From positions 1 to 43,125 of the forward strand of contig JALOOM010000058.1 in assembly GCA_025454395.1 (NCBI GenBank): a DNA stretch of 43,125 nt. Direction: 5' to 3'. Position numbers and translations under genes: made by a program. Positions 1 through 43,125 of this stretch are shown here, piece after piece; the stretch's first letter is position 1; every line of letters begins with the position of its first letter. The stretch is from Elainella sp. Prado103 (GTDB taxonomy: Bacteria > Cyanobacteriota > Cyanobacteriia > Elainellales > Elainellaceae). The notes beneath the pieces were generated by a model. That model did no database searches. It was not told the DNA's origin and saw only the letters and a program-made list of their open reading frames with translations.

Positions 1-655
1 GAGTCGCAGGGGGAGTCACAGAACTGGCAGGCTGATCAACCGATGGAAGCTGAGGTTGAACTGGCAATGGAATGTTGGAGGGTACAGGTAAGGGATCGAT
101 AACGGGTACAGGCGATCGAGCAGCCGGAGTTGCCCGATTAGAAAGAGCGGGGGCAGGAGTAAATTGAACTGGCGGGGGAAGCGGCTGGGACGTGTCGGAG
201 AGATCAAACTGCACACTCCAACTGGGAATGGGGGTTGCGCCTCGGAGAGCTGGATCAAGGGGTGAGACAGCCTCACTGGAATCGGCGGAATCTATATGGG
301 GTGCGTTAGGAACAATGGGGCGGGCAGGCACACCTCCATCAGGCATACCCTCATCCAATCCCCTTTCACTCTGATTCAGATCGGGCAGAGGAGGGGAGGG
401 GGGAGGGGGTAAGGCATTTGCTGCATTGTCCACTCCTACAGGGGCTTCACTGGCAATTGGTGGGATCGGTAACCGATCGGGACGGGGAGCAACGGCTGGC
501 CAATAACCATCAGATGATCGTTCCAGTTGAGTAGCAGCGATCGGTTCTGGGGTAACCACTCGATTGCCTGAAGTCCAAGCAGGAGAGGTAGCAAAGGCAG
601 GTTGGCTGCATAAAACAGTGGCCAACCCTGCGAAATAGACCAATATTTTTTTCAT
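1..655 (-). CDS. Pro-rich secreted protein, partial (C-terminus off the window)
   Basis: Open reading frame of at least 218 codons that starts at 655 and runs off the left edge, so its C-terminal part is unseen. The first 22 or so residues form a Sec-type signal peptide: KK, a hydrophobic stretch, then an A-F-A cleavage-like end. The rest is low-complexity and rich in Pro, Ala, Ser and Val, with no recognisable domain in the visible part. Its ATG overlaps the stop of the upstream lipoprotein gene (ATGA, 652-655), so the two are probably translationally coupled. Long Pro-rich secreted linkers of this kind often precede an envelope-binding or peptidase domain, but that is inference because the C-terminus is missing. 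Function unknown. Confidence 0.75.
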   Translation of the reverse strand, partial: MKKILVYFAGLATVLCSQPAFATSPAWTSGNRVVTPEPIAATQLERSSDGYWPAVAPRPDRLPIPPIASEAPVGVDNAANALPPPPSPPLPDLNQSERGLDEGMPDGGVPARPIVPNAPHIDSADSSEAVSPLDPALRGATPIPSWSVQFDLSDTSQPLPPPVQFTPAPALSNRATPAARSPVPVIDPLPVPSNIPLPVQPQLPSVDQPASSVTPPAT

Positions 656-1125
656 GATGGACTCAATAACTGTTCCAAAATCGATCGGGAAGGTTCAACC
701 AATGTCCAAGTTCCTTCTGGCAGCTTTCTAAGGGTGGCAAAGTGTAAATAGTCACCGGAGCCGATCGCCTGCCCCTGACGCACAGAGCCGAGACGCGGTT
801 GCTTGAGACCACAGAGGCGGAACAAATAAGCGGGGACTTCCGGGCTGGAAAACAGCACACAATCGGTGACATTAGGCTGGATTCGACCTGCAAAAGGCGC
901 ATATACTTTGCCACCCTTCAGATCGATCGAAATATCTCCTAACCCTGCGGCAATCCGATATGCACCGATCGCTTCTCCGGGCTGAAGTTGCCAAGATTGC
1001 TGAATTTGGATGGTGCGAACAGGCTCATTCACAGCCGGTGGTGCCACTGAACATCCGGCATGGGCTAATCCCAAACCCAATAGCATGATCGTGGATTTTC
1101 TACAGTTCCATCCCCACCGGCCCAT
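652..1125 (-). CDS. Lipoprotein with a degenerate LytM/M23-like domain
   Basis: 157 residues. The N-terminus has a hydrophobic segment ending in a lipobox, LAHAGC, with Cys at about residue 25, so an envelope lipoprotein is likely. Residues about 60-150 resemble the beta core of LytM/M23 endopeptidases: GDISID, then APFAGRI, then GQAIGSGDYLHFATLR, followed by a WTLVEPS end. In active M23 enzymes the last motif is HLHF and an upstream H-x(n)-D pair binds zinc. Here the first His of that motif is Tyr and no upstream His-Asp pair is visible, so it is probably catalytically dead, like EnvC-type regulators. It sits in an apparent operon and overlaps the next gene by four bases. The family assignment is by eye and only moderately sure. 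Confidence 0.75.
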   Translation of the reverse strand: MGRWGWNCRKSTIMLLGLGLAHAGCSVAPPAVNEPVRTIQIQQSWQLQPGEAIGAYRIAAGLGDISIDLKGGKVYAPFAGRIQPNVTDCVLFSSPEVPAYLFRLCGLKQPRLGSVRQGQAIGSGDYLHFATLRKLPEGTWTLVEPSRSILEQLLSPS

Positions 1126-1161
1126 GGTCTCGTCTATTCCTCATTGCAGGGGTTAACCCTC

Positions 1162-1197
1162 CATATATAGCACCATATATAGCACCCTATTTAGCAC
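1162..1197. repeat. 12-bp tandem repeat, 3 copies
   Basis: Three consecutive units of CATATATAGCAC (third copy CCTATTTAGCAC) in the about 100-bp spacer between the lipoprotein gene and the membrane-anchored protein gene. Confidence 0.85.
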
Positions 1198-1224
1198 TGG
1201 AACGCTGAGATGGAGCAGGGCAGC

Positions 1225-1623
1225 CTAGCGCAAAACACGAAATTGATACCCTGCGTATTCCTCACCCTCATAGAGCACAATCAGCCAGGTTTGAGGATCG
1301 AACGCCAGTTGGTATACCGATCGCTCAGCAGGCACACCGGCCCGCACTTCTAGAGGAGAGAGCATACAGTAGGGCATTTGCAAAATATTTTGCACAACGG
1401 TCTTGGTACCTCGCTCAGAGACGGTGAGAAAGGTGGCGAGCTGCTCCCGTGAAATAGCGGCTGTTGGCTGCACATCGCCCACACAATTTTCGGGTTGGCG
1501 ACGCTGTTCCATGGAGATGACTTCTCGCATATCCATGGTTAATCCAGCAATCACAGCAAGGGCACCACCCATTAAAAATAACCGCATTCCAATCTGTCGT
1601 TGAGGATCAAGTCGTTTCTTCAT
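1225..1623 (-). CDS. Conserved-looking single-pass membrane protein of unknown function
   Basis: 132 residues. It starts KKRLDPQRQ, then a hydrophobic segment at about residues 13-30 that should act as a membrane anchor, leaving a soluble extracytoplasmic domain of about 100 residues. That domain holds two Cys (in ENCVGD and PYCML) that could form a disulfide. The C-terminus is beta-rich (TWLIVLYEGEEYAGYQFRVLR). I do not recognise the family. Its start lies inside the 3' end of the 42-residue microprotein gene (17-nt overlap at 1607-1623), which supports co-transcription and coupling within the 3018-to-1 operon. Confidence 0.75.
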   Translation of the reverse strand: MKKRLDPQRQIGMRLFLMGGALAVIAGLTMDMREVISMEQRRQPENCVGDVQPTAAISREQLATFLTVSERGTKTVVQNILQMPYCMLSPLEVRAGVPAERSVYQLAFDPQTWLIVLYEGEEYAGYQFRVLR

Positions 1624-1735
1624 CGCGCCCTCCTTGCTTAGACTTGAGAGATGAGGTCACTTCAGCAGGTACCATTGAAGCGAAACAGGAAATGACGAAC
1701 AAAATCCAGGCAGCACCAAGTAATAAAGGGCTCAT
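1607..1735 (-). CDS. 42-residue membrane microprotein
   Basis: The frame stays open further upstream, but the natural start is the ATG at 1735. It forms an ATGA overlap with the stop of the upstream coiled-coil gene, and the residues before it read as antisense-like, Cys-rich shadow. The product has one hydrophobic helix (residues 3-21, LLLGAAWILFVISCFASMV) and a short charged tail ending GGRDEETT. It overlaps the downstream gene by 17 nt. Both overlaps suggest a genuine operon member, perhaps a small subunit of a membrane complex. No homologue is recalled, so the function is unknown. Confidence 0.6.
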   Translation of the reverse strand: MSPLLLGAAWILFVISCFASMVPAEVTSSLKSKQGGRDEETT

Positions 1736-3018
1736 AGTCTTCCTCCGAGTAATAGACCGATCATGATGGCAAACAGACGATAGCCCCAAGCAAATCCGAC
1801 ATGGGGTGTCAAGGTAGAACGATAAACAGCGAATAGGGCAGGTGTAATCATAATCAGAACACCAGGCAACCATAAAACAGGATAAATAGTGATGATGCTA
1901 TCTAGAACAACTCGAAGCACGGCAGCTCCGGCAATATGGAGCGCGATCGCTGGCAGAGAAACCGTGGTTTCCGAAAGCTCAATGGCACGAACACCACCTG
2001 AATGCAGATCAGATTTTTGGGAACGGGCGATCCGCGATGAGGTATCTCGTCGTCCTGACCCACGATCAGCTTGATGTCGGGCTGCCGATCGCCCGCGCCA
2101 GGGGAATCCTACCCATCTCAACAAGGCTCTTACCCCTCGCCAGGTGATCTGGAGGAGAGTACGCAGGAGAGCGCTGAGTAGACCGCCGATCGCGCCCACG
2201 GCACCCAGTCCAGTTAAGAAGAATTGCCAGATCGATCGAACGAGCTTGTGAATCACAGAAAACGGTAGTCGGAATCGTCTTGATCGAGCCATCGATGGAG
2301 GTTCTTCCATCTGCCAATCAATCAATCGAGTTGTCAGCAGTAATGTACCGTTATGATTTTGATCCACATAAGGAATCTCTGTGCTCGTATATTCACAGAT
2401 AGGCTCAAATTCCTGCTCAGAATCATTCTCCAGAGCTTGTTCAAACTGATCGGAAAGGGTGATCAACTCCTGAATCATTAATTCTTGCTGTTGGGACAGG
2501 GCATTAATCTGTTGAGCTTTGGCGGTCAGGAGTTGCTGCATTTGCGATCGATCCGTCAGTGGTAACCCAGTCGATCGGGATTGAGCATGAGGCTCCAGGG
2601 TGTCAGGATTGATCCAAGGGGTACTTGAAACGGGGGGACGAATGGGTGGCAAAGGAAAGCACTCGACAGTGCGCTGAGGCTTGTGCAGTGAGGAGGATGA
2701 GGATGACGGAGTGGTTTGGGAAGGAGCGGGAGGAATTGATGGACTTTCCGATCGCCGATCGGGTTTCTGATCTGCTTTTGGATCAGATGAACGGGCATGG
2801 GTTGGGGTGCGATGACTAACCTGAGGTGGGGAGTCAGCCTGGGGGTGTTCAGGAATCGTACGGCTACGGCTAATTTGTGGGGAGATCGGTGCGGTAATGG
2901 GAGGTGAACCGGGATGAGGTTCTAACAAAGTGACGGATCGCCGCGATTTTTCAGCGCGGATCGACTGAAGTTCGGCTTCAATAGCTTTGATTTCTGCTTG
3001 TGTTTGTTTCATAGCCAT
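1732..3018 (-). CDS. Coiled-coil, multi-pass membrane protein of unknown function
   Basis: 428 residues. Residues 1-25 form a short coiled coil (heptad-like Q/E/A/I). Residues 30-150 are a Pro/Ser-rich disordered linker with Ser runs. A second coiled coil follows around 155-200 (QQLLTAKAQQINALSQQQ and on). Hydrophobic segments lie near 255-300 and three more at about 355-425, so the C-terminus is embedded in the membrane and the N-terminus is probably cytoplasmic. It is the first gene of the minus-strand operon that continues through 1735, 1623, 1125 and 655. The architecture recalls scaffold or septum-type envelope proteins, but no family is recognised. An alternative start lies two codons in (3012). 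Confidence 0.8.
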   Translation of the reverse strand: MAMKQTQAEIKAIEAELQSIRAEKSRRSVTLLEPHPGSPPITAPISPQISRSRTIPEHPQADSPPQVSHRTPTHARSSDPKADQKPDRRSESPSIPPAPSQTTPSSSSSSLHKPQRTVECFPLPPIRPPVSSTPWINPDTLEPHAQSRSTGLPLTDRSQMQQLLTAKAQQINALSQQQELMIQELITLSDQFEQALENDSEQEFEPICEYTSTEIPYVDQNHNGTLLLTTRLIDWQMEEPPSMARSRRFRLPFSVIHKLVRSIWQFFLTGLGAVGAIGGLLSALLRTLLQITWRGVRALLRWVGFPWRGRSAARHQADRGSGRRDTSSRIARSQKSDLHSGGVRAIELSETTVSLPAIALHIAGAAVLRVVLDSIITIYPVLWLPGVLIMITPALFAVYRSTLTPHVGFAWGYRLFAIMIGLLLGGRL

Positions 3019-3097
3019 ACTTGCTTGAACGGGGACTGAGTTGGCAAGAATTGATGAACGATCCAGAATCGTTTTTGTTGTTATATCCAGGGTTTTT

Positions 3098-3180
3098 CAC
3101 AGGATGTTGGAGTCACAGGATGTTAGAGTCACAGGATGTTGGGGTCACAGGATGTTGAGGAACAGGATGTTGAGGAACAG
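3098..3180. repeat. 15/16-bp tandem repeat, about 5 copies
   Basis: Units of CACAGGATGTTGGAGT and variants: three 16-bp copies, then two 15-bp copies ending TGAGGA. Located 80 bp upstream of the coiled-coil membrane protein gene start. Confidence 0.9.
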
Positions 3181-3480
3181 ATGGGTAGCAGAAATTCCTC
3201 GGCCGGGGACTGAAAAGCAATGATTTGGGAAACTCCTGGACTAGGAACCCCAGGTGATTGATATAAATTCAGTACACTTGTACCAATCTTGCTTCAAATC
3301 CTAGCACAGATAGTTCTAATGTACTAGATCATTAGAAAAATTTTTTGGATCAGGGGAACTGAGGGTTGAGCCCTGATTGAATATGGGATTAAGTTGATGA
3401 ATTACCTCTGCAATCTCTCTGCAATCTCCCAGCTTCTGTAGTGATGCAAGTCATGAGGGGAAAAACCACCAGAATACCCA

Positions 3481-3581
3481 GTGTTATACCAATTCTTTGT
3501 GAAGCTGAGGAGACCCAGGGGCTTAAGCCCTTGGTCTGGCAAGCATTGATTCTACACAAGCTCATATTAAATTGGTATCAC
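3481..3581. mobile_element. MITE-like palindromic element (non-coding)
   Basis: Ends are imperfect inverted repeats: GTGTTATACCAATT at 3481-3494 and AATTGGTATCAC at 3570-3581. Inside lies a near-perfect dyad at 3511-3537 (AGACCCAGGGG...CCCTTGGTCT around CTTAAG). It has no coding capacity. Terminal ATACCAATT/AATTGGTAT and an internal hairpin are what a small non-autonomous element or dispersed palindrome would show. Only one copy is in the window, so mobility is inferred. Confidence 0.45.
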
Positions 3582-3703
3582 GAGGAGATAAAAGTCTTTG
3601 ATATCGAGGCTTTCACTGTCACGTTTATCGTTTTTTGTTTGCGTTTTATTTGCGATCGTCAAATATTGTATGAGGTATTGTTATCAACGTTCCTCATCTC
3701 GCT

Positions 3704-3886
3704 CTATTTGGATTTCTTCTGTGCTTTCCAGGTGCCACCATACTCATAAGCTGGGTTATTGGCTTTCAATCCAGGCAAACACCTAGTACAAACAAATTGC
3801 CAAGTCTGCTGCGAATTCTGCCGCACTCGAAACAATACCTGTTGTGGCTGATCACAAATCTGACAACATTTGTAGCGCGATCGCAT
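3704..3886 (-). CDS. Small Cys-rich putative zinc-ribbon protein
   Basis: 60 residues: MRSRYKCCQICDQ at the start, then CTRCLPG in the middle, with a conserved-looking end AYEYGGTWKAQKK. The CxxC...CxxC arrangement (residues 8-11 and about 33-36) predicts a single zinc ribbon. I recall short bacterial proteins with this CxxC/GGTWK layout as a conserved family of unknown function. A GAGG motif precedes the ATG by about six bases. It stands alone between the palindromic element and the PIN-TRAM gene. No role is assigned. Confidence 0.7.
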   Translation of the reverse strand: MRSRYKCCQICDQPQQVLFRVRQNSQQTWQFVCTRCLPGLKANNPAYEYGGTWKAQKKSK

Positions 3887-3993
3887 CCAATCCTCAGTCT
3901 TATCCAGTCTTGTCCTTTAAGCTATTTTTACTACTGTTGCTGCTGTTACGGTTGTTGCTGTCGTTGCTATTGTCACTATTGATTGCTTAACCT

Positions 3994-5073
3994 TCAAGCC
4001 ACTACCGATGCTTCTGGGCGGGCAAAGATCATCCGTCCGGCCGAAGTTTGCAGCGCACCAGTCACAATCACCACAACTTCATCCCCAATATATTGCCCAC
4101 CTTCTTCCACCACTACCATGGTGCCATCATCTAGGTAACCAACCCCCTGAGCGGGTTCCTTGCCCTGCTTCAAAATCTTGAGATCAATGCTGTCACCGGG
4201 TAGATAGGCCGGACGCATCGATTGGGCCAAATCGTTGATATTTAAGACCGTCACCTTTTGCAGGCTGGCAACCTTATTCAGGTTGTAATCATTGGTCAAT
4301 AGGGTGCCGTTGATTTCTTGCGCCAACCGCACCAATTTAGCATCTACCGTAGAAATATCCTCATAATCGGCTGGGTGAATGGCGATCCGTCCGGGAAAAG
4401 CTTCCTGAATTTGCTTGAGAATATCTAACCCTCGCCGACCCCGCACTCGTTTTTGATCATTTGAGGCATCCGCGACCCGCTGGAGTTCTTGCAATACAAA
4501 TTGGGGCACCAAAATTTGCCCTTCCAGAAATCCTGTCCGCAGCAATTCCTCAACTCGCCCGTCGATAATACAGCTTGTGTCAAGAATTTTGGTTGCCGCT
4601 GGTTTGAGAGTACCTTCTGCGACCAGCATGGTTTCTACGCTGTTCGGATTGATTAGTCGCAGTAAAGCTCGTCCGTGCGTATCAGCCAAATTGACACCGG
4701 AGAAGGCGAACATCACGCTGCCTAAGACGGCTGCCAAGGGCTTGATGAAGGCAAATTCGCGTGGGATCGGGAGTAGGAAAATGGGAGCCAGCATCAAGTT
4801 AGCCACCAATAGCCCCAGCACCAGACCGACCGATCGACTCAGTAACATATCCACTGGCATCTCGCGCACCTGTCGTTCAACGCGACGATAGCCTGTCTGA
4901 GCTACCAGACCGAGGACAAACCCAATTAAAGCTCCAAACCCGCCCGTTACAAAGCTCAAGCCTTCCAGATTGGTGACTTGCTCCAGCGTTTCAGTGGGCA
5001 GCAGATCGACACTGTAGAAGCCGATTCCTGCCCCTGCTATGATGAATGAAACGATAATGATGACATCTAGCAT
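3994..5073 (-). CDS. Membrane-anchored PIN-TRAM domain protein (YacL-like)
   Basis: 359 residues. The N-terminal third has four hydrophobic helices (about 3-22, 41-60, 82-103, 111-128). A PIN nuclease domain follows, starting ILDTSCIIDGR with acidic residues D165, E196, D244 and D262 in the expected spacing. The last 70 residues (about 290-350, YLPGDSIDLKIL...) form a TRAM RNA-binding domain. This is the Bacillus YacL architecture: a membrane-tethered PIN protein presumed to act on RNA. All four PIN acidic residues are present, so nuclease activity is plausible. The gene is divergent from hemW with about 350 bp between them. Product class is sure; substrate is unknown. Confidence 0.92.
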   Translation of the reverse strand: MLDVIIIVSFIIAGAGIGFYSVDLLPTETLEQVTNLEGLSFVTGGFGALIGFVLGLVAQTGYRRVERQVREMPVDMLLSRSVGLVLGLLVANLMLAPIFLLPIPREFAFIKPLAAVLGSVMFAFSGVNLADTHGRALLRLINPNSVETMLVAEGTLKPAATKILDTSCIIDGRVEELLRTGFLEGQILVPQFVLQELQRVADASNDQKRVRGRRGLDILKQIQEAFPGRIAIHPADYEDISTVDAKLVRLAQEINGTLLTNDYNLNKVASLQKVTVLNINDLAQSMRPAYLPGDSIDLKILKQGKEPAQGVGYLDDGTMVVVEEGGQYIGDEVVVIVTGALQTSAGRMIFARPEASVVA

Positions 5074-5427
5074 GACTTGAACCCATGGTGGAGTGGGAGC
5101 AATCCCAGGACGGGATCGAGATCCATGCCGAGCAAGACTTCACCAGAAACTGGAATGAGGTTAACCTCTCTGCCAGTTCGATCGATTCCGGTTAGTACCG
5201 ATACCAATTGGGTCGATGCTATGGGGATCAATCCAGGGGACGGGTGATACGGCGTACAGCCTGACTCAGCAGTGTGATCGGCTCAGCCTTATTATATCCT
5301 TCCTGGATCGGATGCGGTCTGTTGCCCATTATCTGCCCATCATTCGGCTCATTCCGGCTTATTCCAGCTCATTACGGATTTGTTTTGGATTCTGGTTGAT
5401 ATGTCTGCTGAGTTATCTGGTGAGTTA
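5074..5427. other. Divergent intergenic region, PIN-TRAM / hemW
   Basis: About 350 bp that must hold promoters for both flanking genes. I see no strong hexamers, terminator or RNA gene. Small direct repeats (TTCCGGCTTATTCCAGCTCATT-like) occur near 5350-5372. Confidence 0.5.
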
Positions 5428-6843
5428 ATGGTTGGCTGGCCTCTGGCGGCCTATGTCCATATTCCCTTTTGTCGGCGACGCTGCTTCTATTGCGACTTCC
5501 CAATCTCTGTTGTGGGCGATCGACCTCCGCTATCTCAGCCCGATGGGTCGCGGCAGTTTGGTTCTATTGCCGCCTATGTAGAGGTTTTACAACAGGAAAT
5601 TCAAGCTGTTCGTGCAGCGATGCGGACTGGATGTCCTTCTAACCCGGCCAGTATTGACCCAGCCAGTATTGACCCAGCCAGTATTGACCCGGCCAGTATT
5701 GACCCGGCCAGTATTAATTCGACCAGTCCTCACCGATCGCTCAATTCTTCCTTAAGGGCAGCCCATCCCCCGTTGCAAACCGTCTTCTTTGGGGGAGGCA
5801 CCCCATCGTTGCTGACAGTCAACCAACTTGACCAAATTTTACAGCAGCTCGATCGCAGTTTTGGGATTGCGGCTGATGCTGAAATTTCCATGGAGATCGA
5901 TCCCGGCACGTTTGATCGAGAACGCTTACAAGGCTATCGATCGGCGGGGATCAATCGGGTCAGTTTGGGGGTTCAGGCGTTTCAAACCCATTTACTGCAA
6001 GCTTGTGGGCGTACCCACACCCGATCGGATATCGAACAGGCAGTCCGGTTGATTGAACAGGTGGGATTGACGAACTTTAGCCTGGATTTAATTTCTGGCT
6101 TGCCGCACCAAACCCTGGAGGATTGGCAAGCATCTTTGACGGCCGCCATTCAGTTGGCTCCTCCCCATTTGTCGATTTACGATCTCACGGTGGAAGCAGG
6201 AACCGCGTTCGATCGGTGGTATCAGGCTGGGGTGCAGCCATTACCGACCGATCAGCAAACAGCCACCATGTACCGCATGGCACAACAAAGCCTGACTGCG
6301 GCAGGATATCAGCACTATGAGGTCTCCAATTATGCTCAACCGGGCTTCCAGTGTCGTCACAATCGGGTCTATTGGCAAAACCAACCCTATTATGGATTTG
6401 GCATGGGTGCGGCCAGTTATGTGCAGCACCAGCGGTTTACCCGTCCTCGCAAACGATCGGACTATTACGATTGGGTACAAGCGTTTCAAACCTCTGGTCA
6501 AATTGATTGTCCGGTCACCCCAGCCGCAGAGCAACTGCTAGATACCCTGATGTTGGGGCTGCGCTTAGCAGAAGGCCTAAATATCGGCACTTTGATCGAT
6601 CGATTTGGTTTTGCCACGGTGCAGCAATTGCTCTTAGTGCTAGAACCCTATGTAGCCAAAGGTTGGGTGATTTTTCGCGATCCAACCCAGGAGCTACCAG
6701 CGTCGATCGAGCAGCTGGAGACTCTGGGGTTAGCGAGGCTGGAACACCGATCGATCGCCCTGTCCGATCCGGAAGGGTTTCTGTTTTCTAATCAGGTGCT
6801 GGCAGATTTATTTGAGCAATTTGATTTGAGCAGTTTGATTTGA
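5428..6843 (+). CDS. hemW: HemW-type radical SAM heme chaperone
   Basis: Radical SAM protein of the HemN/HemW family. The AYVHIPFC start is followed by C-x3-C-x2-C (CRRRCFYC) for the 4Fe-4S cluster, then FFGGGTPS, EIDPGTF, NRVSLGVQAFQ, a DLISGLPHQT strand, and the C-terminal HemN-like winged helix. The CxxxCxxC-DF form without the extra N-terminal Cys of true HemN points to HemW, which hands heme to target proteins. HemN activity cannot be excluded by eye. I chose ATG 5428 because it has GGTGAG four bases upstream and begins just before the first strand; 5401 or 5380 are possible. The 471 residues exceed the usual 380-400, partly because of a 15-bp repeat insertion near residue 72. Confidence 0.9.
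   Translation: MVGWPLAAYVHIPFCRRRCFYCDFPISVVGDRPPLSQPDGSRQFGSIAAYVEVLQQEIQAVRAAMRTGCPSNPASIDPASIDPASIDPASIDPASINSTSPHRSLNSSLRAAHPPLQTVFFGGGTPSLLTVNQLDQILQQLDRSFGIAADAEISMEIDPGTFDRERLQGYRSAGINRVSLGVQAFQTHLLQACGRTHTRSDIEQAVRLIEQVGLTNFSLDLISGLPHQTLEDWQASLTAAIQLAPPHLSIYDLTVEAGTAFDRWYQAGVQPLPTDQQTATMYRMAQQSLTAAGYQHYEVSNYAQPGFQCRHNRVYWQNQPYYGFGMGAASYVQHQRFTRPRKRSDYYDWVQAFQTSGQIDCPVTPAAEQLLDTLMLGLRLAEGLNIGTLIDRFGFATVQQLLLVLEPYVAKGWVIFRDPTQELPASIEQLETLGLARLEHRSIALSDPEGFLFSNQVLADLFEQFDLSSLI
5644..5718 (+). repeat. In-frame 15-bp repeat in hemW (5 copies of PASID)
   Basis: Five tandem copies of CCGGCCAGTATTGAC (variants CCA; last unit ends AAT) encode PASID four times and PASIN once. The repeat lies in an N-terminal loop between the radical SAM Cys motif and the GGGTPS strand, where extra length should be tolerated. 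Confidence 0.95.
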
Positions 6844-6866
6844 GCAATTTGATTTGAGCAATTCGA
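6811..6866. repeat. 14-bp tandem repeat spanning the hemW stop codon
   Basis: Four units of TTTGAGCAATTTGA. Because 14 is not a multiple of 3, each copy is read in a new frame, and the hemW TGA (6841-6843) falls in copy three. Confidence 0.92.
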
Positions 6867-7167
6867 TCCCAACTTGCCCCCTGGATCAATTGATCAATCT
6901 GACCCCTGAATCAATCTGACCCCTGGATTTAGCCAGAGTAGCCAGAGTCAGGCAGGAACCGCATTTTCCGATCAAACTTTGAGAGAACCGCAACTCTCAT
7001 GGTTTACCCCTCTGCCTTCCCCATTTTTAGATAACTTTTAGGCTAACGGTAGTACAAAATACAGAAATCTCAAGAAACCTGCATATTCTGTCGCAGTTTG
7101 CAAAGCCACTTCCGACTCAGATTTGGTAGTCTAACTTTAATAAGTCTTAAGAAAGGGTGAAGAAGCA
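6844..7167. other. Spacer hemW to guaB3
   Basis: 324 bp. The left part is repeat-derived: the 14-bp array, a 17-bp duplication at 6893-6926, and a 9-bp duplication AGCCAGAGT at 6931-6948. The right part should carry the guaB3 promoter; an AT-rich stretch precedes the SD-like GAAAGGG near 7151. No gene is seen. Confidence 0.6.
6893..6926. repeat. 17-bp duplication
   Basis: Two adjacent copies of ATCAATCTGACCCCTGA (second ends GG) downstream of hemW. Confidence 0.85.
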
Positions 7168-8331
7168 GTGGACATTCAAATTGGCAGGGGTAAAACGGCG
7201 CGGCGAGCCTATGGAATCGATGAAATTGCGTTGGTGCCTGGGCCACGAACCCTCGATCCCAGTCTGGCAGATACATGCTGGAAGATTGGCGGCATTGAAC
7301 GGGAAATTCCGATTATTGCCAGTGCTATGGATGGGGTTGTGGATGTGAAAATGGCGGTGCTGCTATCTCAGATGGGAGCACTCGGGGTGATCAATCTGGA
7401 AGGGATCCAAACGCGCTATGACGATCCCAATCCCATTCTCGATCGGATCGCCTCGGTAGATAAAACAGAGTTTGTCCCGTTAATGCAAGAACTCTATGCC
7501 ACGCCGGTCAAGCCGGAACTGATCGAACGACGCATTCGGGAAATTAAACAACAGGGTGGGATCGCGGCCGTTAGTGCCACACCGGCTGGAGCAGCAAAGT
7601 ATGGCGAAGCAGTCGCTCAAGCCGGAGCAGATCTGTTTTTTATTCAAGCTACTGTGGTTTCAACAGCTCATTTATCACCGGAATCGATCACCCCACTCGA
7701 CTTGGCCGAGTTCTGTCGCACTATGCCGATGCCTGTGATTCTGGGTAACTGTGTCACCTATGATGTCACTTTGAATCTGATGAAGGCCGGAGCTGCTGCC
7801 GTCTTGGTGGGGATCGGCCCAGGAGCCGCTTGCACCTCGCGGGGGGTGCTGGGGGTCGGAATTCCTCAAGCGACGGCTGTGGCGGATTGTGCAGCAGCGC
7901 GGGATGATTTCTATCAGGAAACGGGTCAATATGTGCCGGTGATCGCCGATGGGGGCTTAATTACCGGGGGCGATATCTGTAAATGTATTGCTTGTGGTGC
8001 AGATGGCGTGATGATTGGATCGCCTTTCGCCAGAGCAGCCGAAGCACCAGGTCGAGGCTACCACTGGGGAATGGCAACTCCCAGTCCAGTTTTGCCGCGG
8101 GGCACCCGGATTCGAGTGGGTACGACTGGCACTCTAGAACAAATCTTGCGTGGCCCAGCCCAACTCGATGATGGCACCCATAATCTGCTCGGAGCCCTCA
8201 AAACCAGTATGGGTACCCTTGGCGCGAAAGACATCCGTGAAATGCAGCAGGTGGAAGTGGTGATTGCCCCCTCACTGTTGACGGAAGGCAAAGTGTATCA
8301 GAAAGCCCAGCAGCTCGGCATGGGCAAGTAA
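7168..8331 (+). CDS. guaB3: GuaB3-type IMP dehydrogenase family protein
   Basis: 387 residues. A TIM-barrel IMPDH/GMPR fold without the CBS pair of classical GuaB: the protein passes straight from the ASAMDGVVDVKMA region to the GGIAAVSATPAGA segment. The active-site loop GPGAACTSRGVLG carries the catalytic Cys (C222). The nucleotide-binding ADGGLITGGDICK and GADGVMIGSPFARA follow. Length and sequence match the GuaB3 subfamily known from cyanobacteria and actinobacteria, which oxidises IMP to XMP in guanine nucleotide synthesis. The start is GTG at 7168, with a purine-rich GAAAGGGTGAAG upstream. It lies directly upstream of yfr1 and trxA, a known cyanobacterial gene order. Confidence 0.93.
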   Translation: MDIQIGRGKTARRAYGIDEIALVPGPRTLDPSLADTCWKIGGIEREIPIIASAMDGVVDVKMAVLLSQMGALGVINLEGIQTRYDDPNPILDRIASVDKTEFVPLMQELYATPVKPELIERRIREIKQQGGIAAVSATPAGAAKYGEAVAQAGADLFFIQATVVSTAHLSPESITPLDLAEFCRTMPMPVILGNCVTYDVTLNLMKAGAAAVLVGIGPGAACTSRGVLGVGIPQATAVADCAAARDDFYQETGQYVPVIADGGLITGGDICKCIACGADGVMIGSPFARAAEAPGRGYHWGMATPSPVLPRGTRIRVGTTGTLEQILRGPAQLDDGTHNLLGALKTSMGTLGAKDIREMQQVEVVIAPSLLTEGKVYQKAQQLGMGK

Positions 8332-8408
8332 GAAACGCTGTCAAGGGGTAGCTGAAGTTTATCCAAATTCCGTGAGGTAAACCGTACTAAAAACCCAAAT
8401 CTGTCGCT

Positions 8409-8414
8409 TACAAT
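8409..8414 (+). promoter_or_regulatory. Probable -10 element of yfr1
   Basis: TACAAT lies about seven bases before the expected 5' end of Yfr1 (near 8420). No good -35 hexamer is visible at 17 bp upstream. Confidence 0.45.
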
Positions 8415-8419
8415 GAAAA

Positions 8420-8493
8420 CAGCGGAGACGCATGTTTCCGTTCACTCCTCACACCACACTCCGCCTGGACTACGGTTCAGGCGGTTCCTCTTT
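8420..8493 (+). ncRNA. yfr1: Yfr1 small regulatory RNA
   Basis: The layout is that of Yfr1. A 5' hairpin, CGGAGAC-GCAT-GTTTCCG (8423-8440, with one G-U pair), is followed by an unpaired stretch holding the invariant ACTCCTCACAC (8444-8454). A 3' terminator hairpin, CCGCCTG...CAGGCGG (8461-8484), leads into TTCCTCTTT. The position between guaB and trxA is the conserved location of this RNA in many cyanobacteria. In other species Yfr1 pairs through the ultraconserved motif with mRNAs for porins or the bicarbonate transporter SbtA near their start sites. Ends are approximate: the 5' end is inferred from the TACAAT element and the 3' end from the hairpin. Confidence 0.92.
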
Positions 8494-8520
8494 AGGTAGC
8501 CGCCGCAATTCGCCCACAGC

Positions 8521-8588
8521 TCACCGCGCCTGCAATTCACCGCGCCTGCAACTCAATTCGCTTGCAACTCACCGCGCCGCAATTCACC
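8521..8588. repeat. 16-bp tandem repeat, about 4 copies
   Basis: Units TCACCGCGCCTGCAAT, TCACCGCGCCTGCAAC, TCAATTCGCTTGCAAC and a 15-bp TCACCGCGCCGCAAT, then a partial unit. Located just downstream of yfr1. Confidence 0.88.
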
Positions 8589-8758
8589 TGAAAGCATATC
8601 GAATGGTGGCCGAATCGATCGCCCGCAATGGGAATATCTCTGACTATGTCGAACTATGTCGAAAATGTATCCGATTATGTCAGGTGGGTGGTCGCGATCC
8701 CTCGTTTTCGCTATGGTAAGATTCTGACCAATTACATATACTTTAAGGGTTTTGAGGC

Positions 8759-9079
8759 ATGGCAGCAGCCGCAGTTACTGATGAAACATTTGAGCAGGAA
8801 GTCATCGCCAGCTCTGTACCTGTACTTGTAGATTTTTGGGCTCCTTGGTGCGGGCCTTGCCGCATGGTTGCACCCGTCGTGGAGGAAATTGCGGAGCAGT
8901 TTGCCGGTAAAGTCAAAGTCGTGAAGCTGAATACGGATGAGAATCCGGGTGTTGCGAGTAAGTATGGCATCCGAAGCATCCCTACCTTGATGGTGTTCAA
9001 GCAAGGGGAGCGCGTTGACATGGTAGTGGGCGCTGTTCCAAAGACCACGCTGGCAAACACGATCGAAAAATATATTTAG
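8759..9079 (+). CDS. trxA: Thioredoxin
   Basis: 106 residues, the normal length for a single-domain thioredoxin. The active site WCGPC (C31, C34) follows VLVDFWAP, the cis-proline motif IPT lies at P75, and the fold ends [12 protein letters not shown]. It reduces disulfides of cytosolic targets using electrons from thioredoxin reductase. The family member downstream of yfr1 is a housekeeping thioredoxin. A weak GAGG lies immediately before the ATG. Confidence 0.97.
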
Positions 9080-9098
9080 AGATTCATCCTGATTGCGT

Positions 9099-9274
9099 TG
9101 GATCACCTCCTGCTGATGAGAGCTTGATGGAGCATCGCTTCTTTAAGTCTTAGGTAGGAGGTATTTTGTGTAGGGAAAGCGGGGTTCTGCCTGGTTTTGA
9201 GATCCGGATGGTTGGGAGAGCGTCAGGTTTGTTTTTTGTTTGAAGCAAGAGACTCAACCTCAGTCCAACCCCGC
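9099..9274 (+). other. Structured spacer after trxA with 16S-tail-like and SD-like segments
   Basis: TGGATCACCTCCT at 9099-9111 matches the 3' end of 16S rRNA. AGGAGGT at 9156-9162 is its exact complement. A second, perfect 8-bp inverted pair is GCGGGGTT (9179-9186) with AACCCCGC (9267-9274), and inside it GGTTTTGAG and CTCAACC (9253-9259) could also pair. Five bases after AGGAGGT is a GTG immediately followed by TAG; a TTG at 9166 opens a 25-codon frame. Together these suggest a folded RNA in the trxA 3' region or a leader upstream of the LOG gene. No known family is recognised. Confidence 0.4.
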
Positions 9275-9355
9275 CTCTGCCTACCTGCCCGCGCTATGCC
9301 GTTAAAAGCCGTCAAATCTCGTTAAAATAAAATACTGCCCACTCAAAAAAATTTC

Positions 9356-10423
9356 ATGACCTTATCCCCTTCCGCCGCTTCCCTGGCATCCTTTCAGGCA
9401 GAGATTGGTGAGCTATTGAATCAGTTGCCGACCATGAAGCATGGAGCTTTGATTCAGCAAGCCCTGACAACCCTGGTTCGTATGGCCGAAGTGGAGGGCG
9501 ATCGGCTGGACTGGAAGATTCTCAACGCCTCACTGCAAGATATGGAGCGGGCTTTTCGAGTCTTCTACCCCTATCGCCATGTGCGTAAAATTGCCATTTT
9601 CGGCTCAGCACGAATTGCCCCAGGCAGACCGGAGTATCAAATGGCAGTCGATTTTGCTCGATGTGTCACCGAGCAGGGCTTTATGGTGATCACGGGGGCT
9701 GGGCCAGGGATCATGCAAGCTGGGAATGAGGGGGCTGGAGCTGAAAAATCCTTCGGACTGAATATTCAATTGCCGTTTGAACAGGGATCCAATCCGATCA
9801 TGGAAGGGGATCCCAAATTAGTGAATTTCAAATATTTCTTCACCCGTAAGTTATTCTTTCTGCGGGAAAGCGATGCCCTGGCTCTGTTTCCGGGCGGGTT
9901 TGGCACCCAGGATGAAGCGTTTGAGTGCTTAACCTTGATGCAGACTGGCAAGTCAGACTTGCTGCCATTGGTGTTGATCGATCCACCGGGAATTGACTAT
10001 TGGGAAGGCTGGGAGTCCCACATTCGGCAGCATTTACTCAAACCTGGACTGATTAGCGGGGATGATCTCCATCTCTATACCATTACCGATCGGGTCGATG
10101 TGGCCTGTGAGGCGATCTCCAGTTTTTATCGGGTTTTCCATTCCAGCCGTTATGTTGGTGATCAACTCGTGATTCGGCTCAACTCCGAGCTTTCGGATGC
10201 TGATGTGGAATACCTTAACCAAAACTTCAGCGATATTTTGGTGAGTGGTCGGATCGAAAAAGCCGATGCCCTGCCGCCAGAACGAGGTAGCTCGATCGAT
10301 CATTTGCCTCGTCTGACCCTCTTCTTCAATCAGCGCGATCTGGGGCGACTTTACCAAATGCTGCGACTGATCAACCAGTTGGGGATGGGTGCGCCTGAGG
10401 CTAGCCACCCAGAGCAGAAATAA
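9356..10423 (+). CDS. LOG family protein (lysine decarboxylase-like fold), extended
   Basis: 355 residues. The central Rossmann-like domain has ITGAGPGIMQAGNEGA (112-127) and the signature PGGFGTQDE (179-187), which define LOG/YgdH-type proteins. Family members hydrolyse nucleoside monophosphates to base and ribose 5-phosphate, and some activate cytokinins; the lysine decarboxylase name is historical. The core is about 190 residues, so this protein carries an extra helical N-domain of about 75 residues and a C-terminal domain of about 100, as in the longer bacterial forms. It is probably a cytosolic nucleotide 5'-monophosphate nucleosidase. The ABC ATPase gene starts 71 bp downstream on the same strand. 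Confidence 0.88.
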   Translation: MTLSPSAASLASFQAEIGELLNQLPTMKHGALIQQALTTLVRMAEVEGDRLDWKILNASLQDMERAFRVFYPYRHVRKIAIFGSARIAPGRPEYQMAVDFARCVTEQGFMVITGAGPGIMQAGNEGAGAEKSFGLNIQLPFEQGSNPIMEGDPKLVNFKYFFTRKLFFLRESDALALFPGGFGTQDEAFECLTLMQTGKSDLLPLVLIDPPGIDYWEGWESHIRQHLLKPGLISGDDLHLYTITDRVDVACEAISSFYRVFHSSRYVGDQLVIRLNSELSDADVEYLNQNFSDILVSGRIEKADALPPERGSSIDHLPRLTLFFNQRDLGRLYQMLRLINQLGMGAPEASHPEQK

Positions 10424-10494
10424 GTGGCCATTGGCTCGATCGGACTGCTGAGCAACCACCCTACTCATCCGTCATCTATTCGCCTAAAAGCACC

Positions 10495-11493
10495 ATGATT
10501 ACGGTCGAAAACCTCGGTAAAGTGTATCCCGTTGCGGTCAAAGAGCCTGGACTGGCCGGTACTTTCTTGCATTTCTTCAAACGTACCTATCGATCGATCG
10601 CGGCAGTGCAGTCGGTTTCATTTCAAGTTGAAGCGGGCGAAATGGTCGGGTTTCTGGGAGCCAATGGAGCTGGTAAAACGACGACCTTGAAAATGCTGAC
10701 GGGGTTAATCCATCCTTCGTCTGGACAGGTGAGGGTAGCAGGCTATATCCCGTTTCGGCGAGAAGTCGGTTTTCTGCAAAAAATCACCCTCGTGATGGGG
10801 CAAAAGCAACAACTGATCTGGGATTTACCGACCCTGGATTCATTGCGGATTAATGCAGCCGTTTATGACATCCCGGATGCGGAGTTTCGCCGTCGAGTCG
10901 GTGAGCTGAGTGAAATGCTGTCCCTCACCGACAAACTCAATCAACCAGTGCGAAAACTTTCCCTGGGAGAAAGAATGAAGGCTGAGTTCTTAGCCGCCTT
11001 GCTGCATCGCCCGCAAGTGCTGTTTCTGGATGAACCAACCTTAGGATTGGATGTGAATGCCCAAGTCAGTGTACGGGAGTTTTTGCAACAATATAATCAG
11101 CGCTATGGAGCTACCATTCTCCTCACAAGCCACTATATGGCTGACATTACAGCCCTCTGCCAACGAGTATTGGTTATCGATGCGGGTCGGTTAATTTACG
11201 ACGGCAGTCTAGAAGGACTCCTGGAACGATTTTCACCTTACCGAGAAGTCACCATTGAGCTAGCACAAGAACATGCACTCACTGAACTGCAAATTTACGG
11301 AGACCTGAAGGAAATGGATGGGCGAGTTGCCTGCTTTTTGGTTCCGCAAGAGCACCTCACTCAAACCATTGCCAAATTGCTCGATCGCTTTGAGATTGTG
11401 GATTTAACCGTCACAGAGCCACCGATCGAAGCAGTCATCGGGCAGGTCTTTCAGTCTGGCAGAAGCATTGAATCTTCAGTTGGTCAAGCTTAA
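10495..11493 (+). CDS. ABC transporter ATP-binding protein (ABC-2/NatA-like)
   Basis: 332 residues with a complete ATPase set: Walker A GANGAGKTT (55-63), Q-loop near MGQKQQ, signature LSLGER (155-160), Walker B VLFLDEP (175-181), and H-loop LTSHYMAD. The last 80 or so residues form a C-terminal extension ending in a predicted regulatory domain. The insertion around YPVAVKEPGLAGTFLHFFKR before Walker A is typical of exporters pairing with ABC-2 permeases. No permease gene lies next to it here; the following gene is a 72-residue membrane protein. Substrate unknown. Confidence 0.93.
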   Translation: MITVENLGKVYPVAVKEPGLAGTFLHFFKRTYRSIAAVQSVSFQVEAGEMVGFLGANGAGKTTTLKMLTGLIHPSSGQVRVAGYIPFRREVGFLQKITLVMGQKQQLIWDLPTLDSLRINAAVYDIPDAEFRRRVGELSEMLSLTDKLNQPVRKLSLGERMKAEFLAALLHRPQVLFLDEPTLGLDVNAQVSVREFLQQYNQRYGATILLTSHYMADITALCQRVLVIDAGRLIYDGSLEGLLERFSPYREVTIELAQEHALTELQIYGDLKEMDGRVACFLVPQEHLTQTIAKLLDRFEIVDLTVTEPPIEAVIGQVFQSGRSIESSVGQA

Positions 11494-11692
11494 TTCAAGT
11501 AAGCTTCATCAATCGCAGCAGGAATTCATTAACTTTTTAAAGTTTTCCTGTTTTCTGCACTTTCTCTATGTACAGTAGTAGAAATTCCTGAAGCTTAATC
11601 AAGGCTCTTTTAGAGCATCTTCCCCCAGATTAGTAACCTCAAAATCGTCACCGTCAGTTCAGAAGTTACCCCAACCACAAAGAGCCCAGAAC

Positions 11693-11911
11693 ATGTTGAT
11701 GAACCTCCTTTCCTTCTATCTGTTCACCGCAGGTCTTGTGTTCGTAGTGTTGCTAGCTGCCTTTTGGCGAGATGGATCGACTTCAAAACGGCACCAACTC
11801 TCCTGGATGATTGTGCTGATCGGCTCAGTGTTTTGGGGGCTTGTCCTCCCCATTGCCATCATTGAGCGCTCGCGAAAGCTGCTGAGACAGCAAATTGTCG
11901 CTTCACGCTAA
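11693..11911 (+). CDS. Small two-helix membrane protein
   Basis: 72 residues with two hydrophobic segments (about 5-24 and 38-57) separated by a charged turn (RDGSTSKRHQ), and a basic C-terminal tail (ERSRKLLRQQIVASR). The layout is a hairpin with both ends likely in the cytosol. The start may be the first or the third codon, both ATG. It lies about 200 bp after the ABC ATPase gene. Conserved-looking, but I do not recognise the family. Confidence 0.7.
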   Translation: MLMNLLSFYLFTAGLVFVVLLAAFWRDGSTSKRHQLSWMIVLIGSVFWGLVLPIAIIERSRKLLRQQIVASR

Positions 11912-12004
11912 ATATAATTCAGCCTTTTGGATCACTTGCCTGACCGTTACTGGCTTGGCAGCTTATTGTCTTCACAGTTTGTCTTAACAGTTTAGGACTA
12001 GCAG

Positions 12005-12084
12005 TTTACTTGTCCACCCGTTTACTTGTCCGCCAGCTTACTTGTCCGCCCGTTTACTTGTCCGCCCGTTTACTTGTCCGCCAG
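12005..12084. repeat. 16-bp tandem repeat, 5 copies
   Basis: Five units of TTTACTTGTCCGCCCG or close variants, with decayed copies continuing to about 12110. Confidence 0.92.
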
Positions 12085-12389
12085 CTTAGTTCACTTGTCT
12101 GCCAGCTTAAAGGACGCAGTTCATTCAGCAGTTCTAACTTGCGGTAGATTTAACCAATTTTTTATCTGTATTCCCTCACCGATCACCGTTCGATCGGTTC
12201 AGGGTAGCTTTGCTGAGCCGACAAGCGGCTATAGAGAGCCGAGAGAGCCGGTATCAGGCGTGATCAACAGGACAACGACGATTCAGTTGCCCAACGAACA
12301 TCCACCACAATCAAATATCCCTAGAAGTCTCTTGATATTGTTTTCAGTAATCTAGTAGAAACACTGAAACACCACCAAGAGAGGCGATC

Positions 12390-12506
12390 ATGAAATCCAG
12401 ATTTGAAACTTGTGTTATCCCCCAATGGGTCAGCGATATGGGTTTAGAGTGGTTGTATGTATTGCTCGCCAAATCGAACTCCACCCTGAAAACAGCAACC
12501 CGCTAA
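12390..12506 (+). CDS. Possible 38-codon micro-ORF
   Basis: ATG preceded by AGAGAGG at about 3-9 bases; it encodes a 38-residue peptide beginning MKSRFETCVIPQWVSDMG and ending KTATR. No family is recognised, and it lies in a gene-poor repeat region. Only the purine-rich leader supports it, so it may be spurious. Confidence 0.2.
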   Translation: MKSRFETCVIPQWVSDMGLEWLYVLLAKSNSTLKTATR

Positions 12507-12616
12507 AAAGTATCAATTGCTGCAAGGACGATCGGTTATCTCGTAGTTATTTGCAATTTCTTCCTCATCGCTTCAGTGCAGTATTGGCTCGGACAGGATT
12601 TTGATGAGGATGCGAT

Positions 12617-12680
12617 TTGATCAACATGTGACTTGATCAACATGTGACTTGATCAGCATGTGACTTGATCAGGATGCGAT
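12617..12680. repeat. 16-bp tandem repeat, 4 copies
   Basis: Units of TTGATCAACATGTGAC; the third has AGC for AAC and the fourth ends GGATGCGAT. Confidence 0.92.
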
Positions 12681-12816
12681 CGGACAGGATACGACCCACT
12701 AGCATTCGATCGGAAAGCCTATCGCGCCGTCTGAAAGTTGTTTGAGATTTGTTTGGGATTCAGTGAATGTTCGCTCAGTTAGTGCTCGCCCAGTCGTGCT
12801 TGCTCAGTCAATGTTT

Positions 12817-12852
12817 GTCAGAGCTGTCAGAGCTGTCAGAGCTGTCGAAGCT
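12817..12852. repeat. 9-bp tandem repeat, 4 copies
   Basis: GTCAGAGCT three times, then GTCGAAGCT. Confidence 0.9.
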
Positions 12853-12885
12853 GTCAAAGAAGCAGTTTCAGATTTGGAACACAGT

Positions 12886-12974
12886 GCTTGCTTAGTCAAT
12901 GCTTGCTCAGTCAATGTTTGCTTAGTCAATGTTTGCTTAGTCGTGCTTGCTCAGTGAATATTCGCTCAGTCAAT
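12886..12974. repeat. 15-bp tandem repeat overlapping the HAD gene stop
   Basis: Six units of the GCTTGCTCAGTCAAT type (one is 14 bp). The last unit contains the stop codon of the minus-strand HAD gene (12966-12968) and its final codons. Confidence 0.92.
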
Positions 12975-13772
12975 GTTCAGTAATTTGAGAATTTGGGCTG
13001 GATCCAGGGCAGTGACCCGATCGAGCACCACTTGTGCCCCCGACTGTTGCAAATTTTCGGTATAGGCTTGAGCATACGCCTTAGAAGATTGCACATGCGG
13101 CGGCAAAATTCCCACTCCGATCCAGGTGCGATCGGGTTGTTGAGCTTGAGCGAAGCCAATTGTTTGCATATCTGCCACCGTATCCCCCGCGTAGATTACC
13201 GGCAGGTTGACCGATAATTGCCATTGAGTTTCAATTTGGGCTACGGCTTCAAATAGCCCGGTTGGATCCGGCTTCCCTGGCGCGTCTTCCATCGCCACCA
13301 GCACAGGATCTTGAAGCCCTAACCGTTTACCAAGAATATAGTGCGCTGACCCGCGGGTAGCACCGCTGAAAAAGCCCCAGGGAAGGTGAGATTGGGTGAG
13401 TTGCTCGAAGTAAGTCAGCGAAGCCAGTAGGGGTTCATGGCAAATATAGCCCGTCCAGTGATCGGGATCAGTGCCCCGGTAACGGCTTTGAAAGAAGGCA
13501 ACGATCGCACGGTAGTCGAGATTCACCTGCGATCGACTTTGTCCCTGAGCTGCAAAATAGCGATAAATCAGCTCTTGGGAAGCTTCCCAATCATTATTCC
13601 ATTTGCCTTCGCTTTTGAGGGTATCGATTTCGCTCGGAGTAGGGCGATAGGCTTGGGTGAAATGCTCTACGGTATCGGCCAACGCTAATCGGTAAGAGCC
13701 GCTAACATCGCGAATCACACCATCAATATCAAACACAATGATCGATCGAATCGGAGAATCCATTTGAGGCAT
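12966..13772 (-). CDS. HAD-superfamily phosphatase (TIGR01548-like)
   Basis: 268 residues. HAD motif I is [10 protein letters not shown] with nucleophile D15 and D17; motif II is the Ser/Thr near GFFSGATRG; the Lys is in GKPDPTG; motif IV is [10 protein letters not shown]. The [12 protein letters not shown] form and overall length match the TIGR01548 group of HAD hydrolases found in cyanobacteria and other lineages, whose substrate is not settled. It is soluble and cytosolic. It is divergent from PSRP-3 with about 75 bp between starts, and its 3' end is built from the same 15-bp unit as the adjacent minisatellite. Confidence 0.9.
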
Positions 13773-13846
13773 TGGGAGTTTGTAGGTTAAGATTATGGGT
13801 TGTACAAGTAAAAAACTGGAACGGCGTTGCTGTTCAGGAGGTGTTT

Positions 13847-14146
13847 TTGTCCAAGTTCATTTTGAAGGTGGTTTGGCTCCCTGACAATGTGGCCCTGGCC
13901 GTTGACCAGGTGGTGGGGAAAGGTACGAGCCCATTAACTTCTTACTTTTTCTGGCCACGTAACGATGCGTGGGAACAGTTGAAGTCTGAGCTAGAAGCGA
14001 AGCATTGGATTTCCGAAGCCGATCGGATCGAGTTATTGAATCAGGCAACGGAAGTGATCAACTACTGGCAAGAAGAGGGCAAACGCCAGCCCATGTCAGA
14101 GGCGCAAGCTCGATTCCCGGAATTAACCTTTACCGGCAGCGCCTGA
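13847..14146 (+). CDS. ycf65: 30S ribosomal protein PSRP-3 (Ycf65)
   Basis: The product from [20 protein letters not shown] through [15 protein letters not shown] to [15 protein letters not shown] is the plastid/cyanobacteria-specific 30S protein PSRP-3. I placed the start at TTG 13847, not at the ATG at 13772. A strong SD, AGGAGGT (13836-13842), ends four bases before it, and homologues begin at this MSKF position; the 25 upstream residues look like spacer. This gives 99 residues, the usual length. It binds the small ribosomal subunit. A strong hairpin terminator lies about 150 bp downstream. Confidence 0.93.
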
Positions 14147-14201
14147 TTTCGGGGCGAACCGCTGTCTCCGGTGCAATCTTCAGCTTGAAATTCAGCTCAA
14201 T

Positions 14202-14229
14202 ATGGCCTATTCAAGATGGCCTATTCAAG
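14202..14229. repeat. 14-bp duplication
   Basis: Two copies of ATGGCCTATTCAAG between ycf65 and its terminator. Confidence 0.85.
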
Positions 14230-14302
14230 ATCGCACAGTTGAATACGACCTAATCGGGTTCGACGTTATAGGATGCCCAATCATATGATGCAGAACCACT
14301 GG

Positions 14303-14333
14303 ACAGGGGAGATGTCGATCTACCCCTGTTTTT
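14303..14333 (+). terminator. Rho-independent terminator after ycf65
   Basis: Stem ACAGGGG (14303-14309) and AGAT pair with ATCT and CCCCTGT (14323-14329) around a GTCG tetraloop, with one bulged A, followed by five T (14329-14333). The T run is on the plus strand, so it stops ycf65 transcription. Confidence 0.8.
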
Positions 14334-14343
14334 GATCCATTCG

Positions 14344-15345
14344 CTAGCGATCGGAGCCAATCACCTCTCGGACGCGATAGATCGGTCGATTTTGCGATTC
14401 GTGGTAGGTGCGCATCGACAGTTCAGCCAATAACCCAAAACTGAATAAATGCACGCCGGTCAGAAAGAGCACCACGGCCAAAATCAACAGGGGTCGATCG
14501 CCGATCGCCTCACCAAAGCCAAATTTGAGCAGCGTGAGGTATAAGCCCAACCCAATTCCGACCAGCATGGATATCAGTCCAAATAGCCCAAACACATGCA
14601 TCGGCCGGGTGAGGAATTTTTTCATAAAGAAGATGGTGGCCAGATCCATCAGTACCCGGAAGGTGCGACCCAACCCATACTTACTTTTGCCAAATCGGCG
14701 AGCATGATGGGTAACCGGCATCTCGGCAATTCGGGCTCCCTCAATGAATGCCAGAGCAGGCAAAAACCGATGTAACTCGCCGTATAGGTTCATGTCACGC
14801 ACCAACTCCGATCGATAAGCTTTGAGGGAACAACCGTAGTCGTGGATGCGCACTTCAGTCACTTTGCGGATCAGCCAGTTAGCAATGCGGGATGGAATCA
14901 GCCGAGTCACCATGGCATCTTGCCGATCTTTGCGCCAGCCACTCACCAAGTCATAGCCTTCTTCCAACTTATCAATCAGGCGAGGAATATCGGTCGGGTC
15001 ATTTTGCAGATCGCCATCCAGCGTGACAATCACCTGTCCGACCGCATTGTTAAAGCCCGCAGACATGGCGGCAGTTTGCCCATAGTTGCGGCGGAGTAAA
15101 ACCGCTTTCAAATCGCTCCGCGATCGGGCCAGCTCCCGCAGCAACTCCGCCGATCCGTCGGTTGATCCATCATCGACGCAAACAATTTCGTAGGAAAGCC
15201 CATGGTGCTGCATCACCCCAGCAATGGTTTCCACCAGCAGGGGAATACTTTCCACCTCATTGTAGACAGGCACTACAGCAGAAACCCTCGGTTGCTGAAG
15301 GGGACGCGGTGTGACCAGAGGTTCGGTTAGGATCGATCGATTCAT
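14344..15345 (-). CDS. GT2 glycosyltransferase, GtrB/DPM1-like
   Basis: 333 residues from the ATG at 15345; the frame is open 30 codons further, but GAGGAG precedes this ATG and the upstream residues look non-coding. GT-A motifs: VPVYNE (25-30), VDDGST (57-62), LDGDLQNDP (109-117, the DxD metal site), then GCSLKAYR. Two hydrophobic helices close the C-terminus (about 263-285 and 298-318). This is the family that moves a sugar to a polyprenyl phosphate lipid (dolichyl-phosphate mannose synthase, GtrB, ArnC). The next minus-strand gene upstream encodes a UPF0104-type membrane protein, so a joint role in making or moving lipid-linked sugars is plausible. Confidence 0.92.
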   Translation of the reverse strand: MNRSILTEPLVTPRPLQQPRVSAVVPVYNEVESIPLLVETIAGVMQHHGLSYEIVCVDDGSTDGSAELLRELARSRSDLKAVLLRRNYGQTAAMSAGFNNAVGQVIVTLDGDLQNDPTDIPRLIDKLEEGYDLVSGWRKDRQDAMVTRLIPSRIANWLIRKVTEVRIHDYGCSLKAYRSELVRDMNLYGELHRFLPALAFIEGARIAEMPVTHHARRFGKSKYGLGRTFRVLMDLATIFFMKKFLTRPMHVFGLFGLISMLVGIGLGLYLTLLKFGFGEAIGDRPLLILAVVLFLTGVHLFSFGLLAELSMRTYHESQNRPIYRVREVIGSDR

Positions 15346-15502
15346 TTGCCACTCACTCCTCGCCTGAGATAACCGAATATGCGGATACGCATAGAACATG
15401 AAGATGATTTTCGAGGCAATTGGTTCTGGGAGCAAGCCTTCTGGCCAAAAAGCCGGTCAAAAGCCGGTTAAATGACCACTTTGCCGCCCATCTCTAGCCG
15501 CA

Positions 15503-15532
15503 ATAGCATCAGGGGTTATAGCATCAGGGGTT
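15503..15532. repeat. 15-bp duplication spanning the UPF0104 gene stop
   Basis: Two copies of ATAGCATCAGGGGTT. The stop of the minus-strand gene (15524-15526) lies in the second copy. Confidence 0.9.
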
Positions 15533-16474
15533 ACCGAAGCGCTTCCCGTAAGCCAACCCTGCCCCGATCACCTCGGCGAGGATGCTAATCAGCCGATAGA
15601 GGGCGACTCCACCCAAAATCAAACTGGCGGGCAGATGGCCAGTCAGGAGGGCGATCGCAATCGCTTCAAAGACCCCGATTCCCCCTGGGGCTCCTGGAAT
15701 CACTAAGCCCATCACCCAGGCAATACTGAAGACACTGAGGATTAGCGGTATTTGTGCCACATCCAGCGACTGGATCGCTTGCAGGGCAGCTACCATCCCG
15801 ATCCCGCGCAGTAACACAAACCCCAATTCTCCCAGCAAAGGACGAATCGGGTAGGTCTGAATTTGCAGCCCGGTAGCGATCGAACTGGCATCTGCCCGAT
15901 CGGGTCGGGGCTTGCCCTTCAGCTTTTGGGCAAATCGCAACAGTGGATTCAAGATCTGGGGGTGGATCGCCAGCAGCACGATCGCTAAACCAAGCAGTTG
16001 CAAGGCCACATTTTGCCGCACATTGATCACCGCTAAGATGAGAGCGGCAGCCACCATGAGTAGCGGTTCTAAGACCACACTGAGGGTAGCAGCACCGATC
16101 GAAAATCCGGCCTCTTTGGCGGCGACCACTCGCCCATATAGATGCCAGACATTACCGGGTAAATATTTGGCAATGTTGGTTCTTAAATAAACAGCCATGC
16201 TCCAAGCGCGAGGAACAGGTTGTCCTAAGATCTGCAAAATCCAACTCCACACCCAACCCGTCCAGAGGTGGGCAGACAGGGTGAAGCTGAGGGAAATCAG
16301 CAGCCATTGCCAGCCTGCGGCTCTGAGGCGAAGCAACCGGACTTCTTGCCAATGCTGACGCACCATACTGGCAATGAAAAACAGGGTCAGCCCCACAATC
16401 AGCCAACGCAAATAAGGGCGGATCGGTTGGAGAACTCGCTTCAACCGAGTCAAGATCAACGCAAGCTGGGCCAT
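15524..16474 (-). CDS. UPF0104 / LPG-synthase-TM-type membrane protein
   Basis: 316 residues, strongly hydrophobic, with about eight predicted membrane helices. YLRTNIAKYLPGNVWHLYGR and the late VIPGAPGGIGVFEAIAIALL motif are hallmarks of the lysylphosphatidylglycerol-synthase transmembrane region / UPF0104 family. Stand-alone members lack the synthase domain and are proposed lipid or polyprenyl-glycan flippases. It lies between a GtrB-like glycosyltransferase and a TPR protein on the same strand. Its exact substrate is unknown. Confidence 0.88.
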   Translation of the reverse strand: MAQLALILTRLKRVLQPIRPYLRWLIVGLTLFFIASMVRQHWQEVRLLRLRAAGWQWLLISLSFTLSAHLWTGWVWSWILQILGQPVPRAWSMAVYLRTNIAKYLPGNVWHLYGRVVAAKEAGFSIGAATLSVVLEPLLMVAAALILAVINVRQNVALQLLGLAIVLLAIHPQILNPLLRFAQKLKGKPRPDRADASSIATGLQIQTYPIRPLLGELGFVLLRGIGMVAALQAIQSLDVAQIPLILSVFSIAWVMGLVIPGAPGGIGVFEAIAIALLTGHLPASLILGGVALYRLISILAEVIGAGLAYGKRFGNP

Positions 16475-16483
16475 GGTGTCATC

Positions 16484-17752
16484 CTAAACATGGGCTAGCA
16501 ACAACTGTTGAAAGCCTTCCAACCGCTGTAGAGTCCCAAAGTCGGGGTCGGTGCGCAGGCGCTTGCCCAGATCCGATCGCCGTCTCAGCGCCTCTTGCAG
16601 GTGGTCGATCGCCATCTCGGGTTGATTTTGAGCGGCATAGCAAGCTGCTTTCCAATAGTAGGTTTCAGCAGAATCCGGGTTAATCCGTAGAGCCTTATCT
16701 AAATGGTCGAGGGCTTCTCCGTAGCGATTCAGTTTGATCAAGGCATAGCCTTTATGCTTCCAAAACGTGCTGTGGTTTGGTTCGGCCTGAATAGCGGCTT
16801 CATAGGACTGAAGGGCGGCATCATATTGCCGCAAGCCTAGCAGGGCATACCCTTTGCCAAACCAGCCCCAGGGATTTTCCGGTTGACGACGGATCGCCTC
16901 TTCGTTGGCCATGATGGCATCGCTATATTGTCCCGATTGTCTCAGCGCTTTGGCTAAACTCAACCAGGCTTCTACCAGGTCGGCATCAAGTTGCAGGGCC
17001 GATCGATAGGAGCTGATTGCGTCCTCATAGCGTCTCCCGTAGTAAAATGCGTCCCCTTCTTTGAGGTAGTCATGGGCTGAAAAATCCACACCGCTCTGCT
17101 CGGATTTTAAAGTTTCAAGTTGATCGGTTAATTCCTGCAAGCGTCGTCCGATCGGGGCTGGCACGCGCTCATCTTGCCCGACGGCAGACAGTAACTGTTC
17201 CAGTTCCCTGACAATGTGGGTCTTATCATTCTCGGCATCGCGATAGAGGTAATCGAGGCGTTGCTCAAACTCCTGGCGCAGTTGGGTGATTTCCTGTTCG
17301 AAGGCTGCAATTTGGGCTTGCAGCTTTTGGGCTACAGCCGCCTCAAGTTGCTGCTTTACCATCACCTCTGTCTCTTCCTGAAATTGGCGCTTCAAGTCGC
17401 TGACTAGCCGATCGATCACACTCTGGCGGAGCCACCAGAACACAAACCCTGTGCCGACCGGAATCGCAATTAAGACCGCAATCAGGAGGTTCACGAGCCC
17501 GATCGTCCAGCCAAAGGTGTCATTCACCTCATCATGAATCCGATCGCTAATATCCCGGCTTTCCTGAATTTCCGTTTCAATCAGTTGCCGGATCGTTTCT
17601 TGCTGAGCTGGCAAAATCGGGGGCGGCTCTGGCGCAGGCAGCGGAGCAGCTTGAATTTCAGGAGGGGGCAAAGCTTCAATTTGGGCCATAGCACCCTGGA
17701 CACCCAACAGGAACACAGCAAGGGGGGAAAGAATAACGGGGATTTTCCTCAT
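16484..17752 (-). CDS. Signal-anchored coiled-coil TPR protein
   Basis: 422 residues from ATG 17752; nine upstream codons look spurious. An N-terminal signal peptide (LSPLAVFLLGVQGAMA) is followed by a Pro/Ala-rich linker and a transmembrane segment (GLVNLLIAVLIAIPVGTGFV, about residues 85-104). A coiled coil runs from about 110 to 200. The C-terminal half holds at least four TPR units (YYGRRYEDAISSYRSAL; AIMANEEAIRRQPEN; YDAALQSYEAAIQAEP; YGEALDHLDKALRINP). TPRs bind protein partners, so this is probably a membrane scaffold. It ends ten bases before the UPF0104 gene, so the two are probably co-transcribed. Confidence 0.85.
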   Translation of the reverse strand: MRKIPVILSPLAVFLLGVQGAMAQIEALPPPEIQAAPLPAPEPPPILPAQQETIRQLIETEIQESRDISDRIHDEVNDTFGWTIGLVNLLIAVLIAIPVGTGFVFWWLRQSVIDRLVSDLKRQFQEETEVMVKQQLEAAVAQKLQAQIAAFEQEITQLRQEFEQRLDYLYRDAENDKTHIVRELEQLLSAVGQDERVPAPIGRRLQELTDQLETLKSEQSGVDFSAHDYLKEGDAFYYGRRYEDAISSYRSALQLDADLVEAWLSLAKALRQSGQYSDAIMANEEAIRRQPENPWGWFGKGYALLGLRQYDAALQSYEAAIQAEPNHSTFWKHKGYALIKLNRYGEALDHLDKALRINPDSAETYYWKAACYAAQNQPEMAIDHLQEALRRRSDLGKRLRTDPDFGTLQRLEGFQQLLLAHV

Positions 17753-17826
17753 AACATCCTGCTGTCCGCAATTTACCAAAACTTTATAATGCCATGATCC
17801 TGTTCATTACGGTGTGATCGACAAAA

Positions 17827-20589
17827 TTAGATCTCTCGTTCCACAAAAATGACGTTTTCAGTTACCTGCTCAAAGGTGTCGTCATGGCTAATCACAAATA
17901 GCTGCCGAAATGTTTTGATATTACTGATTGCTTCGGCCAAACTCTGACGACGGGGGCGATCCATATTGGTGGTCGGTTCATCAAAGAAGGCGATATCGAC
18001 ATCTGCCAAGACTCGTAACAGAGCCAACCGAACGGCTAGGGCCGCACACATTTGTTCGCCTCCTGAAAGGTTGACCAAGCGGCGAGAATGGGCTCCTTCC
18101 TGTACGACAATTTCATAATCTCTAGTCCATTCCAGTGCGACATTGGGACGGTTAAGCAACTCTCGAAAAAGGCGATCGGCTTCCCGCGAGACGGTTTGCA
18201 CATAGCGTTCGGTGATTCTGGGGCCCGCTTCCTTATAGACTTTGCGGGCAAAGGTAATAAATTTACGGATCTTTTCAGCCTGCTTTAGCTCCAAGCGCGA
18301 TCGATCCCGCTTTTGGGCAATCTCTTCCAGTTGAGCAATTTGCGTCTCCCATTCCACTAAGAGTTTGCGCTGTTGGGGCAAGCTACCGGCTAATCGATCG
18401 GCCTGGCTACGTAACGCTTGATATTGCGCTTCAATCGCTTGATGGTGCTGAGGATCATAGGACTGCCGCTGTTGCTCGGAGGTCGTTTGCAGCATTTGGC
18501 GATCGGCTGCTAAGCCTTGCAGTTCAGTCACGATCGTTTGCAGTTCGGCTTGCAGTGGGGCAAACTGGTTGGCAGCTTTTTGAAATTGTAGATAGGTCTG
18601 ATAGGCCGGTTGATAGGTCTGACGTAACTGCTGTTGCTGCCCCAGTAGGGCTTCAAGTTCAGCAAAGCTAGCAAGCTGGGCATCCAAACCGGCAATTTCC
18701 TGTTCCACCTGACCCGATTGCGTAACCAAGCGCTGCTGTTGCTCACTCCAGTGGGGTTGTTGGGCCAAGTCCCGTTCCAGTAGCTGACTCCGCCCGGCCG
18801 GGTTATCCAATTGCTTTAACGCCAAGCCGACCTGGGATCGACCCCGTTGACATTCGGCTTCGGTGGCGAGTTCTGCCTGCACTTGGTTTAAACGGTGTTG
18901 CAGGTCGTGAATTTCGGCTTGTTGCCGCTGCTGAATCTGCTGTTTCACCTGCAGGTTATCCCAGGCGGCGCGGGCTTGGTAAGCTGATTCCAGCCGAGTT
19001 TTGATTTGTCCCAGTTGCTGTTGCAGTTTAGAAATAGAAACCTGCTCAGACAGATCGGCCAAAATCCGCCAGAGCGCATTCAACAGCTCGGTATTTAGCG
19101 CCACACCGGACTGGATCGCCTGCCTGGCTGATTCCACTGAGGCAGGGGACAACAATGGGGTAGTTTGCTGCATTTGTTGGAGTAGCCCTAATGCTTGCTC
19201 GACCTGGTGCTGATGCTGATCGCGCCTAGATTCGCCCAAAGACACCAACTGCCGCAATTCAGTTTCAAACTGTTTGGCCGCTTCGATGCGGCTAAGTTGC
19301 TGTTGCAGACGATCGCGTTTTTGTTCCCACAGGGGCACTTGCGCGATCGAGGTTTGCTGGGACTGAATTTGTTCGATGGACTGCTCCAACTGGGCTTGCT
19401 CGGCTGCTAGTTTCGTCAACTGGCGCATCAAGGTGGTCTGTTCTTGTTTCATCGCCTGAAGTTGATTAAGCCGCTCTGCCCAAGCAGCCTGCTGTTGCTC
19501 CAGCTCAACTTGTTGATCGATCAGGGGCTGGAGCCGCTCTCGCTCTAAAGCCGACTGGGATAACCCTTCCAGTTGTAAGGTGATCCGCGTCAATTGCTGT
19601 TGAAGATGATTCAGTTGGATCTGCTGCTTTTCTCGCTGTTGCCAAATCGCCTGCCGCTGCTGTAACTGTTGATTGAGCTGCTGAAGCGTGGCTTCTACCT
19701 GCAAATATCCCTGATAACTCTCACGGTTCAGCGTACATTGCTCCACCGCATGACGGGATCGCTCAACCAATTGCTGTAAGCGCTCCAAGCTTTGCTGTTT
19801 GGCTTCTATTTGCACAGTTAACTGATTGATCTGGGTGGCCAACTGTTGAATCTGGGCGGCTTGGGCTTGCAGGGTGATTTGCTCGGCTTGCAGGCGGTTG
19901 AGTTGATCATGCAGGGCTTGCAGCGTGGCTTCATCGCTGGCAATTTCCTGGCTAAGCTGTTGACGGCGGGCTTGCAAGGATTCCCATTCGGCTAAGCTTT
20001 CTTCATATTGGGCGATCGTACGCTCCAGGGTTTCTACCTGCCCTTTGCCATATTTCTCTAAAGATAAAAGTTGCTGATTGGTTTGGCGGTATTCCTCGAC
20101 TTTGAGGATGCTGTCAAAAATTTGCTTGCGTTTATCGGGGGGCTGCAAAAAATCAACCGTGAAGGTGCCTTGAGGGACACCGATCGTATTCGCAAATAAT
20201 CGGGCTAGATCGGTTCCGGGTGAAACTCCTAACTGCTGACGCAGCCAAGGCATGACTTCCTCTTCAATGTGGCGATAGTCTAGCCGTACGCCTAGCTGGG
20301 GATCGAAAATGGTATATCCTCGACTGGTACAGCGTTGCACCTCGTAAGTTCGACCATCGCGATGAGAAATAAACGAGACGGTGACTTGGGCACTGCCCGA
20401 TCCATTGCGGACTAAATCTTCATTTTTGTAAACCCCACGATGGTTGAACAGCACCCAGGCGATCGCTTCTAGGATACTCGTCTTGCCTGCACCATTCTCA
20501 CCACAGATGGCATTGGTACCGGGTTGAAAAATAAATTGGCGATCCCGATGGGATTTAAAGTTTTTAAGCGCCACCGAGAGGATTTCCAT
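17827..20589 (-). CDS. sbcC: SbcC/Rad50-like SMC-family ATPase without a zinc hook
   Basis: 920 residues. N-terminal Walker A GENGAGKT (30-37); C-terminal signature LSGGEQ (841-846), Walker B IAFFDEP (about 866-872) and D-loop NMD. Between them lie about 600 residues of Gln/Leu-rich coiled coil. This is the SbcC/Rad50 plan, in which the ATPase with SbcD/Mre11 processes DNA ends and hairpins. I find only five Cys in the whole protein and no CxxC at the coiled-coil apex, so the usual zinc-hook dimerisation site is absent; a helical segment around 470-530 sits there instead. No sbcD gene is adjacent. The start was placed at ATG 20589; a GTG lies two codons earlier. Confidence 0.9.
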   Translation of the reverse strand: MEILSVALKNFKSHRDRQFIFQPGTNAICGENGAGKTSILEAIAWVLFNHRGVYKNEDLVRNGSGSAQVTVSFISHRDGRTYEVQRCTSRGYTIFDPQLGVRLDYRHIEEEVMPWLRQQLGVSPGTDLARLFANTIGVPQGTFTVDFLQPPDKRKQIFDSILKVEEYRQTNQQLLSLEKYGKGQVETLERTIAQYEESLAEWESLQARRQQLSQEIASDEATLQALHDQLNRLQAEQITLQAQAAQIQQLATQINQLTVQIEAKQQSLERLQQLVERSRHAVEQCTLNRESYQGYLQVEATLQQLNQQLQQRQAIWQQREKQQIQLNHLQQQLTRITLQLEGLSQSALERERLQPLIDQQVELEQQQAAWAERLNQLQAMKQEQTTLMRQLTKLAAEQAQLEQSIEQIQSQQTSIAQVPLWEQKRDRLQQQLSRIEAAKQFETELRQLVSLGESRRDQHQHQVEQALGLLQQMQQTTPLLSPASVESARQAIQSGVALNTELLNALWRILADLSEQVSISKLQQQLGQIKTRLESAYQARAAWDNLQVKQQIQQRQQAEIHDLQHRLNQVQAELATEAECQRGRSQVGLALKQLDNPAGRSQLLERDLAQQPHWSEQQQRLVTQSGQVEQEIAGLDAQLASFAELEALLGQQQQLRQTYQPAYQTYLQFQKAANQFAPLQAELQTIVTELQGLAADRQMLQTTSEQQRQSYDPQHHQAIEAQYQALRSQADRLAGSLPQQRKLLVEWETQIAQLEEIAQKRDRSRLELKQAEKIRKFITFARKVYKEAGPRITERYVQTVSREADRLFRELLNRPNVALEWTRDYEIVVQEGAHSRRLVNLSGGEQMCAALAVRLALLRVLADVDIAFFDEPTTNMDRPRRQSLAEAISNIKTFRQLFVISHDDTFEQVTENVIFVEREI

Positions 20590-20874
20590 ACCCACTCTTA
20601 TCCACCTATCGCATTGCTGAACGTTTTTCTAGAACGGTTGTATCATACTGATTCTATTTCGGCCAGAGCCCTCCTGATGGCATTCATCAAAAATCTCCCG
20701 GCAAATCGTCGTTTGGCTCGATAATTGCCTGCGATTGACATCTTTACTGCCCCAGGTTACGAATAATGGCAAGATTAACCTTGATTTTCTCTGTCATGGC
20801 AGATTACACTACTCCACTGATCCGCTCATCGTTCTGGCACGATCGAGCAATCTAGATCAAGTTCTGACTACCTC

Positions 20875-20900
20875 ACTGGAGCGGCACACTGGAGCGGCAC
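20875..20900. repeat. 13-bp duplication
   Basis: Two copies of ACTGGAGCGGCAC in the sbcC / glycosyltransferase spacer. Confidence 0.85.
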
Positions 20901-21032
20901 AGACGCACTTGGCATCCATCATGGGCGATCATCATGGGCGATAGGGTTCGCTATTGTAGATGTGGTTAGACAGTTATGGGGAACCCTGGCTGACCGAATC
21001 GGCAACGGCTAGATCTGATTTAAATAGTCTCA

Positions 21033-21052
21033 AGACGGTCTGAAGACGGTCT
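21033..21052. promoter_or_regulatory. Two AGACGGTCT dyads with 11-bp period
   Basis: AGACGGTCT at 21033-21041 and again at 21044-21052. Each is a dyad about its central G, and the copies are one DNA turn apart on the same face, 86 bp before the glycosyltransferase start. They could be an operator, or simply another local duplication. Confidence 0.3.
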
Positions 21053-21137
21053 ACAGTAGGACGTTTGCATCAGAGACGCTCACCCGGTAGATGCGGTCAA
21101 CTAGCGGTTCTTTTCACAGTTGAGGAGGGTACGGGAA

Positions 21138-22628
21138 GTGAGGAAGTGGTCGGTCGAAGTTCGTAAGGCAATTTTTAGCCACGTTATATTAATTGGGATT
21201 CCCACACTTTTTTTCTATTGGTTACGCCTGCGTGGATCGAGCCTGACCGGCTTACACCTTGCGATTGCCACTTTCTACTTGTTTAGTGCCTTCATGCTGC
21301 TGCTGGAGTCTTCCACAGCCATGTTTCGGCGATTCGCCACCGATCGCTACCAAGCAGATCCCCGTAAGCTCCATCAAGCCTACTATGCGGTCAAAGAACG
21401 ACTCGGCATTGGCGGAGCACGGCAACCCTATCCCACCAAACCAGTCCCTAAATGTTCGTTTCTGGTAGCAGCCTATTTACCCAACGAGCAAGATATCATC
21501 CTGGAAACCTTAGAACATGTCTTGCTCAACGTCTTACGACCCCCAGGGGGACTGGAAGTGATCCTGGCATACAACACGCCCGTTGATCTTCCGATCGAGC
21601 AAGAATTGGCAGAGTTGGCGCAGCTTTACCCGGAGTTGCGCCTGTTGCGTGTAGAGGGCAGCCGTTCTAAGGCAGAAAATCTCAATGCCGCCTTTGAATT
21701 AGTCACCGGCGAAATTACCTGCATTTTGGATGCCGATCATCACCCTGCCCCCGATTGCTTTTTCCGTGCTTGGCATTGGATCGATCAAGGCTATGATGTC
21801 GTGCAAGGTCGCAGCATTATCCGCAACCATCGCAAAAATCTGCTCACCCAAACGGTGGCGATCGAGTTTGAAATGATGTATGGGATCATCCACGCCGCCA
21901 AGTCATTCTTGACCGATTCCAGCATTTTTGGGGGCTCAAACGGCTACTGGCGTACTTCGGTACTCAAGCACATTCGCTTCAATCCGGTCATGCTGACGGA
22001 AGACATTGATGCTTCCATGCGCACCCTACTCAACGGTTACCGGATTCTGCACGATCGCAGCATCATCAGCACTGAACTCGCGCCGGTTGACCTGTATGCT
22101 TTCTGGTTTCAACGAAAACGCTGGGCTCAAGGCTGGTTAGAGGTGGGGTTGAAATATCAGTATCGCGTGCTCAAGTCCGATAAACTGAACTTGCTACAAA
22201 AGGTGTTTTGGACTTACCTGCTCTATTACTGCGAGTTCTACTCCCTGGTGGCGATCCAAATTATTCCCCTGGTGTTTAGCCTGTCGCTGATGCAGGCCAG
22301 GGTTCCGGTAGCGATCGAGCAATATCTCTTATTCAGTACCTTACTCTCGTTTTTCAGTGGGGTGATGCAAACATTAGTGACAGCCAAGGTTGGCGCAACC
22401 CGCTATCCGTTCTACTACTACCTCAACCATATGCTATTGCTCATTCCCTACATTACATTCAAAAATGTGATCGCAATTGTAGGAGTCTATGATCATCTGC
22501 GTGGCAATAATAGCTGGAAAGTGACAGCTCGCGGTCAGCAGCCTCGCTATCACTCCATTTTACAGAAACCAGCCCTACCTTCTCCTTCTAATGAGCCTGT
22601 GGTGTTACATACAACCAAGCGGCTCTAA
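21138..22628 (+). CDS. Processive membrane glycosyltransferase, cellulose-synthase-like GT2
   Basis: 496 residues from GTG 21138, which has AGGAGG (21123-21128) nine bases before it; a TTG six codons upstream overlaps that SD and is unlikely. Two N-terminal membrane helices (about 15-30 and 37-58) precede the GT domain: VAAYLPNEQD, LDADHHP (DAD 198-200), TEDIDAS (287-290), QRKRW (325-329). Several membrane helices follow, with a soluble tail. DxD, ED and QxxRW together mark processive beta-glycan synthases (cellulose, hyaluronan, NodC-like). It is a stand-alone gene, so the polymer cannot be named. Confidence 0.9.
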   Translation: MRKWSVEVRKAIFSHVILIGIPTLFFYWLRLRGSSLTGLHLAIATFYLFSAFMLLLESSTAMFRRFATDRYQADPRKLHQAYYAVKERLGIGGARQPYPTKPVPKCSFLVAAYLPNEQDIILETLEHVLLNVLRPPGGLEVILAYNTPVDLPIEQELAELAQLYPELRLLRVEGSRSKAENLNAAFELVTGEITCILDADHHPAPDCFFRAWHWIDQGYDVVQGRSIIRNHRKNLLTQTVAIEFEMMYGIIHAAKSFLTDSSIFGGSNGYWRTSVLKHIRFNPVMLTEDIDASMRTLLNGYRILHDRSIISTELAPVDLYAFWFQRKRWAQGWLEVGLKYQYRVLKSDKLNLLQKVFWTYLLYYCEFYSLVAIQIIPLVFSLSLMQARVPVAIEQYLLFSTLLSFFSGVMQTLVTAKVGATRYPFYYYLNHMLLLIPYITFKNVIAIVGVYDHLRGNNSWKVTARGQQPRYHSILQKPALPSPSNEPVVLHTTKRL

Positions 22629-23332
22629 CGCTCAGATTTTGCCCAAATTTGATCTGGCTTTGGGGGCAGTCCCTGATTGCCGACTGAGAGCCTGATCGCT
22701 TGGTCAGGCATGTTTAGAGCCAAAAGCCAAAATGTTGTGGAATCTCAGGATTGATCCGGGCATTCTGAATTGGGGCAGACATCATGGTTTGATCAGCATG
22801 GGGTTGCAGGAGGGATTGAGTCCAAGGGCAGTGACGATCAGGGTTCTTCATGCCTTGATTGCGACTCGGATTTAGACTAACTCGGCGGACTGACTGACAA
22901 AACTCAAACTACCCACTGCTGCGCAGAAGCAAGCGACACCCCAACCCCTCTCCTAGAGCGGGCGGGGAGCTTTCGAACCAGGATTGGATTGCAAGTCCCT
23001 TCTCCGATTAGGGGCGAAGGGATTTAGGGATGAGGGAAAAGATTTGTCAGTCAATCAGCTAACTAGGATTTAGACTAATTAGACTAATAATTAGACTAAA
23101 AGGATCGTTTGAATGCCCACGCACTGTCCTTCGATTGATTAATGTTAATTAATAGTCTCTATCTACAATCCGCAGTTGCTGGTTGAATGAGTTGTATTGG
23201 TTGACACTGGAGCCAGCCGATTTCAGAAGATCAGGTAGGCTGTGTGGCAACCAGTTGCTCAGTGACCCAGTTTGGATATAAAACATTGCTCTATGGTCGG
23301 GTCATTCGCGTTAAGAGTTTCCTACGATATAC
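22629..23332. other. 704-bp spacer with a dispersed-type repeat
   Basis: No gene is visible. It holds a GCCTGA/TCAGGC hairpin without a T run (22690-22709), the CCCCTCTCC-type repeat at 22936-23039, and an AT-rich stretch with three copies of TTAGACTAA near 23070-23100. Confidence 0.6.
22936..23039. repeat. Probable dispersed repeat (CCCCTCTCC...GAAGGGATTTAGGG type)
   Basis: CACCCCAACCCCTCTCC, then TCCCTTC (22997-23003) pairing with GAAGGGA (23017-23023), then GGGATTTAGGGATGAGGG. I recall this text as part of a family of repeats scattered in many cyanobacterial genomes. Only one copy lies in the window. Confidence 0.55.
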
Positions 23333-24124
23333 ATGTCAAGCCAACGGTTTCCATTAGCCGCAATTCAGCAAATCCGGCAGTACATCCAAGGCGCGATCGC
23401 AGTCGATGCCGACAAACAGTCGCAAACATGGCTGAATCTAGAAGAGATGGATGAAGTCCCAGAACCCACTTCCTTAGATGATCTGAGTGGTGTATTTGCC
23501 TTTGGCGGGCTTTCACCTGAAGAAATTGCTGTTCCACGAGCCAAGGCTCACTGGTTGTTGAGTACGGTTAATCCAGCCGCCGCCTTGCTGAAGTTACCAG
23601 GCATTCGGTTAAAGCCTGCTTGGCGTTTAGTGAGTTATCTTTACCGGGAGGGTAATAGTGGAGCAGGCATTGTCCTCGCCCTACCGGAAGATCAAGCAAC
23701 GACCGCTCAGCTCGAAGCCGCCCTAGCAGGTGCTAACGGACTCAAACAACAGCCGCGTCCCACCGCAGCCTTACCCGATTTTATGGATGCGATCGAAGGC
23801 GATCGTTCACCCGTTTCTTTTATAGTGGCTTCCTTGCTGTACCGAGAATTACGTGAGTTTGGCACGGCTGGACATTACCGCAACTGGATTCACCATCGGC
23901 TGATTGATGCTGTGCCTGCTAAGGTGCAGTGGCAGTGGCAGACCGAGCAACCGAAAGATTTCTCTCCTAAAGTGCGAGTGATGCCAGATGGACAGGCGCT
24001 TGTCGAGTTTTTTACCTGTCGGGTGAGTGCAGGGGTGGCAATCTACCGCCATTTAGATCAGTATCCCGTTGGGCAATATAAACCCAAGCGAGTAGACAAA
24101 CCCCTTGCCACAGTCAAGCGCTAG
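23333..24124 (+). CDS. Protein of unknown function, 263 residues
   Basis: Soluble, with no signal peptide or membrane helix. The N-terminal 50 residues are acidic (EEMDEVPEPTSLDDLSG). The middle holds an Ala/Pro-rich piece and GAGIVLALPEDQATTAQLEAAL. The C-terminal half is rich in Trp and basic residues (HYRNWIHHRLIDAVPAKVQWQWQ), ending KPKRVDKPLATVKR. Two segments, RLKPAWRLVSYLYREGNSGAG and VEFFTCRVSAGVAIYRHLDQYP, read as folded core. I do not recognise it. It stands 153 bp upstream of the HPPD gene on the same strand. Confidence 0.8.
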   Translation: MSSQRFPLAAIQQIRQYIQGAIAVDADKQSQTWLNLEEMDEVPEPTSLDDLSGVFAFGGLSPEEIAVPRAKAHWLLSTVNPAAALLKLPGIRLKPAWRLVSYLYREGNSGAGIVLALPEDQATTAQLEAALAGANGLKQQPRPTAALPDFMDAIEGDRSPVSFIVASLLYRELREFGTAGHYRNWIHHRLIDAVPAKVQWQWQTEQPKDFSPKVRVMPDGQALVEFFTCRVSAGVAIYRHLDQYPVGQYKPKRVDKPLATVKR

Positions 24125-24215
24125 AGATAAGACGAGAAATCCCAGACCAATTTCTATCTTGGTTTCGAATATTCCCTATGCATTCTCTATCTTTAGCTGG
24201 GTTGTGAACAGACGC

Positions 24216-24227
24216 TCTCCTAGGAGA
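24216..24227. promoter_or_regulatory. 12-bp perfect palindrome upstream of HPPD
   Basis: TCTCCTAGGAGA, 50 bp before the HPPD ATG. The position suits an operator, but nothing else supports it. Confidence 0.25.
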
Positions 24228-24277
24228 ATAAGTTAGACTGACAGGCGATCCCCCTTTTTCGATCGGCTCCAGCAGCC

Positions 24278-25399
24278 ATGCACATCGATCACGTTCACTT
24301 TTATGTCGAAAATGCCACCCATTGGCAGAATTGGTTTGTCCAAAAGCTGGGATTTCAGACACTGGCATCCCAACGGTGTCACCATACCGACCGCGTTTTG
24401 GTCGGCTCTCAACAGATTCGCTTCTGGCTCTCTTCTCCGCGATCGGCGGATAGCCCGGTAGCAGCCTATCTGACCCACCATCCTGCTGGTGTTGCAGATT
24501 TAGCCTTTCAAGTGACGAATTTGGCAGCCATCTTACGACAGGCAGAGCAACTTGGCATTACAATCTGGCAGCCATTGCAACTGGTCGAGTCTCCTCAAGG
24601 TTGCTACAAAATGGCCCAAATTCAAGGATGGGGAGACTTACGGCATACCTTAATTGAAAGCCTGAATGTTCCACCCGTGGCATCTAGCAGTTTGATGGAG
24701 CCTGAGGATAGTCAAGCCACTGTATCCAGCGATCCGCTTGGGCGATCGACTCAGTCGAGTTGGATCGGGATCGATCATGTTGTCCTGAATGTGATGGCAG
24801 GCGATCTAGACAAAGTGATCCACCGATATGAAACCCTATTTGGATTGCAGCGGCAGCAAAATTTTGCCATTCAAACTGAGCGCTCAGCCTTATGTAGTCA
24901 GGTATTGAGCCACCCAGAAGGATCGGTGCAGTTGCCAATTAATGAACCTGCCTCACCCGATTCCCAAATTCAAGAATTCCTGGATTGGAATCGCGGTGCT
25001 GGAATTCAGCACATTGCTTTGCGGACTCAGAATATTCTTGATCTGATGGCTCGGCTCCGCAGACAGAAAATTCGCTTTTTGTCTGTGCCGCTCACCTATT
25101 ATGAGCAGTTATGTCAACGTCCGGAGTATGCGCTTACCCCTGCCGAATATGAGAGGATCGCTCAACAGGAAGTGCTGGTAGACTGGCAGCCCGATCAGCC
25201 CCAAGCCCTGTTGCTACAAGCCTTTACCCATCCGATTTTTGAGCAACCCACTTTTTTCTTTGAGCTGATCGAACGACGCAGTTATCAGGTCAGCCAGCAA
25301 ATGAAGACCGTGCAAGGATTCGGCGAACGCAATTTTCAGGCGCTGTTTGAGGCGATCGAACGAGAACAAATGAAGCGAGGCAGTTTGAAGGTAGAGTAA
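24278..25399 (+). CDS. hppD: 4-hydroxyphenylpyruvate dioxygenase
   Basis: 373 residues, two VOC domains. The iron ligands are all in place: H167 (GIDHVVLNV), H245 (GIQHIALRT) and E329 (FFFELIER), followed by the C-terminal GFGERNFQALFEAIE (347-361) that closes the active site. The enzyme makes homogentisate, the head group for tocopherol and, in plants, for plastoquinone. In cyanobacteria it supports tocopherol. The next gene encodes a MenE-type ligase of the phylloquinone route, so two quinone-head pathways adjoin. A 21-bp duplication begins one base past the stop. Confidence 0.95.
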   Translation: MHIDHVHFYVENATHWQNWFVQKLGFQTLASQRCHHTDRVLVGSQQIRFWLSSPRSADSPVAAYLTHHPAGVADLAFQVTNLAAILRQAEQLGITIWQPLQLVESPQGCYKMAQIQGWGDLRHTLIESLNVPPVASSSLMEPEDSQATVSSDPLGRSTQSSWIGIDHVVLNVMAGDLDKVIHRYETLFGLQRQQNFAIQTERSALCSQVLSHPEGSVQLPINEPASPDSQIQEFLDWNRGAGIQHIALRTQNILDLMARLRRQKIRFLSVPLTYYEQLCQRPEYALTPAEYERIAQQEVLVDWQPDQPQALLLQAFTHPIFEQPTFFFELIERRSYQVSQQMKTVQGFGERNFQALFEAIEREQMKRGSLKVE

Positions 25400-25400
25400 A

Positions 25401-25442
25401 GAAATAAACTAACACCTGAATGAAATAAACTAACACCTGAAT
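25401..25442. repeat. 21-bp duplication directly after hppD
   Basis: Two tandem copies of a 21-bp unit (GAAATAAACTAACACCTGA plus AT), starting one base after the hppD stop and filling the gap to menE. Confidence 0.93.
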
Positions 25443-25468
25443 CAGGCAAGCAGTGCCAGAGGCAAGGC

Positions 25469-27028
25469 ATGGGGAAGAACTTGGAACAGGCGTTATCGGC
25501 CGATGACCTGTTCGCGAAACTGCAAACCTTGCGGCTACTTGGGGTAGATTCCAGCACCCTATACGCTCGATCGCGGCAGCGACAACATCAACTTTACGCT
25601 TTTCAGCAAGCTGCCCAGTCCGATCGCCCCATCATTTTGCTGACGGAGCCCAATCCACTTGAGTTTTTAGCGGGTTTGATCGCAGCCTTAAGCACCGAGA
25701 GCATTGTCATTCTAGGCAATCCAGCTTGGCGGGATCGCGAATGGCAGCAAGTTTTTCGACAAGTGCAACCCGATCTGATTTGGGGAACGCTGTCATCTCC
25801 AATCCCATCTCAACCCTTCTCCCATCCCCAAACACCATCTGGGCTTGCCTCCAATGCACTTGAACCCAATTGGATTTTGATTCCCACAGGTGGGTCTTCC
25901 GGTATCATTCGCTTCTCAATTCACACGATCGATACTTTAACCGCAGCCGTTCATGGCTTTCAAGATTATTTTCAAGTTGAACAGATCCATTCCTTCTGTG
26001 TATTACCGCTTTGCCATGTCAGCGGATTAATGCAGTTTTGGCGATCGTTCTTAACCGGGGGAAAATTAGCAATTTATTCCTATTCAGAGTTATTCACTAC
26101 ATTAGCTATAGAATGTTCCGCTGAAACTGCTAGTGGTGTTGCAGAGAAAAACATGGCGCGATCGAACCACCAATTCGCTTCACTTCACCAGCAGCTTCTC
26201 CATGACATTCCTCAAAACGATCCATTTTTTCTATCTTTGGTGCCCACTCAGCTTCAGCGGTTGATGGCTAAAGCATCTGGATGTCACTGGCTGAAGTTAT
26301 TCTCAACCATTTTTTTAGGCGGAGCACCCTCCTGGCTAGAACTGCTAAAAACGGCCCGATCACACCACCTGCGGATTGCCCCTACCTATGGCATGACAGA
26401 AACAGCGGGTCAAGTGGCAACGCTGAAGCCAGATGATTTTCTGAAAGGCAAACCTGGCTGTGGACAAGTGCTGCCCCATGCCGCAATCGATTTTCAGGAT
26501 CAGAAAATTGCTATTCGATCGAATGCTCTAATGCTGGGTTATTTTCCCAAAAAAGAATATGGGCGTAAACCGATTGAGCAATTTTTAACGGACGATTGTG
26601 GATATTTTGACGATCAGGGATCGCTCCACATTACAGGACGTAGCAGTCAAAAGATTATTACAGGTGGAGAAAACGTTTTCCCAATTGAAGTTGAAACAGC
26701 AGTTCGGCTCACAAAATTGGTCGCCGACATTTGTGTAATTGGCATGCCCGATCAGACTTGGGGAGAAGCGATCGTTGCTGTTTATGTCCCCATTTCACCG
26801 CAGATCACTGTTGCAGACTTGAAGTCGGCAATTGCACCTCTGCTGAGCCGATTTAAACAACCGAAACATTGGATTTGCCTTGATCACATTCCCCGTAATG
26901 CCCAGGGAAAAGTGAATTATGCTCAGCTCAAGCAATTTCTCGAATGCAGTCAAACTCAAACTCCTCCTCCTCTGCAAACAGCACCGTTGGCTGATGTCGA
27001 ACCGGAAAAGCAACTGAATTGGCAATGA
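25469..27028 (+). CDS. menE: AMP-forming acyl-CoA ligase, probable o-succinylbenzoate-CoA ligase
   Basis: 519 residues, ANL superfamily. The phosphate-binding loop reads PTGGSSGIIRFS (139-150), a variant of the usual SGSTGxPK. YGMTETAGQVATL, YFDDQGSLHITGR, QKIITGGENVFPIEVE and PRNAQGKVNYAQL complete the set, including the C-terminal Lys (in GKV) that catalyses adenylation. Length, the short core and the hppD partner suggest MenE, which activates o-succinylbenzoate for phylloquinone synthesis. The ANL fold normally ends near KQFL; the last 30 or so residues are a polar tail that overlaps the antisense osmC gene by 101 bp. Confidence 0.82.
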   Translation: MGKNLEQALSADDLFAKLQTLRLLGVDSSTLYARSRQRQHQLYAFQQAAQSDRPIILLTEPNPLEFLAGLIAALSTESIVILGNPAWRDREWQQVFRQVQPDLIWGTLSSPIPSQPFSHPQTPSGLASNALEPNWILIPTGGSSGIIRFSIHTIDTLTAAVHGFQDYFQVEQIHSFCVLPLCHVSGLMQFWRSFLTGGKLAIYSYSELFTTLAIECSAETASGVAEKNMARSNHQFASLHQQLLHDIPQNDPFFLSLVPTQLQRLMAKASGCHWLKLFSTIFLGGAPSWLELLKTARSHHLRIAPTYGMTETAGQVATLKPDDFLKGKPGCGQVLPHAAIDFQDQKIAIRSNALMLGYFPKKEYGRKPIEQFLTDDCGYFDDQGSLHITGRSSQKIITGGENVFPIEVETAVRLTKLVADICVIGMPDQTWGEAIVAVYVPISPQITVADLKSAIAPLLSRFKQPKHWICLDHIPRNAQGKVNYAQLKQFLECSQTQTPPPLQTAPLADVEPEKQLNWQ

Positions 27029-27437
27029 AACAAACTTCATGGGCATCATGATGTAATGCTTCTGCTTTTTCTAAACTATCGCCCGGTTCGATGGTCACTC
27101 GAGGATTCAGCACGACTTCTGTGAAGCGTACCTTACCTGCCTGTGATGCCATACGTCCCGAAACTTCATCGACATAGGAAACGACGCGAATCCCCGATCG
27201 GGCACAAAGCGCCAGATAACTCAGCATGTGACAAGCTGACAGTGAAGACACCAGTAAATCTTCTGGATTGTGTAAGGAAGCATTCCCTCGAAAGGTTGGA
27301 TCGGCTGATCCAACAATACAAAGCTTGCCATCGATCGCCACAATGTATTCGCGGGAATAAGCATCATAGGAAGTCGTTGAGCCTTTGCTTGCACCAGTCC
27401 AGATTGTTGTTGCGCGATAAGTATGTTCTCCAGTCAT
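26928..27437 (-). CDS. OsmC family peroxiredoxin-like protein
   Basis: 169 residues. The two conserved Cys are C69 (SSLSACHML) and C136 (HEVCFIANSV), the spacing of OsmC/Ohr peroxidases, and PEDLLVSSLSACHMLSYL is the family core. It probably reduces organic hydroperoxides at the Cys pair. It is convergent with menE and overlaps it by 101 bp. The overlapped part includes the FIANSVAFPV core motif, so this 3' end is functional and menE is the gene with the added tail. Confidence 0.92.
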   Translation of the reverse strand: MTGEHTYRATTIWTGASKGSTTSYDAYSREYIVAIDGKLCIVGSADPTFRGNASLHNPEDLLVSSLSACHMLSYLALCARSGIRVVSYVDEVSGRMASQAGKVRFTEVVLNPRVTIEPGDSLEKAEALHHDAHEVCFIANSVAFPVRHQPTVLFAEEEEFEFDCIREIA

Positions 27438-27581
27438 TCTGGATTGCCTCTGTGATCCAAAACTGCAAAGTGACGCTTAAGTATACGCAATTTCAGCGGA
27501 AGTCAATACTAGAATTGCAAAAATTTTGAAATTGCTGAGTGGTGCAGGTTTAAGCCAGAGATCATTCTGTCCCAGCGTCGA

Positions 27582-28652
27582 TCAACCAGGAGGAATTTCG
27601 GGGGGTAAGTCAATCAGACTATTTGGGTCTTGCCAGGCTTTCAACAACATCCCACCCAGCACAAAAACCACAATGATTGCCAACCCAATGCCGATCGGAC
27701 TCGGTACCCAAAAAATGGCTTCCAGGTGATTCACTTCTCCGGGGCGTAAATTCCAACTAATCTGATGCTCACCGACCTGAGCAGGTGGCAGCCAGACCGA
27801 CGGGGCCGGGGTAGAGAGATCGGGTTGCTTTAGATCGGGTTGCTCTAGATCGGGTTGCTCTAGATCGGGTTGCTTCATATCTAATTGCCCAACTTGGAGA
27901 GGGGGCTGAGCGGCAATGATAGGTGACGTTACGGGTTTGATGCCTCCCGATGCACTGAGGGTTAAATTGAGACCGAGTAAGGATTTTGGATTAATTAAAA
28001 CGGTTGCTGCGTTCTCAGAACCAGGGACAATTTGGAGGGAGCGCAAATCTAGATCGTAGATGAGGTGATAGCGCTGCCAAAAAATGCGATTTCGAGTTTG
28101 CAGACGCAATTTTGATAAGGTAGAAGACTGGACAAGATTACGCCGATTTACAGCAGGCACTGGAGCCGCACTGGAGTTGAACCAAGCTGGGTTGGTCACG
28201 GTCTGAAAGAACCGATCGAATTTTGTGACTAAATCCTGCGCGTTGAAAAAAGGAATCTGGAGGGCAAGACGGCGATCAGACCGATGCTGCACTTTCCCGC
28301 CTAATTGTTTAGCCTGCATTGTGAGTTGATCAAGCCAGAGGTTGGCTGTGGCCTGGCTCACCCCGGTTAACTGCTCACTGAGCTGAATTTGTTGAACGAT
28401 CGCCCCATGGTTTGCATCTCGAAATTGAATGCCGACCTCGTACTGTACACAACCTGTCAGAAACAGAAAGGCAACCAAAATAATCCACAGTAAGCGCAAC
28501 CTCACGACGACTGGGGTGAAGTGTTGTCCAATCAGTGAGCTAATGAGTTGGCTAAATGCCCCGCCTTGGGGTGTCAAGGAGTTTGGCGTAGAGGGGCTAG
28601 ATGTCACTCGACTCGATCGCCGCGTCGATCGCCGCTTTTGCCTGGTTGCCAT
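27582..28652 (-). CDS. DUF3153-type membrane-anchored lipoprotein-like protein
   Basis: 356 residues. A basic, Ser/Thr-rich N-terminus (RRSTRRSSRVTSSPSTPNS) precedes a hydrophobic segment ending FLFLTGCVQYEVGIQF, which could be a lipobox (LTGC) read late. The following domain (DANHGAIVQQIQLSEQL...) matches my memory of DUF3153, a cyanobacterial family of unknown function. A C-terminal helix (GIGLAIIVVFVLGGMLLKAW, about 320-340) gives a second anchor. Residues about 265-285 are QPDL repeats from a 15-bp array. It lies 12 bp downstream of pmbA and is probably co-transcribed with it. Confidence 0.8.
   Translation of the reverse strand: MATRQKRRSTRRSSRVTSSPSTPNSLTPQGGAFSQLISSLIGQHFTPVVVRLRLLWIILVAFLFLTGCVQYEVGIQFRDANHGAIVQQIQLSEQLTGVSQATANLWLDQLTMQAKQLGGKVQHRSDRRLALQIPFFNAQDLVTKFDRFFQTVTNPAWFNSSAAPVPAVNRRNLVQSSTLSKLRLQTRNRIFWQRYHLIYDLDLRSLQIVPGSENAATVLINPKSLLGLNLTLSASGGIKPVTSPIIAAQPPLQVGQLDMKQPDLEQPDLEQPDLKQPDLSTPAPSVWLPPAQVGEHQISWNLRPGEVNHLEAIFWVPSPIGIGLAIIVVFVLGGMLLKAWQDPNSLIDLPPEIPPG
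27817..27876 (-). repeat. In-frame 15-bp repeat in the DUF3153 gene
   Basis: Four tandem 15-bp units (plus-strand AGATCGGGTTGCTCT and variants) encode KQPDL/EQPDL four times in the linker before the C-terminal part. Confidence 0.93.
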
Positions 28653-28664
28653 CTGGTGTTCCCC

Positions 28665-30050
28665 TTAAGCCGATCGCGATGCCACACCCAGTTGGGCAAA
28701 CATCATGCTTGGTAGTTGGGCCCGTCCCCCCAGCCATTCCGCCTGATTGCCCAAATCCACCAGTTGCTGGAAGGCTTCAAAGATGCTGCCTGCAACCATT
28801 GTGTTTTTGACTCGCCCGACAATTTCGCCATTTTCTACCTTGTAACCCAAATCTAAATTGACGGAGAACTCACCCGCGAGCTGATTCGATTGACCTGCCC
28901 CCAACACCTGATCGACAATAATCCCCTCTTTGATGTCAGCAATGAGATGCTCGGTTGCCGTGTGACCCGGTGCAATACAGAAGTTGACTAAGCTGGGGCT
29001 AGGACGGGAGAGCCCCCCTCGAAAGCCGTTGCCTGTGGAAGCCAGACCTGCCTTGGCTGCCCAGCGGCGATCCCAATAAAAGCCCATCACCCTGCCCTGA
29101 TCGATCAAGGCTTTGCGGCTGGTTGGGGTGCCTTCATCATCAAAGCTACAGGCATTCACTCCGATCGTGGGATCTTCAAATAAGGTAAAGCGACTATCAA
29201 ACAATTTTTCTCCTAGCTTGTCGGCTAGGGGTGAAGCCTTTTGAACCACAGACTGACCGGATAGGACGGAAGAAAAAAGCGATCCTAAGGTTGATGCAGC
29301 CGCCCGAGGCAAAAACAGAACTGGGAAGGAGCCACTCTGGATCGTTGCGTTGCGCTCTGCCCAACGATATTTTTGGAGAACCTGATGCAAGATGCGATCG
29401 TAATTGAGGGGCTGATTGCGGGCTACATCATAGCTACCGGCTTGCAGGAAATCTTCTCCTCGTACCAGGTTACCAGAGAGGCTGGCGCTGGTCGTTTGGC
29501 TAGTCCGTTCGGCATAGACATCGCGATTGGTGGCAATCCGAACCGTGCGAGAGACTAGATGAAAGCTAACATCCACCAAAATTTCAGGATTGTAGTCATG
29601 AACCCGGTGGATCAGATGCTCACCCATTTCCACCAGGGATGCCGTCGTGGGCAATTCTGGATGGGAGGTCTGTGGCTCGGAGAAATTGACTGCACCGTCC
29701 CAACTATGAAAATTGGTCGCGAACTCAAAATCAGCAGGACTACCAATTTCGGCAGTTTGCACGGCAGCATCGACTAAATCTTCCAAGCGAGATAGATCGG
29801 TAGAGCTGGCAAAACCTAGTCTGCCATTGCGAATCACCCGTAGCGCCACCCCCTGAATGGCTTTGGTTTGCAGCGACTTAAGACGATTGTTTTCAAACTC
29901 GATCGGTGTATCCTGGCTGGAGACAAAATAAACTTCAGCCGCTTCCGTCCGAGGTGCAGCAAGCTGGAGAATTTGGCCAAGGATGGCATCATTGACATGG
30001 GTCGCGGCTGAATGGGTCATGGCTGCATCTGTCGCGATTGAACCTGTCAC
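28665..30050 (-). CDS. pmbA: PmbA/TldE-type protein of the TldD family
   Basis: 461 residues; an internal ATG ten codons in (MTHSAATH) may be the true start. The N-terminal domain has FENNRLKSLQTKAIQGVALRVIRNGRLGFASS. The C-terminal domain has LFEDPTIGVNACSFDDEGTPTSRKALIDQGRVMGFYWD, then NTMVAGSIFEAFQQL near the end. No HExxxH zinc motif is present, so this is the inactive TldE/PmbA partner rather than TldD. The TldD/E pair trims peptides, for example in microcin or toxin maturation. No tldD is adjacent here. It lies directly upstream of the DUF3153 gene. Confidence 0.92.
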   Translation of the reverse strand: MTGSIATDAAMTHSAATHVNDAILGQILQLAAPRTEAAEVYFVSSQDTPIEFENNRLKSLQTKAIQGVALRVIRNGRLGFASSTDLSRLEDLVDAAVQTAEIGSPADFEFATNFHSWDGAVNFSEPQTSHPELPTTASLVEMGEHLIHRVHDYNPEILVDVSFHLVSRTVRIATNRDVYAERTSQTTSASLSGNLVRGEDFLQAGSYDVARNQPLNYDRILHQVLQKYRWAERNATIQSGSFPVLFLPRAAASTLGSLFSSVLSGQSVVQKASPLADKLGEKLFDSRFTLFEDPTIGVNACSFDDEGTPTSRKALIDQGRVMGFYWDRRWAAKAGLASTGNGFRGGLSRPSPSLVNFCIAPGHTATEHLIADIKEGIIVDQVLGAGQSNQLAGEFSVNLDLGYKVENGEIVGRVKNTMVAGSIFEAFQQLVDLGNQAEWLGGRAQLPSMMFAQLGVASRSA

Positions 30051-30123
30051 GACGGCAGGAAATGCGAGGTACAGGATTGATAGTAACGTATCCCGCTCTG
30101 GTCTGCTGTCAGCCCTAGTGTCT

Positions 30124-30175
30124 GTTGTTAGTCCTCGTTGTTAGTCCTCGTTGTTAGTCCTCGTTGTTAGTCCTC
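30124..30175. repeat. 13-bp tandem repeat, 4 copies
   Basis: GTTGTTAGTCCTC four times without a mismatch. Confidence 0.95.
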
Positions 30176-30226
30176 AAGGATGCAATCTGATGCGATCAAG
30201 GATGCGATCGACCTCAGCTTGACTGA

Positions 30227-30329
30227 CTACTTGATTAACTAATTGATTGATTAACTGGATTGATTGATTGATTAACTAATTGATTGGATTGATTGACTGG
30301 ATTGATTGGATTGATTGGATTGATTGGCC
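30227..30329. repeat. Low-complexity TTGATTGGA / ATTGATTGA tract
   Basis: About 100 bp of 4- to 10-bp units based on ATTGATTG and TTAACTAA, just past the 3' end of the TPR-TM gene. Confidence 0.85.
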
Positions 30330-30352
30330 AACTAACTGCTGTTCTCAACGTT

Positions 30353-30874
30353 CTAGCTCAACCAGATCAAGGTACCGATCGTCAGGAGTGCTCCGGCTAA
30401 TGCCACCCAAACAAAGCGATTATCTTGGGTATTGACCTGGCTCCAATCGATCGGTTCTTCAGGCTTGGGTTTGCGGTCAGACCGAGGAGTTGGGCTGACA
30501 TAACGAGCCGTTGGTGGATTTCCTTCCCCATCTGTGAGGCTCGTCAGATCGGGGATCTGGGTCAACCATTCTGGGCGGGTTTTCAGCTTGGGGGCTTTGA
30601 GGATGTAGAGCAGGCGCTTTCCCTGCTGGCGCGTTTTCAAATCGGGATGTTTGCTCAACTGTTCACAAAGGTCGATCGCCTCAGGGGTTTGTCCGGCTGC
30701 CTCGTAGGCTGTCACCAGCCAGGTTTGCATTTCACCGCCTAACTGAGAATTGGGATTGGCGAGGCTAATGGCTGTTTGCAACAGTTCAACCGATTGGCGA
30801 TATTCACCTCGCTCAAACGCCTGTTTGCCGGATCGATATTGGCTTTTTGCCAGTTCTAAATTTTCAGAAGTCAC
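30353..30874 (-). CDS. TPR protein with a C-terminal membrane anchor
   Basis: 173 residues. Helical repeats of TPR type cover about residues 5-85 (YRSGKQAFERGEYRQSVELLQTAI; AYEAAGQTPEAIDLCEQL). A Pro/Arg-rich linker follows (SPTPRSDRKPKPEEP), then a single hydrophobic helix at the very end (FVWVALAGALLTIGTLIWLS), giving a tail-anchored topology with the TPRs in the cytosol. Function unknown; possibly a membrane-tethered adaptor. Confidence 0.82.
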   Translation of the reverse strand: MTSENLELAKSQYRSGKQAFERGEYRQSVELLQTAISLANPNSQLGGEMQTWLVTAYEAAGQTPEAIDLCEQLSKHPDLKTRQQGKRLLYILKAPKLKTRPEWLTQIPDLTSLTDGEGNPPTARYVSPTPRSDRKPKPEEPIDWSQVNTQDNRFVWVALAGALLTIGTLIWLS

Positions 30875-30893
30875 GCATTCAACCCAATTTCAC

Positions 30894-30940
30894 CAGACTG
30901 CACCATGATCAGACTGCACCATGACCAGACCGCACCAAAC
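30894..30940. repeat. 16-bp tandem repeat, 3 copies
   Basis: CAGACTGCACCATGAT, CAGACTGCACCATGAC, and a decayed third copy, 20 bp upstream of the TPR-TM gene start. Confidence 0.88.
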
Positions 30941-31085
30941 AGCCCGATCCTAATTTGCAATTTCGATCGCTAAGATCAACGTAACCCCCCATCATGTCTG
31001 ATGATGGCTCGCTTGAAATTGCTTGACCCAGAGTTTCCTGTTTTGATTGTAGCGGACTCATCCTTCAGATCTTTAGGAGATGGCT

Positions 31086-31607
31086 ATGTCACACCCTTTG
31101 CAGCGACCCGGCCAGTTCACTGCACGATGGACTGAATCACGATGGACTGGATTAGGAGCGATTCGATCGAACTTGACCTGCCTCCGCAGAACTGGTTGGA
31201 TTCTCACCCTCGCCTTGCCATTGATTTTGCCGATCGTTGATGCGATGACGCTCAGCGCTCCAGGCATGGCCCAAACGCTCTATCGCGATCGGGTTGAATC
31301 AGGCTGGGAGCATTCTGCTCAAACCCATCGATCGTCACAGTGGATCAGACGAGGCACGATAGAAGACTCCACCTTGGTGCAGCCAGTGATTATCGATTCT
31401 GAAATTGAAGATTCCACTTTGATCAATCCGGTGATTGTGGAGCCGCGATCGTCTCGCTCTAGAATTGTCCATCCCAATTCCAGGGATCGCATCTACCACC
31501 CAGGTCATGGAGAGGATCACGATCGTGTATATCGATCTTTGCCCCCTGCTTCTGGCAATCCCTCCTGTGTAGACTTTGCGAGTTTGCGATTAGTCTGCCA
31601 GCAGTAA
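31086..31607 (+). CDS. Secreted or anchored protein with a duplicated IEDSTL motif
   Basis: 173 residues from ATG 31086, chosen because AGGAG (31075-31079) ends six bases before it; the ATG at 31080 is too close. A basic N-terminus precedes a hydrophobic segment (about 38-55, ILTLALPLILPIVDAM) and an A-P-G-M-A-Q signal-like end. The mature part has two adjacent 15-residue copies beginning IEDSTLVQPVI and IEDSTLINPVI. A His/Arg-rich region follows, and two Cys (PSCVDF, RLVCQQ) close the protein. Unknown function, probably periplasmic. The N-terminal part also shows a small DNA duplication (CGATGGACTG twice). Confidence 0.7.
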   Translation: MSHPLQRPGQFTARWTESRWTGLGAIRSNLTCLRRTGWILTLALPLILPIVDAMTLSAPGMAQTLYRDRVESGWEHSAQTHRSSQWIRRGTIEDSTLVQPVIIDSEIEDSTLINPVIVEPRSSRSRIVHPNSRDRIYHPGHGEDHDRVYRSLPPASGNPSCVDFASLRLVCQQ

Positions 31608-31634
31608 CCCGCCACTGTTCTCTGAATCAACCAT

Positions 31635-31656
31635 TGAGTTACCCCTGAGTTACCCC
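31635..31656. repeat. 11-bp duplication
   Basis: TGAGTTACCCC twice, between the IEDSTL-protein gene and argB. Confidence 0.8.
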
Positions 31657-31723
31657 TGACTCACCCCGCCTTCACCTCTGAGTCACCAGGGAACTGAACG
31701 AAGTCTAGGATGAGATTCAGAGC

Positions 31724-31751
31724 AATCTAGCGAGTGAAATCTAGCGAGTGA
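31724..31751. repeat. 14-bp duplication spanning the argB stop
   Basis: AATCTAGCGAGTGA twice. The argB stop (31741-31743 on the minus strand) lies in the second copy; the first copy repeats the end of the gene past the stop. Confidence 0.92.
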
Positions 31752-32634
31752 AATCAGAAGCAACGATCATGGAGCCGATCCCAGCATCGGTGAAAATTTC
31801 CAGTAATAGCGCGTGGGGAATGCGACCATCAATGATGTGAGCGGCCCGCACACCTTGCGCTAGCGATCGAACACAGCAGTTGACTTTTGGAATCATGCCA
31901 CCGCTAACCACCCCAGTTTCAATCAGCTCACGAGCCCCTTGAATATCAACCTTGTTGATCAGCGTGCTGGAGTCTTTAAAATCCCGCAGAATGCCGGGGG
32001 TATCGGTCATTAAAATGAGCTTTGCTGCACCCAGGGCGGCGGCTAATTCTCCGGCAACAGTGTCGGCATTGATGTTGTAAGCCTGGCCGGTTTCGTCTGC
32101 GGCCACACTAGAAACCACCGGGATGTAACCACTTTTAACCAGGCTATTCAGCAGGTTGACATCGATCGCCGTCACTTCACCGACAAACCCAATGCCTTCG
32201 TCACCTTGCGGACGGGCCCGAATCAGGTTGCCATCTTTACCGCATAGCCCTACTGCCGATCCACCTGCCTGGTTAATCAGAGCCACTAATTCTTTGTTGA
32301 CCCGACCCACCAGCACCATTTCCACCACATCCATCGTGGCCGCATCGGTGACTCGCAGCCCATTTTTGAACTGCGGCTCAATCCCCAATTTATCTAGCCA
32401 GGAATTAATTTCTGGCCCGCCCCCATGAACCACGATCGGGCGTAAGCCAACACAGGCCAGAAACACAATATCACGCAGTACCGTCTCTTTCAGCTTGCTA
32501 TCTTTCATGGCCGCACCGCCATATTTCACAACGATCGTGCGTCCGGCAAATTGCTGAATGTAGGGTAGGGCTTCGCTCAGCACACGCACACGGGTGGCTT
32601 CGGCTTTTTGGATATATTCGCTGTCGGTTTGCAT
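31741..32634 (-). CDS. argB: Acetylglutamate kinase
   Basis: 297 residues. Amino-acid-kinase fold with VVKYGGAAM (ATP lysine), VHGGGPEIN (N-acetylglutamate binding), [15 protein letters not shown], and the late GGMIPKV. It phosphorylates N-acetyl-L-glutamate in arginine synthesis. In cyanobacteria the enzyme is activated by PII (GlnB). The N-terminal helix (about residues 1-25, [21 protein letters not shown]) and the length are those of arginine-sensitive, PII-binding enzymes. aroK lies 92 bp upstream on the same strand. Confidence 0.96.
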
Positions 32635-32726
32635 GGAACTAGAAAAACAAAAGGGAACTGGCCCAGCTCGATCAGGTTAGCAAGTGCAGTGTAGCAGGAG
32701 ATCGATGCCGGGTCAGAGAGGAGTGA

Positions 32727-33317
32727 TCAAAAGTCAAGATTTGATGGGATTTGCTCAGGCATCGGTTTCAAAATGGTGGGAATTTGGCTCAACACTCGAT
32801 CGACCACCTGTTCGGTCGTGTCAGAAGCCTCGATCGGAATCTCTAAATCTGCTTGGGCATAGAGTGAGCGGCGTTCTTGCAGCAGTAATTGTAATTTTGC
32901 GAGTGGATCTGCGGTTTGCAACAGGGGGCGGGTGGTGTCTTGTTGCAGGCGTTGGTAAAGCACTTCGATCGGCACATTCAACCAGATCACCAATCCGTGG
33001 CGTAAATAGCTCCAGTTTTGCGATTGGGAGACGATCCCCCCTCCTGTTGCCACCACTAAGCGGGTATAGGGTGCTAACTCGGACAAAACTTGAGTTTCCA
33101 GTCGCCGGAATTCCATTTCACCCATCCCAGCAAACAGGTCACGAATTGCCTGTCCGGTGGCTTGCTCAATCACCTGATCGGTATCAAAAAATCGATAGTC
33201 TAACTGCTTCGCGATCTGCTGTCCAATGGTAGATTTTCCTGCTCCCATCATGCCAATTAAATAAAGGTTGGTACCTTGAAGTCGATCGCGAAGAATAGCC
33301 ATACTGCTCTCGTTCAT
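32727..33317 (-). CDS. aroK: Shikimate kinase
   Basis: 196 residues. Walker A GMMGAGKST (22-30), shikimate-binding FFDTDQ (D45, D47), FRRLE, ATGGGIV, and the lid TRPLLQ. It phosphorylates shikimate at O3 in the chorismate pathway. The first ten residues may be spurious, as the fold begins at TNLYLIGMMG. It is flanked by the CNNM gene and argB on the same strand, with 172 and 92 bp gaps. Confidence 0.95.
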   Translation of the reverse strand: MNESSMAILRDRLQGTNLYLIGMMGAGKSTIGQQIAKQLDYRFFDTDQVIEQATGQAIRDLFAGMGEMEFRRLETQVLSELAPYTRLVVATGGGIVSQSQNWSYLRHGLVIWLNVPIEVLYQRLQQDTTRPLLQTADPLAKLQLLLQERRSLYAQADLEIPIEASDTTEQVVDRVLSQIPTILKPMPEQIPSNLDF

Positions 33318-33320
33318 GCT

Positions 33321-33368
33321 CCTGAATGAATGGATCTAATGAATGAATCTAATGAATGAATGGATCTA
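33321..33368. repeat. Low-copy TGAATGAATGGATCTAA-type repeat
   Basis: Three decayed copies of AATGAATGGATCTA in the spacer just upstream of aroK. Confidence 0.8.
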
Positions 33369-33489
33369 TCTATCGAATTGGCTAGGGGGTGGACACAATT
33401 TTGGAGGGTCAGTCTTCTGTGCGCTCAGAATGGAGATTTAATTTTCTGAGGTTAAGTTTTCTGAAATCTAACTCTTTGTTCAAGCAATG

Positions 33490-34986
33490 CTAAGGCGATG
33501 GAAATTCATCTGCATCTGATCGATCGGGCTCAGCTTTCCAGCCCTGCTCGATCGGGCGATCCAGGGTTCGATCGATCGAAGCCGCTTCGTATTCTGTGGG
33601 TTCTTCGGCTGAGGGTGGTTCTAGATAGCGAAGTTGCAATTGTTCCAGCCTTGGCCCTTCGGCTGACATCACCGTAATCTCAGTGTTCTCGTAGCATAGT
33701 TGTTCACCCACACTGGGAATTTTCTGCAACTGATAGATCACAAATCCGCCCAGGGTTTGATATTCCTCAGACAGGGGCAAGGTTAACCGTAACGTGTCGT
33801 TAACTTCTTCCAATTCAGTTTGAGCTTGCACCAAAAACGTCTGTTCGTCTAAAACACGAATGCTCGGTTCGGGGCTTTCTGGCTCATGGGTTTCGCCAAT
33901 AATTTCTGCCACCACATCTTGCAGCGTGACCAGACCGGCGGTACCCCCGAAGTGATCGATGACCATCACCATGGCCTGACCCGATCGCCGCATCAAATCC
34001 AAAAGTTCGTTCAGGGGCATTTCCTCTGGCACAAATTGAGCTGGACGGATCCAAGCCTCGATCGGCTGATCCAGGTTGAGTAATCCCACTGTTAGCGGTT
34101 CAGCCAATTGCTTAAACTCAATCAAACCAACAATCTCATCTAACGACTCGCCCATAACTGGATAACGGGAATGCCCTGAAGCAGACACCTCTTGCAGCAA
34201 CTCTAATAAGCTGGCCTCTTTGGGTAGAGCCACCAAACTCGTGCGCGGCACCATCACTTCTCCGGCCATCACTTCCCCAAAAGCAAACACATTGCTCAGG
34301 AGTTCTCGTTCCTCTTCTTCCAAACCAGGAGATTCCGCAGTCGTGCTGATAATGAGTTGTAATTCTTCGGGTGTGACGCGGTGATACCACCCTTGCCCTG
34401 TATATTCTACGCCTACCAGCCGCAGCAGCCAGCGCGTAGACTGGTTTAAAATCCAGATGAAAGGATGAAAAAGCCGAGCGATCGCGACACTGGGCGGCCC
34501 CAAAAATCGAGCCAACTGTTCTGGGTAGAGTAATGCCACGGATTTCGGACAGAGTTCTCCCAGCACGATCTGCAGGTAGGCGATCAAAATAAAGGCAACC
34601 GGAATAGCAAACGAGTGGCTTAAGACCTGCTGCATCTGAGCTGGCAGGGGAAGTTGCTTAAAAAACTCGGAGAGCAAGACAGCCATCGTGCTTTCACCGA
34701 TCCAACCCAGAGCCAGACTCGATAAGGTAATACCAAACTGGGTGGTCGAGAGCAATCGATCCAACCCACGCTGAAGATCTTGCACTGTTTTGGCCTGCAC
34801 ATCACCAGCGGAGACGAGCTGATTGATCCGCGATCGTCGAACTGACACGATCGAAAATTCGGCAGTGACAAAAAACGCATTAATCGCGATCAGTAGCAAC
34901 ACAGCTAGCAGGCGAAACACCACATCTGAGGCACTCAGCGGCACCGATCCATTTGCAGCGACCTGACCAAGAAAAAAGGGCAACAT
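33490..34986 (-). CDS. CNNM/CorC-type transporter (hemolysin C family)
   Basis: 498 residues. N-terminal CNNM (DUF21) domain with about four membrane helices: LLLIAINAFFVTAEFSIVSVRRSRI is the family start, then LSSLALGWIGES. Two CBS domains follow at about 215-345 (VMVPRTSLVALP, GHSRYPVMGES, VMVIDHFGGTAGLVTLQDVV). The CorC_HlyC domain closes at about 365-445. Family members are linked to magnesium or cobalt efflux. Its start is 12 bases after the end of a small anchored-protein gene, which suggests one transcript. Confidence 0.93.
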   Translation of the reverse strand: MLPFFLGQVAANGSVPLSASDVVFRLLAVLLLIAINAFFVTAEFSIVSVRRSRINQLVSAGDVQAKTVQDLQRGLDRLLSTTQFGITLSSLALGWIGESTMAVLLSEFFKQLPLPAQMQQVLSHSFAIPVAFILIAYLQIVLGELCPKSVALLYPEQLARFLGPPSVAIARLFHPFIWILNQSTRWLLRLVGVEYTGQGWYHRVTPEELQLIISTTAESPGLEEEERELLSNVFAFGEVMAGEVMVPRTSLVALPKEASLLELLQEVSASGHSRYPVMGESLDEIVGLIEFKQLAEPLTVGLLNLDQPIEAWIRPAQFVPEEMPLNELLDLMRRSGQAMVMVIDHFGGTAGLVTLQDVVAEIIGETHEPESPEPSIRVLDEQTFLVQAQTELEEVNDTLRLTLPLSEEYQTLGGFVIYQLQKIPSVGEQLCYENTEITVMSAEGPRLEQLQLRYLEPPSAEEPTEYEAASIDRTLDRPIEQGWKAEPDRSDADEFPSP

Positions 34987-34998
34987 GAGTCTTGAGAG

Positions 34999-35301
34999 TT
35001 ATTGCGGAGGGCTGGCGGGACTCGTATCGACTGGTGTTGATGCTTCGGCAGCCCCACCTCCCTCGATCCGATTTTTCACATCTGTGAGAATGTCAGCCTC
35101 TTTGAGAAATTCAACCCCCTCGCGGCGAATTGGACGACCCTGAGCATCTGCCAAATTATTGACCGGGCGCGCATCGGGCTGGGTAATCCCCTTCAGTGCT
35201 CCCCGACCGAGTCGATATCCGACCACAGCGCTCGACACCCCGGCACCAAACATCAAGGTTAATAAGGTAATTGTGAGAACAACGGTTGGATTCACTTTCA
35301 T
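34999..35301 (-). CDS. Small single-helix membrane protein
   Basis: 100 residues from ATG 35301; seven upstream codons look spurious. One hydrophobic helix at about residues 5-28 (VVLTITLLTLMFGAGVSSAVVGY) is followed by a polar domain with GRGALKGITQPDARP and EFLKEADILTDVKNRIEGG, then a Pro/Ser tail. It ends 12 bp before the CNNM gene. No family is recognised; its position suggests a partner of the CNNM protein. Confidence 0.72.
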   Translation of the reverse strand: MKVNPTVVLTITLLTLMFGAGVSSAVVGYRLGRGALKGITQPDARPVNNLADAQGRPIRREGVEFLKEADILTDVKNRIEGGGAAEASTPVDTSPASPPQ

Positions 35302-35411
35302 AGCAATCTCCGAGAAGCCCATTCCTTAAGAGATGGGATGGTGTTAAAGCTGCACATCCGCCCTGCCTCAGGATACAATAGCTCAAAGCTGGTTTCAGTG
35401 GTTGCCCAGTG

Positions 35412-35456
35412 ATAGGAAGTCCTGAAATAGGAAGTCCTGAAATAGGAAGTCCCGAA
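35412..35456. repeat. 15-bp tandem repeat, 3 copies
   Basis: ATAGGAAGTCCTGAA three times (last has CCCGAA), 27 bp upstream of the tRNA. Confidence 0.93.
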
Positions 35457-35482
35457 ACAGTGCTTCAGTATAGATCTATCTT

Positions 35483-35555
35483 CCAGGGTTGGCCGAGCGG
35501 TTTAGGCAGCGAACTCATAATTCGCCTCAGGCAGGTTCGACCCCTGCACCCTGGA
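35483..35555 (+). tRNA. tRNA with CAT anticodon, probably tRNA-Ile2 (lysidine-modified)
   Basis: A complete cloverleaf: acceptor CCAGGGT/ACCCTGG, D-arm GCC...GGC, anticodon arm GCGAA-CTCATAA-TTCGC with anticodon CAT, T-arm GCAGG-TTCGACC-CCTGC, discriminator A. The first pair is C-G, so it is not a bacterial initiator. The D-arm text (GGCCGAGCGGTTTAGGC) and the CTCATAA loop resemble chloroplast trnI-CAU more than cyanobacterial or plastid elongator Met, whose loop is TTCATAC. The CAU reader of AUA needs TilS. Software may call it Met. No CCA is encoded. Confidence 0.88.
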
Positions 35556-36119
35556 CTTGATCAATCTAATCTAATGGGACTTTGCTAATTGGACTTTTTG
35601 GGCTTTTTGGACTTTGCTGAATGAGGTGCCTGCTGAGTGAGGTACCAGGTTAGAGACTAGACTAATGGAAGCCGAACCAGTATCGTTTGCTCATCCAGAT
35701 AGCGCTAAGATAGGGACGATAGGAGTTGAGCCATGCAGCTTAGAGCCATTGCTTATTGCTCGATTGCTCAAGCCGATTCGTACGATCTTCTCGATTCAGC
35801 ATGGGAATCTTTACCCAAACTTTCCAGGCAAGCTAAGATGGGAACCTAGCACGATCGGAATGCTGGCTCGTGGGTCAAGCTCGCGATCCATTTCAGGATT
35901 TCGGACTTTCTATGGTTTTGCGATCCTACGCTGTTGCAGTCCTAGATCGTGCAGTCTCATGGTTTTGCAGTCTCATGGTTTTGCAGTCTTATAGTTTTAC
36001 CGCTCTATAGTTCTGCCGCTCTATAGTTCTGCCAAGATCAGCACTCCTAGATGTTCTGGTTTACTATTCAATTACCCTTTCATGTTCCTAGTCGCTTAGT
36101 ATTGTAATTTTTCTGCCCG
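35556..36119. other. 564-bp spacer with repeats
   Basis: Holds GGACTTT-rich degenerate repeats after the tRNA (about 35577-35625) and the 16-bp array at 35951-36030. Open frames here are repeat-driven and not convincing. Confidence 0.65.
35951..36030. repeat. 16-bp tandem repeat, about 5 copies
   Basis: GCAGTCTCATGGTTTT twice, then GCAGTCTTATAGTTTT and two decayed copies of the CCGCTCTATAGTTCTG type. Confidence 0.9.
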
Positions 36120-36599
36120 ATGACATCGATGACATCTGCACCCCATCAGAGCCACCTATTAATCATCGAAGACGATAAGGGACGGCGTGAGTATACGCTA
36201 GATAGCCCCGTATATTCGATCGGCAGAGATCCGAAATGTGATATTCGCTTGGTTTCTCAGTTTGTCTCACGGCGACATGCTACCTTGGTTCAACTGCCCA
36301 ATGAAGATGGCAGCTATTATTACCGGATTGTCGATGGCAACTTGAAGGGGAAGCCCAGTGCCAATGGGCTGTTAATTAACGGTCGTAAACTCCAAGCCCA
36401 TGATTTGAGCGATCAAGATAAAGTGGTGTTTGGGCCCCAGGTTCATGCCGTCTACTATTTGCTGCGGCGCGATGCCATTACGACGGTGCCACCCGACGAG
36501 TATGACATCACTCTGATCAGCCCGAATATGACGGGAGATCCGGAAGACGACACAGCGGCTCAACCTGCTGAACCTCAAGTAACCGATTTAACCGGCTAA
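36120..36599 (+). CDS. FHA-domain protein (copy 1)
   Basis: 159 residues, mostly one FHA domain: YSIGRDPKCDIRL (GR and S/H-type phosphothreonine pocket), VSRRHATL, then NGLLINGRKL and a VVFGPQVHAVYYLL end. A short acidic tail follows. FHA domains bind phospho-Thr peptides, so it should act with a Ser/Thr kinase. It starts MTSMTSAP; a second ATG three codons in is equally possible. A close paralogue follows 118 bp downstream. Confidence 0.93.
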   Translation: MTSMTSAPHQSHLLIIEDDKGRREYTLDSPVYSIGRDPKCDIRLVSQFVSRRHATLVQLPNEDGSYYYRIVDGNLKGKPSANGLLINGRKLQAHDLSDQDKVVFGPQVHAVYYLLRRDAITTVPPDEYDITLISPNMTGDPEDDTAAQPAEPQVTDLTG

Positions 36600-36717
36600 A
36601 CCCAGCTTTTTCACCACGATTTACGGGTTTAGTTCGATGCAAATTGGGGCACAATAAATCGGTAATCTGTGCAACGTTATACTTGCTGTAGATTGTTGTT
36701 CCTCACAACTCCGTCGA

Positions 36718-37179
36718 ATGGCTTCAGTCAGTCGCCAAACCCATAAACTGATCATTGAAGACTCCAAGGGTCAGGAAGAGTACACTCTAGATAGTGCGCT
36801 GTATTCGATCGGCCGCGATCCCACCTGTGATATTCGCCTCTCTTCCTACTTTGTGTCTCGCCATCATGCGACCTTAGTCCGGTTTGCCGACGATGAGGGC
36901 AACTACTGTTATCGCATTATGGATGGTAACTTGCAGGGTAAGCTGAGTGCAAATGGGCTCTTAATCAATGGTCGCAAACTTGCGGTGCATGATTTACAAA
37001 ATCGCGACAAGATTATTTTCGGCCCCCAGGTTCAGGCTGTTTACTATCTGCTAGAACGCGAACATATCACCACAGTGCCGCCGGATGAGTTTGATATTAC
37101 CTTGATTAACCCCAGTTCGATGATGCCAGAAGAAGGGGAAACCCCTGACTCGATCGGTGAGCTGGATTCAGTGGGTTGA
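36718..37179 (+). CDS. FHA-domain protein (copy 2)
   Basis: 153 residues, clearly paralogous to the gene before it: YSIGRDPTCDIRLSS, VSRHHATLV, NGLLINGRKLAVHDL, IIFGPQVQAVYYLLE, and a shared TTVPPDEFDITLINP tail motif. Differences spread through the domain show the duplication is old. An AT-rich stretch with TATACT (36678-36683) lies upstream, but without a good -35. Its 3' end is convergent with yidD. Confidence 0.93.
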   Translation: MASVSRQTHKLIIEDSKGQEEYTLDSALYSIGRDPTCDIRLSSYFVSRHHATLVRFADDEGNYCYRIMDGNLQGKLSANGLLINGRKLAVHDLQNRDKIIFGPQVQAVYYLLEREHITTVPPDEFDITLINPSSMMPEEGETPDSIGELDSVG

Positions 37180-37217
37180 GCCATCGATCAACCTGAATGC
37201 CGTCTAGCGGCTCCTTC

Positions 37218-37610
37218 CTAAATGCTGGGCTGGGCTGGATCGGCCGGGCAAGGCGGCTCTGGAAGCTGGGCGGATGACAGCTCGATCGGATCGGCATGGG
37301 GGTGATCCATGCAAGAGGTGCGTGGATCATCGATCGCAGCACATTGACCGATCGTTGACCGTTGTGGGTTGGAGGCTTCGTTTGGCCGAGGGGGAACCGG
37401 ATCATACCCGCCTGGATGCAAGGGATGACAGCGTAAAATGCGTCCTATGGCTAAGCCACTCCCTCGCCATACTCCAAATCGATCGATCGCTTCAATCGCA
37501 TACTGAGAGCAGGTCGGCTGAAATCGACAGGTGGGCGGAAACAGGGGTGAAATAAAAGCCCGATAGCCCCGAATGCAGCCAATCAGAAAATGTTTGATTA
37601 TACTTTTCAT
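37218..37610 (-). CDS. yidD: YidD membrane protein insertion efficiency factor, extended
   Basis: 130 residues. The family core runs through [31 protein letters not shown] and [16 protein letters not shown], about 75 residues, with the three conserved Cys. YidD is an inner-membrane-associated protein that helps YidC insert proteins. The remaining 50 residues are a polar, Pro/Cys-rich tail that is not part of the usual domain. It lies nine bases after the sugar ABC permease gene on the same strand. Confidence 0.92.
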
Positions 37611-37619
37611 GTCTTGATC

Positions 37620-38480
37620 CTAGCCCTTCAAGCCACTCCCTGCCTCCGTTGGCACAATATATCGTTGCATGACTGTGAAAAATAGCAGGATAGGCGCGAT
37701 CGAAATGACCGATCCAGCCGCAATTAAGCGCCAATCTAAGGAAAAGGCACCGGCCAGTTTAGCCACTCCCAGAGGTAAGGTGTAATACTCCGGCCGATCC
37801 AAAATCAACAATGGCCAGAGAAAATCACTCCAGGAACCAATAAACACAAAAATTGCCAGTGTCACCAGAGCGGGACGGATCGATGGCAACATCACATGCC
37901 ACCAAATGCCCAACTCAGAGCAACCATCCATACGAGCCGCTTCTTCCAATTCCTTGGGTACCCCTTGAAATGCCTGCCGCAGCAAGAAGATGCCGAACGC
38001 AGAGGCAATAGCCGGAAAAATCAGCCCCAGATAGGTGTTCCGCAGTCCCAACTGCACGGTCAGAATATAGAGCGGAATCATCACGACCTGAAATGGAATC
38101 AAGATTGTCGAAACGATCAGCGTGAAGATTGCCGCTTTGCCGCGAAAATTCAACCGGGCCAAAGGGTAAGCAGCCAACGAACAAAAAAGCAGGTTTAAGC
38201 TCACAGTCAGCCCAGAAACCAGCACACTATTCCACAAATAACGCCCAAAAGGATTACTCTGCCAAACTTTGACAAAATTTTCGATCGTTGGCTGTTGAGG
38301 CAAAAACTGAGGTGGAAATTGAAAAATATCTTCCGTAGACGACTTAAATGCTGTGCTAACCAACCAGAGCAAGGGAAGTAGCATCACTAGCGCGATCAGC
38401 CCCAATACACCGTAGGTCAAGATGCGTTTGAGCATGGGTGATTTAATGAGTCGAGATCGAAATGATTGCATGGTCACCAT
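37620..38480 (-). CDS. Carbohydrate ABC transporter permease (MalG/UgpE type)
   Basis: 286 residues with about six membrane helices. The cytoplasmic EAA loop EEAARMDGCSELGIWWHVMLP binds the ATPase. N-terminal LPLLWLVSTAFKSSTEDIFQFPP is typical of the second permease of sugar importers. The binding protein, first permease and ATPase are not in the window, so they lie elsewhere. yidD follows nine bases later. An alternative start is MQSFRSRL, three codons in. Confidence 0.92.
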   Translation of the reverse strand: MVTMQSFRSRLIKSPMLKRILTYGVLGLIALVMLLPLLWLVSTAFKSSTEDIFQFPPQFLPQQPTIENFVKVWQSNPFGRYLWNSVLVSGLTVSLNLLFCSLAAYPLARLNFRGKAAIFTLIVSTILIPFQVVMIPLYILTVQLGLRNTYLGLIFPAIASAFGIFLLRQAFQGVPKELEEAARMDGCSELGIWWHVMLPSIRPALVTLAIFVFIGSWSDFLWPLLILDRPEYYTLPLGVAKLAGAFSLDWRLIAAGSVISIAPILLFFTVMQRYIVPTEAGSGLKG

Positions 38481-38651
38481 TGCCAGGGTGGAAAGTTCAA
38501 ACCGTCACAACAGATCCGGTCGCTAGGAGCACCGACGGGATCGTTTTATTGTATAACCCCAAATCAACGACCGCGATCCAGCAATCTGGACGGTTTTGTG
38601 CGATCATCGTTCAGGAAAGTTTGTGAAGCGAAGCAGAGAGGTAGCGTCATC

Positions 38652-39161
38652 GTGGTGGAACGTCCGATCAAAAAATCAGAGCGACAGCAGAATGCGGTTG
38701 AAACCAGTGCGATCCCAACTGAGAGCCAAGTTGGGAGCCAAGTTGGGAGCCAAACGGAAAGCCAGTCGGGCAGTTCAGAACAGCGACGCAATTTAGACCG
38801 CAATCGGGATCGCAGCAGCCGGGATGATCGGCCTCGGGATGATCGGCCTCGAGGGGATCGGGATCGCAATGACCGAGATCGCAACGATCGGGGGCGCGGT
38901 AAAGGTAAGGGCAAAGGCAAGGACGATCGGCGCGAGGCAGCCAAGCCGCCGGTGAATTTAGCCCTGGTTCGTCCTGCTAAAACTCCCAAACCCAAACCCG
39001 TGGAAGCCCCGCCGGTCGAAGCCGAAGCGTTACCTGAAGCGATCGAGGATACTGAAGCAACCGCAGCCACTGAACCCTTGGAGGTTGTGGAAACCCCGAC
39101 TGAAGCATCAGAAACTCCTGAATCGGTTGAGCCAACTTCCACGCCAGAGACCGCAAGCTGA
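38652..39161 (+). CDS. Charged low-complexity protein
   Basis: 169 residues if GTG 38652 is used; 38655 GTG is an alternative, and the frame is open further upstream without good support. The product starts VVERPIKKSERQQ, then has SQVGSQ repeats, a dense D/R/N stretch (DRPRDDRPRGDRDRNDRDRN), a GKGKGKGK run, a short hydrophobic VNLALVRPAK, and an acidic Glu/Pro/Ala tail. It is disordered, with a basic-then-acidic layout like RNA-binding linkers. The plus strand is favoured over the antisense frame because a terminator follows on this strand. Function unknown. Confidence 0.6.
   Translation: MVERPIKKSERQQNAVETSAIPTESQVGSQVGSQTESQSGSSEQRRNLDRNRDRSSRDDRPRDDRPRGDRDRNDRDRNDRGRGKGKGKGKDDRREAAKPPVNLALVRPAKTPKPKPVEAPPVEAEALPEAIEDTEATAATEPLEVVETPTEASETPESVEPTSTPETAS
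38723..38746 (+). repeat. In-frame 12-bp duplication
   Basis: GAGCCAAGTTGG twice, partly a third time, coding SQVG repeats in the charged protein. Confidence 0.88.
38821..38850 (+). repeat. In-frame 15-bp duplication
   Basis: GGGATGATCGGCCTC twice, coding DDRPR repeats in the charged protein. Confidence 0.9.
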
Positions 39162-39175
39162 TTAGGAATTAGCCT

Positions 39176-39198
39176 GGGGCGATCGAGCCCCTTTTTTT
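39176..39198 (+). terminator. Rho-independent terminator
   Basis: GGGGC (39176-39180), loop GATCGA, GCCCC (39187-39191), then seven T (39192-39198). It follows the charged-protein gene by 14 bp. Confidence 0.88.
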
Positions 39199-39282
39199 GC
39201 GCCATGGACAGCGATCTGAGGGGCTGATAAAAACTGGTCATCGTTGAAAGACGGGTATCAAACTTAAAGCTGGGTAACCCTT

Positions 39283-39314
39283 AAACAAACACTCGTAGAA
39301 ACAAACACTCCTAG
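39283..39314. repeat. 16-bp duplication
   Basis: AAACAAACACTCGTAG, then AAACAAACACTCCTAG, between the terminator and leuA. Confidence 0.9.
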
Positions 39315-39347
39315 CACAAAGCAGCCGCCAAGAGTCGCTTCAGGCTA

Positions 39348-39373
39348 CCCGACTGAGTTTCCCGACTGAGTTT
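39348..39373. repeat. 13-bp duplication at the leuA 3' end
   Basis: CCCGACTGAGTTT twice, ending five bases short of the leuA stop codon (39378-39380). Confidence 0.9.
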
Positions 39374-39377
39374 GCTG

Positions 39378-41000
39378 CTACCCGACCGGCTGGATTGCCT
39401 GATCATGTTGGGGATGCAGGGGCTTTGCTTGCTGCAAGGTGGCATGGAGACGGTTCAGAGCATTCACATAGGCTTGAGCTGAAGCAACAATAATGTCCGT
39501 ATTGGCAGCATGACCAGAACAAATCTGCTCTTCATGCTTGAGGCGAATGGTTACTTCACCCAGGGCATCGATCCCCGCCGTCACCGATTGCACCGAGTAT
39601 TCAATCAACTGATTCGGAACATTGATCACCCGATTGATCGCCTTATAAACAGCATCCACCGGGCCAGTGCCGATCGCCGCATCCGTCAGTTCTTGCCCAT
39701 CGGGAGTTCGCAAAGTCACCGTTGCCGTTGGACGGGCATGATCCCCACAGGACACCTGAACATGCTCCAACCGATACAGTTCGGGAGCCTGCTGGGTTTC
39801 ATCGTTGACGATCGCCTCTAGATCCCAATCGGTGATGTCTTTTTTCTTGTCGGCCATCTCTTTGAATCGCAGGAAGGCCCGGTTCAGCTCTTGATCGGCC
39901 AGCTCAAAACCCAGTTCTTTCAGGCGAGTTCGGAAAGCATTGCGCCCAGAGTGTTTGCCCAACACGATTTGATTGTCTGTCAGCCCGATCGACTGAGCAT
40001 CCATAATTTCGTAGGTGAGCTTGTGCTTCAGCACCCCATCCTGGTGGATCCCCGATTCATGGGCAAAAGCATTCGCACCGACGATCGCCTTATTAGGCTG
40101 CACCAACATGCCAGTCAGGTTAGAAACTAGGCGGGATGTTTTATAGATGTACCGGGTATCAATTCGGGTCAGCGGTTCTTCCGACTCGACAGGTCGCCCC
40201 AAGAAAGGGTTGAAATATTGCCGACGCACATGCAGCGCCATCACCAATTCTTCTAAGGCGGCATTGCCCGCTCGCTCGCCAATCCCATTAATCGTACATT
40301 CAAGCTGCCGCGCCCCATTTTTCACTGCTTCCAGGAAGTTGGCGACGGCTAGCCCCAAATCGTTGTGACCATGGACAGAGATGATCGCCCGATCGATATT
40401 GGGCACATTATCTTTAATTCCTTTAATCAAAGCGCCAAACTCTGCCGGAGTTGTGTAACCCACGGTGTCAGGAATGTTAATGGTGGTTGCCCCCGCCTCG
40501 ATCGCGGCTTCTAAGACCTGATAGAGAAACTCTGGATCGGAACGACCGGCATCTTCCGGTGAGAACTCTACATCATTCACAAAAGACTTCGCGTAGGCCA
40601 CCATTTCTGGGGCAATTTGCAGCACCTCTTGACGGGTTTTCTTTAACTTATATTCCAGATGGATATCGGAAGTGGCCAAAAACGTGTGAATACGGGGCTT
40701 AGCGGCAGGACTGAGGGCTTTAGCGGCGGCCTCGATATCCTGCTGGGTGGCGCGAGCCAGTCCACAAATGGTTGGGCCTTCGGGGGTGCCGACCTGTTGA
40801 GCAATTTTGTTGACGGCTTCGAAATCTCCCAGACTGGCGAACGGAAAGCCTGCCTCGATCACATCTACTCCCAGCCGCGCGAGCTGCCGAGCGATCGTCA
40901 GTTTTTCTTCCACGTTCAGGGTTGCGCCGGGTGACTGCTCACCATCGCGGAGAGTGGTATCGAAAATGATGATCCGATCGGGCTGTGCTGCGGTGTTCAT
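39378..41000 (-). CDS. leuA: 2-isopropylmalate synthase
   Basis: 540 residues, the length of a type-I LeuA with a regulatory domain. [16 protein letters not shown] (13-28) opens the TIM barrel; [18 protein letters not shown] holds the metal-binding HxHx[13 protein letters not shown] follows. The C-terminal 130 residues form the leucine-sensing LeuA dimer domain ([22 protein letters not shown]...). It condenses acetyl-CoA and 2-oxoisovalerate, the first leucine-specific step. It starts 890 bp from the subtilase gene on the other strand. No leader peptide or attenuator is visible. Confidence 0.96.
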
Positions 41001-41889
41001 AGTATTCCAGGTTGTTCCAGTAAGCTAAGAGTGAGCCAGACAAGGAGGAATAGGATCCTAAAGCGAAGTAATTATGACTATGACAAAACTGTCTCAATAA
41101 TAGCTATTCTAGGGCTTGTCTGGGGCAAGATTGGCGATCGATTCGGACTATTCCTCAGCATTTCCTGATACTCCGCTAGATAGGGAGCGATGAGCTTCTC
41201 TTCCGAGTCGAAATCGCTTGTCTCAGATGCTGGCATGAGATGACGGAGACAACCTACCGAGGTTCGCTAGACAGTGGGATTGAGCAGGTGGCATGAAATA
41301 GCGTTAAATTTTCATGTTTTTCTAGCTGAAGAATCTGGGGGCAATGATAGGGTTAAAAAAGTTCCTGAAATTAAACCCTCAATTCAGTGTCTTAGAATAA
41401 CTTCGCAGATACATTTGCAATACATGAGTCTATGAAGACGGTGGCATATCCAACAGATAGCTGATCTGATTCATACAGTTTTAATGCAACCCCTGCGCAT
41501 CGAGATTTAAGAGCTGCGCTGGCTACCAACCCGTTTAGCAAACCGGTTCAACTCCACTATGAACCTAGGACTGGGTCTGGCCACTCCTTTTCCCGATGCT
41601 ATGGATATTATTGGCACAACGTTATCTGGGACATGAACCGCTACTGAAATTCGAGTGCGGGTTTAAGGCTTTGATTCCGGACAAACCTGGGCTTCCATTT
41701 CTGATATGGTGGCTGCTCAGCGCGTTTAACCAGGCATCGAGTTCATTAGGAAGCCTGTCAGCATCCAGACTATCAGAGGAATCTCAAGATAAAGCTTTAA
41801 TCGGTACTCAATTGAATTTCATTCTAAAGACGTGATTTTCTGATTCCGATCCTCATTCATTCGCCTGACTCTATTGTTGAGGTTTCTCC
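41001..41889. other. 889-bp divergent spacer leuA / subtilase
   Basis: Long, moderately AT-rich spacer. No RNA gene or clear repeat array is seen. Weak inverted pieces (AGGGTTAA / TTAAACCCT at about 41349-41382) and a T-arm-like string GGTTCAACTCC near 41546 do not make a gene. It should hold both promoters. Confidence 0.5.
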
Positions 41890-43125
41890 ATGTCAAGCTT
41901 GCGTGTTTCTCCATTGACACCAGTTGGCTCGATCGATTCATTTCCATTTGAGATCATCGAACAATCTACCCCTGATCTGCTGAGCTACGTTGATCACGTT
42001 TTGGCAACAGCAAAAGATTGGCTGATCAACTTTGTGACAGAGACAGATTGGAGCGATCGATTATCGATTGCCTTCGGTACTTTCAGTCTCCAAGCACTAG
42101 AAGCGATTACGCAAGATTGGCTCTCTGAAACCTTTAGCACCTTGCCCCAAATTGAAGTACGGGCTGCCAGCGAAATTAATGGTGCCAATGGAGCTTATGC
42201 GGCTGCCACGGATACAATCTATCTCGCTGAAGAGTTTTTGACCCAGGAACTGCAATCCTCCCAAGTAGTCGTCGATGTCTTGCTGGAAGAAATTGGTCAT
42301 GCGATCGATGCGCGCATTAACCCGATCGATAGCCCAGGGGATGAAGGGGCAATTTTCTCAACCGTGGTACAACGCTTACCGATCGATCTCGCCACGTTGC
42401 AAGCCCTACAGGTTGAAGATGATACAGTGGTCTTGAATCTGGATGGGCAAATTGTGCAACTGGAACAGGCGACTCCTGGCATTAATCCAGCATTTGATCT
42501 GATCGGGTTAACCCAACTTCGCAATGATTCACGGTTTGCTGGAATTGATGGTAGTGGCTTCAGCGTTGCCGTGATCGACACGGGCTTAGACCAAACTCAT
42601 CCTCTGCTTCAACCTAACTTCCGAGCGGGTCAAGATTTTTTAACGGGCAGCAATAATCCTATCGATCAAGATGGACATGGTACCCATGTTTCAGGAACAG
42701 TTGGAGCTAGAAATGAAAATATCGGTGTTGCGCCTGATGTCGGATTAATCGGACTGCAAGTTTTTCAACCCACTCCTCAAGGTTCTTTCTATGACAATTC
42801 GAGAGTTGAACAAGCACTGAGATGGGTGCTTGCTAACAAGGATGTTTACAACATTGTTGCCGTGAACATGTCTTTGGGCGAGAGAGGTAGTTCTTTCACC
42901 TCCCCCTCTCAAGCCAATGGATATGCTCTAGTTGATGAGATTCAGGCTCTTGAGCAGGCAGGAGTGACCGTCGTTTCTGCGGGAGGTAACGAATATTTTT
43001 CGAAACAAAGTCAAGGATTTTCGGTGCCTGGCATTGTCAGTACTCTTTCAGTCGGGGCAGTCTGGCAAGATGGTGCAAGGCAGAACTTTCAATGGCGTAG
43101 TGGTGCAACTGATATAACGACAGGA
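41890..43125 (+). CDS. Subtilase (S8 peptidase) with an EEIGH N-domain, partial
   Basis: Open from ATG 41890 to the right edge, at least 412 residues. The subtilase domain begins near 215: VAVIDTGLDQTHP has the catalytic Asp (D230) and DGHGTHVSGT has the catalytic His (H263). The catalytic Ser is beyond the window. The preceding 200 residues include LLEEIGHAIDARINPIDSPGDEGAIF (EEIGH 133-137), like a metalloprotease helix HEIGH with the first His changed to Glu, then a beta-rich piece ending LDGQIVQLEQA. I recall this domain at the front of other large secreted cyanobacterial proteins. No signal peptide is visible, so type I export is possible. Confidence 0.9.
   Translation, partial: MSSLRVSPLTPVGSIDSFPFEIIEQSTPDLLSYVDHVLATAKDWLINFVTETDWSDRLSIAFGTFSLQALEAITQDWLSETFSTLPQIEVRAASEINGANGAYAAATDTIYLAEEFLTQELQSSQVVVDVLLEEIGHAIDARINPIDSPGDEGAIFSTVVQRLPIDLATLQALQVEDDTVVLNLDGQIVQLEQATPGINPAFDLIGLTQLRNDSRFAGIDGSGFSVAVIDTGLDQTHPLLQPNFRAGQDFLTGSNNPIDQDGHGTHVSGTVGARNENIGVAPDVGLIGLQVFQPTPQGSFYDNSRVEQALRWVLANKDVYNIVAVNMSLGERGSSFTSPSQANGYALVDEIQALEQAGVTVVSAGGNEYFSKQSQGFSVPGIVSTLSVGAVWQDGARQNFQWRSGATDITTG

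Follow-up and report, generated by a model that had tools for sequence, protein, structure and literature searches.

Proteins with a dead LytM domain control amidases, and the general architectures of EnvC and NlpD form the background for our comparison with the protein P4 described here. In DipM, which acts on a lytic transglycosylase among other targets, the dead LytM domain is reported to bind this enzyme, SdpA, and to stimulate it (PMC10336132), and an account of Anabaena places the LytM factor Alr3353 with AmiC amidases and septal proteins (PMC6463045). Here, we describe a five-gene operon at the start of a 43,125-nucleotide stretch of DNA from the cyanobacterium Elainella sp. Prado103 (the window). 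Its P4 resembles EnvC, NlpD and DipM in a predicted M23 domain without metal ligands and in a presumed role in extracytoplasmic hydrolase control, but it is a 157-residue probable lipoprotein with little beyond that domain; a deletion has removed its HxGxD segment, and its operon also encodes a protein of predicted lysozyme fold. The operon would share the LytM-factor/hydrolase logic and the tie to filamentous growth with Anabaena Alr3353/AmiC, whereas the Anabaena system is amidase-based. We favour, with a probability of about 0.5, the reading that the operon encodes a membrane-organised muramidase complex with a P3-P4-P5 core, in which a dead M23 partner would control P5 and which would be kin to enzyme pairs of phages and plasmids.

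All five reading frames that an earlier note on this DNA had proposed as an envelope operon are present, head to tail on the minus strand:

1732 to 3018, minus strand: P1, 428 residues; 24 of the 31 genome units have a P1 homologue within the compared stretch
1607 to 1735, minus strand: P2, a 42-residue microprotein with a single transmembrane (TM) segment
1225 to 1623, minus strand: P3, 132 residues, an N-terminal TM anchor and a small domain
1126 to 1224, minus strand: the P3-P4 gap, 99 nt, the sole intergenic space of the operon, with a 12-bp tandem repeat at 1161-1197
652 to 1125, minus strand: P4, 157 residues, a probable lipoprotein with a degenerate LytM/M23 domain lacking the metal site
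2 to 655, minus strand: the visible part of P5, the N-terminal 218 of 444 residues, its frame open at the contig edge

The pairs P1/P2 and P4/P5 each share 4 nt (ATGA), and P2 and P3 share 17 nt, as the note had reported; since P3 and P4 are separated by 99 nt, the overlaps extend to three of the four junctions. The note had also proposed looking left of base 1, which is base 1 of contig C33 and thus the contig end, but P5 runs on into a second contig that overlaps this end by 17 nt (G000:C129:1-697). The full protein of 444 residues has a signal-peptide-like start, a Pro-rich linker and a conserved C-terminal domain on contig C129. Its earlier description as a Pro-rich secreted protein therefore fits the N-terminal half and misses the muramidase-like domain, which is invisible in the window because the contig ends inside P5.

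Gene neighbourhoods were compared in 36 stretches of 12–20 kb from 31 genome units, all but one of them chosen by a P4 or P3 match. Homologues of P4 were found in 29 units (a count that is high by construction, given how the stretches were chosen), those of P3 and P5 in 25 each and those of P1 in 24, while the next commonest family reached 8. Recurrence of the gene set exceeds chance: P3, P4 and P5 occur together in many cyanobacteria, often with P1, and P2 was present in half of the operons checked. The conserved synteny on which the proposal of an envelope system depended is thus seen across cyanobacteria. The genes had been described as ones without a name, and no Pfam or NCBIfam family names P1, P3, P4 or P5. 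PDB profile searches returned nothing credible for P3, P4 or P5, and a literature search confined to open-licence papers found no paper on this operon. A defence system was rejected, as PADLOC gave no match (E up to 0.01) with P1, P3, P4 or full-length P5.

P4 carries Cys25 in 36 of 37 aligned rows and is a probable lipoprotein (alignment A1 leaves out L006, in which P4 is split into two frames). In profile-profile comparison with hhalign, P4 aligned to M23 with a prob of 88.9 and an E-value of 2.4e-6, compared to probs of 0.7 and 0.3 for the controls P5 and P3 against the same ten-row M23 alignment, which includes the Leptolyngbya boryana plasmid protein BAY59276 and two wrongly cut rows (L121_0 and L123_0). 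The P4 HMM also matched BAY59276 itself (E 4.1e-8), the M23 domain of which is a Pfam match (7.6e-12) and the gene of which precedes a P5 relative by two small genes on the L. boryana plasmid. Because BAY59276 is a row of the M23 alignment, these two tests overlap and are not independent. Of the M23 proteins from plasmids and viruses, the P4 HMM matched just one; it matched none of seven M23 loci of its own genome at E up to 10, and a direct Pfam search with P4 gave no match. Searching with P4, tblastn returned no plasmid record and a viral scan confirmed no relative; apparent PDB profile matches were 'Cake' entries, single stretches at i-Evalues of several hundred, and an AF2 model from seven close rows had a pLDDT of 39.5. 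The metal-binding HxGxD stretch is deleted in P4, the first His of HxH is kept in 1/37 rows and the second in 21/37, and 21 positions are invariant across the 37 rows. Overall, these alignments support a relationship of P4 to LytM/M23 (PF01551) with loss of the metal site, and the domain is predicted to be inactive from its missing metal ligands, in agreement with the degenerate LytM lipoprotein of the earlier note. Loss of the metal site does not by itself make an M23 protein a regulator.

The P5 domain gave an AF2 model with a pLDDT of 90.0 and a pTM of 0.88, the predicted fold of which resembles GH24 and phage-type muramidases (P22 and T4 lysozyme, 6et6 and the SpmX domain). The eleven best PDB rows in Foldseek were all muramidases or endolysins of these types, 6et6 being first (prob 0.99), at weak E-values (best 0.094). 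VIA returned a Z of 8.3 to both 6et6 and P22 lysozyme, near the level that the tool calls middling, and the rmsd to the nearest GH24-type folds was 4.0–4.1 over 136–139 residues. These results point, with moderate strength, to a lysozyme fold. As in GH24 muramidases, an invariant Glu closes the first long helix of the model, ahead of a small sheet region; unlike them, P5 matched no Pfam or NCBIfam lysozyme model and carries its own conserved signature, AEGTR...GHxDPG...NxGxxS. A search of PHROGs with the domain gave nothing below E 0.2. Glu29 and Asp47 were invariant in 33/33 and 23/23 rows; alignment A2 leaves out L006, L018, L022, L024 and L029, with incomplete or broken domains. In five T4 lysozyme rows, model position 19 corresponds to T4 residue 1, and a model helix spans positions 20–29, so that Glu29 would fall at T4 Glu11, provided that the first helix is ungapped; the equivalence of Glu29/Asp47 with T4 Glu11/Asp20 comes from aligned ranges, not from coordinates. 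Glu29 is presumed to be the catalytic Glu. Among the copies inspected, most of those in operons have a signal-like N-terminus and a linker rich in Pro.

The muramidase domain of SpmX, which acts in Caulobacter polarity, binds but is not known to cut peptidoglycan, and this domain (6h9d) is among the nearest folds to P5. P5 could likewise bind peptidoglycan without cutting it, making the gene set a non-enzymatic scaffold that structurally organises septa or poles, and both the richness of P1 in coiled coil and the lack of a metal site in P4 would suit such a scaffold. We consider this unlikely, as Glu29, Asp47, Asn54 and Ser59 do not vary between copies from cells, plasmids and phages and one phage copy of P5 adjoins amidase and endopeptidase genes, both of which fit catalysis.

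P5-type and M23 domains were found in one frame in L060, L061, L070/L071, L077 and L082 in a scan with an M23 HMM built from the ten-row alignment; Pfam confirms M23 in L061 and L070. M23-muramidase fusion proteins of phages and plasmids (L060, L061, L070 and L077) have the same two domain types as P4 and P5, there within a single chain or encoded by adjacent genes, but the M23 half keeps HxGxD and HxH in BAY59276 and L070, whereas it appears disarmed in P4. Since relatives with an intact M23 half exist, the loss of the active site is traceable. At E up to 0.01, loci L059-L085, L117 and L118 yielded no relative of P1 or P3. VirB1-type enzymes belong to conjugation systems, and the operon could be a comparable wall-opening module of a chromosomal envelope machine for pili, secretion or DNA uptake. 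Relatives lie on plasmids, where in three of six they are joined to an M23 gene or lie close to one, and one of these plasmids has a relaxase ~23 kb away, which would be consistent with this; however, no family of any kind besides P1, P3, P4 and P5 occurs beside the operon in more than 8 of the 31 genome units, which makes such a machine improbable.

P3 was found in 118 of 290 genomes, and P3 and P4 are common to 116 by comparison of the lists by eye. Its domain carries two invariant Cys residues (47 and 86); P3 is fused to P4 in one genome (G056) and matched a PHROGs family of unknown function (E 0.015). Its sequence pattern had raised the suspicion of a BamE/SmpA fold, which was rejected (hhalign gave a prob of 2.4 with E. 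coli BamE; PF04355 in none of 20 genomes searched). A lysozyme weapon, in which P5 would hit competitors or be autolytic and P3 and P4 would be periplasmic inhibitors, would account for the small size of P3 and P4, their membrane attachment and paired invariant Cys, their fusion in one case and their being encoded with a lysozyme-like protein, but is very unlikely given the lack of immunity-like variability (21 invariant P4 positions over 37 rows) and of any defence-library match at E up to 0.01.

The analysis shows synteny, co-distribution (P5 is present in 116 of 117 P4-positive genomes), the P4-M23 kinship with loss of the metal site, a predicted fold for P5 with conserved acidic residues, and gene fusions; enzymatic activity, binding, membrane topology, control and site of action of the muramidase complex are inferred. 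The pairing of a lysozyme-like cutter with a partner lacking an active site suggests a controlled wall-opening machine. P5 would be a secreted muramidase on a long Pro-rich tether, to which the catalytically dead lipoprotein P4 would dock and which it would control; P3 would be the membrane-anchored partner holding P4, and P1 with P2 would supply the coiled-coil membrane part, which would place the complex in lineages having P1. P4 and P5 may have arisen from, or share ancestry with, the phage and plasmid pairs of M23 and muramidase, the peptidase half having been disarmed and retained as a regulator. The more specific EnvC/FtsEX-like control of cell-wall hydrolases suggested previously was not supported, as P1, P3, P4 and P5 had no FtsX, FtsE or amidase match in Pfam at E up to 1 and the operon has no further recurrent partner; the likely hydrolase is P5, encoded inside the operon, so that the resemblance to FtsEX is a loose one. 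One conserved operon, widespread and without a family name, would join a dead M23 protein with the lysozyme-type protein that is probably its target.

HetR is a marker of filament lineages. Co-occurrence with filamentous growth, which the note had suggested looking for, was seen as an association with filament-type lineages: HetR was present in 113 of 117 P4-positive genomes vs 36 of 173 P4-negative genomes (the table was transcribed by hand; totals of 117, 149 and 127 agree). At the family level, P4 occurred in 11 of 20 HetR-positive families vs 2 of 21 others (p 0.0025, taking the highest label seen, 41, as the number of families). Sixteen HetR-positive genomes of one family (f32) are without P4, and four P4-positive genomes are without HetR. 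The association follows phylogeny, and the gene set mostly tracks filament-type cyanobacterial lineages. The complex would most likely open peptidoglycan at defined places in the trichome, i.e. septal or junctional pores or sites of trichome fragmentation, and the operon offers candidate genes for septal wall opening or splitting in trichomes outside the Anabaena model. It is a long shot that a phage or plasmid muramidase-M23 pair was domesticated early in cyanobacteria, its peptidase losing the metal site and becoming a controller, and that together with the coiled-coil protein and the microprotein it cuts glycan strands for trichome pores or break points outside that amidase-based model.

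In a 24-row alignment with hydropathy, P1 has a Pro-rich and coiled-coil N-terminal part, a conserved stretch around 'CEY' and C-terminal hydrophobic segments at residues ~358–425, and it is presumed to be a cytoplasmic organiser anchored in the membrane by its C-terminus. P1 is not obligatory, since it was undetected in 6 of 11 operons that have P3. Its best Pfam match, Metal_resist (E 0.0069; 17 bits vs a cut-off of 29.2), is taken as chance on coiled coil. FtsX was rejected as an identity for P1, being absent from its Pfam matches at E up to 1, and so was SepT, by topology only, as the TM segments are C-terminal in P1 and N-terminal in SepT (PMC10653889). The 42-residue microprotein of the earlier note recurs in 16 of 32 distinct operons (15 found by script and L005 by eye) as a frame of 28–63 residues with a single TM segment and an LG/FG..W-like start, lying at the stop of P1 or ≤30 nt from it. 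Changes in P2 fall mainly at third codon positions (398 vs 221 and 114), and by its recurrence and this substitution pattern P2 is a real microprotein.

The operon finding is genuine and says more than the earlier note's view of it allowed. All five reading frames that the note had described were found in the window between positions 1 and 3018:

1732–3018, minus strand: P1, coiled-coil membrane protein
1607–1735, minus strand: P2, 42-residue microprotein
1225–1623, minus strand: P3, anchored protein
652–1125, minus strand: P4, degenerate LytM/M23 protein, probable lipoprotein
2–655, minus strand: P5, Pro-rich secreted protein

The head-to-tail overlaps attributed to these genes held at three of four junctions (4-base ATGA overlaps at P1/P2 and P4/P5, and 17 nt at P2/P3) but not at P3/P4, which are 99 nt apart. 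P5 is truncated because the window starts at base 1 of its contig (C33), and the rest of the gene, left of base 1, was located on a second contig of the same genome, C129. Searched with a profile for the C-terminal domain of P5, the genome gave a single match (C129:53–571). C129 opens with the same 17 bases that close the minus strand of C33, and this shared end falls in the Pro-rich linker, placing the assembly break inside P5. We infer that the two contigs are linked, since their ends overlap, the frame stays open across the join, the genome has one copy of the domain, and the gene order of relatives agrees. Full-length P5 comprises 444 residues, with its stop at C129:697; the next frame of at least 90 codons (C129 737–1375) runs in the opposite direction, and P5 is the last gene of the operon.

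Conserved synteny, on which the earlier note had made its proposal depend, was observed across cyanobacteria. Of 60 relatives, 45 carried P4; across the class it was detected in 117 of 290 genomes, spread over 13 family labels; P3 occurred in 118 of the 290 and P5 in 127, 116 of which were among the 117 P4-positive genomes. When 36 stretches of 12–20 kb, nearly all chosen by a P4 or P3 match, were merged into 31 genome units, P4, P3, P5 and P1 recurred in 29, 25, 25 and 24 units, the next most frequent family in 8. Wherever members occurred together, their order was P1, P3, P4, P5. In two genomes (G008, locus L056; G026, locus L045) the unit was split, with P4 beside P1 and with P3 and P5 side by side on another contig. 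P4 stood without a nearby P5 at three loci (L048, L051, L057), P5 lay on a separate contig at L103, and L047 was without P1. Since P1 was detected in only 5 of 11 P3-bearing operons of a further set (at L116 about 3 kb off), P3-P4-P5 is the core of the unit, and P1 is a frequent, non-obligatory member or has diverged too far for detection.

HetR (PF03574) served as the marker for filamentous lineages; a comparative study counts hetR, patU3 and hetZ among the minimal genes shared by filamentous genomes (PMC2821919). P4 was present in 113 of 149 HetR-positive versus 4 of 141 HetR-negative genomes (G041, G056, G238 and G284), numbers that are inflated by relatedness; by family, 11 of 20 HetR-positive versus 2 of 21 other families had P4 (p = 0.0025). 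The unit is not required for filaments as such, because P4 was missing from 36 HetR-positive genomes, of which 16 belong to a single family (f32).

The proposal that the lipoprotein is a degenerate LytM protein was borne out. In profile-profile comparison P4 matched an alignment of ten M23 rows, two of them wrongly cut (probability 88.9, E = 2.4e-6; controls P5 0.7 and P3 0.3). Among plasmid and viral loci the P4 HMM matched one M23 protein, BAY59276 of a Leptolyngbya boryana plasmid (E = 4.1e-8; Pfam M23 match 7.6e-12), and the two tests overlap in that this protein is also one of the ten rows. Against seven own-genome M23 loci the HMM had no match at E up to 10. In a joint alignment the HxGxD-bearing stretch was absent from P4 and kept in BAY59276, and the first His of the HxH motif was found in 1 of 37 P4 rows (Tyr in 23), the second in 21 of 37. 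Judged from its sequence, P4 is a dead M23 protein. The BAY59276 gene (L062:2843–4213) is followed by two small genes and then by that of a P5 relative, BAY59273. It also joins its intact M23 domain to DUF2927, which hints at a wall-related role of DUF2927.

No Pfam or NCBIfam model matched full P5 proteins, and PHROGs searched with the P5 domain gave nothing below E 0.2. An AF2 model of the domain, built on 23 cellular and viral relatives, had a pLDDT of 90.0 and a pTM of 0.88, and its Foldseek ranks 1–11 in the PDB were exclusively phage-type or GH24 muramidases/endolysins, with weak E-values (best 0.094). VIA Z reached 8.3 for 6et6 and P22 lysozyme (rmsd 4.0–4.1, 136–139 residues); the SpmX muramidase domain scored 7.7, T4 lysozyme about 6, the lytic transglycosylases MltE/MltF 7.3 to 8.0, some chitosanases 6.8 to 7.7 and receptor entries, which we take to be T4-lysozyme fusions, up to 6.8. 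By the tool's own warning, values of this size can reflect a common arrangement. Glu29 ends model helix 20–29 and, as five T4 rows align model residue 19 to T4 residue 1, would fall on T4 Glu11. Glu29, Asp47, Asn54, Gly56 and Ser59 were invariant in two alignments of the domain (33/33 rows of A2, 23/23 of A4). P5 is thus a lysozyme-fold protein by prediction, and the fold and invariant residues point to a probable role in glycan-chain cutting.

Intact-M23 relatives of the system occur on mobile elements. The P5 domain was found by tblastn in two phage and six plasmid records, and a viral-contig scan gave 20 loci. In a Krakvirus record it is the final part of a 990-residue LysM protein encoded close to the terminase gene, and in Microcoleus phage My-WqHQDG (L060) it adjoins amidase, LD-endopeptidase and M23 genes. 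That phage carries P5-type matches in three adjacent frames, within a dense wall-lysis cluster. Among 27 mobile-element loci (L059–L085, including the near-identical pairs L070/L071 and L059/L079), the stretches examined held an M23 domain in eight (L060, L061, L062, L064, L070, L071, L077, L082) and none in the other 19; six (L060, L061, L070, L071, L077, L082) had both domains in a single frame, M23 being confirmed by Pfam in L061 and L070 and backed by record annotation in L060. In a midpoint-rooted P5 tree without support values, which therefore fixes no direction of transfer, M23-linked L062 and L070 formed the nearest group outside the cluster of operon copies, and L065, L066, L067 and L069, with no M23 nearby, fell inside it.

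A fusion was also found in G056 (2.9 Mb), where P3 and P4 form one 299-residue frame (L105:4395–5291), followed by P5; its P4 match is weak (2.1e-19), and a copy so diverged might be of use in rooting the family. Both kinds of fusion, P3-P4 and P5-type-M23, together with co-occurrence, suggest a complex. Hydropathy and conserved cysteines (P4 Cys25 in 36 of 37 rows, Cys89 and Cys105; P3 Cys47 and Cys86) indicate the probable placement of the proteins. P3-P4 would be a periplasmic unit, positioned by P1/P2 where they exist, that would hold and control P5 as a putative secreted muramidase.

Such control of P5 by P4 would follow the logic of dead LytM regulators. Caulobacter DipM is described as having an inactive LytM domain that binds to several autolysins and that stimulates SdpA, a lytic transglycosylase, as well as the amidase AmiC (PMC10336132). 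For Anabaena, septal nanopores are described as drilled by AmiC amidases, and the LytM factor Alr3353 as one that may activate AmiC1 (PMC6463045). Dead-LytM control of a wall hydrolase is known, and the operon would be a variant of it with an unnamed, probably lysozyme-type partner encoded alongside. On the boldest reading, it would be a lysozyme-based counterpart of the Anabaena amidase system in other filamentous lineages.

Among 32 distinct operons in which P1 and P3 are adjacent, 16 had a single-TM frame of 28–63 residues whose start lies at the P1 stop or no more than 30 nt away (15 by script, L005 by eye); in L002, where assembly coverage is about 4-fold, the P2 frame is broken. Pairwise differences among nine P2 copies (codons 2–20; pairs not independent) numbered 398, 221 and 114 at codon positions 3, 1 and 2, a pattern as expected for a translated frame.

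Tandem Repeats Finder returned 38 rows in 43 kb, mostly short-unit arrays (3097–3172, 1161–1197, 5642–5715 and others), with one in the operon's only gap, one upstream of the operon and one within a HemN-like ORF (5380–6843) whose translation repeats ASIDP.
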